From: Halobacteriovorax sp. JY17
GTDB lineage: Bacteria; Bdellovibrionota; Bacteriovoracia; Bacteriovoracales; Bacteriovoracaceae
Length of the DNA: 64,000 nucleotides
Direction: 5' to 3'
Assembly (NCBI RefSeq): GCF_002753895.1
Contig: NZ_NJER01000001.1
Location: 1-64,000, forward strand
Shown here: positions 1 through 64,000 of the stretch, one piece after another
Layout of the letters: each line of letters opens with the position of its first letter
How positions within the stretch are numbered: position 1 is the first letter of the stretch
Program-made: the position numbers and the translations under genes
Notes under the pieces: generated by a model
Databases searched by the model: none
Told to the model about the DNA's origin: nothing
What the model saw: the letters and a program-made list of their open reading frames with translations, nothing else

Positions 1-59
1 CCAGTAACTGCGAGAATCTTATTTGCTTTTGCGATTAGTTCAACGACTTCAATATTCAT
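1..59 (-). CDS. Possible sirtuin (Sir2-type NAD-dependent deacylase), N-terminus only
   Basis: Only the first 19 complete codons are inside the window. The gene starts at ATG 59 and runs off the left edge. A strong Shine-Dalgarno (GGAGGTTATC) lies just before the start. The visible peptide ends in NKILAVTG, which resembles the first strand and start of the NAD-binding loop of sirtuins (usually ..IVVLTGAGIS..). The identification rests on this short stretch, and another Rossmann-type enzyme is possible. Confidence 0.4.
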   Translation of the reverse strand, partial: MNIEVVELIAKANKILAVT

Positions 60-126
60 GATAACCTCCATGAATACTAATCGTAGAAAGGCTATAAGAA
101 TTTATACGTGGCAGAAGCCTAACTTA

Positions 127-153
127 CGATATGTCGGAAGTACGGTCGACCAT
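127..153. repeat. Left copy of a 27-bp direct repeat flanking the ORF6N gene
   Basis: This segment matches positions 803-829 at 24 of 27 bases in the same orientation. The shared core begins CGATATGTCGGAA. The copies are 676 bp apart and enclose only the ORF6N gene. They could be attachment-like ends of a small mobile cassette or two members of a dispersed genomic repeat family. Confidence 0.7.
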
Positions 154-278
154 CTTTTTAGTCTTTAAAATCAAGTATTGAATTCATCAATAAATAACCT
201 CAGATATTTTACATATTTATAAAACTCATATCGAAATTGATTATGCATTTAACCTCTCGATTAGAAATTGGAGTAAAT

Positions 279-785
279 ATGTTTAAAATTCAAAATATCG
301 AAGAAATGATTTATATGATTCGTGGTCAAAAGGTAATGCTAGATAGTGATTTAGCAAAGCTCTACGGAGTCCAAACAAGTCAGTTAAATAGGCAAGTAAG
401 AAGGAACCTCATTCGATTTCCTGAAGACTTTATGTTTGAGCTGACAGTAGAAGAATACGAAAACTTGAAATGCCAAATTGGCACATCAAGTTCTGAACAC
501 GGGGGTAGGAGAAAGGAACCACTTGTTTTTACAGAGAATGGTGTTGCAATGTTGTCTAGTGTTTTGAAATCTGACCAAGCTGCTTTAGTAAATATTGCAA
601 TTATGAGGATATTCACTAAACTAAGAAGCTTTTTGCTGCTCGAGAAGGAATTGACTGACCGTATGGATGGTATTGAATCTGGCGCAAATAAAGTGTTTAA
701 GATTGTATTTGAAAGATTAGACAATCTTGAAGAGAAATTGCCTTCCCATGATAAAGATAGAAAAAGAATTGGTCTTAAAGACTAG
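279..785 (+). CDS. ORF6N domain DNA-binding protein
   Basis: This 168-residue protein carries an ORF6N domain over roughly residues 10-110, typical of phage and mobile-element DNA-binding proteins of the KilA-N/ORF6N group. Visible hallmarks are the opening IRGQKVMLDSDLAKLYGV, the RFPEDFMFEL segment and VFTENGVAMLSSVL. The C-terminal third is charged and probably coiled. I chose ATG 279 because it has GGAG about five bases upstream and starts just before the domain; an in-frame ATG at 237 lacks this. The gene is alone on its strand and lies between two near-identical 27-bp repeats, which suggests acquisition by transfer. Its role is probably regulatory, but no partner toxin or phage gene is visible. 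Confidence 0.88.
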   Translation: MFKIQNIEEMIYMIRGQKVMLDSDLAKLYGVQTSQLNRQVRRNLIRFPEDFMFELTVEEYENLKCQIGTSSSEHGGRRKEPLVFTENGVAMLSSVLKSDQAALVNIAIMRIFTKLRSFLLLEKELTDRMDGIESGANKVFKIVFERLDNLEEKLPSHDKDRKRIGLKD

Positions 786-802
786 CTGCTTTTAAATAAG
801 TT

Positions 803-829
803 CGATATGTCGGAAATACGCTCCACCAT
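803..829. repeat. Right copy of the 27-bp direct repeat flanking the ORF6N gene
   Basis: This is the second copy of the repeat at 127-153, with three mismatches. It starts 17 bp after the ORF6N stop codon. Because it follows the gene so closely, it may also lie in the 3' untranslated region of the transcript. Confidence 0.7.
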
Positions 830-855
830 TTCTAAATGATAAAATTCTTCCTTTA

Positions 856-1593
856 TTAATTCAAAACAGTGGACTCTAAAATTAAAGAACATCCAATGAT
901 AACTAACATCCAGTAAACAAGATTTTTAAATAAAGTAATGGGAAGATTTTGATTTATAAGCTTTCCCATGAATATTGCTGGAACAATGGCGATTAGAGAA
1001 AATAGATAATAAGTGGTTACTTTACTTGTCCAAAGTCCAAGTTGGTAATAGCCTATCATTCCAATAATGCTTGCAGGGAAGAAGTAGGCGTGTAAAGTTG
1101 CTCTGAAATTTTGTGGTTTCCACTTTCTTAAGTTTCCATATACGACAAGAGGTGGTCCATTCATTCCATAGGCACCTCCTAGAATACCTGCTAAGAATCC
1201 AAAGAAGTAGGTCGTCGACTTTTTATCATTTAAAATAATTTCAGACTTATAAAATAATAAGAAAAGAGAAAATGAAATGATTAAAACTCCTAAGGTTACT
1301 TTTATTTGAGATTCATTTCCGTATTTTAAAAGAATAAGGCCAAGTGGTATTCCAAAGAGAGTAGAAAAGACTAAGTTTTTAGCACTTTTAAAATGAACTT
1401 CTCGAAAGTCTGTAAGCATAGAAATAAATGCGATTGTAGTAGAGAGAAGAACAGATAGGGGGACGGCTATTTCGATAGGAATAAAGAAAGTGAGAAGAGG
1501 AACGGCAATGAGTGACTCGCCAAAACCAAAAGCTGAACGAATAGTGGATGCAAAAAAGATCACTAAGAGAATAGGGTAAATGCTGGTTTCCAT
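856..1593 (-). CDS. TauE/SafE (TSUP) family membrane transporter
   Basis: This 245-residue protein is almost entirely hydrophobic, with about eight predicted membrane segments. It shows the TSUP-family start (FFASTIRSAFGFGESLIAVPLL) split across the first helices and the internal repeat GILGGAYGMNGPPLVVYG. TSUP proteins export sulfite, sulfoacetate or related organosulfur anions, or take up organic acids; the substrate cannot be read from sequence. The gene is followed on the same strand by nothing obvious and is separated from the upstream PilZ gene by 85 bp, so it may be transcribed alone. A second TSUP gene lies at 2971-3693. The ATG at 1593 has no clear Shine-Dalgarno. Confidence 0.85.
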   Translation of the reverse strand: METSIYPILLVIFFASTIRSAFGFGESLIAVPLLTFFIPIEIAVPLSVLLSTTIAFISMLTDFREVHFKSAKNLVFSTLFGIPLGLILLKYGNESQIKVTLGVLIISFSLFLLFYKSEIILNDKKSTTYFFGFLAGILGGAYGMNGPPLVVYGNLRKWKPQNFRATLHAYFFPASIIGMIGYYQLGLWTSKVTTYYLFSLIAIVPAIFMGKLINQNLPITLFKNLVYWMLVIIGCSLILESTVLN

Positions 1594-1678
1594 TAAGATA
1601 ATTTTACCGAATTTATCGATATTTGTTAATGAATTAATTTTAAAATAATGTCGTAAAGTATACGACTATGAAGACCTC

Positions 1679-2308
1679 TTATCCGCAAAATTCTAGTCCA
1701 ATTCTAAATTCTTTTGAAGAGCCTATTTTATTAAGAATGCTTCCCTTATTTCTAATAACGTAAGTCTTATTTTCAGCTTCTCCTTCAGGTGAGACTTGAG
1801 TTACGATGATTTTATCATCTACAGAAAGTCCTTCAAAAATAAACTTATTAACCATTAAGGCCATTCCTCTCGCCGAAAAGTCTAGTACTCTTAGCTTTGA
1901 TTCTAGTTTTTCGTGAGAAGATCTTATTAGTAAAACCTTTGCGTATTGAGTACTTTGTATTCCTAAATTTGTTCTCTTTTCTGCACGAGCTTCCTGTAAT
2001 TTTACGAGGACTGGTAGAGAAACTTCTAGACACCCTTGAGCAGAATCTCTAATTTGCGCTTTAAAAATAATATCACGGCATGAAGAGTGAAAATAAATAT
2101 GCTGTCTCTTATCAAGAGTGGTGCTCTCCGACTTCTTTATGCGGATTTTAATTGTTCTATTTAGGGAGTTGATACTCTCGATAACTCCAAATGAGTAATC
2201 ACCTGTTTCTTTGATCGATTGCCAGACTCTGATCTTACTCTTATTTTCCTTAAGAGTTTGGATTAAAGAGTCTATTGAATATCGTCTATCTACGTCTATT
2301 AGTTCCAT
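1679..2308 (-). CDS. PilZ domain protein, probable cyclic-di-GMP receptor
   Basis: This 209-residue soluble protein has a YcgR-like layout: an N-terminal domain (about 1-100) followed by a PilZ domain (about 105-205). Both conserved ligand motifs are present, RAEKR (RxxxR) at residues 108-112 and DFSARG (DxSxxG) at 143-148, and the domain closes with the usual RIGLEF strand. These residues bind cyclic-di-GMP in characterised PilZ proteins, so binding is likely here. The output could be motility, secretion or transcription. The window holds no diguanylate cyclase; the nearby chemotaxis cluster is 15 kb away. Confidence 0.82.
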   Translation of the reverse strand: MELIDVDRRYSIDSLIQTLKENKSKIRVWQSIKETGDYSFGVIESINSLNRTIKIRIKKSESTTLDKRQHIYFHSSCRDIIFKAQIRDSAQGCLEVSLPVLVKLQEARAEKRTNLGIQSTQYAKVLLIRSSHEKLESKLRVLDFSARGMALMVNKFIFEGLSVDDKIIVTQVSPEGEAENKTYVIRNKGSILNKIGSSKEFRIGLEFCG

Positions 2309-2537
2309 AATGTAAGTGTATTCGTATTTTCTTATAAGCGATAAAAAGCGCTTAAGTGCTTAGAAGTTCGTTTAAGGTAATGCCTTATTTTGTTAGCGCA
2401 GCAAATAGTATTAATTTATAAATTTTTAAAAGAAGTGTATAAAAATTAAACAAAGTAAATTGTAATTAGTACAAGAGCCTATTTTGAAATGAGGAGTTCC
2501 TTTAAAGTGGGTAAGAATCTAAAAAAGGAATGAATTA

Positions 2538-2957
2538 ATGAAATCACTTATAATGGCCCTGGTCCTTATCTCCTCTTCAGCTTCTCTTGCTGCAAGTAAA
2601 TGCGAAGTAAGAGGAAATGGATCAATCTTTAAAACTAACGGTGTAGTCTTTAAAAACGTGAGTATATCTGATGTGTTTTCAAAAACTAGAGAAAAGTCTT
2701 GGGAAGATTGCTATAGAACAGCGATCAAATTTTCTGAGCGCTATGATAGTTCGATGCCAGTTTCTGTTAGCGGTGGTCGAGTTGCGGGAGGTTCCGCAGA
2801 AACTTTAATGCATCTCTACTTTGATTGGTCATTTGATGATAGTTCAATTCCATTTCTTGATACAGCAGGGAAGGTTACAAAGTACTCATCAAGATATGAG
2901 AACTATGCTCAAGAAGGTGATATGAGATACTTTTCTGATGGTCGAATATTTGAATAA
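2538..2957 (+). CDS. Small exported protein of unknown function
   Basis: This 139-residue protein has a clear signal peptide (cleavage probably after residue 18, ..SASLA-ASK). The mature part has two cysteines, about residues 21 and 58, that could form a disulfide. It contains no domain I recognise. A Shine-Dalgarno-like AAAGGA lies upstream of the ATG. It is convergent with the TSUP gene at 2971. The 229 bp upstream, shared with the divergent PilZ gene, contains AT-rich promoter-like sequence but no motif I can name. Confidence 0.7.
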   Translation: MKSLIMALVLISSSASLAASKCEVRGNGSIFKTNGVVFKNVSISDVFSKTREKSWEDCYRTAIKFSERYDSSMPVSVSGGRVAGGSAETLMHLYFDWSFDDSSIPFLDTAGKVTKYSSRYENYAQEGDMRYFSDGRIFE

Positions 2958-2970
2958 TGAAAGCTTGTTA

Positions 2971-3693
2971 TTAAACAATACCTTTGTATAGCATCACTCC
3001 GCTGAAGAATATCATAAGAGTTTTTGCTACGACTAAAAATGAATTATCATTAAATTTTCCAAGAATTTTCTTTCCAAAAATACTACCAAATAGCAGTGTG
3101 ATTATTGCTATCGCATACATTTCTGGAGAGATATCTGTCACTTTGAAGTTATATATCTGTAAGAAGTAGAAAGTTTTTAGCATATGACCAAAGGCCTGGG
3201 TGAAGGCTTTATTAGCTACGATTGAAAACCTTCCTAGAGTACTTGAAAGATAGAATAAGTCTAAAACACTCCCTGATACTCCAGCTACTGCTTGAGTAGC
3301 ACTCACAGCTATTCCGCATAGAAATGATCTTCCCTTTTTTTCAATGTCAAAATGAATAGAAGTTCTTTTTAAAATACCAAGTAGTGGCATGAGCCCAAGC
3401 AAAATAAAAATAACCTTCTTTGAAGGTCTTATATGTATAAATTCAAAAACTCCATAGGCGAGTATTGCTCCAATAATGTATGGAAAGATCACTTTTTTTC
3501 TGATGTGTTCCCTGTTTATAAAGGCCCTAAAACCGTTAGAGCTTGTTTGGGTTAAACCGTGAAGAATTAGAGCAATAGGTAAGGGAAAAACGACTAGGAA
3601 GATGGCCAGAAGTATTACTCCTCCCGCCATGCCAAGGGCACCAGAGAGAGTACTTGTGAGTAGTATGTAAATAAAAGCAGTTATTAGGCTCAT
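2971..3693 (-). CDS. TauE/SafE (TSUP) family membrane transporter
   Basis: This 240-residue polytopic membrane protein has the TSUP opening (SGALGMAGGVILLAIFLVV) and a second glycine-rich half starting near residue 125 (CGIAVSATQAVAGVSGS). It is a different subgroup from the 856-1593 paralogue. It is transcribed divergently from a LysR regulator 85 bp away, so it is the likely target of that regulator. The substrate is unknown; an organosulfur anion or organic acid is the family expectation. Confidence 0.83.
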   Translation of the reverse strand: MSLITAFIYILLTSTLSGALGMAGGVILLAIFLVVFPLPIALILHGLTQTSSNGFRAFINREHIRKKVIFPYIIGAILAYGVFEFIHIRPSKKVIFILLGLMPLLGILKRTSIHFDIEKKGRSFLCGIAVSATQAVAGVSGSVLDLFYLSSTLGRFSIVANKAFTQAFGHMLKTFYFLQIYNFKVTDISPEMYAIAIITLLFGSIFGKKILGKFNDNSFLVVAKTLMIFFSGVMLYKGIV

Positions 3694-3746
3694 TGATTCT
3701 CCATATAGCTATTATCGAATGAAAAGAGTGATGAAAAAAGGGAATT

Positions 3747-3764
3747 AATAGAATATAATCTATT
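3747..3764. promoter_or_regulatory. Candidate LysR operator overlapping a -10 box
   Basis: An 18-bp inverted repeat (AATAGA, six bases, TCTATT) lies in the 85-bp region between the divergent TSUP and LysR genes. The spacer and right arm contain a perfect TATAAT at 3754-3759, directly upstream of the AGGAGG Shine-Dalgarno of the LysR gene at 3768-3773. The position fits an autoregulatory operator. No good -35 box is seen, and binding has not been shown. Confidence 0.45.
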
Positions 3765-3778
3765 CTTAGGAGGAATAT

Positions 3779-4591
3779 ATGTTTGAAGAGCTAGAAACCT
3801 TAAATGCACTCGCTAGACACAAGACAATGGGAAAGGCGGCAACTTCCCTTAGAGTTACTCAATCAAGTGTTAGTAAGCGTATTCAAGCACTCGAGGAAAT
3901 TTCTAATAAAGAACTTATTGTAAAGAATGGTCGACTTGTAGAGCTTACTCCTGCTGCATTTGCACTCTTAGATAAAGCGCTTCCTCTTCTTCGTGAATTA
4001 AAAGAAACGATTAAAGGAGAATTGGAGACAAAGGTTTCAAGAATATCAATTGGTTTTTCAGAATCAATACTATCCTCTTGGGGGGCTCACGTTATTTCAA
4101 AGTATGCTCTAAAGAAGAAGGAGACTATTCTTGAACCCCATGCACATCGAACACCAGTTATCGTTGATAAGGTAGTTTCAGGAGATTATAGCATCGCAAT
4201 TGTTGGAGGAAGGCCAAAGAATTATCCAGGGTTACATTTTGAAAACCTTGGTGAGGAAGAAATGGTTATTGTTGGTAAATGTGGGCGTTTATTTTGCGCT
4301 GAAATGACAAGTGGAACATGGAAAGCAATTTCAAAGCAAGCTGCAAAACTTGAAATTGTAATAGAAGAGAGGAGTGAGTTCTTATCTCCAATTGCGCATA
4401 TGGCACGCAATGGATTTTGCCGAGGATTAGTTCCAGTTGCTGTTGCAAAGAGTGCTGGATTTTCTAGAAGAGAAATGTTGAAGACGGGAATACATAGACC
4501 TATATATGCTGTTGGAAGAAAGAGGGCATTTCTTAGAGAAGATATTTCTGACTTATTAGAGTTTATAAGAAGCTCTTTAAAGAAGTACTAA
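3779..4591 (+). CDS. LysR-family transcriptional regulator
   Basis: This 270-residue protein has an N-terminal winged helix-turn-helix (about 1-60) with the LysR signature ARHKTMGKAATSLRVTQSSV followed by a linker helix. The effector domain (about 90-270) is slightly shorter than usual (family about 290-310), so the C-terminal subdomain may be reduced. The start is secure, with AGGAGG five bases before the ATG. It faces away from a TauE/SafE transporter gene, the classic LysR arrangement, and probably activates that gene in response to a substrate-related molecule. Confidence 0.88.
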   Translation: MFEELETLNALARHKTMGKAATSLRVTQSSVSKRIQALEEISNKELIVKNGRLVELTPAAFALLDKALPLLRELKETIKGELETKVSRISIGFSESILSSWGAHVISKYALKKKETILEPHAHRTPVIVDKVVSGDYSIAIVGGRPKNYPGLHFENLGEEEMVIVGKCGRLFCAEMTSGTWKAISKQAAKLEIVIEERSEFLSPIAHMARNGFCRGLVPVAVAKSAGFSRREMLKTGIHRPIYAVGRKRAFLREDISDLLEFIRSSLKKY

Positions 4592-4610
4592 AATTAAGTA
4601 TAGAAGAAAA

Positions 4611-5189
4611 TTAGCCAAAATACTTATTAAAAAGGTCCATGTAATTTTCGATGATAATGTCGGCACTTTCTTTTAAATAGTGATTCTTTTCATTGAGAAG
4701 AAGGCCCGCAATAGCTCCCGCATTCTTTGCTGTTTCTATATCAAAATCATAATCTCCTATATAGAGAATCTCTTCTAGAGGGATATGAAGTTTCTTTGAA
4801 AAGAGAGCTAGGCCCTCTGGATCTGGTTTAGGTTTGGCACAGTCACGACTTAGTATAAGGTCGAAGCTCCAATCAAACTTTTCCAAAGTTTCAGTGGTAA
4901 TAACTTTCGAGTTACGAGTGAGTATTCCTGTGGGAATATTGACCTCTTGTAGTGAGCTTAAGAAGATTGTGATATCTCTTATTTCTTTAGCATTCTTACA
5001 TGCGATAGATTCATACTTATGAACGGTATTGTAAGCTTCAACCTTTGTTTCTCCAGTGAGGCTCTCTTCAATATACTCAAGTATTGGATACCTTTCAGGT
5101 ATACCTATCTCTTTGCGTATCGATGAAAACGCAATATTACTTTCTACTAAGGTGCCATCCATATCGAAGACTACTGCACTTATTTTCAT
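4611..5189 (-). CDS. HAD-superfamily phosphatase, phosphoglycolate phosphatase-like
   Basis: This 192-residue soluble enzyme has all four HAD motifs: FDMDGT near residues 8-13 (nucleophile Asp9, acid Asp11), the motif II region ILTRNS, KPKPDP (motif III lysine) and IGDYDFD (motif IV acids). The cap insertion after motif I is small and helical, as in Gph/PgmB-type enzymes. Likely reaction is removal of phosphate from a small metabolite; the substrate is unknown. It is convergent with the LysR gene, with 19 bp between the stops. Confidence 0.85.
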   Translation of the reverse strand: MKISAVVFDMDGTLVESNIAFSSIRKEIGIPERYPILEYIEESLTGETKVEAYNTVHKYESIACKNAKEIRDITIFLSSLQEVNIPTGILTRNSKVITTETLEKFDWSFDLILSRDCAKPKPDPEGLALFSKKLHIPLEEILYIGDYDFDIETAKNAGAIAGLLLNEKNHYLKESADIIIENYMDLFNKYFG

Positions 5190-5264
5190 AATCCTTCCAA
5201 AAAATCTTTCACTATAGTTTATTGTATAGGAGAATATAAGTTATCAGATTATCTGGAGACTTGT

Positions 5265-6041
5265 ATAAGAATTTTTTTAATTATTTATTTATTTTCATTC
5301 TCTGTACTAGGCAGTAACAAACTCGTTGTTGTTGGGGAAGAGTTTCCTCCTTATAAATTTATAGAGAAAGGCAATCTTATTGGAATAGATGTCGAAATTA
5401 TATCGAATATTTTAAAACGATTGGATATTAATTTTGAAGTGCTCTCGTGTCCTTGGAAGAGGTGTTGGAAAATGCTTCAAGATGGTGAAGCTGATTTGGG
5501 ATTATCTGTTTCCAATAAATTAGATCGTAAAAAGTATGTTTACTTTCCTGAGAATTCTGTCTGGAGTGCTGATTTCTATTTCTTTGCGACAAAAGAGACA
5601 AAAGAGAAGTATCATTTATCCTCAATAGAGGATGCAAGAAAAAATAAATTAAAAGTAGGTATTGTTAGAGGGAACTCTTATCATGAATCATTTTGGAAAG
5701 TTTTTCCACGTGATGAGAATAATTATAATAATCAACTCTCTCCAACCGCAAATGCTTTAATGAATTTTAGAAAGCTTAGTAAGGGAAGAATTGATCTCTT
5801 CCCAATACCGAAGACTATTGGACTTTTTACAATTTAGAGTCAGCCAGAGCTTAAAAATATTACCTACTATGACTTTAAAATATTTTCAAAAGATTATCCC
5901 GTCGCTTTCTCTAAGAAATCAAAATTTAAAAGTGAGAAGTACGCAAATATAGAAGAGGTTCTCAAGGCCTACGATCAAGAGCTAAAAAAGTTTAAAGAAA
6001 CTAAAGAGTTTACGGATATCTTTTTAAAGTATGAAAAGTAG
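5265..6041 (+). pseudogene. Broken extracellular solute-binding protein gene (SBP family 3-like)
   Basis: One reading frame encodes a signal peptide (RIFLIIYLFSFSVLGS), the family start VVVGEEFPPYKF and a continuous binding-protein sequence to about residue 258. Two features break it. The expected start codon, six bases after GGAG (5255-5258), is ATA rather than ATG, and no ATG, GTG or TTG is correctly placed for the signal peptide. An in-frame TAG at 5835-5837 interrupts the frame after codon 190, yet good coding sequence continues in the same frame to TAG at 6039-6041. The intact part 5421-5837 could yield a 138-residue product. The most economical reading is a recent pseudogene; ATA initiation plus stop read-through is less likely. 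Confidence 0.75.
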
Positions 6042-6055
6042 AAATCTCTAAATTT

Positions 6056-7312
6056 TTATGACCTAAAGAGCATTCTTTTAAGAGATAAGATAAGGTGGAA
6101 TGCCTTTTGATGTTTCTTTGAAAAATATCTCTGTGATTGGTAAATTCCATTATGCCCTGAAAAATAGTAACTCATATAGCAGGTGATAAAAGCATAAGGA
6201 GCAATCTCGATACCAAAAACCTCTATGGCCATTATGATACAAGCTATTGGAGCGTTTGCAGCTCCGCCAAAAACTGAAACAAATCCCAGTGCAGCCAGAA
6301 GTTCAAAGGGAATAGGTGTGAAAATCGCGAGGGCACTTCCAAGAGTTGCCCCAATGAAAACAAGAGGAGTAAATTCTCCGCCTTTAAATCCCGACCCAAG
6401 AGTTAAGGCAGTAAAGAATATTTTAAAAAGAGTCATGCTCCAGTGACTTTGCTCGCGAAGAGAATCTTGAATAGTATTTAATCCTAGTCCTGTATATTGG
6501 TAACTGCCTTCCAGGCGATAGAGTATTAAGAGTATAATTCCTCCAATAAAAGGTCTAAGTGGGGGATAGGAAATTGTTTTCTTAAAGATACTCGTAATAA
6601 AGTGAGTAAGTCGTGAAAAAGTATTTGCAGTTAACCCAAATAAAATGCCGGCTAAAATAAGGTATAAAATATAAGAGACTTTAAACTGAGGAAAATTAAC
6701 TGTTGGATAAATTGTGTGAGGAACTTTTAGAAAATGTACTACATAGTAACCAACAAAAGAGGCAATCAAGCACTGGTAGAGTGCAAAGAGTCTAAGTTTT
6801 CCGACAGTGATAATTTCCATTCCAAAAATAACTCCGGCCCATGGGGCTGAGATCGCCGCACCTAGACCAGCTCCTGATCCAGCTATTAATAAAACTCTTC
6901 TCTCATAGGCAGTTACTTTTATGAAACGGGAAATATTATCGGATAGAGTTCCTCCCATTTGTACGGCAGTTCCTTCTCGTCCGGCAGAACCTCCGAATAG
7001 GTGAGTTAGCAAAGTTCCAAAGAGAACAAATGGGACCATACGAAGAGGAATGACTTTCTTTGGATTATGTATCTCGTCTAAGATTAAGTTATTTCCTTTC
7101 TCTGAGCCTTTTCCAAATTTGTAATAAATAAATCCAATGAATAATCCCGCTAACGGAAGAAGATAGAGGAGGAACATATTTTCTTCTCTAGTCTGAGTTG
7201 AGAGAGAGAGTAGTATGAGAAATATTGATGAACTAAGTCCAGCTAGAAGTCCTGAGAGAAGACTTAAGAAAGTCCATCTCAGGAATTTATTCAATTTAAT
7301 ATCTAATTTCAT
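6056..7312 (-). CDS. ClC-family chloride channel or transporter
   Basis: This 418-residue protein has about ten hydrophobic segments and the ClC signature GREGTAVQ at residues 111-118, where Glu113 corresponds to the gating glutamate. It also has GSGAGLGAAISAPWAG near 145-160 and GSGFKGGEFTPL near 300. At the position of the inner proton glutamate (second E of the EE pair in E. coli ClcA) this protein has Ile (..FGMEIITV..). That suggests altered or absent proton coupling, which is an inference. Its likely function is halide movement across the inner membrane for acid or osmotic stress. There are no cystathionine-beta-synthase domains. It is followed convergently by the broken binding-protein gene. 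Confidence 0.87.
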   Translation of the reverse strand: MKLDIKLNKFLRWTFLSLLSGLLAGLSSSIFLILLSLSTQTREENMFLLYLLPLAGLFIGFIYYKFGKGSEKGNNLILDEIHNPKKVIPLRMVPFVLFGTLLTHLFGGSAGREGTAVQMGGTLSDNISRFIKVTAYERRVLLIAGSGAGLGAAISAPWAGVIFGMEIITVGKLRLFALYQCLIASFVGYYVVHFLKVPHTIYPTVNFPQFKVSYILYLILAGILFGLTANTFSRLTHFITSIFKKTISYPPLRPFIGGIILLILYRLEGSYQYTGLGLNTIQDSLREQSHWSMTLFKIFFTALTLGSGFKGGEFTPLVFIGATLGSALAIFTPIPFELLAALGFVSVFGGAANAPIACIIMAIEVFGIEIAPYAFITCYMSYYFSGHNGIYQSQRYFSKKHQKAFHLILSLKRMLFRS

Positions 7313-7375
7313 TTAGCTTAACCTTTTATTAAGTATTATATAGGTTAAACTCTAATACTGACAATAGGATGAAGC

Positions 7376-7741
7376 TTATTCGTACATTGAGGAAATTTCT
7401 TTAAGTATCTCTTCTAGTAGTTCTTCGGTAACTTTAAATTCATAGCTCTCTTGCTCTTCTGTATCATACATAACCGCTGTACAATTTATTTCCGGATAGC
7501 TCTCTTTAATTTTAGTAAAAGCTTCCTCGCAAAGAAGTAGGCTTTCATCATCGACTACGGCTTCACAGCTTATCTCTGCAGATCTTAATTCATTTAGAAT
7601 GCTTTCTCCACAAGGGCCGTTCTTATATTGTGTTTTTGAAATTGTATTAGCTTTACCGTTGGTATTAGCAGCAGCATTGTCTTGAGACTCACAACTTGTA
7701 ATAGCAAGCGCAATTAAAAGTACTACGATTAAGTTTTTCAT
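7376..7741 (-). CDS. Small lipoprotein of unknown function
   Basis: This 121-residue protein has a lipoprotein signal peptide with lipobox AITSC (Cys17). The mature part is acidic, has five further cysteines, and ends in a glutamate-rich helix. No family was recognised. A strong Shine-Dalgarno (AAAGGAG) lies before the ATG. It is divergent from the P-loop kinase gene at 7860. Confidence 0.68.
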   Translation of the reverse strand: MKNLIVVLLIALAITSCESQDNAAANTNGKANTISKTQYKNGPCGESILNELRSAEISCEAVVDDESLLLCEEAFTKIKESYPEINCTAVMYDTEEQESYEFKVTEELLEEILKEISSMYE

Positions 7742-7859
7742 TTTATTCTCCTTTATGATTGTTATAAACTTATATAAGCAAGAGATATGCCAAATTTTTA
7801 ATATGTTAAGTGTCTATAATTACTTGATGTGTTCCAGAATCGAAACAAAGGGTTCGGAT

Positions 7860-8390
7860 ATGAATAAAGTTCTAGTCATTGGAGTGAGTTGTTCTGGAAA
7901 GACAACTTTTGGAAGAAGATTGGCAAAACTTCTAGGTGTGAATTTCTACGATTTAGATGATTTATATTGGTTTCCTGGTTGGATAGAATCGAATCCATTG
8001 GAGTTTTCAGAAAAGGTGTCGAAGCTTCTTGGGCAAGATAGATGGGTCTTCGTTGGAAATTATAAGTCTGTTCAAAAAATGCTAATTGAAAGTAGTGATA
8101 CCGTTATATGGCTAGATTATTCGAAAAGTCTTGTTTGGATTCAGGCCTTAAATAGGTGTTTTAATCGAATTATTTTAAGGACAAGTTGTTGTAACGGAAA
8201 TTATGAAAGCTTCTTCAGAACTTTCTTTAGTAGGGACTCAATTCTTCTTTGGATTTTTAAAGATTATACTCGAAGAAAAAGAAAGTATAATTTGATGCTT
8301 GAGAGTGGAGAGTTTGATGGAAAGACGTTTGTTCATTTAAAGAGAAGGTCTGATGCTGAAGAGTTCTTTAAAGTGATAGATATTGTTTGA
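7860..8390 (+). CDS. P-loop kinase-like protein (adenylate kinase/FlaR-like AAA_17 group)
   Basis: This 176-residue protein has a Walker A motif GVSCSGKT at residues 8-15, followed by FYDLDDLYWFPGW, typical of the proteins annotated as adenylate-kinase-related or 'topology modulation' FlaR. A basic segment near the C-terminus (YTRRKRKY) matches the arginine-rich lid of the group. The substrate is not known; a nucleoside or nucleotide is plausible. I chose ATG 7860, which places Walker A at the usual distance, instead of the 7755 ATG, whose extra 35 residues have no family counterpart. Confidence 0.75.
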   Translation: MNKVLVIGVSCSGKTTFGRRLAKLLGVNFYDLDDLYWFPGWIESNPLEFSEKVSKLLGQDRWVFVGNYKSVQKMLIESSDTVIWLDYSKSLVWIQALNRCFNRIILRTSCCNGNYESFFRTFFSRDSILLWIFKDYTRRKRKYNLMLESGEFDGKTFVHLKRRSDAEEFFKVIDIV

Positions 8391-8433
8391 ATTAAGAGAT
8401 TTAATTTTTCCTTTTTTCTGTTTTAATTAAAAT

Positions 8434-8772
8434 ATGAAAAAAATAAAATTGATGACACTCCTTTTGGCCCTAGTTAGCTCTATTTCAATTTCTGCACGTG
8501 AGTTTAACTGTAATATTAAAATGAATGGTGAAGAAGTTCATAATACTTCTTTCAAAGTCTCAGCAGGAGAGAGCATTAAGTTTGCAGATTCTCCTTCTTT
8601 GAAATTTTATTTAAAGTCTATGAAAGATGATAAATTCGAATTACAAGCCTATGATGTTGAAAAGGCCTCAAGAACTTATGCAATTGGTAAAGTAAGAGAG
8701 TCTGGAGATATTTTAAACTATACTTTGTGGACTCGATCAGCGCTCATAGAATCTGAATGTCTATTGAAATAG
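8434..8772 (+). CDS. Small exported protein of unknown function
   Basis: This 112-residue protein has a signal peptide ending near residue 21 (..SISISA-RE) and a mature beta-rich region with two cysteines (about residues 25 and 109) that could form a disulfide. No family was recognised. It follows the kinase gene by 43 bp of AT-rich sequence. Confidence 0.65.
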   Translation: MKKIKLMTLLLALVSSISISAREFNCNIKMNGEEVHNTSFKVSAGESIKFADSPSLKFYLKSMKDDKFELQAYDVEKASRTYAIGKVRESGDILNYTLWTRSALIESECLLK

Positions 8773-8858
8773 TCAGGTAATTCTTCCCAGTCAACTAGAT
8801 CTCACTAAATTTCTTTGATGAACTTCCGTTAAGTATTTAATTAGTTAGCGGAGGTTTT

Positions 8859-9743
8859 ATGAAGTATATATTGATTCTCATTGGTCTTATTTCCATAAGT
8901 TGCACTATGGGACTTAAAGATAGGGAAATCGACTGGGAAGAGATAGCTTATATGAATGGTCATAACTACTATGAAGATGTGACTGTTGAAAAGATGACGA
9001 GAAATCCTTCTGCAATTGCAAAAGAAAAGAAAGAGGTGGATCAATGCTCTGATCAGACACAAGAAGAGCTAGATAATCTAGATGAAATGATTCTTAAGTT
9101 TGATGGTAAGATTCATTCTCCTAGTGATTATGATCATACCGTTGCAGGGCTTCAGCGCTTTATTGAAGATAGTGGCCTCACTAAGTATTTTAGTGCGAGA
9201 GAGATGATTAGCGCTAATAATAAATCTGTTGCTAGAAAATGTGGTTATGAAAACCTACTGCCAAGTAGATGTAGATGGAAGTCCGCTGTCGCTCAAGGTC
9301 TGCTTGCTGTTGAGCTTAGAAACGAAATTAATAAGGGAAGTAAATCAGCTTCAGGAATTCACCTTAGAAACTGGTGGAGGCCAACTTGTTATAACTCAAG
9401 TGTTGGCGGCGCTAAAAGTAGTGATCACGTTCAAGCGAGAGGCTTTGATTTAGACTTTAATACGCCAAAAGAGAGAGCGATAGCTCAAGCTTATCTATGT
9501 AAAATGTACAAAGATGGAAAGCCTTTAAGTTTACAAGTTGGAATTGGCTGCCAGACACTACATGTAGGAATAGGCTCCCCAAAGAGGCTTTCAAATTATC
9601 CAAAAGACGGGTCTCGCTTTTGGAAATATGGGTCTTTAAATAATTGTTCTATCAAGAGAATTAAAGAAGATGATTGCTGGAAGTTTGGTGAGGACGGAAA
9701 GCTTCATATTCACACTGAAGACGGTGGGAGTGGTGTCCTCTAA
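8859..9743 (+). CDS. M15-like zinc peptidase lipoprotein (D,D-carboxypeptidase fold)
   Basis: This 294-residue protein has a signal peptide with a lipobox-like SISC (Cys15), so it may be lipidated. Residues about 110-240 match the peptidase M15 fold: a FSAREMISAN start, the zinc motif SDHVQARGFDLDF with His190 and Asp197, and a second zinc histidine in TLHVGIGS (His235). M15 enzymes cleave D-Ala peptides of peptidoglycan, so a role in remodelling its own or another cell's wall is likely. The N-terminal 100 residues and the Cys-rich C-terminus are not part of the core. A strong GGAGG precedes the ATG. Confidence 0.8.
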   Translation: MKYILILIGLISISCTMGLKDREIDWEEIAYMNGHNYYEDVTVEKMTRNPSAIAKEKKEVDQCSDQTQEELDNLDEMILKFDGKIHSPSDYDHTVAGLQRFIEDSGLTKYFSAREMISANNKSVARKCGYENLLPSRCRWKSAVAQGLLAVELRNEINKGSKSASGIHLRNWWRPTCYNSSVGGAKSSDHVQARGFDLDFNTPKERAIAQAYLCKMYKDGKPLSLQVGIGCQTLHVGIGSPKRLSNYPKDGSRFWKYGSLNNCSIKRIKEDDCWKFGEDGKLHIHTEDGGSGVL

Positions 9744-9747
9744 ATAG

Positions 9748-9766
9748 ATAGTTTTTACAAAACTAT
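9748..9766 (+). terminator. Weak AT-rich hairpin after the M15-like gene
   Basis: An 8-bp perfect stem (ATAGTTTT, three-base loop, AAAACTAT) lies just after the stop codon and is followed by a poor T-tract. It may be a weak terminator. The stem has only two G-C pairs. Confidence 0.3.
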
Positions 9767-9821
9767 TTAAATAATCCCCTTTAATAGGTACTTTCGCGAG
9801 GTACATATTAATGGGGGAATA

Positions 9822-11516
9822 ATGAACGTTTTACTAAAGCTGTCTCTAGTTGCTTCTTTTTTAGCGACACCTGTACTTGCTTCGTCAAAGAAATCAATTC
9901 AATGGAATATTAGTAATCGTTCTTGGAATTCAAGTTTTGAAAGAGAATATTCAGAATTTATCGCAGGAATTGGTAAAGCAAAGAAAGAGGGACATTGCTC
10001 AACAACAGATGAGTGCCTCAGAAGCTCAAAAGCAAATCCTAAATATTATAACTTAAATCCTTCACATTTAGATTCTATCTTTGCAGATTGCGCTGATCTT
10101 CCGTATGTCCTTAGGGCCTACTTTAGTTGGATGAATAATTTACCTTTCTCTTATCCAAATGCTCTCTTACCTGCCAATTGGTTCACTGCTGAGAATCAAG
10201 TGATTTTAGAGGAAATTGCACAGCTTCAATCAGAATTAACTGACGCTGGATTTATTCGAAAGAGAGTAATTAAAGCGAGAATTAAAAAGCTTAGAAAAGA
10301 GTTGAATGGTGGAAGTCGAAAAGTTCCTGACCTAAGATATAATGCAAACGGAAATGTTATTAAGACAAAGAGATTTGTCGAAAGTGGCGACAGTATAAAT
10401 GAGGTTTTGAGAAGTATTAGTATGAGTATTTCTACTGCATCTTTTAGAACTAATGCATCTGAAAGTGGCGAAGGAAGAAAGTTTAGAGATACTTATCCAG
10501 TAAAAGTTAGTAGGGACTCGATCGTTCCGGGGACAATTCTATATGATCCAAACGGACATATTGCTGTAGTTTATGAAGTGACAAAAAATGGGAAGATTCA
10601 CTTAATAGATGCACATCCTGATAACTCTTTAACAGCAATTACATATGGAGAGAAGTTCTCAAGAACCTCTGTAAAAATAGGAGGAGGATTCTCCAATTGG
10701 AGACCTTTCTCTTATGTTGACTCTAGTGTTGAATTTGAAAGTAATGAAGAGTTAGAAAATTACTCTCTTGATCAATTTCAAAAAAGTAATGAATTCATCT
10801 TCAATGATAGAGAAATGAACTTCTATGAATTCGTTAGGAACAAACTCTCGATTGGAAATCTTGTTTACGATCCAATTCTTGAATTGAGAGAACTCCTTGG
10901 AGAACTCTGCTATGACTTTAAAGAGAGAAAGTCTTCTGTTGATAAAGCAATTGCTGAAAAGTTACATTTAAAGAATCATCCAAACGAGCTTCCTAGAAAT
11001 ATATATGGAACAGATGGTGAGTGGGAGTCTTTCTCAACACCATCAAGAGATGCGAGATTGAAGGCATCTATAAGAGGGGGGCGCGATCTTGTAGAGAAAA
11101 TCTTAAAGCTTAACTCAGAGAATGACCCTGCGGTTGTCTACGTAGGGAAGAATTTAAAAGAAGACTTAAGAAATCTTTACTTTGAGGAAAGTAGAAAGTG
11201 TTCTGTGAAAATAAATTCTTCTATTGGGGAAGAGTTATCACTAAACCTAGATGAAATGCTTTCAACTATTTATAAGCAATCCTTTGACCCATACCATTGT
11301 ATTGAACTCAGGTGGGGACTTCTTAGTGATGAGCACTTGAGTAATTGTGTTAGCTCGAAAGAAAGCTTGGAGTGGTATTACGAGGAACAGGGCCTAAGAA
11401 ATACTATAGATAGGGACTATTCTATACGAATGGATTACGGACTTTCAGAGCTTGGAAGTGCCGATATTTCAAACGTTTATCAAGAGAATATATCCATACT
11501 TGATATCATTAGATAG
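9822..11516 (+). CDS. Large secreted protein with possible NlpC/P60-like (papain-fold) core
   Basis: This 564-residue protein has a signal peptide cleaved near residue 20 (..PVLA-SS). The region 80-280 contains ADCADLPYVLRAYF (Cys90) and later NGHIAVVYEV (His246) plus LIDAHPDN (Asp263, His265). The order Cys, His, polar residue and the 'GHIAVV' strand resemble NlpC/P60 or CHAP cysteine peptidases acting on peptidoglycan, but a helical insertion of about 100 residues separates them. The C-terminal half (300-564) is charged and helical with several cysteines and is unassigned. The function is an inference. It is followed after 43 bp by the binding-protein/Cache gene. Confidence 0.55.
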   Translation: MNVLLKLSLVASFLATPVLASSKKSIQWNISNRSWNSSFEREYSEFIAGIGKAKKEGHCSTTDECLRSSKANPKYYNLNPSHLDSIFADCADLPYVLRAYFSWMNNLPFSYPNALLPANWFTAENQVILEEIAQLQSELTDAGFIRKRVIKARIKKLRKELNGGSRKVPDLRYNANGNVIKTKRFVESGDSINEVLRSISMSISTASFRTNASESGEGRKFRDTYPVKVSRDSIVPGTILYDPNGHIAVVYEVTKNGKIHLIDAHPDNSLTAITYGEKFSRTSVKIGGGFSNWRPFSYVDSSVEFESNEELENYSLDQFQKSNEFIFNDREMNFYEFVRNKLSIGNLVYDPILELRELLGELCYDFKERKSSVDKAIAEKLHLKNHPNELPRNIYGTDGEWESFSTPSRDARLKASIRGGRDLVEKILKLNSENDPAVVYVGKNLKEDLRNLYFEESRKCSVKINSSIGEELSLNLDEMLSTIYKQSFDPYHCIELRWGLLSDEHLSNCVSSKESLEWYYEEQGLRNTIDRDYSIRMDYGLSELGSADISNVYQENISILDIIR

Positions 11517-11559
11517 ATGTAGGGCTTTACAAAAAAGTAACTATAATTTATTGTATAGT

Positions 11560-12690
11560 ATGATAAAAATACTCGTTACAATTATGTTATTGGCAAGCTT
11601 AAACTCTTTTTCAAATGAGCTTAAGATTGCCATTTCTGAAACTAATCTAGGCGGACTAAATCAGAGTCTAATTTCTTCTATACTTTCATGTAGTACTAAA
11701 ATTCCAAAAGAAAAAATAAGTATTAAAAGCTTTCCCAGTCTCCGCGGAAGACAAGAATTTTTAAATAGATCTGTTGATGGTTATTATCCTGTAATATTTG
11801 ATAACCATACAAAGAACAATGGGCTTTCTCCTCTTTATATAGACGAAGTTTTATTAATTAGCCTTAAAGGTATTCCTCTTAAGAATATTTCTCTTGGTCT
11901 CGTTAAAGGGGACAATGATCAATACTTAAAAAAGTTTGAAACTTTTAAAGTCTCTTTCTCTGTGCTTAATGCGCAGACTTTATTTAAAGGACTTGAGGAA
12001 AGAAGAGCTGAAGCTATTATTGTCAAGAGGTCTCAGATTCCTGATTCGTTTGATCTTTCTAATTATGACTTAAAATCTCTCGAATATGTAGAGTCGGGAA
12101 TAGAGTTAAATACGAGCTTCTATAAGAAAGTAGGGATGGGGAAGATTGAAGTAAAGCAGGCCTATAGTGATTGCTTAGAAAAAGTTAATTTTCTCTTAGA
12201 GCATAAGAGGAGAAAGAGTATTGCTGAGCACTTAAGAAGAGAGGTTCTATTAATTCAAAAATCTCTAAGTATTGAGAGAAAGAAAGTTTCTAATATTGAA
12301 GCGAAGGAAAAAAACTGGAGAGACGGGTCTAAAGGAATTAATCTAGTTCAAAAAATACTTAAAAGCGAAGAAAGTAATGGACTTAAAAAAGCCCTTTCTC
12401 ATCTTGATTTTATTACTGAGGCATTTATCTTTAATTATCAAGGAGCAATTTTAGGAGGGATTTCTAAAACAAGTGACTTTGATCAATCAGATGAAGAAAA
12501 ATACCAAATTGTTAAATCACAAAAAGAATTTAATCTCAGTAATATAACAGATCTTTACTATGATGCATCTTCTGGGGCTTTTCAAATAGGAATTATGATA
12601 CGACTAGAAGATAAGAAAGGTGACTTTTCTGGTGGAGTCTATATTGGGGCCAATATTAATAAAATACTAACCCACTATAAGATTAATTAA
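11560..12690 (+). CDS. Periplasmic protein with solute-binding-like and Cache-like domains
   Basis: This 376-residue protein has a signal peptide (about 1-18). Residues 20-215 look like a degenerate family 3 solute-binding domain (LKIAISETN start). Residues about 245-372 resemble a PDC/Cache sensor domain: EAFIFNYQGAILGGISKTSD, a DEEKYQ segment, DLYYDASSGAFQIGI and a closing GGVYIGANINK. Cache domains normally sit outside the membrane on receptors, but here no membrane helix or output domain follows. ATG 11560 gives a clean signal peptide; the longer frame from 11452 would overlap the previous gene. A freely exported ligand-binding or signalling protein is the best guess. Confidence 0.6.
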   Translation: MIKILVTIMLLASLNSFSNELKIAISETNLGGLNQSLISSILSCSTKIPKEKISIKSFPSLRGRQEFLNRSVDGYYPVIFDNHTKNNGLSPLYIDEVLLISLKGIPLKNISLGLVKGDNDQYLKKFETFKVSFSVLNAQTLFKGLEERRAEAIIVKRSQIPDSFDLSNYDLKSLEYVESGIELNTSFYKKVGMGKIEVKQAYSDCLEKVNFLLEHKRRKSIAEHLRREVLLIQKSLSIERKKVSNIEAKEKNWRDGSKGINLVQKILKSEESNGLKKALSHLDFITEAFIFNYQGAILGGISKTSDFDQSDEEKYQIVKSQKEFNLSNITDLYYDASSGAFQIGIMIRLEDKKGDFSGGVYIGANINKILTHYKIN

Positions 12691-13075
12691 GGTCTTTACA
12701 GGACCAATTTGTAGAGTGAACTTCGTGGGAAGGAATTCTAGCAAATGCCCAAAAGTTACCGTCTATAGCCGATCTTACTTTATCAACTCGTATACGAAAA
12801 TTTCCAGTTGTAAATTCCTGCACTCTTCCCTCATATCTTGAAAGAAGATTTACCTTCTTATAGTAGTGTTTTATTTGACCATTCTCTAATGAATTAACTT
12901 TTATCTCATGGAAAGTATTTCTACTACCTAAGTTTGATCGATAGATAAAGGCATCATCTACACCTGAATTTTCATCAAGGCTTACACAGCGGTAGAGGGC
13001 CTGTCTTTTGGGGGTTAGTCCAGCATAGGCTGACGAAGCTAAGAGAATTGAAAATAAGCAGACTAAATTCTTCAT
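12683..13075 (-). CDS. Small exported protein of unknown function
   Basis: This 130-residue protein has a signal peptide ending near residue 18 (..SSAYA-GL). The mature part is basic, beta-rich and has two cysteines (near residues 30 and 126). No family was recognised. The gene overlaps the end of the convergent upstream gene by 8 bp. A Shine-Dalgarno (AAGGAA) precedes the ATG. Confidence 0.65.
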   Translation of the reverse strand: MKNLVCLFSILLASSAYAGLTPKRQALYRCVSLDENSGVDDAFIYRSNLGSRNTFHEIKVNSLENGQIKHYYKKVNLLSRYEGRVQEFTTGNFRIRVDKVRSAIDGNFWAFARIPSHEVHSTNWSCKDLN

Positions 13076-13177
13076 AATAATTTCCTTTGAAGAACTCAGT
13101 ATATCAATATTTATTCAAAGGATATATGAGAAGAAAAACCTTCTATGACGCGAGGCTTTCTCTTCATAATTAGTTGT

Positions 13178-13205
13178 TTGCAATCATAAATAAGGACTCT
13201 AGAAT
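13178..13205 (+). promoter_or_regulatory. Candidate sigma-70 type promoter for the AAA ATPase/MscS operon
   Basis: A -35-like TTGCAA (13178-13183) and a -10-like TAGAAT (13200-13205) are separated by 16 bp. The -10 box ends 28 bp upstream of the TTG start at 13234, which fits a short leader. The assignment is by consensus only. Confidence 0.45.
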
Positions 13206-13233
13206 AGTTTAAATCCCTATTTTGGAGCCAAAT

Positions 13234-16200
13234 TTGAAGAATATATTACTATTCACTTTCTGCCTTACTTTTGTATTTGATGCTGTTGCTTCCACTAGGT
13301 GTATTCAGAGTGAAGTCATCTCTTTGAATGATACTGTTGTGGGAAATATTCAACAACGAAAAGTAGGAATTCATAAAGTTTTAGAAGGAGGGGGGGGAGA
13401 TAGTTCTCTTATATGGAATGTCTTCGGATACGACTTTAATTTTTCTAAAACAAATGAATATATTAAAAATCTAGAGAGAGTTAATAAGGACTCAAAAGGA
13501 GTTGTACCTGAGTATGAGTTCCTCTCAAATTGCTTAGTAGAGTTAAAATTAGTTAAGCGTTTGAAAAAATTTGAGCTTCTATCAAAAGAGTATAATAACT
13601 TAAAAATAGAATTATTTAAGAAGAATCAATTATTAAATAACTCTATTAAGCTAAATATCGATTCAAATAGTGCAATTCCTTCTCTTGCTAGAGAGGTAAA
13701 TGAAGAATTTTTAAAATTAGAAAAAAATAGAAGGGAGATCGAAAAATCCCTTGCCAAAAATGAAGCAAAGGTTGCAAATAAAACCTCTTCTAAAGAAATT
13801 ACTTTCTATGAGAACTCCTTATTAAAATTTAGATTAGAGCTTCTTAATACAAAGGGACTTTACAATAGAAACTTGCAACAAAAAATTGAATACTTTAATC
13901 TAAAATCGTTAAAGCTATCAAATTTATCTTCGTCTTTTGAAAGCCTTGAAATGAAAAGAGTTGAGAGTCAATTTGTAGAGGTTGAAAAGATATGGAAAGA
14001 AGTTACAAAGCAGAACTTCTACGATCTTATTAAGAGTGTAATCAATTTCAACTTGCCTCGTGTTCCTGGAGCACTTCAAGCGAAAACAGGGATTTCTGAA
14101 GAAGAATTAGAGAATTTAGAACGTGAGCGCTCAAAGCTTTTTAGCTTAAGAAAAGAAGCTATTTCTGACTTAACAAAGAAGAAAGAAGAAGAGTTAAAAC
14201 TTTTAAACAACCTTCTCATTCAAATAAATTCACTTAGAAGTAATTACTATAATAAAATAGGTATTGGTTTCTTGTCTGGAAGAATGTTGTCATCTGCTTA
14301 CTTTGGATCTTTAAAGAATGAAATCTATGCGTCTCCATATCGGATATTAAATTATCTCTATTCGAAATATCTCTACGCGCATGAGAAAATCTCTCTTGGA
14401 AGAGATGGTATTACTGAACTTTGTTTAAATCTCTTTAAATATGTTTTCATTGTGCTTGCTCTTCTAAGTTTTAGATTAGTTTTAAATAAAACATATGAAT
14501 ACTTAGAGAGTAAGAACAGAGGATTGATTAATAGAAGGAAGAGGTCTCGAGTTTTTAGTTATCTAACAACTATTTGGAATAAGCATAGTGATAACTTCTA
14601 TAGTGTATCTTGGCTTTTAATTCTATGTCTTATTTCTTATCTTGGAGTTCTAGATAATATAGCAATTGTATTAGATATTTTCATTATTCTTGTTATTACA
14701 AAAATCATTCGCTCTATTGTTATTTTATTTTTAAGTACAGTCTCCTCAATAGATACAAGGAACTTTAGATCGTTTAAAATTAAGGCCGAAGATACAGCAG
14801 GAAAGTTTGCAAATATTTTTCTTGTTTACTCTCTCATAATGGTTTTCTTAAACTTAACTGTTGGAAGAGTATATATATATTCAATTGTTAAGGTCCTTGC
14901 CATTATTTACTCATTCTATCAGGTTATGGAAACTTCTTCTGCATGGTCGGGGGAATTTAGCCGCTATACAGAGAAGAAATTTTCTGGAGTTATTGTAGAT
15001 AAGATAGAGAGCTTTTTTAAAATATTACCTAAGAAGCTACAGGCTATTTTTAGTTTTATCTTTATTATTATCTTAACAGCTATAGATATTTTTATTAAGG
15101 CCACTGAGAATTTTGCAATTTCTAAGAAGATTTCGGCAAACCTCTTTAAAAAACAAATTGAGAGTGTCGAAGTTGAAGATGGTGCGGATGTTAAAATTCC
15201 AGTCGAATATAAAGAGAAGTTCTCCTTTCATTCTCTTGAAGTAGATGACCACTATGTTGATCATACAAAAGAAGTCGAAGAATCTATTTGCAAAGAAGTT
15301 TCTGAGTGGGTTGAAGGGAAATCGGAGGAGCACTCTGTCGTTGTTTATGGTGACAAAGGAATAGGAAAGACGACTTTATTAAAGAAAGTTATCCAAGACC
15401 TAAGGGGTGAGTATAACGAAGATTTAGAGTATATTTACACTAAAGTACCAGCTAAAACGATTGATAAAGATAAGGTCCACCGTTTTATCGAAACATCTCT
15501 TGGATTTGAAGAAGAGGGGTCTTTTGATTTATATAAACTAGATAAGCAGTTAGCTAAGAAAACGATTCTTGTTATTGATGAGGCTCAAAACTTATTTCTC
15601 TCTCATACAAAAGGTTTTTCTGCTTATAATGGTTTGCTTAATATGATTAACCTTGGTACGGAAAATATTTTCTGGGTACTTTCTTTTAATAAGTATAGTT
15701 GGCTTTATTTGGATAGAGCTTTTGGGCGTAGTCAATTCTTTAGAAATATCTTTGCTCTTAAAGGGTGGGATGATACTGCCATAAAAGAGTTAGTTCTAAA
15801 GAGACATAGAAGTTCTGAATTTAAGCTTTCCTATGATCTATTGATTAACGCAACAAGATCTCAAGATGAGATCGATAGATATACGACGATAGAGGCAAAG
15901 TTCTTTAAGCTCCTATGGGAGCTTTCCCGTGGTAATCCAAGAGCTGCACTCTATCTCTGGCTAACTTCTCTCTCTAGAAGAAATCGCCATACATTTAATG
16001 TACATATTCCAAAAGATGCAGATTTAGATAGTTTAGATAAACTTGCTGACGATATTTTCTTTGTTATTGCCGATGTTTTAAAGCATGAGAATTTATCTCC
16101 TTCTGAGATTGAAAGTACTACAAATCTCCCGAAAGGAATTGTCCGAAATGCAATAAAAGTAGGACAAGAGAGAAACTTTTTTTATAAAGATAAACATGGA

Positions 16201-16278
16201 AGATATATGATTGAAATATCTTCTCAATACGGTCTTATTAAGTATTTAAGATCAAAGAATTTTATATATGGATACTAA
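13234..16278 (+). CDS. Coiled-coil, multi-pass membrane AAA-type ATPase coupled to an MscS channel
   Basis: This 1014-residue protein starts at TTG 13234, six bases after GGAG, which gives a clean signal peptide (MKNILLFTF..AVAS). Order of parts: a periplasmic, largely coiled-coil region (about 20-390); five to six membrane helices (about 398-620); and a cytoplasmic ATPase with Walker A GDKGIGKT at 706-713 and Walker B TILVIDEAQ near 777-785. A helical region and a probable winged helix follow (about 925-1010). The ATPase resembles AAA_22/STAND-type switches. The periplasmic coiled coil plus helices recall the N-terminal part of MscK-like channels. The last 11 bp overlap the MscS gene, so the two are translationally coupled and probably form one complex. 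The function is inferred. Confidence 0.8.
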   Translation: MKNILLFTFCLTFVFDAVASTRCIQSEVISLNDTVVGNIQQRKVGIHKVLEGGGGDSSLIWNVFGYDFNFSKTNEYIKNLERVNKDSKGVVPEYEFLSNCLVELKLVKRLKKFELLSKEYNNLKIELFKKNQLLNNSIKLNIDSNSAIPSLAREVNEEFLKLEKNRREIEKSLAKNEAKVANKTSSKEITFYENSLLKFRLELLNTKGLYNRNLQQKIEYFNLKSLKLSNLSSSFESLEMKRVESQFVEVEKIWKEVTKQNFYDLIKSVINFNLPRVPGALQAKTGISEEELENLERERSKLFSLRKEAISDLTKKKEEELKLLNNLLIQINSLRSNYYNKIGIGFLSGRMLSSAYFGSLKNEIYASPYRILNYLYSKYLYAHEKISLGRDGITELCLNLFKYVFIVLALLSFRLVLNKTYEYLESKNRGLINRRKRSRVFSYLTTIWNKHSDNFYSVSWLLILCLISYLGVLDNIAIVLDIFIILVITKIIRSIVILFLSTVSSIDTRNFRSFKIKAEDTAGKFANIFLVYSLIMVFLNLTVGRVYIYSIVKVLAIIYSFYQVMETSSAWSGEFSRYTEKKFSGVIVDKIESFFKILPKKLQAIFSFIFIIILTAIDIFIKATENFAISKKISANLFKKQIESVEVEDGADVKIPVEYKEKFSFHSLEVDDHYVDHTKEVEESICKEVSEWVEGKSEEHSVVVYGDKGIGKTTLLKKVIQDLRGEYNEDLEYIYTKVPAKTIDKDKVHRFIETSLGFEEEGSFDLYKLDKQLAKKTILVIDEAQNLFLSHTKGFSAYNGLLNMINLGTENIFWVLSFNKYSWLYLDRAFGRSQFFRNIFALKGWDDTAIKELVLKRHRSSEFKLSYDLLINATRSQDEIDRYTTIEAKFFKLLWELSRGNPRAALYLWLTSLSRRNRHTFNVHIPKDADLDSLDKLADDIFFVIADVLKHENLSPSEIESTTNLPKGIVRNAIKVGQERNFFYKDKHGRYMIEISSQYGLIKYLRSKNFIYGY

Positions 16279-17080
16279 TATTGGTAATTTAGTTTTTGAC
16301 TTCTTTAAAGTAGATAAGATCTTTCTATTTATATTTCTTATTGCTCTTATTGTGCTCTTTATTCGACTTGTAAATTTATGGTCTGAAAAATTTCAAGAGA
16401 AACTCTCAGGGAGAAGACTCCTTATTCTCCAAATTACGACAGTCTTCTCCTTTGCAACGTACCTGATTGGAACGCTTGGGGCCTTCTACTTTGTTTTTAG
16501 ACCTTCTAAGGAGTTACTACTCACAGTTGGTGGTTCAGCTGCTGTTGCCTTTGGTTTTGCTTTGAAAGACTTAGTGGGCTCTGTTATCGCAGGCTTTATT
16601 CTCCTCTTTGATAGACCTTTTCAGGTTGGTGATAGAGTGACCTATGGAGATAGTTACGGAGAAATTAAGAGTATCGGATTAAGATCAGTAAAGTTACAAA
16701 CATTGAATGATGATACTGTAACAATTCCCAATTCAAAATTTCTAACTGACACAGTTGCAAGTGGAAATAGTGGAGCGCTTGATATGATGATTGTGACACC
16801 ATTCTATATTTCAATACATGAAGATTTGGACCGGGTGAGACAGCTTCTTCATGAAGTTGTAATTACGAGTCGTTTTGTCTTTCTTGAAAAGCCTGTCACT
16901 ATTATTTTTGAAGAGATGCCACTTTCAAATGATTTCGTCATTAAAGTAAATGTAAAGGCCTACGTCTTAGATGTGAAATTTGAAAAAGCCTTCCTTACAG
17001 ATATAACGATTAGAGGAAGTAAGATTCTTAGAGAATTTAATATTAAGAGACCTAATTCCACTAATCTAAGTGAAGTATAA
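16268..17080 (+). CDS. MscS-family mechanosensitive channel
   Basis: This 270-residue protein has three membrane segments (about 15-35, 55-78 and 85-110). The pore helix and following domain match MscS: GGSAAVAFGFALKDLVGSV, then FDRPFQVGDRV, GEIKSIGLRSVKLQTLNDD and TIPNSKF. MscS channels open under membrane tension and release solutes in osmotic downshock. The start ATG overlaps the 3' end of the ATPase gene by 11 bp. This suggests the ATPase regulates or localises the channel. A small hairpin with arms TAAAGAT/ATCTTTA at 17123-17145 follows the gene and could be a weak terminator. Confidence 0.92.
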   Translation: MDTNIGNLVFDFFKVDKIFLFIFLIALIVLFIRLVNLWSEKFQEKLSGRRLLILQITTVFSFATYLIGTLGAFYFVFRPSKELLLTVGGSAAVAFGFALKDLVGSVIAGFILLFDRPFQVGDRVTYGDSYGEIKSIGLRSVKLQTLNDDTVTIPNSKFLTDTVASGNSGALDMMIVTPFYISIHEDLDRVRQLLHEVVITSRFVFLEKPVTIIFEEMPLSNDFVIKVNVKAYVLDVKFEKAFLTDITIRGSKILREFNIKRPNSTNLSEV

Positions 17081-17345
17081 ACGACCTAAATGACAATAGA
17101 ACTTGACACTTTCTAGATTATTTAAAGATATCATGATGATCTTTAGGTAATCTTTTATTTGAAAAAATCTTAATAATTAAGAGCTTAATCTTAAGTTTTT
17201 AATCACTTGGAGACCCATTATAAAGAAGGGTTTAATTTAGTTAAATTCAGTTAACTTCTTTAACTTATTTCTTAACTTTCCCACTTAGTATATCCGAAGA
17301 GTTGTTTAGACATAAATTTTATCTAATAATTATGAGGAGTTTTAT

Positions 17346-19961
17346 ATGAGTGCAGCTTTAAAGAATGTAGAGGAGATTGAAGAGAGTGTAGGAGTAGATC
17401 TACTTTCTGTTTATCAAGTTGTTAATAAGGTGCACGCAGTTGTGGAGTTCTTGCCAAGTGGTGAGATTGATAACGCCAATGAAAACTTTCTTAATCTCTT
17501 AGGACTCACTTCTATAGATGATATTTATGGAAAACATCACCGTGTTCTATGTGAAGAAGACTATGTGAGTTCTGAAGAATATAAGAGGTTTTGGTCGGAG
17601 CTGAGGGCAGGCGAGCCCTATGTTGGTGAAGCAATGTTCAAGTGCAAGTCTGGTCAAGATAAATGGGTCCAATGCACCTATAGCCCGATCTCAAATAATA
17701 GCGGTGAAGTTGTAAAGATACTGGCATTCGCTAGGGATATTACTAAGCATAAGATGGTTATGACTGAGCTTGAAGGAAAGATCAATGCGATCTCTAAATC
17801 TCAGGCAGTCATTGAATTTGACCTTGAAGGAAATATTCTAACGGCAAATGAAAACTTTCTAACAACAGTTGGATATAATCTCGATAATATTATTGGTAAA
17901 CACCACAGAATGTTTTGTTCTGCAGAGTACACAAATGGCTTTGAATATAAAGAATTTTGGCAAAAATTAAAAAGAGGTGAGTTTGACTTTGGAGAGTATA
18001 AGAGGTTTGGAAATGATGGGAAGGAAATTTGGATTCAAGCTTCTTATAATCCTATTTTCGATCAACAGGGAAGACCTTATAAAGTTGTAAAATTTGCAAC
18101 AGATATAACCAAAACAAAACTTAAGAACGCTGAGTTTGAAGGTAAGATTAATGCGATCTCTAAGGCCCAGGCGGTTATTGAATTTAACCTTGATGGAACA
18201 ATTATCTCTGCCAATGAGAATTTTTTAAATACAGTAAATTATGATCTAGGTGAGATTGAGGGAAATCATCATAGTATGTTCTGTGAAGAAGAATATTCAA
18301 GCTCTCCTGAATATAAGAGCTTCTGGGAAAGTTTAAGAACAGGAACGTATCAAGCAGGTGAATATAAGAGACTCGGGAAAGGTGGAAGAGAGATCTGGAT
18401 ACAGGCCTCCTATAACCCAATCATTGATATGGATGGAAAACCTTTTAAAGTTGTAAAGTTTGCAACTGATGTAACTGCCGCGAAATTAAAGAACGCTGAA
18501 TTTGAAGGAAAAATAAATGCGATCTCAAAAGCACAAGCAGTAATTGAATTTAATTTGGATGGAACAATTATTTCGGCCAATGACAATTTCTTGCAAACAC
18601 TTGGTTATGATTTAAGTGAAATTGAAGGGAAGCATCACAGAATTTTCTGTGAAAATGACTATACTTCAAGTGCTGAGTATTCAGCTTTTTGGGATAAGTT
18701 AAATAGAGGTGAATTTGACTCTGGTGAATATAAGAGAATCGCTAAAGGTGGACGAGAAGTATGGATTCAAGCTTCATATAATCCAATCCTTGATATGGAT
18801 GGAAAGCCTTTTAAAGTTGTAAAATTTGCTTCTAATATTACAGCTGAGAAACTTAAGTCTGAAGCGATTAGTAAGTCACAGGCTGTTATTGAATTTGATT
18901 TAAATGGTAATATTAAATATGCAAATGATAATTTCTTAAGAACTGTTGGATATAGCTTAGATGAAATTGTAGGTAAACATCATAGGATTTTCTGTGACGA
19001 TGATTACGCAAAAACATCAGAGTATGAAAATTTCTGGAGAGATTTAAGAAAAGGAAATCCTAATACAGGAAGGTTTAAAAGATTTAGTAAGGATAAGAAA
19101 GTTATCTGGCTACAGGCAACTTATAATCCAAATTTTGATAATATGGGTGTTCCATGTGGTGTCACAAAATTTGGAGGAGATATTAGTACTCAGGTTGAAG
19201 TAGAGGAAACTGTAACAAAGCTTTCAGAGGAATTCACAAATAGTACAAGAGATATATCCTTAAAAGCGAGTGATGTTGCAACTGGGGCTCAGGCACTTGG
19301 AGCAACGACAGAAGAAATGAATGCTTCTATCGAAGAATTAACTGCTTCTATTAATGCCATTGCTGAAAACTCTAAAAATACTGATACTGTTGCCAAGTCT
19401 ACTCACGATGAAGCGGAGGCAGGAGCTCAAGCAATAGCTAAAGCAATTGAATCGATGGATCTAATTAGTAAGTCATCTGAAGATATTAGTGAAATTGTTA
19501 AAGTCATTAGCGAAATTGCAAATCAAACAAACTTACTGGCCTTTAATGCTGCAATTGAAGCCGCTAGAGCGGGAGAGCATGGGCTAGGTTTCTCAGTTGT
19601 TGCAGATGAAGTAAGAAAACTTGCGGAGCGATCATCACAAGCAACAAAGGAAATATCTAAGTTAATTAACGAAAGTGTTAAAAGAGTTTCTCAGGGGAGT
19701 GAAATATCTAAACAGGCCGGAGCTGCATTTGATAAAATTGTAGAAGGTGTCAATAAGACCACTCAGGCCATCTCTGAAGTTTCATGTGCTGCAGAGGAGC
19801 AACTTGTCGCTGCAAAAGAAATCAGCTCGGCGATACAAGAAGTCGCTGAACAAACTGAGGTTTCAGCAGCAGCTTCAGAATCCATTGCAAGTGCTACGAG
19901 AGATCTATCACTTGGAGCGGAAGAGTTAAGAACCACTGTTGATAAGTTTAAGGTCGCCTAA
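17346..19961 (+). CDS. Soluble methyl-accepting chemotaxis protein with five PAS domains (BdlA-like)
   Basis: This 871-residue protein has no membrane segment. Five PAS domains lie at about residues 24-134, 146-256, 268-378, 390-500 and 505-613. Each has the GKHHR-type motif (GNHHS in the third), an EY..FW segment and a [10 protein letters not shown]-like exit strand, as in BdlA-type receptors. The signalling domain (about 620-871) contains the conserved hairpin [20 protein letters not shown] near 726-745. PAS domains of this group often sense redox state or oxygen through bound cofactors; the cofactor here is unknown. cheR follows after 2 bp. A GAGGAG Shine-Dalgarno precedes the ATG. The 265 bp upstream is AT-rich without a clear promoter. 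Confidence 0.93.
18126..18857 (+). repeat. Two tandem 366-bp PAS-coding repeats inside the chemoreceptor gene
   Basis: The units 18126-18491 and 18492-18857 encode PAS domains 3 and 4 with linkers. They start with the same [15 protein letters not shown] segment and share most residues. The preceding unit (PAS2) has the same 122-residue period at lower identity. The repeat reflects recent internal duplication and could vary in copy number between strains. Confidence 0.75.
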
Positions 19962-19963
19962 GT

Positions 19964-20797
19964 ATGGAAAGCGTGATTGAAGAATTGGACGAGAGTTCAC
20001 TTCGAAATGTCATTTCATTTGTTCACAGTGTTACGGGGATTACTATTCCTGAACACAAGAGAACAATGATACAAAGAAGACTTCAGTCGCGTTTGAAATT
20101 CCACTCTTTAACGAGTTATAAAGATTATATTAAATTGGCAAAAGCAAGTGATGACGAGCTTACACAATTTATTAATATGGTCACAACAAATGAAACGAAC
20201 TTCTTTCGTACAGATAGAGTTTGGGAGTATTTTGAAAATGACTACTTACCAGAGTTTTTTAAAAATCATCCAGGTTCAACTTTAAGTGCTTGGTCTGCAG
20301 CTTCTTCTACAGGAGAAGAAGGGTACAGTATAGGAATGTGCTGTGAAGACTTTAAGAGGAAGCAACCCGCTTTGTTTGAATACAAAGTCCTTGGAACAGA
20401 CATCTCTAGCCGTGTTGTTGATCATGCAACAAAGGGAAGATATAAAGGGCGCTCAATTGATAATTTTAAAATTAAGAGAAAAGAGCACTGTGATAGGTTT
20501 TTTACAGCGTCTGGTGAAGAGTACGCCATCTCTTCAGTGCTAAAGTCTAGAGTGAAATTTAAAATTCACAATCTCTTTGATATTCTCGCAGAAAAAGAAA
20601 TGTTTGATATTGTTTTTCTCCGAAATGTTTTAATTTATTTCTCTTCGAAAGATCAAGAGATCGTTTTGAGAAATTTAGATAAGAAAATGAATCCTGGAGG
20701 AATTCTTGTCATTGGTGAGTCGGAGTCATTAACAAAGTTAAAATCAAACTTTGAGTTTGTTTCACCGCTAATTTATAAGAAGAAAGGTCTATCGTGA
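19964..20797 (+). CDS. cheR: Chemotaxis protein methyltransferase CheR
   Basis: This 277-residue enzyme transfers methyl groups from S-adenosylmethionine to receptor glutamates. It has the N-terminal helical domain (about 1-80) and a methyltransferase domain with TTNETNFFR (about 71-79), SAASSTGEEGYSIG (SAM-binding) and FLRNVLIYFS. It starts 2 bp after the chemoreceptor stop and its end overlaps the cheD GTG start by 4 bp (GTGA), so the three genes are one translationally coupled unit. No CheB methylesterase is visible in the window. Confidence 0.95.
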   Translation: MESVIEELDESSLRNVISFVHSVTGITIPEHKRTMIQRRLQSRLKFHSLTSYKDYIKLAKASDDELTQFINMVTTNETNFFRTDRVWEYFENDYLPEFFKNHPGSTLSAWSAASSTGEEGYSIGMCCEDFKRKQPALFEYKVLGTDISSRVVDHATKGRYKGRSIDNFKIKRKEHCDRFFTASGEEYAISSVLKSRVKFKIHNLFDILAEKEMFDIVFLRNVLIYFSSKDQEIVLRNLDKKMNPGGILVIGESESLTKLKSNFEFVSPLIYKKKGLS

Positions 20798-21258
20798 GTT
20801 CTCGTATTGTTAGAGTTAATATTGGAGAAGTTAAAGTTGGAAGAGGAGAAGAACTCTTAAAGGCAACTCTTGGTTCATGTGTAGGGATTTCTTTCTTTGA
20901 TACTATTAATAAGAAATGTGCTCTGGCCCATTGCCTCTTACCTGAGAGTCATGAGGGATATGGCATCGGTGCTAAATATGTTAATCAAGCAGTAGAGTCT
21001 CTTGTTGCACTAATGAAAGTAAGAGATAGAGATCAACGTGAGTTCATTGTCTCCTATGCTGGAGGCGCGAATATGATGGGGCAGATTAAGTTGGATAAAA
21101 ATAACGAAATAGGTGAGAGAAACTTAAGCGCTTTAAAATTAATTTTAAAGAAGTACCACTTTAGAGTGAAAGAGTTTGATTCTGGAAAGAATTATGGCAG
21201 ACAAATGTCAATAGATTGTAAAACAGGAGAAGTTGAAGTCACGAGACTCGCTTCATAG
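20794..21258 (+). CDS. cheD: Chemoreceptor glutamine deamidase CheD
   Basis: This 154-residue protein starts at GTG 20794 within the cheR stop (GTGA overlap). It shows the CheD catalytic set: Thr and Cys in ATLGSCVGI and His in ALAHCLLP. CheD deamidates receptor glutamines to glutamates, tuning receptor output, and in some species works with CheC. It likely acts on the neighbouring PAS receptor or on the membrane receptor at 27879. The triple-CheW gene follows after 8 bp. Confidence 0.94.
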   Translation: MSSRIVRVNIGEVKVGRGEELLKATLGSCVGISFFDTINKKCALAHCLLPESHEGYGIGAKYVNQAVESLVALMKVRDRDQREFIVSYAGGANMMGQIKLDKNNEIGERNLSALKLILKKYHFRVKEFDSGKNYGRQMSIDCKTGEVEVTRLAS

Positions 21259-21266
21259 GTAGATAT

Positions 21267-22766
21267 ATGGAAAGTTTAAAAGAAGAGCTGAATGAATTGA
21301 CTTCGTCTAATAATGAAAAAATGATCTTTGGATCTTTTGTTGTTGGAGAAATGGAAATTGCTTTAAATGTAAAACTTGTTCAAGAAGTCGTAAACTTTCC
21401 AGAGTCTCTAACTAAAATGCCTCTGCCAACACCTTTCTTAGAAGGGATTTTTAATTTGCGCGGAGCAATCATTCCAATTGTTAATTTAAAAGAACTACTT
21501 TCTTTAGGGAATAGTCATATTACTGGTAGTGAAAAAGTTGCAATCGTAGAATGTTCAGGAGCTAAGATAGGACTTGTTTTTGATTCAACAAGTGAAATTC
21601 TTAGGGTCTCTTCTTCTGATATTATTAATTCGAGAGAAGAACAAGAGCAGAACCAGTACATGTCTGGATGTATCAAAGTGAAAGAAGACTCGCGGATTCT
21701 TCATGTCTTAAATGTAGATAGCTTAGTTAATATTTCAAACTTAAGCGATATCATTACCAAACAGAAAATTTCTTCTGGAGTTCTTACTCATAAAGAGTTT
21801 CAGCGTAATATGAAGAAGTGCATTGCTTTTGCTATTGGAAGTTTGAATTTAAGCTTCGAGATAACCGGAATCAATGAAGTCATTAAAGTAACAGAGCTTA
21901 AGGAGAGTCATATTCAATGTGATCTTTGTTTGGGAATAGTTGAATTGAGAGGTCTTGTTATTCCAATAATTGATATCAATTACTTTCTTGAAGGAGAAGG
22001 TTATATCCATGGTGAAATTGAAGACCAAAAAATAATTCTTTTAAAGAATGAGGGAGTATCGATTGGGCTTCTGGTAGATTCTGTCGAAAATATTCAATCG
22101 TATTCCACTAATGATTTAATGCCGATACCGATTTTAAGAGAAAAGTATAAGGACATCTTTATTGGATGCATTGCTAGTGAAGATAAGGAAAATGTGATTC
22201 TAATTGATCACAATATGATTTTAAATGATGATGAGATCATAGAGATTTCAAAGGGCCATGACTTAATTTATAACAAAGACTTTAAAGATGAGAATTTTGA
22301 AAGAAAGAAAGTTATTAATCAATCTTTTATTTCATTTAAGTTAGGAGATATGTACGGTTTTGAGATTGGAGATATTAAAGAAATTATCAACTATTCTACG
22401 GGGATTGTTCCAAGTCCTGGCTCATCATCTTATGTGAAGGGAATGCTCAATCTTAGAGGAGACGCAGTTACGATAGTTGATACGAGACTCTTGTATTCAA
22501 TGGAGGAAATTGAATTAGACCCTGAGAAAGCCAAGATTCTGATTCTTGAGGCTAATTCTAAGCTGGTAGGGTTAATTGTTGATTCATTAGAAAGTATTGT
22601 GACCATTGATATTAACTCGAAGATAATTCTCCCTAAAATTGTCACAAGGGACTTAGAGAGTCGCCTCGGAAGCGATTTGAAAGAAGTTATCACATTCAAT
22701 AGTGGAGAAGAGAAGGATCATGTTCTTACCGTGTTGGACGTGAAGAATATTGCAGCACGTTTTTAG
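21267..22766 (+). CDS. Triple-domain CheW chemotaxis scaffold protein
   Basis: This 499-residue protein is built from three consecutive CheW domains (about residues 19-155, 186-325 and 352-495). Each has the characteristic NLRG or ELRG turn: IFNLRGAIIPIVNL, GIVELRGLVIPIID and GMLNLRGDAVTIVD. A single CheW links receptors to the CheA kinase. A three-domain version could cross-link several receptors in an array and may partly replace separate CheW copies. CheA itself is not in the window. The gene is the last of the chemotaxis operon. Confidence 0.93.
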   Translation: MESLKEELNELTSSNNEKMIFGSFVVGEMEIALNVKLVQEVVNFPESLTKMPLPTPFLEGIFNLRGAIIPIVNLKELLSLGNSHITGSEKVAIVECSGAKIGLVFDSTSEILRVSSSDIINSREEQEQNQYMSGCIKVKEDSRILHVLNVDSLVNISNLSDIITKQKISSGVLTHKEFQRNMKKCIAFAIGSLNLSFEITGINEVIKVTELKESHIQCDLCLGIVELRGLVIPIIDINYFLEGEGYIHGEIEDQKIILLKNEGVSIGLLVDSVENIQSYSTNDLMPIPILREKYKDIFIGCIASEDKENVILIDHNMILNDDEIIEISKGHDLIYNKDFKDENFERKKVINQSFISFKLGDMYGFEIGDIKEIINYSTGIVPSPGSSSYVKGMLNLRGDAVTIVDTRLLYSMEEIELDPEKAKILILEANSKLVGLIVDSLESIVTIDINSKIILPKIVTRDLESRLGSDLKEVITFNSGEEKDHVLTVLDVKNIAARF

Positions 22767-22825
22767 TTTATTCATATAATTTCAAAAAATCTTATGATAT
22801 GAATTTCTCTTTCCTAGGAGAATTT

Positions 22826-23674
22826 ATGTTTAAGATTCTAATTTCACTTTTATTTATTCAGGCTTCATTGGCCTCTTCTATTCCTGATAATCGTATTTTA
22901 CGACCTGTTACAGATAAGTCGCAAGCTCAAGAAGAAAGATTTCATGCTCTGATAGATCAAGTGGAAAATACATATAGGAATTATATTGAATCTTTTGGAA
23001 AGACTTTTTCTGTTACTAGAGATTGGCAAAATCCTCAGGTGAATGCTGCTGCCTGGAAGAAAGAGAATTCTTATAATTTTAAAATATATGGAGGACTCTA
23101 CCGCTTTGAAACTATTACGGATGATGCCTTTCTTCTCGTTGCTTGTCATGAGGTGGGGCACCTTGTGGGTGGAGCACCAACCTATAAGCCTTTTAATGAT
23201 GGAAGTTCTGAAGGACAAGCGGATTACTTCTCTGTAGCTAAGTGTTTTAGAAAGGTCATTAAAGGCGAAGACCATGAAAGTATTATTAAAGGTATTCCAC
23301 TTGAACCATTGGCCTTGTCAGAGTGTGCTGAGAGCTTCTCAATTCATTCTGAGGAGTACTCTATTTGTTTAAGAGCATCTTTGGCCATAGGGGATATGGC
23401 CAATACCTTTAAAGCTATTTCTGATATCGAAATTCTCCCAACAATTAATACTCCTGATCCTTATGTAAGAATGTTTACTATCTTTAATGGTTATCCCAAT
23501 CCACAATGTAGAGTAGATACACTCTTCGCAGGGAGTTTGTGCCAAGTGAGTGAGGAAATTGATAATGATTTTTCTTTAAAACTCTATAATGAGGGGAATT
23601 GTTCAGTTGAAGCTGGTCATACTAGAGGGCTGCGACCTAAGTGTTGGTACGTTCCTAGGGGAGAAGATATTTAA
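22826..23674 (+). CDS. Exported HExxH zinc metallopeptidase-like protein
   Basis: This 282-residue protein has a signal peptide ending near residue 16. It has a zinc-peptidase motif HEVGH at residues 108-112 followed 17 residues later by Glu129 in SSEGQADYF, a gluzincin-like ligand spacing. Four or more cysteines in the C-terminal half (CRVDTLFAGSLC, NCSVEAGH, KCWYVP) suggest disulfides. The substrate is unknown. I chose ATG 22826, which follows AGGAG, over the upstream ATG at 22799. It lies just after the chemotaxis operon but is probably separate. Confidence 0.72.
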   Translation: MFKILISLLFIQASLASSIPDNRILRPVTDKSQAQEERFHALIDQVENTYRNYIESFGKTFSVTRDWQNPQVNAAAWKKENSYNFKIYGGLYRFETITDDAFLLVACHEVGHLVGGAPTYKPFNDGSSEGQADYFSVAKCFRKVIKGEDHESIIKGIPLEPLALSECAESFSIHSEEYSICLRASLAIGDMANTFKAISDIEILPTINTPDPYVRMFTIFNGYPNPQCRVDTLFAGSLCQVSEEIDNDFSLKLYNEGNCSVEAGHTRGLRPKCWYVPRGEDI

Positions 23675-23816
23675 GTGCGCACCGAGTAAATAGGGAGTGT
23701 GCAGCGAGTCGTTCGTATTTTTATCTAAAAAAATGCACTTTAGGCCCTACATTCTTGGCATTGTTTAATTAGTTATGGGACAATTTCTTCAATATTAATA
23801 GATTAAAGGATTAGCA

Positions 23817-24146
23817 ATGTCAGAAGAAAAAGGATTAAAGAAGCCAGTTAAGTTAAAGTCTGATTTAGCAGCAATGCTAAGTGCAACAGAATTACCTAGA
23901 ACTGAAATCACTAAAAAACTTTGGGATTATATTAAAGAAAATAAGTTACAAACAAAAACTGAAAATGGTGCTCCTGAAAATGCAGGAAAGTACATTGTAG
24001 CTGATGCGACATTACTTCCAATTTTTAAGAATACAAAGTCTACTAGTAAGTCTGGAAAACTAACTGACCTTACAAGTATGAAAGAAGGTGAGACTATCAA
24101 CATGATGCAAATGGCAGCTGTTGTTGGTGCGAATATCGAAAAGTAA
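23817..24146 (+). CDS. SWIB/MDM2-domain protein
   Basis: This 109-residue protein is almost entirely a SWIB/MDM2 domain (about 20-105), recognised by MLSATELPRTEITKKLWDYI and the YIVADATLLPIF segment. SWIB domains are best known from eukaryotic chromatin-remodelling complexes and from a few bacteria such as chlamydiae, where a chromatin role is suspected. The short lysine-rich N-terminus (EEKGLKKPVKLK) could contact nucleic acid. The gene is single, with a Shine-Dalgarno (AAAGGA) before ATG and a strong terminator after. A histone-fold gene lies 3.3 kb away. Confidence 0.88.
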   Translation: MSEEKGLKKPVKLKSDLAAMLSATELPRTEITKKLWDYIKENKLQTKTENGAPENAGKYIVADATLLPIFKNTKSTSKSGKLTDLTSMKEGETINMMQMAAVVGANIEK

Positions 24147-24154
24147 TTACTTTG

Positions 24155-24180
24155 GCGCCCAAGTTTGGGCGCTAATTTTT
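24155..24180 (+). terminator. Rho-independent terminator after the SWIB gene
   Basis: A GC-rich stem (GCGCCCAA paired with TTGGGCGC) followed by TAATTTTT starts 8 bp after the SWIB stop codon. It overlaps the last codons of the convergent solute-binding protein gene, so it may serve mainly the plus strand. Confidence 0.8.
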
Positions 24181-24936
24181 AATTCCGTATTTTTGCCAAA
24201 CTTTATCTAATTCACCTTTCTTTTTTAATTTATCAATGAGCTCATTTATTTCAGATATTCCTGGAGCAGTATTCTGTCTCACAAGAATTGTATGGCGATA
24301 TATTTGATCAAACTTACTACTTATAAGTAATTTACTTCGAAGAGTTGGATTCTTACTTAAAAAGAGGTTCAAGTAGGACTTTGTCACTATTGCAATCGTA
24401 GGGGAATCTCTATCAATTACAGAATTAATATTTTCTCTATGTCCTGTACCAAGCTCCATTTTAAAATATTTTTGTAAGTACTCTCTATTAGTCACTAGGT
24501 TTGCAAACTTGTAGTGGTAGCCAATAATACCAAGAATTGTTTTATCTTTTAATGTATTAAAAAAGCTCTCATCACGCCCTGGAATAGCTTTCGCTATGAA
24601 TACCTCTCCACCATTTAGGATTACGCGAGATGGAGCAATGGGTTCTGCTTGCCAGCCCCAAATAATATTTTCAAAGAAAATAAGGCTATATTTATTTTCA
24701 CTAAAATCCTTATATCTTCTCTTAGAAGTTGTAAGAGTGAATTTAAATAAATACTTATTTTGAGATTTATTTAGCAGCTCAATGAGGTCGAGAGTCATAC
24801 CTTGGGGCTTCCCGTCATTAATAGAGACGAAGGGAGGAAACTCGTAGCCGCCAACGATAATTTCCTTTCTTGCGAAAGTATTGCTACTTAAAGCGACCAA
24901 GGTGAATAAGAGAAGTATTTTCATATATAGTTTCAT
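24172..24936 (-). CDS. Solitary extracellular solute-binding protein (family 3-like)
   Basis: This 254-residue protein has a signal peptide ending near residue 22 (..SNTFA-RK) and the family pattern: IIVGGYEFPPF, GKPQGMTLDLIELL and a C-terminal LKKKGELDKVWQKYGI helix. Such proteins bind amino acids or similar solutes for ABC importers, but no permease or ATPase gene is near. A sensory or scavenging role, or a partner encoded elsewhere, is likely. Several similar solitary genes occur in the window. The stop overlaps the SWIB terminator. Confidence 0.8.
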   Translation of the reverse strand: MKLYMKILLLFTLVALSSNTFARKEIIVGGYEFPPFVSINDGKPQGMTLDLIELLNKSQNKYLFKFTLTTSKRRYKDFSENKYSLIFFENIIWGWQAEPIAPSRVILNGGEVFIAKAIPGRDESFFNTLKDKTILGIIGYHYKFANLVTNREYLQKYFKMELGTGHRENINSVIDRDSPTIAIVTKSYLNLFLSKNPTLRSKLLISSKFDQIYRHTILVRQNTAPGISEINELIDKLKKKGELDKVWQKYGIKN

Positions 24937-25055
24937 TGCCTAACTATTATAGCAGATAGAGAGAATTCTATAAAACTTTCAGCACTTGCAGCAGAGATTT
25001 CGATGGTTTAAAGTAATTATATTCTAAATGATTTTTACCAAAGATAGGGGGATGT

Positions 25056-25712
25056 TTGAACTTTCTAAACGATAAAATCTTAAACTACTCAATTGAAAAG
25101 TCGTCGAGTCCAAGCGAAGTGTGTAATGAACTTGAAGAGTTTACAATTGAAAATCACCCTCTTCATCGTATGCTCTGTGGTAAGTTAGAAGCATCACTTT
25201 TAGGCTTTCTTATTAATTTAAGCGGAGCTCGTAATATTTTAGAGCTTGGAACTTTTACTGGGTATTCGGCCTTGGCAATGGCCGAAGCTCTTCCTGAAGA
25301 TGGACAGGTAATCACCATTGATAAGAATAAGAAAATATCTACCATTTCAAATCAATTTTGGAACAAATCTGAACATGGTAAGAAAATTCATCAACTCTTT
25401 GGAGATGGCCTTGAGGTCCTATCTTCTCTAAATAAGAAATTCGATCTAATTTTTATTGATGCAGATAAGAGGAATTACCAAGCCTATTTCGATAAGTGTT
25501 TAGACCTTTTAGCAGAAGGAGGGTTCATTGTTGTGGATAATGTTCTGTGGTCGGGAAGAGTTGTTCCAGACTTTATAGAAGAAGTTGAAGCAGACAAGAG
25601 TACAAAATATCTAGTAGAATTTAATGATTATATTTCTGAGAGAGAAGACTTAATAAAAACACTCCTACCCATTAGAGATGGAATCTATCTCATTAAAAAG
25701 GATGAAAAGTAA
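25056..25712 (+). CDS. SAM-dependent O-methyltransferase (COMT-like family 3)
   Basis: This 218-residue class I methyltransferase has LELGTFTGYSALAMAEAL (SAM loop), DKNKK at strand 2, and the metal/substrate segment DLIFIDADKRNYQAYF plus VVDNVLWSGRV, all hallmarks of catechol/caffeoyl-CoA type O-methyltransferases. The substrate is unknown. It starts at TTG 25056, preceded by AGGGGGA; no in-frame ATG fits. The stop overlaps the next ATG by 1 bp (TAATG), so it is co-translated with the TM2 protein. Confidence 0.88.
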   Translation: MNFLNDKILNYSIEKSSSPSEVCNELEEFTIENHPLHRMLCGKLEASLLGFLINLSGARNILELGTFTGYSALAMAEALPEDGQVITIDKNKKISTISNQFWNKSEHGKKIHQLFGDGLEVLSSLNKKFDLIFIDADKRNYQAYFDKCLDLLAEGGFIVVDNVLWSGRVVPDFIEEVEADKSTKYLVEFNDYISEREDLIKTLLPIRDGIYLIKKDEK

Positions 25713-26152
25713 TGGCCACATATATAATGAAAGGCGAAGAGAGAGTCATCGATACACATAGTAAACTTCTTGGTTATATTCTCTGGGCATTTGGTTTTAC
25801 TGGCGTTCATAGATTCTATTATGGAAAACCAATAACTGGAACTATATGGTTATTTACTGCAGGTGTCTTTGGTATCGGATGGATTGTGGACTTCTTTTTA
25901 ATTCCAAGTATGGACGATGAGGCAGATAGGACATATTGGGATGGTCGCGTCGAATATAGTATTGCTTGGCTATTACTGCTCTTTGTAGGAGTTCTTGGTA
26001 TTCACAGATTCTATATGGGAAAAATTGGAACAGGGATAATTTATATTCTGACAGGAGGGCTCTTTGGAATAGGTATCCTCTACGATCTTTGGACTTTAAA
26101 TGAACAAATTAACGATGCTAATGTGACTCTTAAAAAGAGTCACATAGATTGA
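25712..26152 (+). CDS. Membrane protein with two TM2 domains
   Basis: This 146-residue protein consists of two TM2 units (about 14-62 and 78-132). Each is a pair of helices around a GVHRFYYGK or GIHRFYMGK motif and a closing GIGWIVD or GIGILYD. The internal duplication gives four helices. TM2 domains are widespread in bacteria with no fixed function. The 3' end overlaps the convergent GDPD gene by 23 bp. It is coupled to the O-methyltransferase by a TAATG junction. Confidence 0.85.
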   Translation: MATYIMKGEERVIDTHSKLLGYILWAFGFTGVHRFYYGKPITGTIWLFTAGVFGIGWIVDFFLIPSMDDEADRTYWDGRVEYSIAWLLLLFVGVLGIHRFYMGKIGTGIIYILTGGLFGIGILYDLWTLNEQINDANVTLKKSHID

Positions 26153-26861
26153 TATGATTTCCTGGTTTGAAAACTCCGAATAGACCAGCATCTTTAATTT
26201 TGTTGCACCAGTAGTGATCTTTGTCCTTATAGGTTTTTTTAAATTTTGATTTAAAACCAAGAAAACCTACGCGAAATGGCATATCGTATTTCTCTTCAAA
26301 AATGATATCAGCGCTGTCCATATAGTCTTCTCTAAACTCTTCTAATACTTTGATGACTTTTTCTTTTACTCTTGTGGTGTAGAGATATTTGATTTCAACA
26401 GACATTGGTTTTCTAAGGCCTATTTCTTTTGAAAGCTCTAGAAATTCTTTTAGTGTTGGAATTTTTTGATCCGGATGATCTGTCAGATGTAGGGTTTGAA
26501 GTTGAGCGTACGTAAGATCATATATATGAATTAAATTCATTTTTTTCTTTATATATGAAAATCCATTTTCTTTGGAAATTTTATCTAATGCTTCTTTGTT
26601 TTGCTTTCTATTAACCATTCTTCTTAGGGTCTTATCGTGAAAGACAACAATTTCACCGTCTCTTGTTTCTTGAATATCAAATTCGAGATAGAGGAAGTCT
26701 TCTTCAAATTGCAGCTCAAGAAGTGATTGCTCAAGGGCAGCTAGAGAATTTTCAGGTAAGTGACTATAGAACTCTTTCTTTCCACCACCTGCGCGGTGTC
26801 CGAGGTTTTTTGCGTAAATATTAGTACTAATTAATAATAGAATTAAAATTATCTTCTTCAC
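26130..26861 (-). CDS. Exported glycerophosphodiester phosphodiesterase
   Basis: This 243-residue protein has a signal peptide (about 1-17) and a GDPD domain: GHRAGGGKKEFYSHLPENS (catalytic histidine loop with ENS), LEFDIQETRDGEIVVFHD (metal acids and second His) and a SVEIKY strand. GDPD enzymes split glycerophosphodiesters, such as those from phospholipid breakdown, into glycerol-3-phosphate and an alcohol. Periplasmic location and a likely predatory lifestyle suggest salvage of prey or environmental lipids. It overlaps the TM2 gene tail to tail. Confidence 0.9.
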   Translation of the reverse strand: MKKIILILLLISTNIYAKNLGHRAGGGKKEFYSHLPENSLAALEQSLLELQFEEDFLYLEFDIQETRDGEIVVFHDKTLRRMVNRKQNKEALDKISKENGFSYIKKKMNLIHIYDLTYAQLQTLHLTDHPDQKIPTLKEFLELSKEIGLRKPMSVEIKYLYTTRVKEKVIKVLEEFREDYMDSADIIFEEKYDMPFRVGFLGFKSKFKKTYKDKDHYWCNKIKDAGLFGVFKPGNHINLCDSF

Positions 26862-26916
26862 GGTAAACTCCCTTTTAGAGTTTATCGGAATTAGAAAATA
26901 AATTTTTAGGACTATA

Positions 26917-26955
26917 CGGCTACTGCCTCACTAGGGGGAGAAAAGACAGTAGCCG
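26917..26955. repeat. GC-rich inverted repeat between two minus-strand genes
   Basis: Perfect 9-bp arms CGGCTACTG (26917-26925) and CAGTAGCCG (26947-26955) enclose a 21-bp loop. It lies just downstream of the 26964 gene on its transcript. The T-tract sits before, not after, the hairpin in that direction, so it is not a standard terminator; a 3' stability element or small-RNA stem is possible. Confidence 0.5.
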
Positions 26956-26963
26956 AAAAAACT

Positions 26964-27278
26964 TTAATATTCTGATGTATATAATGTATGAATACTCTCA
27001 ACTAATTTTCCAAATTGCACAGCAGAAACTTGTCCCTCTTTAGCTTCTTCTCCAAATTCAAGAGAGTCTAGAGGTTGTACCTTTGAGCAGATGTCTTTTC
27101 CTAAATCAGTAATGATCTCATTAGCAGCAAATCTTATAAACTCATCCTCAGAGTAGAGATTTGTCATCTCATGACAAGAAATGTCTTGATAGAACTCTAA
27201 TGGTTTTGGAGTATTAATATTTGCAGAAGTATTTGCAAAACTCATGAGTAGGGTAGCTAATAGTAATAGCTTTTTCAT
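26964..27278 (-). CDS. Small exported protein of unknown function
   Basis: This 104-residue protein has a signal peptide ending near residue 19 (..NTSA-NI). The mature part is acidic and helical with two cysteines (about residues 35 and 70). No family was recognised. A Shine-Dalgarno (AAAGGA) precedes the ATG. It is divergent from the histone gene. Confidence 0.62.
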   Translation of the reverse strand: MKKLLLLATLLMSFANTSANINTPKPLEFYQDISCHEMTNLYSEDEFIRFAANEIITDLGKDICSKVQPLDSLEFGEEAKEGQVSAVQFGKLVESIHTLYTSEY

Positions 27279-27433
27279 AGTAGATTCCTTTAGTCAGTTA
27301 TTTGTCTTAACTATAAGCAACTTCGAGGCCATTTTATTCTTTGAATTATAGGTTACTTAGAAGGGGTTTATTTAAACTCTCTATACAGGTGACTAACTTT
27401 TAATCACTTTCTTAAGATTTTCTGTCTAGAGAG

Positions 27434-27463
27434 TTGACGAAAACGGCTGACTAAAAATAAAAT
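27434..27463 (+). promoter_or_regulatory. Candidate sigma-70 type promoter of the histone gene
   Basis: TTGACG (27434-27439) and TAAAAT (27458-27463) are separated by 18 bp, ending 34 bp upstream of the ATG. The good match and the strong downstream terminator fit a highly expressed single gene. Confidence 0.55.
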
Positions 27464-27497
27464 AGTTTTTCAACTTAAACTTTACATGAGGTAAGAA

Positions 27498-27737
27498 ATG
27501 GCAAAGAAGAAAGCTGCTAAAAAAGCTGCACCAAAGAAGAAAACAACAGCAAAGAAAAAAGACATGCTCCTAGTAGGTTCTAAGACTAAGGAAGCTTTAA
27601 AAGGAAAAGGGTACAATGTATCTTCTGATACTTTAGAGGCCATGAATGAGTATGTTTACTGGCTAATTGATCAGGCCCAGAAGAAGTGTACTGCCAATGG
27701 TAGAAAAACAATTAGACCTTACGACATTCTAGCGTAA
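27498..27737 (+). CDS. Bacterial histone-fold protein with a lysine-rich N-terminal tail
   Basis: This 79-residue protein has two parts. Residues 1-21 form a tail with 11 lysines plus Ala, Thr and Pro, resembling histone H1 tails. Residues about 26-79 match a minimal histone fold: helix 1 (SKTKEALKGKG), a long helix 2 (SSDTLEAMNEYVYWLIDQAQ) and GRKTIRPYDIL, which keeps the Arg-x-Thr and Asp spacing of histone H4 (RKTVTAMD). Helix 3 is nearly absent. Bdellovibrio bacteriovorus has a related nucleoid histone (Bd0055), so DNA coating or packaging is the expected role. Flanked by a strong promoter and a 12-bp-stem terminator, it is probably abundant. GAGG lies before the ATG. Confidence 0.88.
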   Translation: MAKKKAAKKAAPKKKTTAKKKDMLLVGSKTKEALKGKGYNVSSDTLEAMNEYVYWLIDQAQKKCTANGRKTIRPYDILA

Positions 27738-27746
27738 ATATCATAC

Positions 27747-27783
27747 TTTATGGAAGTAGCAATACTTCCATAAAACTTCTTTT
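27747..27783 (+). terminator. Strong rho-independent terminator after the histone gene
   Basis: A perfect 12-bp stem (TTTATGGAAGTA with TACTTCCATAAA) and a GCAA tetraloop end at 27774, followed by a T-rich stretch (ACTTCTTTT). It starts 9 bp after the histone stop. Confidence 0.85.
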
Positions 27784-27878
27784 CCAAATTCAATTTATCA
27801 TTAAGTTCCTGTTTTTCATTCATATTTCAATATAGCTTATCTGCTAGAATTCCGAGTATTAAGTTATAAGGAGTTTAT

Positions 27879-29879
27879 ATGAATTTAAAACTTAGGTTAA
27901 TCCTATGCTTTCTAGCCGTTGGAATAATTCCCTTCGCTATATCAAGTTATATTGCAGTAGATAAGAGTAGTGAAGCTCTTGTAAAAGAAGTTCATGAGAA
28001 AATTAAGGCGACTAAGAGCTTAAAAGTTCAGCAATTAGAAAATCTCTTTTCGAGATGGTATTCAAATGCTTACTTACTTTCCTCTTCAAGAAAATTACAA
28101 GATATTTTTGTTCAAGCAGACGAATCAGGTTGGTCCTCTGTTAAAAAATATCAATCTTATTTTGAAAGTCTTAATCTTCATTCACTCTTTGATGATATGG
28201 CCTTTGTGACAAATGAAGGAAAGATAATTGGATCAATCAACAATCAAAATATTATAACTTCAAATATGAATCAATTTGAAGGGACACCTCTCTTTAAAGC
28301 GTGGGAGAGAGCGAAGACAAGTGATTCAGATGAATCTGTTTCGTACTCCTCCCTTGAAAAGTATGCGACATATGATAATCAGTACCAATCATTTCTAGTT
28401 GTAAAGTTTGCAAAGAACTCCTCTGCAAGAGGTCGCTGGGAAGCTGGTGAAAGTATTGGAACAATTATTCTCTCTCTACCTAATTCTGAAATTGATAGAG
28501 TTGCAAATAGTCGAATTGGAATGGGAGATACAGGGGAGACCTACTTAGTTTCTAAGAAAGAAAATGGAGAAACGATTTATGCCTCTAATAGAGTTGTAAA
28601 GAATGGTCCAATTGGAGATGTAAAGACAGGTTCTACAATTTCTAAAATATTTGAAGAGAAAGAAGACTTTAATGTGACTAAAGTAGGATCAACAGGAGTT
28701 ACTGAAATTGCATATGCCTCTTTCTTTAAGTTTAAAGATACTGAATTAGCAATGTTTTCAACACAATCCCAAGACGAAGCACTAACAGCCGTTGCTGACT
28801 TTAAGAAGCTTATTGGAATGCTATCAATAATCTTCTGTGTAAGTATTTTCATTATTGCCGCTGGAATTGGAAATCAAATTTCAAGACCAATACTAGCAAT
28901 TAGTAATAAGCTCTTTAATAACGCTGAAGACGTCTCTAATGCTTCAAAGAAAATTGCAGGTTCTAGCTCAAGGCTTGCTTCTGCAACCACTGAGCAAGCT
29001 GCAGGTTTACAGGAGACAGTTTCTTCAGTTGATGAAATTAGTGCCATGATCGATCGAAATACTGAAGCTTCAAATGAATCGAAGAAGGCGTCAGAGGAAA
29101 GTCGACAAGTTGCTGTTGATGGAAAGCAGACTATTACTGAAATGATCGAGGCCATTAATGATATAAATGAAAGTAATTCTCAAATTACTGGAGAGATGAG
29201 TGATAGCAATAAGAGAATTGGTGATATTGTTAAACTCATTAAAGAAATTGGTGAAAAAACCAATGTAATCAACGATATCGTTTTTCAAACAAAACTTCTC
29301 TCTTTCAATGCTTCGGTTGAGGCCGCGAGAGCTGGAGAACATGGAAAGGGCTTTGCTGTGGTTGCAGAAGAAGTGGGAAATCTTGCTAATATGTCAGGTA
29401 AAGCAGCTGAAGAAATCTCAGAAATGCTAGAGGGAAGCGTGAAAACTGTTGAAGATATTATCTCTAGCACCTCTCATAAAGTAGATGGCCTTATCACTAA
29501 GGGAAGATCAACGGTAGAGAGGGGAGCAACCCTGGCGAATAAGTGTGGAGACGCGCTTGATAGAATTGTAGAAAATGTTTCAAGAGTGAACGCTCAGGTG
29601 ACAGAAATTGCAAATGCTTCTGTGGAGCAGTCTCAAGGCGTTCAAGAGATAAATGTGGCCATGAAGCAATTAGATGAAGTGACTCATATGAATAATCAAA
29701 TTTCAAACGAAGCAAATGAGCAGGCAGACATTCTCGAAGGACAGTCTCAGCTACTGTTTGAGGAAGTTATAAAACTTATGAGTGTTGTTAATGGTAAGAG
29801 TAAAGAAAACTCAGACTCTACTTCTGATATTTCAACTTCTAATAAAAATCATCCGGACCATCTCGATATGGCCGTATAG
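27879..29879 (+). CDS. Transmembrane methyl-accepting chemotaxis protein
   Basis: This 666-residue receptor has a first membrane helix (about 5-27), a periplasmic Cache-like sensor (about 30-305) and a second helix (about 309-330). The HAMP region is poorly conserved, and a cytoplasmic signalling domain follows. The signalling tip is [20 protein letters not shown] near residue 468, with minor substitutions from the consensus. A long extension with Ser/Asn-rich end follows. The Cache domain probably binds small organic ligands. A GGAG Shine-Dalgarno precedes the ATG. It is monocistronic, 5 kb from the chemotaxis operon whose CheR/CheD could modify it. Confidence 0.92.
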   Translation: MNLKLRLILCFLAVGIIPFAISSYIAVDKSSEALVKEVHEKIKATKSLKVQQLENLFSRWYSNAYLLSSSRKLQDIFVQADESGWSSVKKYQSYFESLNLHSLFDDMAFVTNEGKIIGSINNQNIITSNMNQFEGTPLFKAWERAKTSDSDESVSYSSLEKYATYDNQYQSFLVVKFAKNSSARGRWEAGESIGTIILSLPNSEIDRVANSRIGMGDTGETYLVSKKENGETIYASNRVVKNGPIGDVKTGSTISKIFEEKEDFNVTKVGSTGVTEIAYASFFKFKDTELAMFSTQSQDEALTAVADFKKLIGMLSIIFCVSIFIIAAGIGNQISRPILAISNKLFNNAEDVSNASKKIAGSSSRLASATTEQAAGLQETVSSVDEISAMIDRNTEASNESKKASEESRQVAVDGKQTITEMIEAINDINESNSQITGEMSDSNKRIGDIVKLIKEIGEKTNVINDIVFQTKLLSFNASVEAARAGEHGKGFAVVAEEVGNLANMSGKAAEEISEMLEGSVKTVEDIISSTSHKVDGLITKGRSTVERGATLANKCGDALDRIVENVSRVNAQVTEIANASVEQSQGVQEINVAMKQLDEVTHMNNQISNEANEQADILEGQSQLLFEEVIKLMSVVNGKSKENSDSTSDISTSNKNHPDHLDMAV

Positions 29880-29896
29880 GTTATTTCGAAGTTTAA

Positions 29897-29925
29897 TTGA
29901 CGTGTGTTTAGTGAGTTCCTATAAT
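29897..29925 (+). promoter_or_regulatory. Near-consensus sigma-70 promoter of the M23 lipoprotein gene
   Basis: TTGACG (29897-29902), a 17-bp spacer and TATAAT (29920-29925) match consensus closely. Transcription would start near 29932, giving a leader of about 15 bases before the GTG start. Confidence 0.75.
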
Positions 29926-29945
29926 AAATAGTATTAGGAGCTCAC
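29911..29945. promoter_or_regulatory. Dyad spanning the -10 box and Shine-Dalgarno of the M23 gene
   Basis: Arms GTGAGTTCCTA (29911-29921) and TAGGAGCTCAC (29935-29945) pair at 10 of 11 positions. The left arm runs into the -10 box; the right arm contains the GGAG and ends two bases before GTG. It may be a repressor operator or, on a read-through transcript, a hairpin hiding the ribosome site. Confidence 0.45.
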
Positions 29946-29946
29946 T

Positions 29947-30843
29947 GTGAAGAAAATAATATATATGCTTGTCTTAGTCATTACTTCTTGTTCGACTTTA
30001 AAGAAAGAATCACCTCTTTCGCAGCAGGAAGTAGAATCGAAGAGTCTGAAGTTTCCTAAGGCCTTAGTTTCATCAATTAATAATGGCGCAGTCAAAAAAG
30101 TTCAGCTCATTTATCCATTTCAAAAAATTAAAGCAAAACTCTTCTGTGCTGGTCATGAGGTCGCACTTGGTTCTCCAAAAGATGGAGTGGCCAATGTCTA
30201 TATTTCGTCTTCTAGACACAAGGAGACAGGTAGTTTTTGGTGTGAGTATAGGTTTACAATTAATAAAATAGAGAAGAAGGTGGCAGTTGCAAAATTTAAT
30301 ATTATAGATTCAAACTATCCCCTTAGAACTCTAACGGTAGCAAAGAAGTATGCGAAGCTTAGCGATCAAGCAATAGAGAGATGGAAGAAAGAGACTGCTC
30401 ATATGGATCTCGTCTATGCCGCTGCGATAACTGATAGGGCCTTGTTCACTAAACCCTTTGTAAAACCACTTAACTCTAAAATAACCGCAGTATATGGATC
30501 GAAGAGAGTCTTTAATGATATGAAACACTCTTGGCATTCTGGAGTAGATTTTAGAGCAAGACCTGGAACAAAGATACCAGCAGCTAATAGAGGAAGAGTT
30601 GTACTCGCCAGAGATCACTTCTTTACAGGTAAAACTGTTATTATTGATCACGGAATGGGGATTATGACTATGTATTGTCACCTTAGTGAATTTAAAGTCG
30701 GGGAGGGCGATATCGTTCCTCAAAGAGCAATCATTGCGTTGTCTGGAAATACTGGAAGATCAAGTGGCCCACATCTTCATTGGGGTGTAAGAGTAAATGA
30801 CCACTGGATAAATGGATTTTCCCTTCTTAGTGAAGGAATCTAA
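29947..30843 (+). CDS. M23/LytM-type peptidase lipoprotein
   Basis: This 298-residue protein starts at GTG and has a lipobox ITSC (Cys15). The C-terminal domain (about 170-298) is a complete LytM peptidase: HSGVDFRARPGTKIPAA (zinc His and Asp), DHGMGIMTMYCHL and the catalytic HLHWGV. Such enzymes cut peptide cross-bridges in peptidoglycan, or act as cell-division regulators when the zinc site is lost; here the site is intact. The N-terminal half is an export-side adaptor region with beta strands. The active site, lipid anchor and strong promoter fit a periplasmic wall hydrolase. Confidence 0.9.
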   Translation: MKKIIYMLVLVITSCSTLKKESPLSQQEVESKSLKFPKALVSSINNGAVKKVQLIYPFQKIKAKLFCAGHEVALGSPKDGVANVYISSSRHKETGSFWCEYRFTINKIEKKVAVAKFNIIDSNYPLRTLTVAKKYAKLSDQAIERWKKETAHMDLVYAAAITDRALFTKPFVKPLNSKITAVYGSKRVFNDMKHSWHSGVDFRARPGTKIPAANRGRVVLARDHFFTGKTVIIDHGMGIMTMYCHLSEFKVGEGDIVPQRAIIALSGNTGRSSGPHLHWGVRVNDHWINGFSLLSEGI

Positions 30844-30844
30844 A

Positions 30845-31291
30845 TTAAAATTTTATAATGAGGTAAGTTCCAGAAAAAAGCATCAAAACTCCAAGTGAGC
30901 GATAAATATTTATTGCTTTGATTGGAAGCCCTAGTACGCCGTAATGATCAAGTACTAAACTCATTAAGAGTTGTCCTGCAATAATAAGAGAAATCCACGC
31001 TGTAGATCCAATCTTTGGAACAGCAATAATAGCAGCAAAGACAAAGCAGCTTCCTAGAAGGCCACCGGAAAGTAGCAGGGGATTAACTGTTGCCAATTGA
31101 GCAATTGGTGGAAATTTTACTGGGCCAAATAACATCAGTAGAAGAAAAACAAGAAATCCCCCTGTAAATGAAATAAACGCAGCAATAAGGGGATGACCTA
31201 GCTCTGATGAGAGTTTGGAATTAATGATGGCCTGGAATGGCACAAGTAGTCCTGCACAAATTCCGAGTATTGAAAAATAAACTTTATACAT
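30845..31291 (-). CDS. YdcZ/DUF606 family DMT-type membrane protein
   Basis: This 148-residue protein has five predicted helices and the DUF606 pattern: GICAGLLVPFQAIINSKLS at the start, GGLLGSCFVFAAIIAVPKIG in the middle and GQLLMSLVLDHYG. The family belongs to the drug/metabolite transporter superfamily, often as pairs; here a single gene is seen, so a homodimer is likely. The stop is 1 bp from the M23 stop (convergent). Substrate unknown. Confidence 0.88.
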   Translation of the reverse strand: MYKVYFSILGICAGLLVPFQAIINSKLSSELGHPLIAAFISFTGGFLVFLLLMLFGPVKFPPIAQLATVNPLLLSGGLLGSCFVFAAIIAVPKIGSTAWISLIIAGQLLMSLVLDHYGVLGLPIKAINIYRSLGVLMLFSGTYLIIKF

Positions 31292-31402
31292 ATAATTATC
31301 CTTTTATTTATTATGTCACCGTGAGCTTAGTATTGAAATACAATAGTTCTTGCTTCTAGTAAAAGTTATGAGAAAATAGATTTATAAAATTTTGGAGTTT
31401 AA

Positions 31403-32518
31403 ATGTCTATCAATCTACTACTTCTCTCACTAATAATTGTTGCTCTATGCTTTATTTTAAAGAAGCTTTACTTTAATTCAGAGTCTATTAACCATAGAGA
31501 GAGTCTTTATGAGTTTAAAGAACAGATTGTTGAAAAACTCAATCAGGACTCCTTAAAGAAACAACAAGATCTCTACGAATTTAAAAGTGACCTCTTTAAG
31601 CAGCAACAAGAAAGCATGCTAGGACTACACAAGATTATAGAGTCTAGACTTGATTCTATTTCAAATAAGGTTCAAGAAAACCTAGAGAAAGGATTTGAAA
31701 AATCAAATGCAACTTTTCAAGGTGTGATTGAAAGGCTTGCTAAGATTGATGAAGCTCAAAAGAAGATTGAATCTCTTTCTACAAATGTTGTTTCCTTGCA
31801 AGATGTTCTCACAGACAAGAAGAGTAGAGGTATTTTTGGAGAAGTACAGCTTGGAAATTTATTGAGCACTGTTTTTGGAGAGAGAAACGAAAAAGTTTAT
31901 AAAATACAGCATTTATTAAGTAATGGTAAAATTGTTGATGCGGCCCTTTTCCTTCCCGAACCAATTGGATTGATTTGTGTGGACTCGAAGTTTCCACTTG
32001 AGAATTATAAGAGGTTAGTTAGCACTTCAAATGATGAAGCCCAGCGAGCAGTCTTTGCAAAAGAGTTTGCGAAGAATGTAAAAAAGCATATTGATGATAT
32101 TGCCAATAAATACATTATCACTAATGAAACTGCTGATCAGGCAATTCTCTTTCTTCCCGCTGAAGCAATCTTTGCAGAGATTCATGCCTATCACTCAGAA
32201 ATTGTCGACTACGCCAATCAGAAGAAGATTTGGTTATCTTCTCCAACGACTTTTCTCGCGACGCTTACCACGGTTCAAAGTGTCCTTCTAAACCTCGAGA
32301 GGAATAAGTATATGTCTGTTATGCATGAAGAGATAAATAAGCTCGGTGATGAATTTAATCGCTACGAAGAGAGATGGAATAAGCTTGCAAAGCATCTTGG
32401 AACAGTGAGTAAAGATGTTGATGACATCCATATAACGACGGGAAAAATTAGCGGTCGCTTTCAGAAGATCATGACCGTAGACATCGAGAATAGTGAGTTT
32501 TTGGCCCAGAAGGACTAG
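31403..32518 (+). CDS. rmuC: DNA recombination protein RmuC
   Basis: This 371-residue protein has an N-terminal membrane helix (about 2-20), a coiled coil (about 30-140) and a RmuC nuclease-like core (about 145-330). Recognisable pieces are KKSRGIFGEVQLGNLL, VDAALFLPEP, VDSKFPLENYKRL and FLPAEAIFAEIHAY. RmuC limits certain recombination events, such as inversions at short inverted repeats. The microprotein gene at 32578 follows after 59 bp. A GGAG lies before the ATG. Confidence 0.93.
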   Translation: MSINLLLLSLIIVALCFILKKLYFNSESINHRESLYEFKEQIVEKLNQDSLKKQQDLYEFKSDLFKQQQESMLGLHKIIESRLDSISNKVQENLEKGFEKSNATFQGVIERLAKIDEAQKKIESLSTNVVSLQDVLTDKKSRGIFGEVQLGNLLSTVFGERNEKVYKIQHLLSNGKIVDAALFLPEPIGLICVDSKFPLENYKRLVSTSNDEAQRAVFAKEFAKNVKKHIDDIANKYIITNETADQAILFLPAEAIFAEIHAYHSEIVDYANQKKIWLSSPTTFLATLTTVQSVLLNLERNKYMSVMHEEINKLGDEFNRYEERWNKLAKHLGTVSKDVDDIHITTGKISGRFQKIMTVDIENSEFLAQKD

Positions 32519-32577
32519 TCTGGCCATAGATTTTAAGCTATACTGAGCGGAGTTCTAGTTAAATTTTGGAGAGTATT

Positions 32578-32721
32578 ATGAGTTTTGAAGTATTTGTTGC
32601 GTTATGTCTCGTTGGTTGTTGGGCGATGTTCCCAATCTCATTAATGATAGCAACTAAGACTTTCGACGATGATATCATTGGCGGTGGACATCATGACCAC
32701 GATCACGACGAAAAACACTAA
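32578..32721 (+). CDS. 47-residue membrane microprotein with a His/Asp-rich tail
   Basis: This short frame starts with ATG 32578 after GGAGAGTATT. One membrane helix (about 4-24, VFVALCLVGCWAMFPISLMI) is followed by TKTFDDDIIGGG and a tail of alternating His and Asp (HHDHDHDEKH). It ends just before a clear terminator, which supports a real gene. The tail could bind zinc, nickel, copper or iron. No family was recognised. It may be co-transcribed with rmuC or have its own promoter. Confidence 0.68.
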   Translation: MSFEVFVALCLVGCWAMFPISLMIATKTFDDDIIGGGHHDHDHDEKH

Positions 32722-32746
32722 TAAATAAGAAATTCTAAATAATGTT

Positions 32747-32773
32747 GGCCCTCTAAATTAGTGGGCCTTTTTT
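32747..32773 (+). terminator. Rho-independent terminator after the microprotein gene
   Basis: Arms GGCCC (32747-32751) and GGGCC (32763-32767) with an 11-base loop are followed by six T. It sits between the plus-strand microprotein and the convergent response regulator. Confidence 0.75.
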
Positions 32774-32780
32774 ATGTCTA

Positions 32781-33158
32781 CTACTTTGAACTTAATATTT
32801 TTGCCACCAAGGCGGGGAGTATCTTGGGGTTAAAAGGCTTTGGAAGTAACATGACATTCTTGAGGCTCTTAAGCTTTATTTCATAATTATCAAGCTCTCC
32901 TGTCATCAAAAGCACTGGAGGCCCGCCAGATGAAATGATTTCATTGGTAAGCTTGATTCCATCTTTTTTCGGCATATTTAAATCAGTAATTATTAAATTG
33001 AAATTTTGATTCTTCATTTTTAGTGTCGCTTCAAGTCCATCAGCAGCTTGGACAACAATATAGCCATTGGTAGCGAGAAGATCTGCTAGCGAGTTTCTAA
33101 TATTAATATCATCATCAACTACCAGTATTTGTGGTGAATCTCTATTGGTCTTAGTCAT
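32781..33158 (-). CDS. Single-domain response regulator (CheY-like receiver)
   Basis: This 125-residue protein is a lone receiver domain. Expected residues are present: acidic pocket Asp15-17 (VVDDD), phospho-acceptor Asp59 in ITDLNMPKKDG, Thr86 in LLMTGE and Lys107 in LPKPF. With no output domain, it probably acts by protein contact, on a kinase phosphorelay or a motor. The proline/lysine pattern at the end is typical. No kinase gene is adjacent. The 196 bp upstream includes a 12-bp palindrome TTAAGTACTTAA at 33224-33235, a possible operator. Confidence 0.9.
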   Translation of the reverse strand: MTKTNRDSPQILVVDDDINIRNSLADLLATNGYIVVQAADGLEATLKMKNQNFNLIITDLNMPKKDGIKLTNEIISSGGPPVLLMTGELDNYEIKLKSLKNVMLLPKPFNPKILPALVAKILSSK

Positions 33159-33354
33159 TTAAACCTCGTAAGTTTGGAATATGCAAAATATCCCATTACT
33201 TATATTCGGCTACATATGACTTCTTAAGTACTTAAAATATGACCGAGAAGTTAAATATCGTTTAATATTAGATAGTTAGATGTTTTTTTAATGAATGAGG
33301 ATTCAAAAACTCAATAAGCTAGTAAGTTGTCATTTTGTCCCAAAGTGCCAACCT

Positions 33355-33993
33355 TTAAAGTAATTCGTTCACCCAAGAAGCAAGGTCTCTAATTTCATGA
33401 ATATCAATTTCATGGGCAATTTCATATTCATGAAAAGAAATATTTAATCCCTCATCTTTTAAGCGAGTCATTTGAGACTTTACGCCATTGAAGTCAATGG
33501 CCTGATCAAAGTGTCCATGGGCCATAAATATAGGAGTGGTTGAATGAATGTCCTTAACTTGAACTTCCATTTTATCAAGATAGATTCTAGGACTTAGGCA
33601 AACGACTCCTGCAAATTTTCTCTTCCAACTAAGAAAACTGTGTAAGGAAATACATCCTCCCTGAGAGAAGCCACAGAGAATAATATCTTCGTCAGAGTAA
33701 CCTTTTTGGTTTAGTTCATTTACTAGTAATTCTAATTTATCAATAGAGTTTCTAATTCCGTCTCTAGGTTCACCCGGTGGAATGTCATACCAGGAAAATC
33801 CAAAGTAGTAAGGAGTGGGGGCATTGATTAATAAGTAGTCTAAGCAAGTAACATTTACTTCAAGAGCAAAGTCTTTATAAGAGGCTTTATGATCACCAAG
33901 GCCATGCATGACAATCATTATTTTAGTTGAACGTTTTGGTCCGTTAAACTTGGCAGGCAAAAATGTACTTTCAAAGAATTTAGAAGAAATCAT
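33355..33993 (-). CDS. Alpha/beta hydrolase, phospholipase/carboxylesterase family
   Basis: This roughly 212-residue soluble esterase has the oxyanion strand MIVMHGLGDH, the nucleophile elbow GFSQGG (Ser about residue 110 of this start), an Asp in MAHGHFDQAIDF and a His near EYEIAHEIDIHE. It belongs to the group of YpfH/acyl-protein-thioesterase-like enzymes. The substrate is unknown. I chose the ATG at 33993 because it starts just before the family core; an alternative TTG at 34029 adds 12 residues, and neither has a clear Shine-Dalgarno. Confidence 0.85.
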   Translation of the reverse strand: MISSKFFESTFLPAKFNGPKRSTKIMIVMHGLGDHKASYKDFALEVNVTCLDYLLINAPTPYYFGFSWYDIPPGEPRDGIRNSIDKLELLVNELNQKGYSDEDIILCGFSQGGCISLHSFLSWKRKFAGVVCLSPRIYLDKMEVQVKDIHSTTPIFMAHGHFDQAIDFNGVKSQMTRLKDEGLNISFHEYEIAHEIDIHEIRDLASWVNELL

Positions 33994-34135
33994 ATTTAGT
34001 TTTGTACCAATTAAGGCGAAGAGAGACAAGTCACAGGGGATAGGACACTGTTGCCTCGTAGCGTTAGAAACTAATTTTAGTTATAATTAATATGTATCCG
34101 TTTTATTAGGATCAATACAATCATGGAGGTACTAA

Positions 34136-34750
34136 GTGTACGAATTACTAAAAGCTGAATGGAGAGAAGAACCTGTAAAATCTTTAAGAAAAGAAGGTTA
34201 TGTTCCAGGTGTAGTATATGGAAAAGGAATGGAGTCAGTGAACTTTAAAGTTCCATCTATTGCTATCAATAAGTTCCTACATCATTCAGGAAAAGTTTTT
34301 GAAGTAGAAGTTGCAGGAAGAGGGAAGCATCTTGTTTCACTTGATAATGTTCAATGGGATCATATGGGAGATAGAATGCTTCACGTATCTTTCCACAAAA
34401 TTTCTGCTAATGAGAAAACTACAGTAACATTACCAATTCATTTTGAAGGTGAAGCTGCAGGTAAGAAAGAAGGTGGAATGGTTCAACACGTATTACACGA
34501 AGTTGAAGTAACTGGTCTTCCAGGTGATATGCCAGAATTTATTTCTGTAGATATTTCTACTCTAGGTATTCACGGACATTTTGCTCTTAAAGATATTCCT
34601 TGTCCAAAGGGACTTACATGGGCACAAGGTGAGGAAACAAACGTAGTTTCTTGTCACCCTCCAAAAGTAGAAGTAGTTGCTGAAGAAACTACTGATGTAA
34701 CAGCTGAGGTTGTTGCAGAAGTTGAGTCGGAAGATCAAGAAGCCGCTTAA
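34136..34750 (+). CDS. rplY: 50S ribosomal protein L25 (Ctc form)
   Basis: This 204-residue protein has the N-terminal L25 domain (about 1-92, opening YELLKAEWREEPVKSLRKEG..VPGVVYGK), which binds 5S rRNA, and the C-terminal TL5/Ctc beta domain (about 95-180). An acidic tail follows. It starts at GTG 34136 behind a GGAGG. Its 3' end overlaps the start of the Cys-repeat gene in another frame, and its terminator follows within 25 bp of the stop. Confidence 0.94.
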   Translation: MYELLKAEWREEPVKSLRKEGYVPGVVYGKGMESVNFKVPSIAINKFLHHSGKVFEVEVAGRGKHLVSLDNVQWDHMGDRMLHVSFHKISANEKTTVTLPIHFEGEAAGKKEGGMVQHVLHEVEVTGLPGDMPEFISVDISTLGIHGHFALKDIPCPKGLTWAQGEETNVVSCHPPKVEVVAEETTDVTAEVVAEVESEDQEAA

Positions 34751-36203
34751 TCAAATTTTAAATTTTATAATTGGGCCCAAGTTTTCTATACTTGGGCCTA
34801 TTTTATTTCTCTCCTTAAATATTTCCGCAAATTTAATTAATAAGAAAGTCACTGGCTTTAGTTGGGTCTCTGATCCTGAGAAATCTTATCGTGGAAATTG
34901 TTATGAATATGATCTTGAAACTGGTGGTCAGAAATTTCAAGCAGTAGCAAAGAAGAGTAAGTGCAGACCTGAAAAGACTGAAACCCTTTGGGTACCAAGT
35001 GAAGAGGGTGTTAGCGGAAAGTGCTATGAAGTTGACTCTGAAACTAAGGGAGAAAAATTTGTTATACCATCTTCTGCTAGTAATTGTGTCACAAAAGAAG
35101 TTAGTTACTCTTGGGCGCTTGTATCGGAGACTTCAGGAGAGTGTTATCAGATTGACGGAAACTTAAAAAGAAAAGTGAGTAAAGACAATTGCGCTCCTAA
35201 GAAAGTTAGTCACCACTGGGTACCAAGAGCAAGTGATTGGGGTGGAAAGTGTTTTGCAATAGATTCTTTGCAAGGACCAGCAGGGTATATAGAAAGTGTG
35301 AGTGTTGAAAACTGTAAACCTAGTGAAACTTCTTATACGCTTCATATGAAGAGAGAAGGAGAACAGGGCTATTGCTATGAAGTTGATTTAAAGAATGGAC
35401 CTAAAGGCTATTCAAGAAGAGTTAGCAGGTCTAATTGTTTTAATTCAGCGGCTCCTAATTATATGTGGAAGAGTGATGAGAGTGGAGTTGACGGTGAATG
35501 TTTGGAAGTCAGAAGTTCTATCAATGAGAAAGTATCTTCTCGAAAAGTTGATTTCAAGAAATGTATTAATTTTAAGACGAAGAACTTCTTTAAAAGGACG
35601 TCTAGCTTTGGAGGTTCCTGTCTACTGGTAGACGAATTAACTGGTGGACAGAGGTTTGCCAAAGTCATTACGACTAGTAGTTGTCGAGAAGAAGTTGAAG
35701 ATTTTCAATATTCTCTTCTTCCAAATCAATATGGAAATCCTATTTGTGTAGAGAGTGACTTAAAAACAAATGGTAATTTATATGTAGGAAAAGTTTCTTT
35801 AAGTAAGTGTGAGGATACGGGAGCGAAGCCAAAGTGGGTCTTAGAAGACGATGGTTGGAGCGGAAAGTGTGTGGAGATGAGAACTTTAGGAAGTAATGTC
35901 AGAGAGAGATCTATTCGTAAAGAAAAGTGTAGGACCGCGAAGACGAAGTTTATTTGGCACAATTTTAAGAAGCTAGATGGAAAATGTTTTGAAGTCGACG
36001 TAGAGAAAGGAAATGATGGTTTTGTTATTGAAGCTCCTCTAAAGAAGTGTGCTCCAAAATTTTTAAAGTATATTTTTCACCGAGAAAAAGGAAAGAATGC
36101 CGGTCACTGCTATCTTGTCGATAGAGAAACGTCCGGCGAAAAATTTAATAAACCTATTAGTAGTAAGAAGTGTAAGAGAAACTTAATCAAAGCTCCTCTC
36201 TAG
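34719..36203 (+). CDS. Exported protein of eleven Cys-containing tandem repeats
   Basis: This protein of about 494 residues has a basic start plus hydrophobic stretch (FSILGPILFLSLNISA) that serves as a signal peptide. It is followed by eleven repeats of about 40 residues. Each has the pattern aromatic-x-W, then G-x-C-[YF]-E-V-D, a basic glycine-rich stretch and a second Cys near the end. The two conserved cysteines per repeat suggest disulfide-stabilised small modules. No family was recognised. No good ATG exists: TTG 34719, 32 bp inside rplY, is the most plausible start, with TTG 34710 as alternative. The L25 terminator lies within the signal-peptide codons. The 3' end overlaps the convergent peptidase by 4 bp. 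Confidence 0.7.
   Translation, partial: KLSRKIKKPLNQILNFIIGPKFSILGPILFLSLNISANLINKKVTGFSWVSDPEKSYRGNCYEYDLETGGQKFQAVAKKSKCRPEKTETLWVPSEEGVSGKCYEVDSETKGEKFVIPSSASNCVTKEVSYSWALVSETSGECYQIDGNLKRKVSKDNCAPKKVSHHWVPRASDWGGKCFAIDSLQGPAGYIESVSVENCKPSETSYTLHMKREGEQGYCYEVDLKNGPKGYSRRVSRSNCFNSAAPNYMWKSDESGVDGECLEVRSSINEKVSSRKVDFKKCINFKTKNFFKRTSSFGGSCLLVDELTGGQRFAKVITTSSCREEVEDFQYSLLPNQYGNPICVESDLKTNGNLYVGKVSLSKCEDTGAKPKWVLEDDGWSGKCVEMRTLGSNVRERSIRKEKCRTAKTKFIWHNFKKLDGKCFEVDVEKGNDGFVIEAPLKKCAPKFLKYIFHREKGKNAGHCYLVDRETSGEKFNKPISSKKCKRNLIKAPL
34774..34808 (+). terminator. rplY terminator lying inside the next gene's signal-peptide codons
   Basis: An 8-bp GC-rich stem (GGCCCAAG with CTTGGGCC, 9-base loop) is followed by TATTTTATTT, starting 24 bp after the rplY stop. 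Because the downstream repeat-protein frame runs through it, read-through or an anti-termination step may set expression of that gene. Confidence 0.8.
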
Positions 36204-36736
36204 TTAATGCCGAAAGATTCCAGTAGAGCCGTTTTATTATAAAGATAGAGTTCTGTTAGGTAGGCAGATCTTTTCTCTAAATAAATATCTGAGTGAGGAA
36301 TAACTGGATTCATCACAGATGTTTTATAGGTCTTATTACTACTTGTCGTGACAATTTCTTCATCGTGATCTCTTCCAAGTCTACAATGTCCAAGTTCATG
36401 GAAGATCATGATTTCTCTTTGTGTCTTATCTGTTGATTCCCACCAACTCTTCTTAATGAGAATTTCCTTTGTTCCATCACTATAGGTATTACAAACTCCA
36501 TCAAATTCATCTTTTGTTGTGTCTCCAAAATTTATAGGGATGTCTCCAACTTTAAAATTTGGTTCTGATAAATTCTTCGCGGCTTCTTTTTCAAAGGCAG
36601 TGATATAGGAAGAGAAAGCATTTGCACTTACTGCATATTGCTTAGTTCCCTCAAGATATTGAGTGTGTTTCTTGTTCTTCTGAGCACCACAGCTCGTAAA
36701 GAACGCCAGAAGTAGTAGTAGCGATACTAGTCTCAT
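36200..36736 (-). CDS. Zinc metallopeptidase lipoprotein, metzincin-like
   Basis: This 178-residue protein has a lipobox TSC (Cys16). The zinc site is HELGHCRLGRDHD at residues 113-125, giving HExxH and a third His at 124, followed by a Met-turn-like SVMNP near 140-144. That arrangement resembles metzincins, with one residue more than the usual spacing to the third ligand. The substrate is unknown; an outer-surface protease is likely. It overlaps the repeat-protein gene end to end. Confidence 0.8.
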   Translation of the reverse strand: MRLVSLLLLLAFFTSCGAQKNKKHTQYLEGTKQYAVSANAFSSYITAFEKEAAKNLSEPNFKVGDIPINFGDTTKDEFDGVCNTYSDGTKEILIKKSWWESTDKTQREIMIFHELGHCRLGRDHDEEIVTTSSNKTYKTSVMNPVIPHSDIYLEKRSAYLTELYLYNKTALLESFGIN

Positions 36737-36902
36737 TCTTATTCCCCTAAATGATTTAATACAGATATAAGAGCAAAATATATACCAAAAAAATATTCTG
36801 TATTATCAGTGGTTTGCGTTTATTAAAAGTGTCTAAAATTTAGACATGGTGGAAAAGTTATACAGAGGTATAATGGTTTTATTGAGTATGAGGGAGAGTT
36901 TA

Positions 36903-37376
36903 ATGAAGACAATAGATGAGTGGTTGAGTGAATACGGCGAGAGCCATAGAAATAAAACGAATCAGGTCATTCACAAAGTCTGTGTTCCCGCTATAGAGTT
37001 TTCACTACTCGGTATCCTATGGTTAATACCAACACCATCATCTTTTTGGAGTATTCCTTACTTGAATTGGGCCACTCTCTTTTGTGCTTTTGCTCTATTA
37101 TTCTATTTATCATTAAAAAGTGCACGCTACTTTATAGGCTCTGTTCTAATGCTTATTCCAATGCTCGTGGTGATTAATTATCTTCGAGTAAACTTTGGTG
37201 GAATAATTATTTACGGCTTTGTTGGACTCTTTATTATTTCCTGGGTGGGGCAGTTTATAGGCCATAGAATTGAAGGGAAGAAGCCCTCTTTTTTAAAGGA
37301 CCTATTCTTTCTTTTAATAGGTCCTCTGTGGGTATTAAGATCTCTCTACCGAAAAATAGGAATTAAGACCACTTAA
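36903..37376 (+). CDS. DUF962/Mpo1-like membrane protein
   Basis: This 157-residue protein has the DUF962 start (KTIDEWLSEYGESHRNKTNQ) and four hydrophobic helices ending with GQFIGHRIEGKKPSFLKDL. Yeast Mpo1 of this family is a dioxygenase that shortens 2-hydroxy fatty acids; conserved His residues in SHRN and GHRIEGK support a similar metal site. The start is ATG 36903 after a GGGAG; the longer frame lacks a Shine-Dalgarno. It overlaps the convergent elbB gene by 14 bp. Confidence 0.86.
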   Translation: MKTIDEWLSEYGESHRNKTNQVIHKVCVPAIEFSLLGILWLIPTPSSFWSIPYLNWATLFCAFALLFYLSLKSARYFIGSVLMLIPMLVVINYLRVNFGGIIIYGFVGLFIISWVGQFIGHRIEGKKPSFLKDLFFLLIGPLWVLRSLYRKIGIKTT

Positions 37377-38022
37377 TGACACTCTCTACAACACCGTAGA
37401 TTCCCTGTTGAACAAGATGAAGTTTGTTATCATCGAACATATAGGCGGGAGTTGTGGCAATTTTATTTTCTATGTCTAAGTGAAATTCAGATTCAGTACA
37501 ATTAATGTGCTTGGCGCCAGTTTTTTCAATCTCCGCAGCAGTTCCTTCATCTGTTCCAATAGTTACTTCAATTGAATGTTCTCCAAGAACAAGGGAGACT
37601 AATGCTGGTGCAATACAAATGGCACCAATAGGCTTCTTGGCCGCAAAGAAGTCCGTAATAATTCCGCTTATGATAGAGTTGGCCTTAGCTCCAGAGCCTT
37701 TGAAAGCGAAGTCACATAAATTCTTTGCAACACCAAAGCCTCCGGGGATCAATAATCCAGAGAACTCTCTAGAGTCTAAATCTTTAAGAGGAGAAATTTT
37801 TCCTCGAGCTATTCTTGCCGCTTCTTCTAGAATATTTCTCTCTTGTTTAACTTCTGATCCTTCTAGATGATTAATAGTATGAAATTGTTTTTCATTTGGT
37901 GCAAAAATTTCGTAAGAAGCACCATGAGTATCTAGCGCGAGTAGAGTGAGAACTGCCTCTCTAATTTCTGCTCCATCTAAGTAACCACACCCTGATAGAA
38001 TAACTGCATATTTCTTACTCAT
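37363..38022 (-). CDS. elbB: ElbB-like DJ-1/PfpI family protein (isoprenoid biosynthesis glyoxalase)
   Basis: This 219-residue protein opens with YAVILSGCGYLDGAEIRE and has GAICIAPALVSLVLG (nucleophile elbow Cys) and a C-terminal GVVESVIKW, all matching ElbB/SCRP-27A. E. coli ElbB has weak glyoxalase activity and was linked to isoprenoid supply; the physiological function remains unclear. I chose ATG 38022, which has GGAGATAG before it. The first 8 bp overlap the end of trmB, so the two are translationally coupled. Confidence 0.9.
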   Translation of the reverse strand: MSKKYAVILSGCGYLDGAEIREAVLTLLALDTHGASYEIFAPNEKQFHTINHLEGSEVKQERNILEEAARIARGKISPLKDLDSREFSGLLIPGGFGVAKNLCDFAFKGSGAKANSIISGIITDFFAAKKPIGAICIAPALVSLVLGEHSIEVTIGTDEGTAAEIEKTGAKHINCTESEFHLDIENKIATTPAYMFDDNKLHLVQQGIYGVVESVIKWS

Positions 38023-38632
38023 GACTATCTCCTTTTTGAAATATTTGATCATAAATGACTTGGCCTCTCTCTAAGTACTTTCTTTCAAAGTGAGTTCTTC
38101 CAATATGTCCTGATTGATTATCTAGTATTTTATTCTGAATGTTCTGAAGTTTCCAGATATTCGTCATAAAGTCTAAGCATTCTTCAGCGTAGAACTTCTC
38201 ATTTGTCGCAAAGTGAATCGTCCCTCCTGGATTTAAGCATTCAATAACTCTTTCCATAAAAGGCATGGCGTGAAATCTCTTATTTTGCTGAGAAGGTTTA
38301 GGGTTAGGGTTTGGAAATAAGAAGAAGAACCTAGATACAGACTCTTTAGGCAATAGGTGAGTTACCCATGATATTCCGTTTTCATGAATAGGGAGGAGGT
38401 TACTAGGAGAGTTATGTTTTTCATATCTTCTTTCAAATTTCTTAAATTTCTCTGTTGTATGTTCAATAGCAACTAGAAATCTTTCTGGGTTTTTAATTGC
38501 GTATTGAATTGGGTGAAGTCCGACTCCACATCCAATCTCTATATCAAGAGGAAGATGGGGAAGTTCAAAATGATTTAATTTAGGACTAGGGATATTAGTT
38601 GTATTAAAATTTCTCATAGTAATTTTTATCAT
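38015..38632 (-). CDS. trmB: tRNA (guanine-N7)-methyltransferase TrmB
   Basis: This 205-residue enzyme methylates N7 of G46 in tRNA variable loops. Signature parts are IEIGCGVGLHPIQYA (SAM motif), FLVAIEHTTEKF, FFLFPNPNPKP and HFATNEKFYAEE. The usual 'FPDPWPK' motif appears here as FPNPNPKP, a mild deviation. It starts at ATG 38632 after AAGAGA. It is the upstream gene of the trmB-elbB pair and divergent from the EamA transporter. Confidence 0.87.
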   Translation of the reverse strand: MIKITMRNFNTTNIPSPKLNHFELPHLPLDIEIGCGVGLHPIQYAIKNPERFLVAIEHTTEKFKKFERRYEKHNSPSNLLPIHENGISWVTHLLPKESVSRFFFLFPNPNPKPSQQNKRFHAMPFMERVIECLNPGGTIHFATNEKFYAEECLDFMTNIWKLQNIQNKILDNQSGHIGRTHFERKYLERGQVIYDQIFQKGDSHE

Positions 38633-38675
38633 ATTTCTCTTAGGGATAAAATAAACTCGTGCTATAAATATTAAA

Positions 38676-39551
38676 ATGAAAGACGTCTACTTGTACGGGC
38701 TTGGGGCAAATTTAACGTTTGCTATAGGCTCTCAAATTTTTACAATTTATTCGAGGCAAATTTCCTCTAGTTGGATGAATTGTTTTAAGGCAATAGTTGG
38801 GGCCTTGGCCTTTGGCCTATTCGTCTCATTCTTTGGCGTTTGGCATGAGATTTCTCCTAAATACTTTTCGCTCTTCTTTCTCTCTGGATTTATGGGGCTC
38901 GGTATTGGAGATATATTTCTATTAAAAGCATTTTCATTAATGGGACCTGGAAGAACTCTCATGATCTTTGGGTTTCAACCACTTCTTATTGGTGTCCTGA
39001 GCTACTTTGTCTTTGATCAGGCCCTTGATCCAAAGAAATTTCTAGCAATTTTCTTCTGTATTCTCTGTCTGGCAACCTTCTCTCTTGAGTCATTTAAGAA
39101 GTCGGGCTCCTGGGATATGAAGGCCATTTCAATTGCCTTCATAGGAGTTCTACTTGATGGGGTAGGAGTCATCATTACTCGCTATAGTTTTGATTTTAAC
39201 CCAAACCTCACTGCAATGGAGGGGAATTTTCATAGGTGTCTTGGAGCAATCTTCGCTTTTATACTTCTCTCTTATTGGAAGCCTTTTAAATTCTTTGCAA
39301 AATGGAAAGAACAAGACTTTAAAGCAAAAGGAATACTTATTTTTGGAAGCCTAATGGGGACTTTTCTAAGTCTTGCTCTCTATCTAAAGGCGATCCAAAC
39401 GGCTCATCTAGCAACTCTTTCAGGTATTGCTATTACTGGGACGATTTTTTCAAGTTTACTTGAGTGTATTGTGGATAAGAAGTGGCCGAGCCGTTACTTA
39501 CTAATAGCGTTTATGTTCTTTCTTGGCGGAATGTATATACTGAGTCAGTAA
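38676..39551 (+). CDS. EamA/DMT-family membrane transporter
   Basis: This 291-residue protein has ten hydrophobic helices in two EamA repeats (about 5-140 and 150-290). The sequence GLGIGDIFLLKAFSLMGPGRTL and the second repeat's ALYLKAIQTAHLATLSGIA are typical. It probably exports a small metabolite such as an amino acid. It ends back to back with grxB. The 43-bp gap to trmB must hold divergent promoters. Confidence 0.88.
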   Translation: MKDVYLYGLGANLTFAIGSQIFTIYSRQISSSWMNCFKAIVGALAFGLFVSFFGVWHEISPKYFSLFFLSGFMGLGIGDIFLLKAFSLMGPGRTLMIFGFQPLLIGVLSYFVFDQALDPKKFLAIFFCILCLATFSLESFKKSGSWDMKAISIAFIGVLLDGVGVIITRYSFDFNPNLTAMEGNFHRCLGAIFAFILLSYWKPFKFFAKWKEQDFKAKGILIFGSLMGTFLSLALYLKAIQTAHLATLSGIAITGTIFSSLLECIVDKKWPSRYLLIAFMFFLGGMYILSQ

Positions 39552-40196
39552 TCAATCCTTCCAAAAATCAATATGATAATCAAAGCGACATTCGGCCTTC
39601 ACTCTTTGTAAGTAGTCATGAACGGCTTTAGGAAATTGATACTCTGGAAAGATATACATACCCCAAATATGTGAGGCAATCATAATGTCAAAGATAGTTA
39701 AAGAATCACTCTTATAGAATTTTTCAATTTGTGGAATCAGAGCTTCTAAATTCTTACTAAAGTTCTCTAGAAATTGAGCTTTGTTTTGAATTAATTTATT
39801 AAAGGAGCCACGTTTTAATTCCTTCTTCTGTTGAAAGTAAGCTCTTGAAGTATTATCAAACTCAGGAGTCCAGATCCAATAGGGCATACAAAGGGAGTGG
39901 ACGTCGTTACCAAGCTTAGATAGTAAATCTTCAACAGACTTTCTCTCTTCTGACTGAAGTTTTTCCATTTGAAGAATATTGCGCTCGTCTATCTTCTCTA
40001 TAATCTCCAAGCTTTCATTAGAGCTGAGAGTGTCCTTAAATGTAAAAATAGGAAGCATTTTTACGCCTGTTAACTTCTTTGGAGTTTCCTCATCGTTATA
40101 TGGAAGGACTATTGAGTCAAATTCTATATTAAGAAGACCAAGGGCCATTCTTACTCTAATGCAAAATGGGCAGTGAACGTAGTGATATAATTTCAT
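39552..40196 (-). CDS. grxB: Glutaredoxin 2 (GrxB type)
   Basis: This 214-residue protein opens with MKLYHYVHCPFCIRVRMALG, a thioredoxin-fold strand with the active site CPFC (Cys9, Cys12). LPIFTFKDTLSSNESLEII (cis-Pro and glutathione contacts) follows, and the GST-like helical C-terminus (about 85-214) is typical for GrxB. It reduces disulfides and mixed disulfides with glutathione. Confidence 0.92.
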   Translation of the reverse strand: MKLYHYVHCPFCIRVRMALGLLNIEFDSIVLPYNDEETPKKLTGVKMLPIFTFKDTLSSNESLEIIEKIDERNILQMEKLQSEERKSVEDLLSKLGNDVHSLCMPYWIWTPEFDNTSRAYFQQKKELKRGSFNKLIQNKAQFLENFSKNLEALIPQIEKFYKSDSLTIFDIMIASHIWGMYIFPEYQFPKAVHDYLQRVKAECRFDYHIDFWKD

Positions 40197-40294
40197 AGCT
40201 TAACTTTAGAACACGAAAGAAAGGCAGGCAAATATAAAATAACTATTAACATAGTGAGGCAAAATCCTTAGAATATTTATATAAGGAGTATTTT

Positions 40295-42166
40295 GTGTCA
40301 CTTAAACTAATTAGTACTGATAGAAGGTTTTCACCACTTTTTTGGACAATGTTCTTAGGTGCTTTAAACGACAATTTCTTTAAGAATGCTCTTGTCATAA
40401 TTATCGCTTATAAAAGTATTTCTCTTATGGGACTTAGTTCTCAGTCTCTTGTGGCACTTGCTGGAGGGATTTTTATCCTTCCTTTTTTCTTATTTTCGGC
40501 CACTGCAGGGCAATTGTCAGATAAGCTTTCAAAGTCAAAACTTGTAAAATACACAAAAGTTACAGAGTTTCTAATAATGCTAGTGGCCGGTCTTGGGTTC
40601 TATACCAGCAATTTCTATATCCTATTAATTACTCTCTTTCTCATGGGCACACAGTCTAGTTTCTTTGGTCCACTTAAGTATGGAATTATTCCCCAACTCT
40701 TAAAGCGAGAGGAGTTAGTTTCTGGAAATGCGGTTATTGGAGGAGGAACTTTCTTAGCGATCCTCATTGGGACAATTATTGGAGGACTAGCTGTTACGAG
40801 TGAGAGCAATTCTATCGTAATTGCTATTGGTATTATTTCTGTCGCTGCTATTGGATTTATGACATCACTCTTTATGCCAGCTGTTGAAGCAGTAGATGAT
40901 AAGGTTAAGCCTGATTATACATTTTTTAAGCCAACTCTAGAGATCATAAAAATTACGATGAAGGATAAGAAGATCTTTCATACTTGCATGGGGATTTCAT
41001 GGTTTTGGTTTCTAGGTGCGGCGATACTTTCTCTTCTTCCAAATCTTTGCAAAGATATTTTCAATAGCTCTGAGCAGGTCGGAACTCTCTTTCTCGCATC
41101 ATTTACAATTGGAATGGGAATAGGTTCATTTCTAGCAGAAAAGCTTTCACAGAAAAGGCCAGAGATGGGAATGGTTCCACTTGCCGCTCTTGGAATGAGT
41201 ATATTCTTAGTTGATATGTCTTACTCTGCAATGAATTTCAGCTATTCAACGTCTTCAGACTTATTTAATATTTCTGAATTCTTTAACCATGAATATTCAT
41301 TGAGAGCTCTTTTAGATCTATTCATAGTTTCTATTTTTGGTGGAATGTTTATTATTCCTCAATTCACTTTCTTGCAGGATTACGCTCCTAGAAATATTTT
41401 ATCGAGAATCATTGCTGGAAATAATATCTGGAACGCAATTTTCATGGTCTCTGCTGCTGTTTGTATTATGGTCTTATCCGGAAAAGGTATCTCTATACCT
41501 TGGATATTCTTCATCTTAGCAGTTGGAAACTTTCTATACTTCTTTTACATTTATTTTCAAAACTCTGCCGTTACACTTAGATTTATCTTTTGGATGATGT
41601 CTAAGTTCTTCTACTCAGTGAAAATTGAAGGAAGAGAGCATATTCCTGACCGTGGAGCAGTTGTCATTGCTTCAAATCATGTGAGTTTTGTAGATTGGAT
41701 TATGGTGATGGCCGCATGCCCACGTCCTGTTCGCTTTGTGATAGATCATGTTTACTATTATAGAACCGGATTTACTTTTTGGTTAAAACAGGCGCATTTG
41801 ATTCCAATTGCAACAAAGAAAGATGACCCTGAAATGCTAGTAAACGCATTTAAAGAAATTGAAAATGGTCTTACGAATGGTGATGTTATTGGATTATTTC
41901 CGGAAGGATGGATAACAAGAGATGGGAAGCTCAGAAAATTTCAACCAGGAATTAAGAAAATTGTCTCAATGCAACCAACTGTTGTTATTCCAATGGTAAT
42001 TGATGGTCTATGGGGTTCGTTCTTCTCTTTTGAGGGGAAGGGAGTCTTAAAAGGTTTTAAATTTTCGAAGAGAGATGTTACTTTGAAAATTCTCCCGCCA
42101 GTAACCTCGGAAGAATTTGATTTTAAAGAATTAGAAAATATATTTAGAAAGGAATTGAATCAATGA
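40295..42166 (+). CDS. MFS transporter fused to a PlsC-type acyltransferase
   Basis: This 623-residue fusion starts at GTG behind AAGGAG. The N-terminal part (about 1-425) is a 12-helix LplT-like major facilitator that in E. coli flips lysophospholipids. The C-terminal part (about 430-623) is a 1-acylglycerol-3-phosphate acyltransferase with SNHVSFVDWI (HxxxxD) and IGLFPEGW. Larger fusions also carry an acyl-ACP synthetase, absent here. The protein probably imports and re-acylates lysophospholipids. It heads an operon with the next three genes, overlapping the PPC gene by 4 bp (ATGA). Confidence 0.92.
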   Translation: MSLKLISTDRRFSPLFWTMFLGALNDNFFKNALVIIIAYKSISLMGLSSQSLVALAGGIFILPFFLFSATAGQLSDKLSKSKLVKYTKVTEFLIMLVAGLGFYTSNFYILLITLFLMGTQSSFFGPLKYGIIPQLLKREELVSGNAVIGGGTFLAILIGTIIGGLAVTSESNSIVIAIGIISVAAIGFMTSLFMPAVEAVDDKVKPDYTFFKPTLEIIKITMKDKKIFHTCMGISWFWFLGAAILSLLPNLCKDIFNSSEQVGTLFLASFTIGMGIGSFLAEKLSQKRPEMGMVPLAALGMSIFLVDMSYSAMNFSYSTSSDLFNISEFFNHEYSLRALLDLFIVSIFGGMFIIPQFTFLQDYAPRNILSRIIAGNNIWNAIFMVSAAVCIMVLSGKGISIPWIFFILAVGNFLYFFYIYFQNSAVTLRFIFWMMSKFFYSVKIEGREHIPDRGAVVIASNHVSFVDWIMVMAACPRPVRFVIDHVYYYRTGFTFWLKQAHLIPIATKKDDPEMLVNAFKEIENGLTNGDVIGLFPEGWITRDGKLRKFQPGIKKIVSMQPTVVIPMVIDGLWGSFFSFEGKGVLKGFKFSKRDVTLKILPPVTSEEFDFKELENIFRKELNQ

Positions 42167-42585
42167 AGTATGTGAAAGAGGGAAATTTAATTTTTGTAGT
42201 AATTGATAAAGGGGAAGACCTATTTGAGTCTCTCTACGAAGTTCAAAAGCAAGACGGTTTTCTAGGAGCACAGGTTTCAGCTATTGGAGCTTTAAAGAAT
42301 GTCGAAATTGGCTTCTTTCATTGCAGTGAAAAATCTTATGATAGAACCTTTATAGAAAATGAAAAAGAGTTATTGGCCCTTAATGGAAACTTCACTTTCA
42401 ATGAGGGAAAACCATTCTTTCACTTACATACTATTCTTGGAAATGAAGATTTCTCAACGAGTGGTGGACACTTATTTAGTGCTGAAGTTGCTGTGACTTG
42501 TGAGGTTTACTTACAAGTACATAATATGAGAATTGAAAGAAGGCCTAACGCAGATATTGGATTAAACCTCTGTGAACTCTGCTAA
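42163..42585 (+). CDS. PPC/DUF296 domain protein
   Basis: This 140-residue protein is a single PPC/DUF296 domain with LYEVQKQDGFLGAQVSAIGAL, a FHLHTILG metal or subunit-contact motif and GGHLFSAEVAVTCEVYL. In plants this fold is linked to AT-hook DNA-binding proteins; the bacterial role is not established. The gene overlaps the MFS-PlsC stop by 4 bp and the next gene by 14 bp, so all are co-translated. Confidence 0.9.
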   Translation: MKYVKEGNLIFVVIDKGEDLFESLYEVQKQDGFLGAQVSAIGALKNVEIGFFHCSEKSYDRTFIENEKELLALNGNFTFNEGKPFFHLHTILGNEDFSTSGGHLFSAEVAVTCEVYLQVHNMRIERRPNADIGLNLCELC

Positions 42586-43024
42586 GAAGAGGGCAATAAT
42601 TGTAGATTTAGATGGAACGCTCGCAAATTGCGACCATAGGGTTCATCATGTAGAAAAGACTCCGAAGGACTGGGTGGCCTTTAACCGGGATATGGGCCTT
42701 GATGAGATAAACTCTTGGTGCGCCGAGTTGGTCGCTGCAATGGAGGAAAAGGGGTTTAAAATTCTTCTCCTGACAGGAAGAGGCGAAGAGAGCCGTAATC
42801 AAACAGAAGAGTGGCTTGAAAAGTATCAAGTACCTTATACAGAGCTTTATATGCGCAAAGCGCAAGATTCGCGAGAAGACTCAGAGATCAAGAGAGAGAT
42901 TTTTTTAGATTTTATTAGACCTGAATATGAGACATTGTTTGTTGTAGAAGATAGACTTAGTGTAGTAGAAATGTGGCGAAAGTTAAATATTACTTGTCTC
43001 CAATGTGATTGGGGCAATTTCTAA
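42572..43024 (+). CDS. HAD phosphatase similar to the polynucleotide kinase-phosphatase domain
   Basis: This 150-residue protein starts at GTG 42572. It has IVDLDGTLANCDHR (nucleophile Asp12, Asp14), KDWVAFN, ILLLTGRGEESR and VVEDRLSVVEMW. This order and the DHR and LTGRGE motifs match the 3'-phosphatase domain of T4-type polynucleotide kinases. There is no kinase domain, so it may act alone on 3'-phosphate ends or nucleotides. It overlaps PPC by 14 bp, and the next small gene starts 12 bp after its stop. Confidence 0.85.
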   Translation: MNSAKKRAIIVDLDGTLANCDHRVHHVEKTPKDWVAFNRDMGLDEINSWCAELVAAMEEKGFKILLLTGRGEESRNQTEEWLEKYQVPYTELYMRKAQDSREDSEIKREIFLDFIRPEYETLFVVEDRLSVVEMWRKLNITCLQCDWGNF

Positions 43025-43035
43025 AGAGAAAATTG

Positions 43036-43236
43036 ATGATTCCTCGAATGCAAATAGTTAAAGAAAACAATGAAATCATTTTACTTGGTGACTTCTTTGA
43101 CGGTGGAATGGATCTAGATGAAGTAAGAGAGTATTTTTCAAATTGGTTAGAAAGTTATCCTCAGGCCAATATGGAAGAAACAAAACTCTTCTATACAAGT
43201 AAAGACGGTAAGAAAGAAGAATTTAAATTACAGTAA
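43036..43236 (+). CDS. Small conserved-looking soluble protein
   Basis: This 66-residue protein (ATG 43036 after AAGAGAAAA) has a hydrophobic strand IILLGDFFDGGMDLDEVREY and an acidic, lysine-rich tail. No family was recognised. It is the fourth gene of the MFS-PlsC/PPC/HAD operon, 11 bp after the HAD stop. A TTG at 43009 would add nine residues. Confidence 0.6.
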   Translation: MIPRMQIVKENNEIILLGDFFDGGMDLDEVREYFSNWLESYPQANMEETKLFYTSKDGKKEEFKLQ

Positions 43237-43261
43237 TAGAATAGCTAACCAAGGAAGGTTT

Positions 43262-43936
43262 ATGAAATTAATGATTGGCGTCCTTGCCATTTGTCTTCTC
43301 ACATTTTCGTGTAACAAAGAAGAGAAGAAAGAAAATTCAAACCCAGATGAGAGATTTGTCTTTGGAAAAGAAATCGCTAAAGAGCGTGTTCTTGGAGAAG
43401 GTGAGTTTAAAGTCGCAAAAGATATGTGTCTCTCTCTTCAAAAGAAAAGAGAGTTCTTCGAAACAAGAGGGGATAGAGAATTGAGTTTTATTTTCTCTCT
43501 ATCTGATAAGTCTTGTCAAAGTGACACATACTCAAGTGAAAGAGATTATAGTGTTAACTTACGAGTCCCAAGAGTTGGTGAGTTAACTTTTGAAGGGCCA
43601 AGAGGAACAAGTTTCACGGAAGATATTCTTTCTGATATTCATCCAAGCTTGGAATCAATTTGTAGCAATGTTCTTAATGATATTAATGTAACAAATATTC
43701 AAACGAGCGGAACTATAAAATATCAATATAGATTCTTAAGTTCTACTAATGGATCAATTTTAGAAATTGGAAAGTTTGCTCAAAATACAGCAGGTGCTTA
43801 TATGCCTACATTTATTGAGACTTTCTCTGTCTTTTCTAGTGTCGCAGGAGCAAGAGAGGGGATGGTTCAAAATAGAATCCGAGTTACTTCTTGTTCTAAC
43901 GGAAGTGCTCAGAGCTCACGTCAGATTTTAAAGTAA
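43262..43936 (+). CDS. Lipoprotein of unknown function
   Basis: This 224-residue protein has a signal peptide and a lipobox TFSC (Cys17). The mature part has four more cysteines and a beta-rich core. No family was recognised. GGAAGG lies just before the ATG. It is 25 bp after the preceding operon and ends with a strong terminator at 43947. Confidence 0.7.
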   Translation: MKLMIGVLAICLLTFSCNKEEKKENSNPDERFVFGKEIAKERVLGEGEFKVAKDMCLSLQKKREFFETRGDRELSFIFSLSDKSCQSDTYSSERDYSVNLRVPRVGELTFEGPRGTSFTEDILSDIHPSLESICSNVLNDINVTNIQTSGTIKYQYRFLSSTNGSILEIGKFAQNTAGAYMPTFIETFSVFSSVAGAREGMVQNRIRVTSCSNGSAQSSRQILK

Positions 43937-44075
43937 GCGTTCTTTGTAAGCCGTGTTTCTCACGGCTTATTTCTTCTTCCCTAGAGCTTTCATATAAAAC
44001 ACTTATTAATAATGTTAAGGCCAAAATTAGATAGGGAGCAGTCTCTACTAATTTTAACTTCCAGTTATCCTTCAT
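43896..44075 (-). CDS. Possible small membrane protein, antisense to a gene end
   Basis: This 59-residue frame starts at ATG 44075 after AAGGATGGTT, a plausible Shine-Dalgarno, and has one membrane helix (APYLILALTLLISVLY). Against it, the last third runs through the terminator and into the 3' end of the convergent lipoprotein, so the reading may be spurious. A perfect 7-bp inverted repeat (TTAACCA/TGGTTAA) at 44075-44092 overlaps the start. Confidence 0.3.
   Translation of the reverse strand: MKDNWKLKLVETAPYLILALTLLISVLYESSREEEISREKHGLQRTLTLKSDVSSEHFR
43947..43975 (+). terminator. Rho-independent terminator after the lipoprotein gene
   Basis: A perfect 9-bp stem (TAAGCCGTG with CACGGCTTA), five-base loop and TTTCTTC tail start 10 bp after the stop at 43936. 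Confidence 0.82.
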
Positions 44076-44285
44076 TAACCATCCTTGGTTAAAGGTCCCT
44101 ATCACCATTAAAGCAAAACGTAGGCCAATATTTTCAAACATTTCGTATGAATTTCTGGGTCACTTAGACACTAGCTGTCCCAATAAGTCACCGATGTAAA
44201 TACTCTGTGAACTTTTGTCAGGTTTAATACGACCCTATTGTCTCTTTAATTTCTGCTAGATAGAAATTAATACGGAGGATATTCT
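43976..44285. other. Intergenic region between terminator and next gene
   Basis: Apart from the doubtful minus-strand frame at 43896-44075, no gene is seen here. The right part holds the Shine-Dalgarno TACGGAGG of the 44286 gene. No clear promoter consensus was found. Confidence 0.5.
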
Positions 44286-44741
44286 ATGAAGTATTTATTT
44301 TATTCAATTTTGGTTTTAGTGGTGAGTGGAAGAGTTTATGCTAAGGAAAAAATTAAGAGTGAGTTTATTTGGATAGAGTCGGGGGAAGTTGAACCATCAG
44401 ACTTTGGCACATTCTCTCTTAGAAATAAAAATGGAAATACTTTTATATTGTATTGCTCTGATAATCCTTTTTATAGAAATAAGCACTCTTATATTGAGTA
44501 TGAAAACTTCTATGGAATTCATGTAAAAGACTTCCTCTTTAAAGATGATCTAACTTGTCACTTCTTTAAGAATTTTCTAAATGCCACTTTTCCTGCAATT
44601 GGTGAGCGTACTAAGGTAAAAATAAAATTAAATAGAAAGACTGGTTTTATTGAAAAAGTACTACTTCCTGAGCTCGATATGTTGGAGAATGGGGACAATT
44701 ACTATCAAGGAAGTTCAGAGAGAGAACTCGCTAATATATAG
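44286..44741 (+). CDS. Small exported protein of unknown function
   Basis: This 151-residue protein has a signal peptide ending near residue 19 (..RVYA-KE). The mature part is beta-rich with two cysteines in LYCSDNPFY and LTCHFF. No family was recognised. A CGGAGG Shine-Dalgarno precedes ATG. A 10-bp hairpin follows 21 bp after the stop and also contains the next gene's start. Confidence 0.66.
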   Translation: MKYLFYSILVLVVSGRVYAKEKIKSEFIWIESGEVEPSDFGTFSLRNKNGNTFILYCSDNPFYRNKHSYIEYENFYGIHVKDFLFKDDLTCHFFKNFLNATFPAIGERTKVKIKLNRKTGFIEKVLLPELDMLENGDNYYQGSSERELANI

Positions 44742-44762
44742 TTGTTGGCACTGTAGTGAATG

Positions 44763-44786
44763 AAGTCCATAATATCTTATGGACTT
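44763..44786 (+). promoter_or_regulatory. Hairpin holding the start codon of the MFS gene
   Basis: A perfect 10-bp stem (AAGTCCATAA with TTATGGACTT) and TATC loop are followed by TTCTCT. It looks like a terminator of the 44286 gene, yet ATG 44779 of the MFS gene lies in the right arm. It could stop most transcripts and hide the start codon on those that read through. Confidence 0.6.
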
Positions 44787-45972
44787 TTCTCTAAAGAAAA
44801 ATATTTCTAAAATATTTGCGTTTAATAGTGCATGGATGTTTTTAATTATCCTTCCTATTATTGTTCCATACTATAGGTCTAAGGGACTTTCCATGCAGGA
44901 AGTCTTTGAGCTACAGTCATTCTTTTCTCTAATTGTTCTACTCTTTGAATTGCCGTCAGGTTATGTGGCAGATCTAATTGGAAGAAAGAATACTTTAATT
45001 GCTGCAAGTCTCTTTCACGCAGTAGGTTTCACTCTTCTTCCAAGCTTTGATACTTTTTGGGGATTAATTTTTATTCAATTACTTCTAGGTATTGGAGTTT
45101 CATTATTTTCAGGAACAGATATTTCAATTATCTATGATTCTCTTCATGCAATCAAAGATAAATTCTTTAAACCAAATGAAGCAAAGTTAATTGGAAAGAA
45201 AATATTCTACTCCCAAACTTCAGAAGCAATTGCGGCCCTTGTTGGTGGGGCCCTTGTCATGAGTAATTTAGAGACTCCAGTGAAAGTGCAGGCATTTATT
45301 TGCTGGCTACCATTTCTTATTTCTCTAACAGTCATCGAGCCACCTAGGGAGAAGATGAGTAAGAGCAGGCACGGGGATAATTGGCGAGATATTATTTCAA
45401 AACTATTCAAGAGTGGACTACTCATAAAATTTATCGTTTTTAATAATATAATTTATAGTGCTTCAACTTTACTTGCTGTTTGGACCTTTCAAGATTATTG
45501 GAAGGAACTTGGCATAGACTATCAGTACTTCGGCTATCTGTGGTGTTTGACAAATTTCCTTGTGGGGATTGTTGCTCGCTTTGCCCATGATTTTGAGAAG
45601 AGAGTTGGAAGTGTAAATATACTCATTCTTATTGGGATTTTACCTGTTATCGGTTTCTTTGGAATGGGTAAGTTTGGTGGAACTCTTGGTGTCCTCTTCT
45701 GCTTTTCTTTTCAGCTCTGTAGAGGGCTTAATCAAGTGATTCTAAAAGATGCGCTAAATGCTAGGGTAGGCTCTGAGATGAGAGCTACTGTGAATAGTAT
45801 TATTGGTCTTGGAATGAGAATAGTTTTCATCCTCTTTGGTCCAATTCTTGGGTGGTTAATAGATAATAAAGGTTACGAGGTGAGCTTAACTTTCTTTGGT
45901 TATCTCTTTATCATTTGCTTCTTTATTTTTCTTCTACCATTGATCAAACTTAGAAAAGAATTTAGGCAATAA
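44779..45972 (+). CDS. Major facilitator superfamily transporter
   Basis: This 397-residue protein has 12 hydrophobic helices. The loop 2-3 motif is ELPSGYVADLIGRKNTL, the usual MFS 'G-x-x-x-D-x-x-G-R-x' signature, and loop 8-9 has weak similarity. The substrate is unknown, with sugar or drug efflux as options. The start has no clear Shine-Dalgarno and is buried in a hairpin. The stop is followed by the transketolase terminator. Confidence 0.88.
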   Translation: MDFSLKKNISKIFAFNSAWMFLIILPIIVPYYRSKGLSMQEVFELQSFFSLIVLLFELPSGYVADLIGRKNTLIAASLFHAVGFTLLPSFDTFWGLIFIQLLLGIGVSLFSGTDISIIYDSLHAIKDKFFKPNEAKLIGKKIFYSQTSEAIAALVGGALVMSNLETPVKVQAFICWLPFLISLTVIEPPREKMSKSRHGDNWRDIISKLFKSGLLIKFIVFNNIIYSASTLLAVWTFQDYWKELGIDYQYFGYLWCLTNFLVGIVARFAHDFEKRVGSVNILILIGILPVIGFFGMGKFGGTLGVLFCFSFQLCRGLNQVILKDALNARVGSEMRATVNSIIGLGMRIVFILFGPILGWLIDNKGYEVSLTFFGYLFIICFFIFLLPLIKLRKEFRQ

Positions 45973-45991
45973 AAAAGGCCCCGAAGGGCCT
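45971..45991 (-). terminator. Rho-independent terminator of the transketolase gene
   Basis: On the minus strand the stem AGGCCC/GGGCCT with a three-base loop is followed by a run of six T (A run at 45971-45976 on the plus strand). It is just downstream of the transketolase stop. Confidence 0.82.
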
Positions 45992-45996
45992 ACTAT

Positions 45997-47988
45997 CTAA
46001 AATGAAAGACAAGCTTCAATAATATGATTCTCTGAAAGACCATGTAGTTCATAGAGTTCATCGGCCATATAAGCAGATTGTCCGAATTTTCCATGGTTTG
46101 CTAGAGACTTAACTCTAAATTTTACATCATTCATTGCAAGCTCATGAACAAGCATTGATCCCATCCCACCAATCAGTTGATGATCTTCAACAGTAACAAG
46201 GTTTCCATTTGTATTAGAAAGAGCAGTCTTAAATGTTTCAAGGTCAACTTTATTTGCAAAAGGATTATTGATAACAGTTGCTGACTTTCCTTTCTTAGCA
46301 AGCTCTGCCGCTGCATTTAATGCTTTTTGAACAAGTGGCCCATTTGTCACAATAGTAACATCGGAACCTTCAAGAAGGACTTGCGCTTTTCCCCATTCAT
46401 AAGAGAGAGACTCTTTATAATACTCTGGGTGATTTTCTCTACCAAAGTAGAAGAGGACAGAATCAGCAACTCTTCCTGCTTCTCTTTCTCTTTTAATATT
46501 TTCAATGGCCGTGCTCATATAGCTCTTAGCTTCACTTGAACAAGAACAAACGACAGTCGTTACATGTGGAATTGACGAAGTTGCTGCAAGATAAGTTGTC
46601 GCTTGATGAGAAGCCCCATCTGCTGCATCTTGAAAGCCTGCGTGACTAAAGAGTCCAATAATTGGTGCTTGTGATAGAGAGGACATAATTAATGGAAGAT
46701 TTCCTTTAGTTATCGCAAATTGAGCAAATGTATCGACAATAGGAATAAGACCTTGCTTAGAAAGCCCTACCGCAGTGTTGATCATATTTGATTCAGCGAT
46801 TCCAACGTCTACGAAATTTTCTGGATAAGCTTTTTGAAAGTCGTTAATACCAGTAGAACCTTGAAGATCTGATGAAACAGAGAATACTGGAAGACCTTTT
46901 TCTACTGCTTCAATGGCCGCTCTCGCAAAACCTGGCTGCACCTTTTCACTCTTTACAGAGCTAGTCGTAGAACTCTCTTTAGGAGCTGGTTTACTCGCAA
47001 GAATTTCTTCTGCCCACTCTGAAAACTCAGCAGGAGTATTGTCTTCAAAGATTTCATCTAAGAAAGCGGTAAGTTTTTCGTCGTAAGCTTTTAAAGGGAA
47101 TCCATGTCCTCCAGAGGCACTCTCTTCAGTGGACTTTACACCAAAGCCCTTAACTGTCTTGACTAATACACAGACAGGCTTCTTTGGATTCTTCTTCGCT
47201 TCTAAGATTGCAGCCTCTAAAGTATTATGAACTTTTTGAAGATCATTTCCATTCTCTTCATGAATAACATTCCAACCAAGAGTAGCTAGTGAATTAAATG
47301 TTGGCTCCATAGAAAAGGAATCAGCTTCGATTCTCCCTGAGAGCTTTGTATTGTTATCTGAAATTATAAGAACAAATGGATTCATCTTTCCTTTTGAAGC
47401 AAGTCCTGGAATTGCTGCGAAACTTTCCTTTGTTTCACCTTCCATACTTCCACCATCACTAAGGACACATAGAGTTGTTCTCTCATTTCCAATGAGTTTG
47501 TCCGCTAGGGCAAGACCTTGGGCCTGAGGAACTCCTGAGCCAAGAGGACCATTTGAAAGATAGACGCCTTCAGGGTTTAAGTGAGCTTCACCGTGGCCTG
47601 TTAATTTACTTTCAATTGATCTAAACTTTCTTAGGTCTTCAAATGTTAAATTATCAAAGCCGTAATTTGCTCTAAGTGCATAAATACCGTTTTCAGCATG
47701 GCCGGCATCGTTTACAAAATTATAATCTTCAAACCAATTTCTCTTTTTATTGCTAAACATGATTGCATGTAGGGAGGAAGACATTTCTGCAAATGCAGCA
47801 GGTCCACCCCAGTGACAAGCAGCTCCGCCAATGACTGCGTGCTGATTCATTAATGCTACTAGGCCTCTCGTTACTTTAGGACAACCGAGAGTCATCTCAC
47901 TTCCGTCAATTGACTTTATAGTTGTTGAATATTTTGGATCGTTCTTTGGTGTTTGCGCTAATTTATTCTCTAAATTAAGAGGTTTCAT
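45997..47988 (-). CDS. tkt: Transketolase
   Basis: This 663-residue enzyme of the pentose phosphate pathway moves two-carbon units between sugars using thiamine diphosphate. It has the N-terminal TPP domain (about 1-330, with the diphosphate motif LSDGGSMEGE), the pyrimidine domain (about 350-520, with VGIAESNMINTAVGLS) and a C-terminal domain (about 530-663). The usual early 'SGHPGLPMG' motif is replaced by VIGGAACHWGGPAAFAE, so it belongs to a divergent branch; dihydroxyacetone synthase or another ketolase is less likely. It is monocistronic with its own terminator. Confidence 0.9.
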   Translation of the reverse strand: MKPLNLENKLAQTPKNDPKYSTTIKSIDGSEMTLGCPKVTRGLVALMNQHAVIGGAACHWGGPAAFAEMSSSLHAIMFSNKKRNWFEDYNFVNDAGHAENGIYALRANYGFDNLTFEDLRKFRSIESKLTGHGEAHLNPEGVYLSNGPLGSGVPQAQGLALADKLIGNERTTLCVLSDGGSMEGETKESFAAIPGLASKGKMNPFVLIISDNNTKLSGRIEADSFSMEPTFNSLATLGWNVIHEENGNDLQKVHNTLEAAILEAKKNPKKPVCVLVKTVKGFGVKSTEESASGGHGFPLKAYDEKLTAFLDEIFEDNTPAEFSEWAEEILASKPAPKESSTTSSVKSEKVQPGFARAAIEAVEKGLPVFSVSSDLQGSTGINDFQKAYPENFVDVGIAESNMINTAVGLSKQGLIPIVDTFAQFAITKGNLPLIMSSLSQAPIIGLFSHAGFQDAADGASHQATTYLAATSSIPHVTTVVCSCSSEAKSYMSTAIENIKREREAGRVADSVLFYFGRENHPEYYKESLSYEWGKAQVLLEGSDVTIVTNGPLVQKALNAAAELAKKGKSATVINNPFANKVDLETFKTALSNTNGNLVTVEDHQLIGGMGSMLVHELAMNDVKFRVKSLANHGKFGQSAYMADELYELHGLSENHIIEACLSF

Positions 47989-48316
47989 CTATGGTTCTCC
48001 GATTGAAGATGTTTTTATGGGTAAAGGGTATTCTCTTTTTGATAAAGTGTTAAGGCTTAGATGTTGCTTACTGCGATAAAGTGTTGAATTAAGTTGTCAT
48101 TGATATCAGTGAGTTAAGTTGGCACTCTAAGTATTTGTTTCTAGGCATATGTAAGAGATCTTATTGAATCGAAAATTATGATGGTAATAAGAGATGTTTC
48201 ATAAGTGTCTTAAATTAAAGAGTTGTAAAGAAAAAGTTAATTTTTGCTTAGTTTTTAATGCGTAGTGGCGATAAGATAGAGAGTAAGAAGTATTCTTTGA
48301 GTGGGAGGACTTTAGA
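47989..48316. other. Intergenic region between transketolase and the 79-residue gene
   Basis: This 328-bp stretch must contain the promoter for tkt on the minus strand and one for the small gene at 48317 on the plus strand. No gene is apparent. An 11-bp direct repeat GATAAAGTGTT occurs at 48041-48051 and 48075-48085, 34 bp apart, and may be a regulator site. No clear promoter consensus or RNA structure was found. Confidence 0.6.
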
Positions 48317-48556
48317 ATGTGTGATGTTTGTAAGGCCGAAGGGCTTGATGCTGAATTTAGAAATGGCGAAAGATTTCGTATCTCAGCATCTAAATTATAT
48401 CGCGTTTTTAAAGGACAAACCGCTGTGATAAAAGTCTGTCCACTCCATGACATTCAACTCTTTATGTTAGGTGAACAAAAATTTCTCTTAGAGAATTTAG
48501 GTTTTTTAAAACATCTTAATCAACATAGAAGAAACTTCGTATCAAAGAGTTTCTAG
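48317..48556 (+). CDS. Small soluble protein with CxxC motif
   Basis: This 79-residue protein begins MCDVCKAEG, with a CxxC that could bind zinc or be redox-active, and has one more cysteine pair partner in VCPLHDI (CPLH). The C-terminal half is helical and hydrophobic. No family was recognised. GGGAGGA lies before ATG 48317. It ends 44 bp before the aldehyde dehydrogenase gene. Confidence 0.65.
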   Translation: MCDVCKAEGLDAEFRNGERFRISASKLYRVFKGQTAVIKVCPLHDIQLFMLGEQKFLLENLGFLKHLNQHRRNFVSKSF

Positions 48557-48564
48557 CCGAAGTA

Positions 48565-48600
48565 AGCGTCTCAATTTATACTATGTAGATTGGAGACGCT
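48565..48600 (+). promoter_or_regulatory. Inverted repeat masking the aldehyde dehydrogenase Shine-Dalgarno
   Basis: The arms AGCGTCTCAAT (48565-48575) and ATTGGAGACGCT (48589-48600) pair with a single bulged G. The GGAG of the aldehyde dehydrogenase is in the right arm, immediately before ATG 48601. A TATACT box lies in the loop. It could be an operator around a -10 box or an RNA hairpin that limits translation. Confidence 0.6.
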
Positions 48601-50022
48601 ATGGAAAATCAAAGTTCATTTATTAATGGGAAATTCTCAAAAAGTTCAGTAGATAAACTCATCGTTAAGGATAAGTTTACTCTAAAAGAGATCGCTCAGA
48701 TTTCTCTTGCTACTAATGATGATGTAGAAGAATCTATTGTATCTAGTGAAAAAGCTTTTCAGAAATTTTCAAAGTATTCTTCTGGACAGAGGTATGAATT
48801 ATTAGAAAACTTCTTTCAAATTTTTAAATCTAACGAAAAGAAATTAATCAATTTAATCGTTCAAGAAGCTGGAAAGCCAATTTCTTATGCACGAAGTGAA
48901 TTTTCTCGCTGCGTGGAAACACTTCGGTTCGCGCTTGAAGAGACGAGGAGAGTTGGGGGCGAGGTCGTACCAATGAACTTCGGTCCTTCTACAGGAAGGC
49001 AAGCATTCACTTCTAAGTTTCCAATTGGCCCAGTGATTGCGATTTCTCCATTTAACTTTCCTCTTAATTTAGCTCTTCATAAAATTGCTCCAGCTTTGGC
49101 CTCGGGATGCACAATTGTTTTAAAGCCTTCTCCTTACACTCCCTTAACGAGTTTACTACTTGGAGAGATGGCCATTGAAGCAGGTTATCCAAATGGGGTG
49201 TTGAATATTATTATTTGTAGTAATGAAAGCAGTGAAGTGTTGGTTAGAGATGAGAGATTTAAACTTCTATCTTTTACTGGGAGTCCTAAGGTTGGTTGGT
49301 ATTTAAAAAGTATTGCAGGAAAGAAGAAAGTTGTTCTAGAACTTGGTGGTAATGCTTCCGTAATTGTTGATGAGACTTGCAATATTCAAGAAGTAGCAAA
49401 GTCTATTGCAATGGGAGCTTTTCTCTACGCAGGTCAAATTTGTATATCGACACAGAGAGTTTTTATTGCAGAGAATAAGTATGAAGAGTTTAAGAAATGC
49501 TTAGTAGAAGAAACTTCTAAGTTAGTTAGTGGTGATCCGCGGCTAGAGGAAACAATTGTTGGACCAATTATTGACCGCGTACATATTGAAAGAATTCTAT
49601 CCTGGCTATCTGAAGCAAAGAAAAGAGGAGCAAGTATTCTTATAGGCGGAGAGCTTAAGAGTGAAAGTTCTCAAATTCTGACTCCTGCAATAATAGAAAA
49701 GTATCAGCATGATGATCTTATTAATTGTGAAGAGATCTTTGGCCCAGTAGTTCTTATTAAGCCTTTCTCATCAGACGCTGAAGCCATTGAGCTTGTAAAT
49801 GATTCGCGCTTTGGGTTACAGGCGGGTGTCTTCTCTAATCGTTTGGACTTTATTAAGAAATGCTTTTTAGAAATTGAAGTTGGTGGAGTTATTGTGAATT
49901 CTATTCCTGGATTTAGAGTTGATCATATGCCTTATGGGGGAGTAAAGGACTCTGGACTTGGGCGAGAGGGGATTAAATACGCTATTGCTGATATGACAGA
50001 AGAGAGGCTTCTCGTTTTTTAA
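48601..50022 (+). CDS. NAD(P)-dependent aldehyde dehydrogenase
   Basis: This 473-residue enzyme oxidises an aldehyde to an acid. Catalytic residues are visible: Cys281 in YAGQICISTQR and Glu247 in VVLELGGNAS. Cofactor contacts are AISPFNFPLNLALHKIAPAL and SFTGSPKVGW, and the C-terminal GGVKDSGLGREG closes the domain. The substrate is uncertain. Given the pipecolate/2-oxoadipate genes at 55492-57476, aminoadipate semialdehyde is one option; lactaldehyde or glyceraldehyde-3-phosphate type enzymes are others. The start lies right after an inverted repeat. Confidence 0.9.
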   Translation: MENQSSFINGKFSKSSVDKLIVKDKFTLKEIAQISLATNDDVEESIVSSEKAFQKFSKYSSGQRYELLENFFQIFKSNEKKLINLIVQEAGKPISYARSEFSRCVETLRFALEETRRVGGEVVPMNFGPSTGRQAFTSKFPIGPVIAISPFNFPLNLALHKIAPALASGCTIVLKPSPYTPLTSLLLGEMAIEAGYPNGVLNIIICSNESSEVLVRDERFKLLSFTGSPKVGWYLKSIAGKKKVVLELGGNASVIVDETCNIQEVAKSIAMGAFLYAGQICISTQRVFIAENKYEEFKKCLVEETSKLVSGDPRLEETIVGPIIDRVHIERILSWLSEAKKRGASILIGGELKSESSQILTPAIIEKYQHDDLINCEEIFGPVVLIKPFSSDAEAIELVNDSRFGLQAGVFSNRLDFIKKCFLEIEVGGVIVNSIPGFRVDHMPYGGVKDSGLGREGIKYAIADMTEERLLVF

Positions 50023-50814
50023 CTATCTCGTGAGCACAATATTCCAGTCTATAATATTATATTTCTTTAAAAGTATCTGCAGCTTTCCACTTTTTCGGTA
50101 CTGCTCTACAAATTTATTTAAGTCCTTTTCAATAATAGATTGAATAGGAAGTGACTTACTACTTACAAATTTTAGAGGATTATAGCCCGATATTGATGTA
50201 GGTGTTAAAACCACTTTGTTTTTCTTGGCGCTCTTTGAATAGAAATACTTTAAAACATTATAGTCATCAATGGCGTAGTCAGCTCTTCCAAGAGCAACTA
50301 AATCGATGAGTCTATCGTGGATGCGAGAACCCGTGATAAGTTGTATTGAAGAGGAATCTTTATTCAATTTACCAACTTCATTGTAAATTATCTCTGAAGC
50401 TTTACTTCCTGGAGTTAGAAAAAGGATTTTATCTTTTAAGTCAATGAAGTCCAAGACTACTGGGTTCGTTCCAGTTCTTGAAACTATACCCGCAGAACTT
50501 ACTCCAAGAGTTACGTCGTAAATAATAAAGTTAGAATGATTTCTCACATCAAGAGAAGTGAAGAGGGCAAGATCACTTACACCACTTTTTAAATTATCGT
50601 AGAGACGAGCATAGGGAGTTGTTTCAAATTTTACTTTTATGCCATGTTTTTTAAAGAATAGGTCGAGTAGGTCTACGATATAGCCTTTCTTATGATTTTC
50701 TTCAGTACAGTAATAGGGGCATGAGGAAGAGAGCGCAATTTTATAAGTTCTCTTCGCACTTACATTGAAGCTCAAAAATAAATAGAGGAATATAAGAGCA
50801 AGTGCCTTGGCCAT
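50023..50814 (-). CDS. Solitary family 3-like solute-binding protein
   Basis: This 263-residue protein has a signal peptide (about 1-20, ..NVSA-KR) and binding-protein pattern IALSSSCPYYC, KGYIVDLLDLFFKKHGIKV and ARLYDNLKSGVSDLALF. It likely binds an amino acid-like ligand. It starts inside the stop region of the preceding gene (1-bp overlap), so it is co-translated with the sugar-binding-type protein. No ABC partner is seen. Two adjacent binding proteins without transporters suggest a sensor role. Confidence 0.82.
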   Translation of the reverse strand: MAKALALIFLYLFLSFNVSAKRTYKIALSSSCPYYCTEENHKKGYIVDLLDLFFKKHGIKVKFETTPYARLYDNLKSGVSDLALFTSLDVRNHSNFIIYDVTLGVSSAGIVSRTGTNPVVLDFIDLKDKILFLTPGSKASEIIYNEVGKLNKDSSSIQLITGSRIHDRLIDLVALGRADYAIDDYNVLKYFYSKSAKKNKVVLTPTSISGYNPLKFVSSKSLPIQSIIEKDLNKFVEQYRKSGKLQILLKKYNIIDWNIVLTR

Positions 50815-51836
50815 TAGTCTATTCTCTGTACTTTGTTATTCCACTTATTTTTATTCCATGGAAGAGAAATTCTTTTGGGGATGTTGTCTTCCCATCCTGT
50901 GAAATACTTAAGAGTTGTAGCGGTTACCGGGAAAGTTGGAATGAGCATTCGCTTTGCTATTTTCTTTCCTTTTAAGAAATCATATCCGGCCTGCATACTC
51001 TCTCTTCCTATTTGTGAACAAAATTGAGCACTGTTAATGACTGTTAAATTATTCTTTAAAATATTTTGAATAGAGACGGGGTCTCCGTCAATTGTCGCTA
51101 CCTTTATTTCATTTCTCTTGGCCTTACTTAGCACTTCAACAATAGGAAGACCTCCACCATCATTAATTGTAAAAACCACATCGATACTTTTTTCCTTAGG
51201 GAAGTCTTTTAGAATTTCTTCACCTACTAGCTTTCCCCCAACAGGCTCAACAGCAGTATATGTTTTGATTATTTTATAGTTTTGCCCAGCTTTCTTAAGA
51301 GCATCAATAAAACCTTCCACCCTCTCGATAGTACTGGTTACTCTTGGATACTCTACAATAACTAGCTTTATTTCATAATCATTTGGAAAGAGAGATTCTA
51401 TATATTCGCCATTTAATTTCCCTGCCTGATAATTATTAGAAGTGATGAAACTTGTGAGTTCTCCACCTAAAATATATTGGTCGTAGGCAATGACGGGAAT
51501 TTTTAATTTATTGGCCATTTGAAGAGGGCCTATTAGAGCAGAATTATCAGTGGGCTGAATGATAATAAGATCAACAGGGCTTCTATCGTGTAAGACTTTA
51601 TAGAATTGCTTTATTTGTCTCTTTGCTCCCTCGCGTCCATTACCTGCAACGTAGGCTTCTATTGAAATTTTGTCTTTAGTTGTTTTGTTAAGGTGCTTGG
51701 CCCTCTCTTCAACACCTTTTCTCATTGCAACTTGGCCTTCAATATCCATCGACCAATAGAGCGCTGCAACTCGGTAATCCTTTGCTGAGACCAGTAATGA
51801 ATTTGTAAAGAAAAGTAATATAAATAGAATCTTCAT
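50814..51836 (-). CDS. Periplasmic sugar-binding-type protein (Peripla_BP_4)
   Basis: This 340-residue protein has a signal peptide ending near residue 18 (..LLVSA-KD) and the ribose-binding-like fold, e.g. RVAALYWSMD..GQVAMRKGVEE, DLIIIQPTDNSALIG, IPVIAYDQYI and VVFTINDGGGLPIVE. Members bind sugars, autoinducers or signals (LuxP, TorT) for transport or two-component sensing. No permease, ATPase or kinase is adjacent, so it may work with a sensor encoded elsewhere. It is first in a two-gene unit with the 50023 gene. Confidence 0.83.
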   Translation of the reverse strand: MKILFILLFFTNSLLVSAKDYRVAALYWSMDIEGQVAMRKGVEERAKHLNKTTKDKISIEAYVAGNGREGAKRQIKQFYKVLHDRSPVDLIIIQPTDNSALIGPLQMANKLKIPVIAYDQYILGGELTSFITSNNYQAGKLNGEYIESLFPNDYEIKLVIVEYPRVTSTIERVEGFIDALKKAGQNYKIIKTYTAVEPVGGKLVGEEILKDFPKEKSIDVVFTINDGGGLPIVEVLSKAKRNEIKVATIDGDPVSIQNILKNNLTVINSAQFCSQIGRESMQAGYDFLKGKKIAKRMLIPTFPVTATTLKYFTGWEDNIPKRISLPWNKNKWNNKVQRID

Positions 51837-51893
51837 AGCATTACTCCTAGAGCCTTCTTAATAATATCCTCTCTCTGGATGAAGGTCTATTTA

Positions 51894-51923
51894 AAGATCT
51901 CTTAAGATCTCTTAAGGTCTCTT
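51894..51923. repeat. Three tandem 10-bp repeats in a divergent promoter region
   Basis: The unit AAGATCTCTT occurs twice and AAGGTCTCTT once, head to tail without gaps. Ten base pairs is close to one helical turn, so a regulator could bind all copies on one face. The repeats lie between the solitary sugar-binding gene (minus) and the cytochrome gene (plus). Confidence 0.65.
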
Positions 51924-52048
51924 GAATTATCAGTAGTTTATGTGCATTTATTGTAACCCCTTTAATAGAATTAAGCCTTTATTTTTTTCAATAACTTGGT
52001 CAAATAGTGAAAAGTTTGATGTAATTCGTCACACTAAGGGGAATATTT

Positions 52049-53752
52049 GTGAAATTAGTCATTTATTTAGTAAGTAGCGTCTTATTTACTGCATCTTTAA
52101 GTTATGCGGGTAATGAATCTTGGGATAGTGCTGATTGGACACGTAACTTTAAGTTACCTATAGGGTCTACGAGGGAGAATATATACGAAGTCAGTGAAGC
52201 TGAATTCGCTAAGCTTAAGCATAATGGTTATCTTCACGCTCTTCAATATCCAGTGACCGTGACGGGTCTGCTAGTTCCAATTGAACCCCTACGTGATTTC
52301 TTAGAAGCTGATGAGAAGAATCCACTTCGTAGATTAGTTGCAAAAATAGCGAAGAAGAGAGTTGGATTTAGTTCAGTTCAAGAGATGTATGATTGGATTG
52401 GTTTGAATCCATATAATGACAACGAAGAAGTAAGTGGCATTTATCAAATACCTTATCCAGGTGGAGAGATGCCAGACTTTCCAATGGGCGTGACGATTAT
52501 GAACACGAAGAAAGGGAAGGGATTAACTTTTAGTTGCGCCACTTGCCATACTTCAAATCTCTTTGGAAAGAGCGTTATGGGACTTACGAATAAGAGAGTT
52601 CGTGCAAATAAATTCTTTCACATGGCAAAGCAAACGGTACCTTTAATTCCTAGTAAAATTTTTCAAGTTGGAACTCGTGCAACAGAGGAAGAGAGACTTC
52701 AATTTAGAAGAACAAAGTATAACTTAAATTCTATTGGGGCGATTGAGCCTCAAGTCTTAGGCCTTGATACTTCTCTACCTCAAGTCGCCCTGAGTTTAGC
52801 TAGAAGAAAGAATGATGAGTACGCAACTAAGAGTAAGTTTCTCGAGAAATTTCCAAGAAGAAATGCTCTTGATCACTTTGTAGCGGATTCAAAACCTGCC
52901 GTTTGGTGGAATCTAAAATATAAAACACGATGGCTCTCTGACGGATCAATTGTTGAAGGTAACCCTATTTTTACAAACTTTCTTTGGAATGAGTTAGGAA
53001 GAGGAACGGACCTTAAAGAGTTAGAAAGTTGGATGCAAAATAATACTGAAAAAATTAGAGAATTAACGGCAGCCGCTTTTTCTACAAAGGCTCCTCGTTG
53101 GACAGATTTCTTTGATGCTTCAACTATTAACCTCTCTTCTGCAAAAAGGGGAGAGAAGGTCTTTGAAAAAAGCTGTGCCAAATGTCATGGTAGTTATGAA
53201 AAGGCATGGAACTTAGAAAATGCCGAAGAACTTAGTGAAGTAGATATTTTGGCAACAGTGAAAGTTAAGTATCATGAGAAAACTCCTGTGAAGAATGTAG
53301 GGACAGACCCTCAGAGATATCAAGGTATGCAACACTTTGCTGATCGCTTGAATGAACTCAAAATATCTAAGTGGATGAAGACTAAAGTAGAACCACAAGA
53401 GGGATATGTCCCACCACCACTTGTTGGTATCTGGGCAAGGTATCCATACTTTCACAATAATTCTGTTCCAACTCTTTGCGCTCTTTTAACAAAGGTTGAA
53501 AATAGGCCAAAGAGTTTTATTCAAGGTCCGGCGGTAGATAAGGAGTCTGACTTTGACAGTGAGTGTGTGGGGTATCCAGTTGGAAAGAATATTCCAAAAG
53601 AATGGTTAAAAGATAAAGATGCTTACTTTGATACGTCAAAGCCAGGTCTTAGAAATACAGGGCATACTAAAATGTTCTTAGACAAGAATGGAAATGAAAT
53701 CTATTCTGTAGCAGAGAAGAAAGACTTAATAAACTTCTTAAAAACATTGTAG
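52049..53752 (+). CDS. Exported di-haem c-type cytochrome, RoxA/MauG-like
   Basis: This 567-residue protein starts at GTG behind AAGGGGAA and has a signal peptide ending near residue 20. Two haem c motifs are present, CATCH at 163-167 and CAKCH at 376-380, about 213 residues apart. The pattern of tryptophans (VWWNLKYKTRWLSDGS) and the GTDPQ segment resemble di-haem RoxA/rubber-oxygenase and MauG-type proteins, but a plain di-haem peroxidase is also possible. It acts in the periplasm. A GNAT gene follows directly. Confidence 0.8.
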   Translation: MKLVIYLVSSVLFTASLSYAGNESWDSADWTRNFKLPIGSTRENIYEVSEAEFAKLKHNGYLHALQYPVTVTGLLVPIEPLRDFLEADEKNPLRRLVAKIAKKRVGFSSVQEMYDWIGLNPYNDNEEVSGIYQIPYPGGEMPDFPMGVTIMNTKKGKGLTFSCATCHTSNLFGKSVMGLTNKRVRANKFFHMAKQTVPLIPSKIFQVGTRATEEERLQFRRTKYNLNSIGAIEPQVLGLDTSLPQVALSLARRKNDEYATKSKFLEKFPRRNALDHFVADSKPAVWWNLKYKTRWLSDGSIVEGNPIFTNFLWNELGRGTDLKELESWMQNNTEKIRELTAAAFSTKAPRWTDFFDASTINLSSAKRGEKVFEKSCAKCHGSYEKAWNLENAEELSEVDILATVKVKYHEKTPVKNVGTDPQRYQGMQHFADRLNELKISKWMKTKVEPQEGYVPPPLVGIWARYPYFHNNSVPTLCALLTKVENRPKSFIQGPAVDKESDFDSECVGYPVGKNIPKEWLKDKDAYFDTSKPGLRNTGHTKMFLDKNGNEIYSVAEKKDLINFLKTL

Positions 53753-54310
53753 ATGAATATAGACTTTAGAGAAATTCACACTTCTGACCTTGAAGATATT
53801 TTAAGTTTTACGGATTTGTGGATTGGAAAGAACTACTTTGGTAGAGACGAACTTCTAGAGATTATAAACCTTGGACAGAAGAATGGAATAAATACATCAC
53901 TGAAAGCTGTCTCTGATTCTGAAGAACTTGCTGGTGTGAGACTCACTCTTGCTCCAGGGAATTGGGTGAACTCTATGAGAGGTCTATCAACGGATCTTTG
54001 GAAGGTGGAGGCAAGCTCAGTAGGTTACTTTAAAAGTCTCTTTGTGAGCGAGAATTTTCAAAAAATGGGTATCGGAAAATCTCTTTCTACCTTATCGATA
54101 GAGCAATTAAAAAAGGTAGGCGCAAAGGCCGTGATATGTCATTCCTGGTTAGAGTCTCCTAGTAATAGTTCCCAGCGCTACCTTATTAGTATGGGATTTC
54201 AGCCTGTTAAAGAATACCGAGAGTTTTGGTCGGAAATTGATTATCACTGCACTAAGTGTGGACCGGCAAAATGTTTGTGTACAGCCATCGAAATGATTAA
54301 GTATATATAA
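53753..54310 (+). CDS. GNAT acetyltransferase with a C-terminal Cys cluster
   Basis: This 185-residue protein starts at the base after the cytochrome stop, so it is co-translated. The GNAT domain (about 1-160) has the acetyl-CoA motif FQKMGIGKSLS. The end carries YHCTKCGPAKCLC, four cysteines that could bind zinc. The acceptor is unknown; its coupling to the cytochrome suggests modification related to that protein or its substrate. Confidence 0.83.
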   Translation: MNIDFREIHTSDLEDILSFTDLWIGKNYFGRDELLEIINLGQKNGINTSLKAVSDSEELAGVRLTLAPGNWVNSMRGLSTDLWKVEASSVGYFKSLFVSENFQKMGIGKSLSTLSIEQLKKVGAKAVICHSWLESPSNSSQRYLISMGFQPVKEYREFWSEIDYHCTKCGPAKCLCTAIEMIKYI

Positions 54311-54338
54311 ACTGATTCTTATTAGCCGATAAGTTGTT

Positions 54339-55421
54339 GTGACTTTTAAAGCTTTAAATTACTTATTATTTATCACTGTGAGTATTTTACTCACGTCTTG
54401 TTCCTCTATGAACTTTAGAGAACTCTCATCTATATCCTCAGATCTATCGTGCTCATCTTATATGAAGAACTTTATTAAAGGGAATAGAGAAGAGTATTTG
54501 GCAAGCGATGACTTACATCAATTAGTAAATCTTGATGAAGACCTCTTTGAAGTTTTTAAAGCGCAAAGACTAGACGATCTAGTTAATGAGAGAGTGAGAA
54601 GCGAGTATAAAAGTCCTCTTGATAAGATCGCTCACCTTGAGGCCATCGTTGAATTTAAAATGAAGTATCCAAGCCTTTCAGGATTTCAAGATAATCACAG
54701 AAAGCTTACGGAGAAAATGCTTAAGAAATTAACCAAGGCCCTAGATGGAGTTGACTTCAATTCAGATTGGACGCTAAGTAAGTACCGCCGTTTTATTTTT
54801 AAGTACTATTCCATTATGAACACTCACCGAGAGGTTCCTCTTAATTTTGATTCTTTTAAAGTTGCGACAAGGGATTTTATTATTAAAAGAACGGAGCAAC
54901 AAATCCTTATGAATCATGTTGCACCAAATATTTCGGTAGTTTCAAAATGGAAGAATAGGACAAAGTTAATTCTAAGCTTACTCTCTAATATTACGATGAT
55001 TCATAATGTTGGAACGTTCTATACTTTCTACGAGCTTAGAATGTTTACTCCTAGCGATGAGCTTATTGAAAAGATTTACCAACAGGGGATACTTCCAAAC
55101 TTAGATGAATTGATGGCAAAGTACAGATTGCTCGGAGGCGCAGAGTTGACCTATAATGAGCTTCGTCCCTATCTCGTCGTGACGGGCCTTGCAACTACAG
55201 CTATTGCCATAATTAATGCTTATCAAAATGGAGAGCATATTATTGAAAATACCGCCAAAGAGTATCAGGATGTAGTCTATAGAATTATCGGAATGTTTTC
55301 CTCTTCAATGTCAGAAGCACAAAAGAGTAGCTTGGTTCATAAATTTGAAAAAGAAGCTAAAAATAGCTCCGCCGAGAATCAGGAGTTTTATACTTCGGTC
55401 ATCGAAATTCTCACAAAATAA
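54339..55421 (+). CDS. Lipoprotein of unknown function, helical
   Basis: This 360-residue protein starts at GTG and has a lipobox LTSC near residue 21 (ISILLTSCSSM). The mature protein is mostly helical and charged with one hydrophobic stretch (about 275-292, ..LVVTGLATTAIAII). No family was recognised. It is the third gene of the cytochrome/GNAT group, after a 28-bp gap; the Shine-Dalgarno is weak. Confidence 0.68.
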   Translation: MTFKALNYLLFITVSILLTSCSSMNFRELSSISSDLSCSSYMKNFIKGNREEYLASDDLHQLVNLDEDLFEVFKAQRLDDLVNERVRSEYKSPLDKIAHLEAIVEFKMKYPSLSGFQDNHRKLTEKMLKKLTKALDGVDFNSDWTLSKYRRFIFKYYSIMNTHREVPLNFDSFKVATRDFIIKRTEQQILMNHVAPNISVVSKWKNRTKLILSLLSNITMIHNVGTFYTFYELRMFTPSDELIEKIYQQGILPNLDELMAKYRLLGGAELTYNELRPYLVVTGLATTAIAIINAYQNGEHIIENTAKEYQDVVYRIIGMFSSSMSEAQKSSLVHKFEKEAKNSSAENQEFYTSVIEILTK

Positions 55422-55491
55422 TCTTATTTCTTCTAACTGCACTTCCAAGCCATGGAGCCATATGCTAGGCTTAACTATTGTGAGGTAATTT

Positions 55492-56679
55492 ATGAGTGTT
55501 TCGCTTTGGCAAGATCGTTCTAAAACGAGTAATTCAGCTATATCAGAGTTTGATATTGTAATCATCGGTGGCGGTATCGCTGGAGTCTCAACGGCCTATT
55601 GGCTTATACAAGAAAATGAAGGGTTAAAGATAGCTCTCGTTGAAAAGGGACAACTTGCAGAAGGGGCAACTGGAAGAAATGCAGGCTTTATTACATGTGG
55701 TTCAGTAGAGCATTTTAATAGACTTGTTGGAAAACATGGAGCTAAAGAGGCCTTAGAGATTTGGAAGTTTTCTGAAGATAATCTTGCTCTTTTACAGGAA
55801 CACATTATTAAAGGCTCAGCCGCAGATATTCAATTTGAGAAAAATGGAAGCTTTTCTTTAGCATCAACTGAAGAAGAATTTATTGAACTAAAGAAATCTT
55901 ACGAAATAATGAAAGAGCTGGGAATTGAAGTAGAAGTTCTAGGTCAAGAAGCGATTGAAAATAGATTAAATGCATCGGGGTTTGTTGGAGGAATAAAATA
56001 TATCAATGATGCCTCTGTTCACCCTGTACTACTACTTGATAAGATCTACGATCAATTTCGTGATGATAAGAACTTTACTCTCTTAGAAAATAGTGAAGTT
56101 TTTAATATAGAGCAGGTAGGAGAGAATAAGAGAGTGCATACAAAGTCAGGACGATTAGATACTCCGATCGTTATTATGGCAACCAATGGATACTCAGCTC
56201 AGCTACACCCATTCTTTGAAGATAAAATTTATCCTACAAGAGGACAAATCCTCGCAACGGAACCCTTACCCAAATTATTAGAAGGCCCTTGTTATGCAAA
56301 TTTTGTTCTAGATTACTTTAGACAAACTCCAACTGGAGAAATTGTTATCGGCGGTTTTAGGCAATTAAAGAAAGATACAGAGGTTGGGTATAGTGATGAG
56401 GTTACAGATGTTATCCAAGAAGCTTTGGAAGATTTCTTGAAGAAGCATATACCATCAATTAAAGAAAATAAGATCACTCATCGATGGTCAGGGATCATGG
56501 GCTTTTCTGCCGATGGCCAACCTATGGTAGGAGCCATTCCATCTGATCCTCAAGTTTACTTTATTGGAGGGTTTACTGCGCATGGAATGGGATTGGCATT
56601 TAATTGTGGTAAATGCCTTGTCGATGTTCTCTTTGATAGAGAGATTCCATCATTTATCTCTGCCAAGAGGTTTGCGTGA
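55492..56679 (+). CDS. FAD-dependent oxidoreductase of the DAO family
   Basis: This 395-residue enzyme has the FAD-binding GGGIAG motif (about 25-30) in FDIVIIGGGIAGVSTAYWL and TGRNAGFITCG, plus the C-terminal MGFSADGQPMVGAIP and GGFTAHGMGLAF typical of D-amino acid oxidase and pipecolate/sarcosine oxidase-like enzymes. It oxidises a C-N bond. The overlap by 4 bp with the DUF1338 gene points to lysine or pipecolate breakdown. GAGG lies before the ATG. Confidence 0.9.
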   Translation: MSVSLWQDRSKTSNSAISEFDIVIIGGGIAGVSTAYWLIQENEGLKIALVEKGQLAEGATGRNAGFITCGSVEHFNRLVGKHGAKEALEIWKFSEDNLALLQEHIIKGSAADIQFEKNGSFSLASTEEEFIELKKSYEIMKELGIEVEVLGQEAIENRLNASGFVGGIKYINDASVHPVLLLDKIYDQFRDDKNFTLLENSEVFNIEQVGENKRVHTKSGRLDTPIVIMATNGYSAQLHPFFEDKIYPTRGQILATEPLPKLLEGPCYANFVLDYFRQTPTGEIVIGGFRQLKKDTEVGYSDEVTDVIQEALEDFLKKHIPSIKENKITHRWSGIMGFSADGQPMVGAIPSDPQVYFIGGFTAHGMGLAFNCGKCLVDVLFDREIPSFISAKRFA

Positions 56680-57476
56680 AATTAGAAGAGTTATTAGATT
56701 TTTTTTGGAATGATTATATTTCGATCACTCCTATCGCTAAGAGTATTCACCAGTTATTAGAGGAGAGAGGCGAAACGATTTACAATGATCATGTTGCTTT
56801 TAGAACTCTTGCCGTTCCTGGAATTGGACTTGAAGCATTTTCCTCTTTCTTTAAGGAATTTGGGTATGAAGTAAAAGGGCAGTATGACTTTGAGGTAAAA
56901 AAGCTGAATGCTATTCATTTAGAAAATATTGAAAATCCAAAAATGCCAAAGATATTTATAAGCGAGCTTAGATACCGTGAATTGAGTGATTCATCAGTAT
57001 CATTAATTGAAAGAGAAATTTCTAAGATTAAGGGTGTCTCACTCTCTGATTTAATTTCTAAGAAAGATGTTTTCAATATTTCAAGCTCTGAGTACGAAAG
57101 CTTATTGAAAGAGTCAGAGTACGCTGCCTGGCTTTGTGCTCTTGGGTTTAGAGCAAATCATTTTACTGTCCTTGTAAATGAACTCAAGTCATTTAAAAAT
57201 TTAGAAGAATTAAATGCTCTTTTACAAAGAAATCACGTTCCTCTAAATACTTCTGGAGGTTTAATTAAGGGAAGTCCTAATGTTTATTTGGAGCAATCGA
57301 GTACGATGGCGAGTAAAGTTAAAGTCAATTTTTCAGATAAAGAGCTTTTGGTTCCTACGTGCTACTATGAATTCGCTCTTCGTTATTCTATGTCTAATGG
57401 TGAGCTCTACCAAGGTTTTGTCACAGACTCTGCCGATAAAATCTTCGAAAGTACAAACCATGAACTGGATAAGTAA
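56676..57476 (+). CDS. DUF1338 protein, 2-oxoadipate dioxygenase/decarboxylase-like
   Basis: This 266-residue protein starts at GTG 56676 (GTGA overlap with the FAD oxidase). It has the DUF1338 motif NDHVAFRTL (metal His39) and later YYEFALRYS, which holds a conserved Glu. HglS of this family uses iron and oxygen to turn 2-oxoadipate into D-2-hydroxyglutarate in lysine catabolism. The protein here is shorter (266 versus about 460 residues), as in many bacterial homologues. The GDPD gene starts within its last codons. Confidence 0.85.
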   Translation: MKLEELLDFFWNDYISITPIAKSIHQLLEERGETIYNDHVAFRTLAVPGIGLEAFSSFFKEFGYEVKGQYDFEVKKLNAIHLENIENPKMPKIFISELRYRELSDSSVSLIEREISKIKGVSLSDLISKKDVFNISSSEYESLLKESEYAAWLCALGFRANHFTVLVNELKSFKNLEELNALLQRNHVPLNTSGGLIKGSPNVYLEQSSTMASKVKVNFSDKELLVPTCYYEFALRYSMSNGELYQGFVTDSADKIFESTNHELDK

Positions 57477-58179
57477 AACTCCTATTGGCCATAGAGGGCT
57501 GCACGATCAAGATCATCCTGAGAATAGTCTAGGGGCGTTTGAAAAAGCGATAGAGGCCAATTATGCAATTGAGTTAGATATTCGCCTCACTAAAGATGGA
57601 AAAATCATTGTCTTCCATGATATTGATACAGAAAGAGTTGTTGGTCAGAATGTAAAGATTAGAGAAACAGCTCTAGAAGACTTAGAGAAAATGAGTATTT
57701 TGAAATCTAAGTACACCATTCCATCTTTAGAGAAAGTGCTTGAACTTGTCGCAGGAAGAGTTCCTCTTCTTATTGAAATTAAAAATGAATCCTCTGTGGG
57801 GGGTCTTGAAGATGAACTCATTCGAATTCTAGATTCATACAAAGGAATATTTGCTATTCAGTCTTTTAACCCTCTCTCTCTTAAGCATATTTCAACCAAG
57901 AGACCAGATTATCAAATTGGTTTACTAGTAGGCTCTTTTAAGAAATCAAAAATATCATTCTTAAAGAAAATTGTTTTGAAGTATATGCTTCTAACTCCAT
58001 ATTTGAGTCCTGATTTCTTCTCCGTAGAGTATGGAGTAGATATTTGGATGCAAAAAGCGATGATGAAAATTTATAAGAATAAGAAAATTATTTATTGGAC
58101 CATTACGAGTAAAGAGAAGGCTCATCAACTTCTAAGAGAAGGTAATGGAATCATATTTGAAGGGTTTAGTTTTAAATGA
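57460..58179 (+). CDS. Cytoplasmic glycerophosphodiester phosphodiesterase
   Basis: This 239-residue GDPD enzyme has GHRGLHDQDHPENS (catalytic loop), IELDIRLTKDGKIIVFHD and LLIEIKNE. There is no signal peptide, unlike the paralogue at 26130, so it acts in the cytoplasm. I chose ATG 57460, which puts the domain start at residue 9; the longer frame overlaps the previous gene. It overlaps the DUF1338 gene by 17 bp and the anchored-protein gene by 4 bp. Confidence 0.9.
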   Translation: MNWISKTPIGHRGLHDQDHPENSLGAFEKAIEANYAIELDIRLTKDGKIIVFHDIDTERVVGQNVKIRETALEDLEKMSILKSKYTIPSLEKVLELVAGRVPLLIEIKNESSVGGLEDELIRILDSYKGIFAIQSFNPLSLKHISTKRPDYQIGLLVGSFKKSKISFLKKIVLKYMLLTPYLSPDFFSVEYGVDIWMQKAMMKIYKNKKIIYWTITSKEKAHQLLREGNGIIFEGFSFK

Positions 58180-58760
58180 AAAAGAAAATACTTATAATAT
58201 CTCTACTTCTTTCAGTATCTGCTGTAGTCATCTATCTCTTACAGGGAAAAGATGTTTCTATGGAAGTAGATCGTGAAAAAAGTCCGTCAATTTCTTCTCC
58301 AATCACTACTGATAAGCAAGTTATTCAAAACTCTAAAGAAGAAAATTCTCCTAGAGTCGAAGAAGAATTTGATTCTGCTCAATTTGATAAGTATTTAGAA
58401 AAAGTTGAAGATGATTGGTATAAGAGCATGGAAGAAGTTTTTCTTGATAAGAACTCAAAAGATGACAGAAATCTCAAAGAGTATCTGAAATTAAAAAAAG
58501 GTTACGAGCAAGAAAGAGAGAAGAGGTATGAAGCTTTTCATAAAATGATGGAAGAAAAGTATGGACCAAATTACTCGTACTCACCGTCAGAAGATGAAGA
58601 GATGTTTAATGAGAAATTAGTAAAGATTTATGAGACCAACCTTTCTAAAATTATTGGAAAGAAGAAAATGGTAGAATATTTAAAAGTAAAAGATTCCTTC
58701 AATCAAAATCTAGAGAAAGAGGCGCAAGGAAGTAATTCTTATATTTTAATTGAGTTTTAA
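58176..58760 (+). CDS. Membrane-anchored coiled protein of unknown function
   Basis: This 194-residue protein has an uncleaved or signal-anchor helix (about 4-22) and a periplasmic, strongly charged region with helix propensity (about 65-180). No family was recognised. It overlaps the GDPD stop by 4 bp (ATGA) and the NUDIX gene begins on the next base, so the five genes from 55492 are one operon. Confidence 0.65.
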   Translation: MKKKILIISLLLSVSAVVIYLLQGKDVSMEVDREKSPSISSPITTDKQVIQNSKEENSPRVEEEFDSAQFDKYLEKVEDDWYKSMEEVFLDKNSKDDRNLKEYLKLKKGYEQEREKRYEAFHKMMEEKYGPNYSYSPSEDEEMFNEKLVKIYETNLSKIIGKKKMVEYLKVKDSFNQNLEKEAQGSNSYILIEF

Positions 58761-59300
58761 ATGTTGAAGAAATGGAAAACGAATAATTATCAGCACATTC
58801 TAAAAACTTTCGTCTTTAACTACTTCAAGGCAGATAGGGAGAACTCTACAGGTGAATTAAAGGGTTCTTTCGATATTCTTGAGTGTCGTAACTGGGTCAA
58901 TGTCTTTGCTTTCAATGAAAGAGACGAACTTATTCTAGTTAAGCAGTATAGGCATGGAATTGACGATCTAACTCTTGAAACGGTTGCAGGTGTTATTGAA
59001 TCTAGCGAAGAGCCTTTGACCGCAGCAAAGAGAGAGTTACTGGAAGAGACTGGTCACTGCTCAGATGAGTGGAGCGAACTTGGGAGAGTTTCCGCTAATC
59101 CGGCCTTCATGAATAATTACTGTCACTACTTTGTTGCTAGAAATTGTAGGGAAGTGTCAGCTCAAGATCTAGATCCTTTAGAAGAGATTGAAGTCTTGAA
59201 AATTTCAATGAATGAGGTTGAAGATAAAATAAGAAGTGGTGAAATTCACCACTCCCTCTTTTTGGCCGGAATAGGCCTTCTTAAGAATTCTTTACCGTAG
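58761..59300 (+). CDS. NUDIX hydrolase, ADP-ribose pyrophosphatase-like
   Basis: This 179-residue enzyme has a full Nudix box at residues 77-98 (Gly77, Glu83, Arg91-Glu92, Glu95-Glu96, Gly98). The N-terminal strand region and YRHGIDDLTLETVAGV match the ADP-ribose/GDP-mannose hydrolase group. It cleaves nucleoside diphosphates linked to another group. It is the last gene of the 55492-59300 operon and overlaps the convergent NYN gene by 20 bp. Confidence 0.92.
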   Translation: MLKKWKTNNYQHILKTFVFNYFKADRENSTGELKGSFDILECRNWVNVFAFNERDELILVKQYRHGIDDLTLETVAGVIESSEEPLTAAKRELLEETGHCSDEWSELGRVSANPAFMNNYCHYFVARNCREVSAQDLDPLEEIEVLKISMNEVEDKIRSGEIHHSLFLAGIGLLKNSLP

Positions 59301-59829
59301 CTTTCTTCTTTGTCGATTTCTTTACGGTCGGCTTATTTGATCTCTTATTAGGAGACTTTAACGTAAACCAATCTTCACTTGTAATTGGGTGAAAATAATC
59401 CGCCTCTTCAATAAGTAGGTGATGGGTCGTTGACTCAATGGCCGCAATTTCAACTCTAACACCTTCAGATTTTAAGTGACTTACTAGTTCTATATAATCA
59501 GAGTCTCCAGACATGATTATAATGGTATCAACTTTCTGTGCTAATTGCGTTGCTTTAATCGAAAGTGGAATATCTGCACTCTTATGGCATGGTCTAACAG
59601 AACCATGGTATTTATCATGGAGTCTTTCGGCCAGCTTTGAAGAAATATTCTTTCCCTCTCTAAAATAGATAAGTCTATTAAGCCCTCTGTTAACTAAGAG
59701 TCTAGGTATTAGAGTATCAAAATTTAGCATTGTTGATTGTTTTGAAGATTCGGAATGAATACTTCTTTCAATGTTGTTACCATCAACTAGAATGGCAACA
59801 GATTGACTAATTTGAACTTCATTGTTCAT
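59281..59829 (-). CDS. NYN-domain (LabA/DUF88-like) protein with a basic tail
   Basis: This 182-residue protein has a NYN/PIN-like nuclease domain (about 8-150) with VAILVDGNNIE and IIIMSGDSDYIELV, holding the conserved acidic residues. NYN proteins are expected to cleave RNA. The tail (about 155-182) is rich in lysine and threonine (KKSTKKKATVK), likely for nucleic acid binding. The gene lies 20 bp after the large EF-hand-like lipoprotein gene on the same strand. Confidence 0.85.
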   Translation of the reverse strand: MNNEVQISQSVAILVDGNNIERSIHSESSKQSTMLNFDTLIPRLLVNRGLNRLIYFREGKNISSKLAERLHDKYHGSVRPCHKSADIPLSIKATQLAQKVDTIIIMSGDSDYIELVSHLKSEGVRVEIAAIESTTHHLLIEEADYFHPITSEDWFTLKSPNKRSNKPTVKKSTKKKATVKNS

Positions 59830-59849
59830 TAGTGCCCCCTTTAAGGTTT

Positions 59850-62800
59850 CTACTGTCTATACTGTAACAAGTTATAGAGTAATGCACCAATATTCAGTCT
59901 TTGGGCCTTAATATTTTCCTCGTACATTGGGTTAAAATGTAATTGGAAGTGATATTTCAAAACTTCTGAAGTCGTTGGAATCTTCATATTCTTTACCATA
60001 TAGTAGAAAACTGTCTTTGTTAAAACTTTCTTCCATCCATTTAGGTCTGCCATTTTTTGAACTGAAACTTGGTAGATAAGAAAAGCCTCATCTAATTCTT
60101 TCGTATCTATAACATTGTCATTATTTTTATCAAATCTTACAAATGTAGATTCTATATTTAGCATCGCTCCTATAAGTAGCGTGAAATCACGCTTGGCCAT
60201 AGGAATTTTCTCATCGTCAACATCTCGTGCAAAGCCCTCTGTCTTTTGGATAAAGTCGATAACAGACTCTTTACTTTGAGTCTGATAGTAGCGCGTGAGT
60301 TTTGGAAACATTTCTTTGTAGTTAAGTTTATTTAGCCAAATTTCAAATAAGTTCTTTCTATAACAACTAGTCTCAAATGATGGTTCTTGTTCCGTTCCTT
60401 GATTTGGGCAATAGTCCTTCATCTCGTGCATGACTTCATCAGTAAGTGAAGAGGCGATAAGTACAATTGTAACAAACTCCACACCCTCATCAAGTCCAAG
60501 AGCATTGTCTCCATTAGAAGTATTTTGAAATAAATCAGATAAGAGTATAACGTTCTCTCCAAAAGTTTCAAAGTTACTAGTCCATAGACCAAACTCTTCA
60601 AGCACTGGTCTTAGATCTTTAAAGAGCATGTTGATTCTTGGGATATCTACAACATCTAGGCCATCTTGTTTAATGGTATAGCCCTTTAGAACAATATTGA
60701 AAACATGCTTAATGATTGAAGTTAGAACGTGACCAAAGCGGGTTCTTCTATACTCTGTTCCAAGGTATTGAATAAAGCGAGTCACTGGCTTTCCATCTAA
60801 ATCTAGTTTTTCAACTTTAAAAGTATAGTGTCTGTACTTAATAACACTGTCTAGAAAGTCTCTTCTAAGAGAGAGAATTCTATTAAGTCTTATTCCTGGA
60901 TAATCTTTAACCTTAGCGAGGTGAAGCCATTTTATAGGTTTTCTGTCTTGGAGTTCTTGATCAAAGATTTTATATGTTCTTTCATTAAAGTAAGTAACTT
61001 CTAATCCACTTCTAATATATTCGAAGATCTCCGCTATATTATTAGCTGTAAAAAGGTGAACGGATGGAAAGTCATTTGGGTTCAATTCTGGATTTCGAAT
61101 TAAATGAATAATTCTACCCTTAACATTTACTAAGCTGCTACTAAACTTTGTATAATCTATTCTGTCTTCTTCATTGGTAATATTGCTATTTAAGAACCAA
61201 TCGACTGCGACAAGTAACTCTGAAGCCTCAAAGTAGTGTAAGCTCTCATCAATAATTAAATTCTTTTGGATTTGTACAAAAGAATCAAGCAAGTTCTTAT
61301 AGAACTTCTCATTATCACTTTCTTCACTAAAATCAGTGTTAGTTAGAGTGAAAATGGTCTTAGCATAAGAGCTTATATTGGAAGAGAAGTTCAATAGTTC
61401 TTTAAAGGTTAGGAACTGTCTTGTACCACCTAAGAGGATCGTTTTTAGAGGTGCAATCTTTTCGATAATATCGGCAACACTATCTTTGTCATTATCACTT
61501 TTAAAGATTACAGAAACACTCTTAGCGATTTCTTGGTAATCTAGATTGTGATTAATCCCTTCCAGGGTAGGAAGATCTCTTTGAATTAAGGCCTCTAGTG
61601 ATTTGGCTTTTGCTTCAATCTCGTTAGCGAATAATTCTACAGAAGTAGGGTCTGTTTTGGCGAGGTCTGACTTCTCTTGGTAGAATCTTGCAAACTCTAT
61701 AACTGACATACCTAATTGAGTGAGCTTCAAGGCCGACTTGATCTCAGTAATATTGATACTGTCTGGAGTTGTTGTGAGAACGTGTTCCTTAAGTGTCTTA
61801 GTGAAGGCCTTGATTTCATCAGAAGTGAGTTTTACGGCCCTTACTCTTGATGAGTGCGACTCGTCTTCTTGGAAAAGTTCTTCTAGGATAATTGTTAGAT
61901 CATCTATGTTAAGGGCTTCTGTATCTCCATCACTTATAAGTAGAGGAAAGATTTGATCAAGTGTGGATGCGAGAAAGTTCCACTTCTTTGAACTATTTCT
62001 TTCAAAAGAGCCATTCATATATCTCATGTCAAAATAGAAAGATGCAAGACTCTTTGCCTTTCCTAGAACAAGATACATTTCATCATTGGTAAGTAAGTTC
62101 TTTTTTCCGCCAGCAACCGCAATCTTTAGTCCAAAAATTGCGTCAATAAATTGAACGTTAAAATTAAGTGAGTCTATTTCTTCTGTAAGTGTTTTTACAA
62201 AATTTAAGATATCTACGTTCGCTGGAATTCCTCCAAACCTTTGCATTTCATTAATGGCTTTCGTGGAAAGATCTTCTACATATCCTACAAACTCTTTCTT
62301 TATCGCAAGCTTCTCTTCAAAAGTCTTCGAATCAATATTTTTGGCGAGGATCTTATGCTTCTCGTACCCATTCATGGCATCAAGAGATACATTTAAATAG
62401 TTTAAGAGATACTTGAACTCTTTATAGTTAAAAACTTTGCTATTTCCACCAATCAGGTCTTTCTTTAAACTATTAAAGATTTTCTCATAATCTCTGATAT
62501 TGAAGTCATCATCTTCCGATCCGATCCTCTCAAAGAGAGTATAGAGATCTTCCATATTAAAAATTTCTTCATGGTCTTTTAATGGGAAGAGAGTATTTCT
62601 AAAACGGTTTATGATATCTGTCTGAAATCCAATATATCTAGTTCTATCTTCAAAATGATAATCTTTAAGAAGAAGAAAATCTGTCGCCATTAAAATCAGA
62701 TTTGGAATTTTTCTTATAGCTAGCTCTATTTCAGAGGAAGTTAAAATCTCTTTAGTTCCACCAAAGAATAACTTCTTTATAAAGATAATCGCGTTGGCCA

Positions 62801-63455
62801 ATTTTTCATCAATAACATTTGATCCGAGATTAAGCCTCGTATTTAATTCTAAGAGAAACTTCTTGAGATTTATTTGTTTCGCAAGCGTATCTGGTTTGCT
62901 AATAATTTCAAGGGAAGTTTTACTAAAATTCTCTAACGCTTCTTTTAGCTCTGCACGTTTCTTAAAGATCTTTATACTGTCTTTTTCTTTTTCCATCTCG
63001 CGAAGAGTCTTAGTAATGACCATCGCATCTTTATTTACTGTTACGAGTAGTTTAAAGAGTGGGGTAATATTATCTCTATTTATTGAGTTGGCTTCGTCTT
63101 TTAAGAGAAGCATATTAAGCTCAAAGATTAATTTTAGGCCTTGAATAATGGTATCTGTGTTTTCTTTGAAAAACCTTCTTACAAAATCAGAGAGCTCTCC
63201 CTCAGATATTGTTGTCCTGTCGTTAGATCTAACATATCTACTAAATTGCAGGAAATTACTTTCTAAACAAGCTATTTGCTCTTCAATATTTGAATCTAGA
63301 ATATCTCCAAAACTATCTGGGTCTAGGTCACAGGCAGCATTAAGCTCATCGGAGACAAAGATATCCTGATCCTTAACAGGCTCATCATTCAAAAAGCCAC
63401 ACGAGGAGACAATTGAAAAAATTAATGTGAGTAGTAGTATTTTTAAACTCTTCAT
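59850..63455 (-). CDS. Giant lipoprotein with many EF-hand-like segments
   Basis: This 1201-residue protein has a lipobox SSC (Cys19). A canonical-like EF-hand loop is at residues 1109-1120 (DKNNDNVIDTKE: acids at 1, 5, 9 and 12). About sixteen related segments, each a loop then helix of the form [hydrophobic][NTD]xx[ED][LIM]xxxh (for example EILTSSEIELAI, EIFNMEDLYTLF, EALNIDDLTIIL, QFLTFKELLNF), recur through the protein, several preceded by GG. Most loops lack the full calcium ligands. The rest is helical. No family was recognised; a surface calcium-dependent scaffold or adhesin is a guess. It is co-transcribed with the NYN gene. Confidence 0.75.
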   Translation of the reverse strand: MKSLKILLLTLIFSIVSSCGFLNDEPVKDQDIFVSDELNAACDLDPDSFGDILDSNIEEQIACLESNFLQFSRYVRSNDRTTISEGELSDFVRRFFKENTDTIIQGLKLIFELNMLLLKDEANSINRDNITPLFKLLVTVNKDAMVITKTLREMEKEKDSIKIFKKRAELKEALENFSKTSLEIISKPDTLAKQINLKKFLLELNTRLNLGSNVIDEKLANAIIFIKKLFFGGTKEILTSSEIELAIRKIPNLILMATDFLLLKDYHFEDRTRYIGFQTDIINRFRNTLFPLKDHEEIFNMEDLYTLFERIGSEDDDFNIRDYEKIFNSLKKDLIGGNSKVFNYKEFKYLLNYLNVSLDAMNGYEKHKILAKNIDSKTFEEKLAIKKEFVGYVEDLSTKAINEMQRFGGIPANVDILNFVKTLTEEIDSLNFNVQFIDAIFGLKIAVAGGKKNLLTNDEMYLVLGKAKSLASFYFDMRYMNGSFERNSSKKWNFLASTLDQIFPLLISDGDTEALNIDDLTIILEELFQEDESHSSRVRAVKLTSDEIKAFTKTLKEHVLTTTPDSINITEIKSALKLTQLGMSVIEFARFYQEKSDLAKTDPTSVELFANEIEAKAKSLEALIQRDLPTLEGINHNLDYQEIAKSVSVIFKSDNDKDSVADIIEKIAPLKTILLGGTRQFLTFKELLNFSSNISSYAKTIFTLTNTDFSEESDNEKFYKNLLDSFVQIQKNLIIDESLHYFEASELLVAVDWFLNSNITNEEDRIDYTKFSSSLVNVKGRIIHLIRNPELNPNDFPSVHLFTANNIAEIFEYIRSGLEVTYFNERTYKIFDQELQDRKPIKWLHLAKVKDYPGIRLNRILSLRRDFLDSVIKYRHYTFKVEKLDLDGKPVTRFIQYLGTEYRRTRFGHVLTSIIKHVFNIVLKGYTIKQDGLDVVDIPRINMLFKDLRPVLEEFGLWTSNFETFGENVILLSDLFQNTSNGDNALGLDEGVEFVTIVLIASSLTDEVMHEMKDYCPNQGTEQEPSFETSCYRKNLFEIWLNKLNYKEMFPKLTRYYQTQSKESVIDFIQKTEGFARDVDDEKIPMAKRDFTLLIGAMLNIESTFVRFDKNNDNVIDTKELDEAFLIYQVSVQKMADLNGWKKVLTKTVFYYMVKNMKIPTTSEVLKYHFQLHFNPMYEENIKAQRLNIGALLYNLLQYRQ

Positions 63456-63613
63456 AATATCTTTGTTAAATTAAGTATTCTTAAAATTTAGATGATAAGT
63501 GAGCAAAATACTAGGTTTCTAGCTATTTCGAGTGTTATTTACATGGTGCGTCATTGATTCTAGATTATGTCTCTCTAATTTGAGATAGTTAGTGAAATTA
63601 GGAGAATTTATCA

Positions 63614-64000
63614 GTGTTTTTAAGTAAAATCAGTACATTAGTAATGATCTTGACCCTCTCTACACCGAGTTGGGCCAGTATTGAGGGTGAATTCTCTTAC
63701 GAAAAGTTTCTAAGACTCAATTCTCCACAGAAAAAGTCCAAAGCGGTCGATTGGATTGGGCTTGGGGCAATATATAAGGATAAAACGAGAGATACCGAAG
63801 TCTTCGGAGAGGCCAATCTACGTTATTACTTCAATGGGCCACAGAGCTTAAATTATTCACTTCCTGAACTTTACTACACATCAGAAACCGACGACTCAAC
63901 ATGGACCTATGGTAGGAAAATTGTAAATTGGTCTTTGAATGAAAAATACTGGCTTCTTGGAAATTTAAATGGAAGGCAAGGCTTTACACTTCTCTCATCT
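63614..64000 (+). CDS. Exported protein, possibly outer-membrane barrel (N-terminal part)
   Basis: The frame starts at GTG 63614, ten bases after GGAG, and stays open to the window edge (129 codons). It has a signal peptide ending near residue 22 (..TPSWA-SI). The mature part has alternating strands such as LRYYFNGP, ELYYTSE and WTYGRKIVNWSLNEKYWLL, as in outer-membrane beta-barrels. The identity is not certain without the rest of the gene. Confidence 0.65.
   Translation, partial: MFLSKISTLVMILTLSTPSWASIEGEFSYEKFLRLNSPQKKSKAVDWIGLGAIYKDKTRDTEVFGEANLRYYFNGPQSLNYSLPELYYTSETDDSTWTYGRKIVNWSLNEKYWLLGNLNGRQGFTLLSS

Follow-up and report, generated by a model that had tools for sequence, protein, structure and literature searches.

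A lysine-tailed histone of probable face-to-face type in the genome of Halobacteriovorax sp. JY17

The histone HLp of Leptospira perolatii is a DNA-wrapping, tetrameric face-to-face (FtF) histone that takes up about 60 bp of DNA; its published FtF contacts are R49, N53, and R55, and its RD clamp is the pair R55-D62 (PMC12701072). In a survey of bacterial histones the Bacteriovoracia were placed in the FtF group and the Bdellovibrionia in the dimer group, and for these FtF histones mostly positive, non-conserved N-terminal tails were already described as common (Schwab et al., 2024, PMC11390915). The histone analyzed here belongs to an already described bacterial type, and lysine-rich tails are common on such histones. 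A series of homologues with tails of 4-42 residues, together with the pattern of substitution at lysines and at spacers, is added to that description.

In this study, we analyzed a window of 64,000 nucleotides (contig 1, bases 1-64000) of the 3.47-Mb genome of Halobacteriovorax, a marine predator of the class Bacteriovoracia and not B. bacteriovorus. The features of the histone locus are collected in Table 1, and the product of the gene is MAKKKAAKKAAPKKKTTAKKKDMLLVGSKTKEALKGKGYNVSSDTLEAMNEYVYWLIDQAQKKCTANGRKTIRPYDILA. A preliminary description had read this gene as a bacterial histone with a basic tail, in which a minimal histone fold is joined to 21 residues containing 11 lysines; the open reading frame agrees with it exactly, and the predicted fold and the matches to HLp and to HBb of B. 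bacteriovorus bear it out. The open frame did not arise by chance, since homologues (65-91% identity) are found across the class and the cores of two congeners differ by 25 synonymous and 3 non-synonymous codon changes. At least one histone match was detected in 91 of 129 genomes, and the same histone is encoded in a second genome of the genus; no relative was found in the viral contigs searched. The Pfam models CBFD_NFYB_HMF and DUF1931 match the protein only below their cut-offs, and family models alone would therefore miss it. The neighbors of the gene are a small ORF in divergent orientation and, on the other side, a gene for a chemotaxis receptor. It is probably a single-gene transcription unit, judging from the GAGGT site with its ATG start and the terminator-like hairpin 3' of the gene.

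Table 1. Features of the histone locus (positions in the 64,000-nucleotide window)
Feature	Position	Strand	Evidence
Histone gene, 79 aa	27498..27737	+	ORF; PDB HLp match, E 2.1e-11; homologues across class
Lysine-rich N-terminal tail, residues 1-21 (11 K, net +11)	27498..27560	+	Sequence; disorder predicted (mean pLDDT 47-49, residues 1-20)
Histone-fold core, residues 22-79	27561..27734	+	AlphaFold helices 27-35, 43-66, 74-78; Foldseek 9qt0/9qt1 and 8fvx
FtF dimer-dimer contact positions K63, N67, R69 (HLp R49, N53, R55)	27684..27704	+	K/R, N, R in 89/89 relatives; HBb S, D, R
L2 loop and RD clamp GRKTIRPYD, residues 68-76	27699..27725	+	R69, K70, T71, D76 invariant in 89 relatives
Shine-Dalgarno-like GAGGT	27488..27492	+	Sequence; nearly all relatives have this or a similar site before the ATG of the tail
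Sigma-70-like promoter candidate TTGACG-18-TAAAAT	27434..27463	+	Weak, because 1 found against 1.7 expected by chance
Intrinsic-terminator-like hairpin, usable on other strand too	27747..27774	+	2 found against 0.2 expected

The structure was predicted with AlphaFold as a single chain, with 22 aligned proteins from the window and the loci as input. The model has the short alpha2 and the one-turn alpha3 of an FtF histone. HLp headed the Foldseek ranking (TM to target 0.89-0.90, rmsd 1.0-1.1, 45-46% identity), followed by HBb and then by the archaeal FtF histone HTkC. By sequence among PDB entries, HLp (9qt0) was the best match and HBb (8cmp) the next, at E 2.5e-4; VIA-align did not separate the two (Z 7.5 each). 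At the positions equivalent to HLp 49, 53, 55, and 62, the 89 relatives have R or K (64 R, 25 K), N, R, and D in every row, whereas HBb has S, D, R, and D. The motif GRKTIRPYD, pointed out in the preliminary description, is present and supplies both residues of the putative clamp, R69 and D76. Based on the rank of HLp and on these four positions, we file the window histone as FtF, the replacement of R49 by lysine being the one soft point; since that lysine is found here and in 25 of the 89 relatives, tetramer formation is not certain. The replacement would also suit a tailed histone like Bd0055/HBb, acting as a dimer to bend or coat DNA, and such a protein would have the same fold, the RKT motif, and the RD clamp, and would fit the VIA-align tie. 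However, HLp is preferred by sequence and by Foldseek, neither the invariant N53 nor the always basic position 49 holds for HBb, and the class falls in the FtF group of the survey, so that we regard a dimeric histone as unlikely. The comparison with Bd0055 suggested by the preliminary description thus holds for the fold and for the RKT/RD clamp; the type is nearer to HLp, Bd0055/HBb being without the FtF tetramer residues.

The reading that we prefer, with a probability of roughly three in four, is that of a nucleoid protein of the FtF type with a disordered, polycationic tail that contacts DNA. By homology to HLp, the core would form a handshake dimer, two dimers would associate into a ring-like tetramer, and DNA would wrap around the tetramer, as about 60 bp do in HLp. 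The four tails of the tetramer may lie along the wrapped or a neighboring duplex, where they would raise affinity and aid compaction or bridging; their charge would matter and their exact sequence would not.

The tail, MAKKKAAKKAAPKKKTTAKKK, has no acidic residue. At the local lysine frequency of 8.2%, the binomial chance of so many lysines is about 2e-7 per stretch, and the densest comparable stretch in the 56 other proteins of the window has 8 K. Model confidence over residues 1-20 is low, and the tail is presumably disordered. In the class, a histone of this family (family A) could be read in 45 genomes, and the tails range from 4 (MAKK) to 42 residues. A short FtF-like paralogue of the same class (family B, with the ending NGRKTV..DF) is nearly tail-less, and its N-terminal net charge is -1 to +2 in 21 of 22 cases. 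Genes for an M23 peptidase, a DMT-like protein, and RmuC follow the histone gene both in Halobacteriovorax, where the tail has 21 residues, and in three further genomes with tails of 28, 42, and 32 residues, which argues for orthology at one locus. Two closely related family A histones (loci L099 and L103) begin with METAREK and MENTSTNK and have no net charge there; they are useful tail-less controls. With 12 or more residues counted as long (one such tail, at L154, has a doubtful start and is probably not real), the long and short states require at least 11 changes on the core tree, which is poorly resolved with few resolved forks, against about 29 for shuffled labels. The 40 tails of at least 12 residues are on average 53% K+R and 96% K/R/A/T/P/S, and D or E occurs in none of them. 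Lysine tails were also found on histone relatives in Acidobacteriota and Krumholzibacteriota; in five GC-rich genomes of these phyla (loci 61-72% GC) 52-56% K+R is kept, mostly by AAG codons.

Substitutions were counted in three independent pairs of tails of equal length. Of the few lysine codons that had changed, 7 of 8 had done so synonymously, where by our estimate at most one third would be synonymous under neutrality (P for 7 or more of 8 then about 0.003); codon changes in spacers were 9 non-synonymous against 2 synonymous. Tail lysines are thus preserved and the A/T/S/P spacers drift. From these few codon changes, the charge of the tail appears to be under selection and its sequence does not. 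It has been proposed that lysine tails of Leptospira histones and of mycobacterial HupB arose from upstream starts (PMC10919886). Such an extension, the wide range of lengths, the frequent switching, and the AT-rich window (35% GC) would all suit a nearly neutral tail, in which an A-rich start region drifted to lysine codons or slipped repeats and functions only in translation initiation. The substitution pattern, the absence of acidic residues in all 40 long tails, and the retention of lysine through AAG in GC-rich genomes argue against near-neutrality; in addition, short members already start with MAKK or MSKK and do not differ from long ones in their kind of ribosome site, so that growth was probably inside the tail and not by new upstream starts. 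We consider a near-neutral tail quite improbable.

The tail might instead be a platform for modification, acetylated by a GNAT enzyme and deacetylated by a sirtuin or HDAC-like enzyme, with chromatin loosened or tightened between attack and growth phase. There is precedent in Streptomyces, where the HU protein HupS bears a lysine-rich domain and undergoes acetylation, which CobB1 reverses, with an approximately two-fold effect on DNA affinity (PMC11229371). The genome encodes one SIR2-family and two HDAC-family proteins, and a sirtuin is present in 25 of 29 long-tail genomes against 8 of 17 others (Fisher p 0.007, by genome); counted by genus, however, only a weak association is left (10/10 against 5/8, p 0.07), and control searches found sirtuins and HDAC-like proteins to be common in bacteria at large. 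The possible sirtuin start that the preliminary description placed at 1-59 was not borne out: the sole SIR2-family match of the genome lies outside the window (C1:300001-300522), and a six-frame reading of 1-240 gave no recognizable sirtuin, although the contig begins there and a very short fragment could not be named. The description had also called the tail eukaryote-like, which is apt only for its charge. It is not apt for its sequence, which is made up almost entirely of K/A/T/P, without an H3/H4 pattern and with freely varying length; similar repeats are, moreover, carried by other proteins of the same genome (see below). Eukaryotic tails have a conserved sequence with fixed modification sites; here close homologues vary in sequence and length, including the residues around the lysines, and keep only charge. 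Control of the tail by GNAT/sirtuin acetylation is a plausible guess, and we doubt strongly that the tail is a regulated platform of this kind. An electrostatic, sequence-loose, DNA-contacting tail fits better than a code of modification sites, because tails of 4-42 residues have switched state at least about 11 times and yet contain about 53% K+R and no acid, with lysines kept while spacers drift.

The pattern KKxxKKxxxKKK was found at eleven places in the genome, the histone among them. Topoisomerase I (Pfam Topoisom_bac, E 1.7e-93) has a 63-residue lysine-repeat N-terminus, and lysine-rich TopA N-termini of 22-85 residues were found in 29 of 45 genomes tested in the class. The TopA extension (L171; G000:C1:1679682-1680236 and upstream) is of a KKTAKKTAKK type that is missing from a second TopA lineage of the class. 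Another bearer of repeats, in its N-terminal part, we read by its sequence as IF-2. A protein of 136 aa (L165/L167, G000:C1:1599946-1600263) consists of K/A/V/T/P repeats throughout and has no Pfam match; it resembles a DNA condenser of the H1 or HC2 type. Two further KKxxKK-repeat proteins likewise have no Pfam match. Within the window, a putative RNase with an NYN domain (59281-59829, minus strand) has a lysine-rich C-terminus, KRSNKPTVKKSTKKKATVKNS. The histone tail itself has the make-up of a lysine-repeat domain (K-rich repeats, A/T/P/S spacers, and predicted disorder, on a protein whose DNA binding is predicted from homology). Histone and TopA tails coincide across the 45 genomes (24 with both, 12 with neither, 5 and 4 mixed; Fisher p 2.6e-4); a functional link was set aside, as the coincidence follows the two TopA lineages and is probably mostly shared ancestry, and it is broken in both directions by genera g14, g39 and g45, g20. 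That the tails of the FtF histone, topoisomerase I, and the pure repeat protein form a coordinated chromatin system in Halobacteriovorax and its relatives, jointly tuned and perhaps reversibly acetylated, which would keep the nucleoid compact in attack phase and release it while the cell grows in its prey, seems to us an improbable reading.

Three HU/IHF genes and a second histone are also present, so that the tailed histone is perhaps not the principal chromatin protein of the cell. The second histone is a protein of 154 aa (L048 573-1037; G000:C4:112572-113033) with a zinc-finger-like, Cys-rich N-terminus before its histone fold, and most genomes of the class have a relative of it, whether or not a long tail is present. 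A role of the tail as ligand of this (ZZ-type) zinc-finger histone was set aside, as the latter occurs irrespective of long tails; such a role has also been argued against by Schwab et al. (PMC11390915). Doublet histones of about 140 aa with two tandem folds (e.g., G104:C1:2292799-2293185) are common in those Bacteriovoracia genomes where the tailed family was not found. The window also encodes a stand-alone SWIB/MDM2-domain protein (23817-24146; PF02201, E 2.2e-15). Elsewhere, this domain is familiar mainly from chromatin remodelers of eukaryotes and from chlamydiae.

Histone cores in the Halobacteriovorax-like group are mostly 80-95% identical and differ in the length of their natural tails (4, 7, 21, and 42 residues); the class thereby offers a test of the effect of the tail that needs no newly designed protein. 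The lineage is an independent one with lysine-repeat tails on both a histone and topoisomerase I, in parallel to actinobacterial HupB and TopA, and it speaks against the view that such tails are left over from eukaryotic chromatin or led up to it. With eukaryotic H3 and H4 the protein has in common the histone fold, the RKT motif, and a basic, disordered N-terminal tail; no homology of the tails was seen, however, and the Halobacteriovorax tail is without G/R patterning and variable in length, on a shorter core. Bd0055/HBb (8FVX, 8CMP; PMC10627809, PMC11317129) has the histone fold, GRKT, and the RD clamp, but is about 32% identical to the window histone and is without the lysine tail, the basic residue 49, and N53. 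HLp (9QT0-9QT2; PMC12701072) is closer, with a core about 45% identical, the same truncated alpha3, N53, R55, and the RD clamp, and a short N-terminal extension before alpha1; the tail of the Halobacteriovorax histone is longer and far richer in lysine, R49 is K, and tetramer and wrapping have been demonstrated for HLp only. The bacterial FtF histones of the survey (Schwab et al., 2024, PMC11390915), among which Bacteriovoracia are named, have positively charged, non-conserved N-terminal tails like this one. Actinobacterial HupB, HupS, and TopA (PMC5676037, PMC11229371, PMC7398561) likewise have lysine repeats on DNA-binding proteins, with topoisomerase I a bearer in both lineages; however, their repeats are C-terminal and on HU and TopA, whereas those of Halobacteriovorax lie at the N-terminus of a protein with a true histone fold and of TopA.
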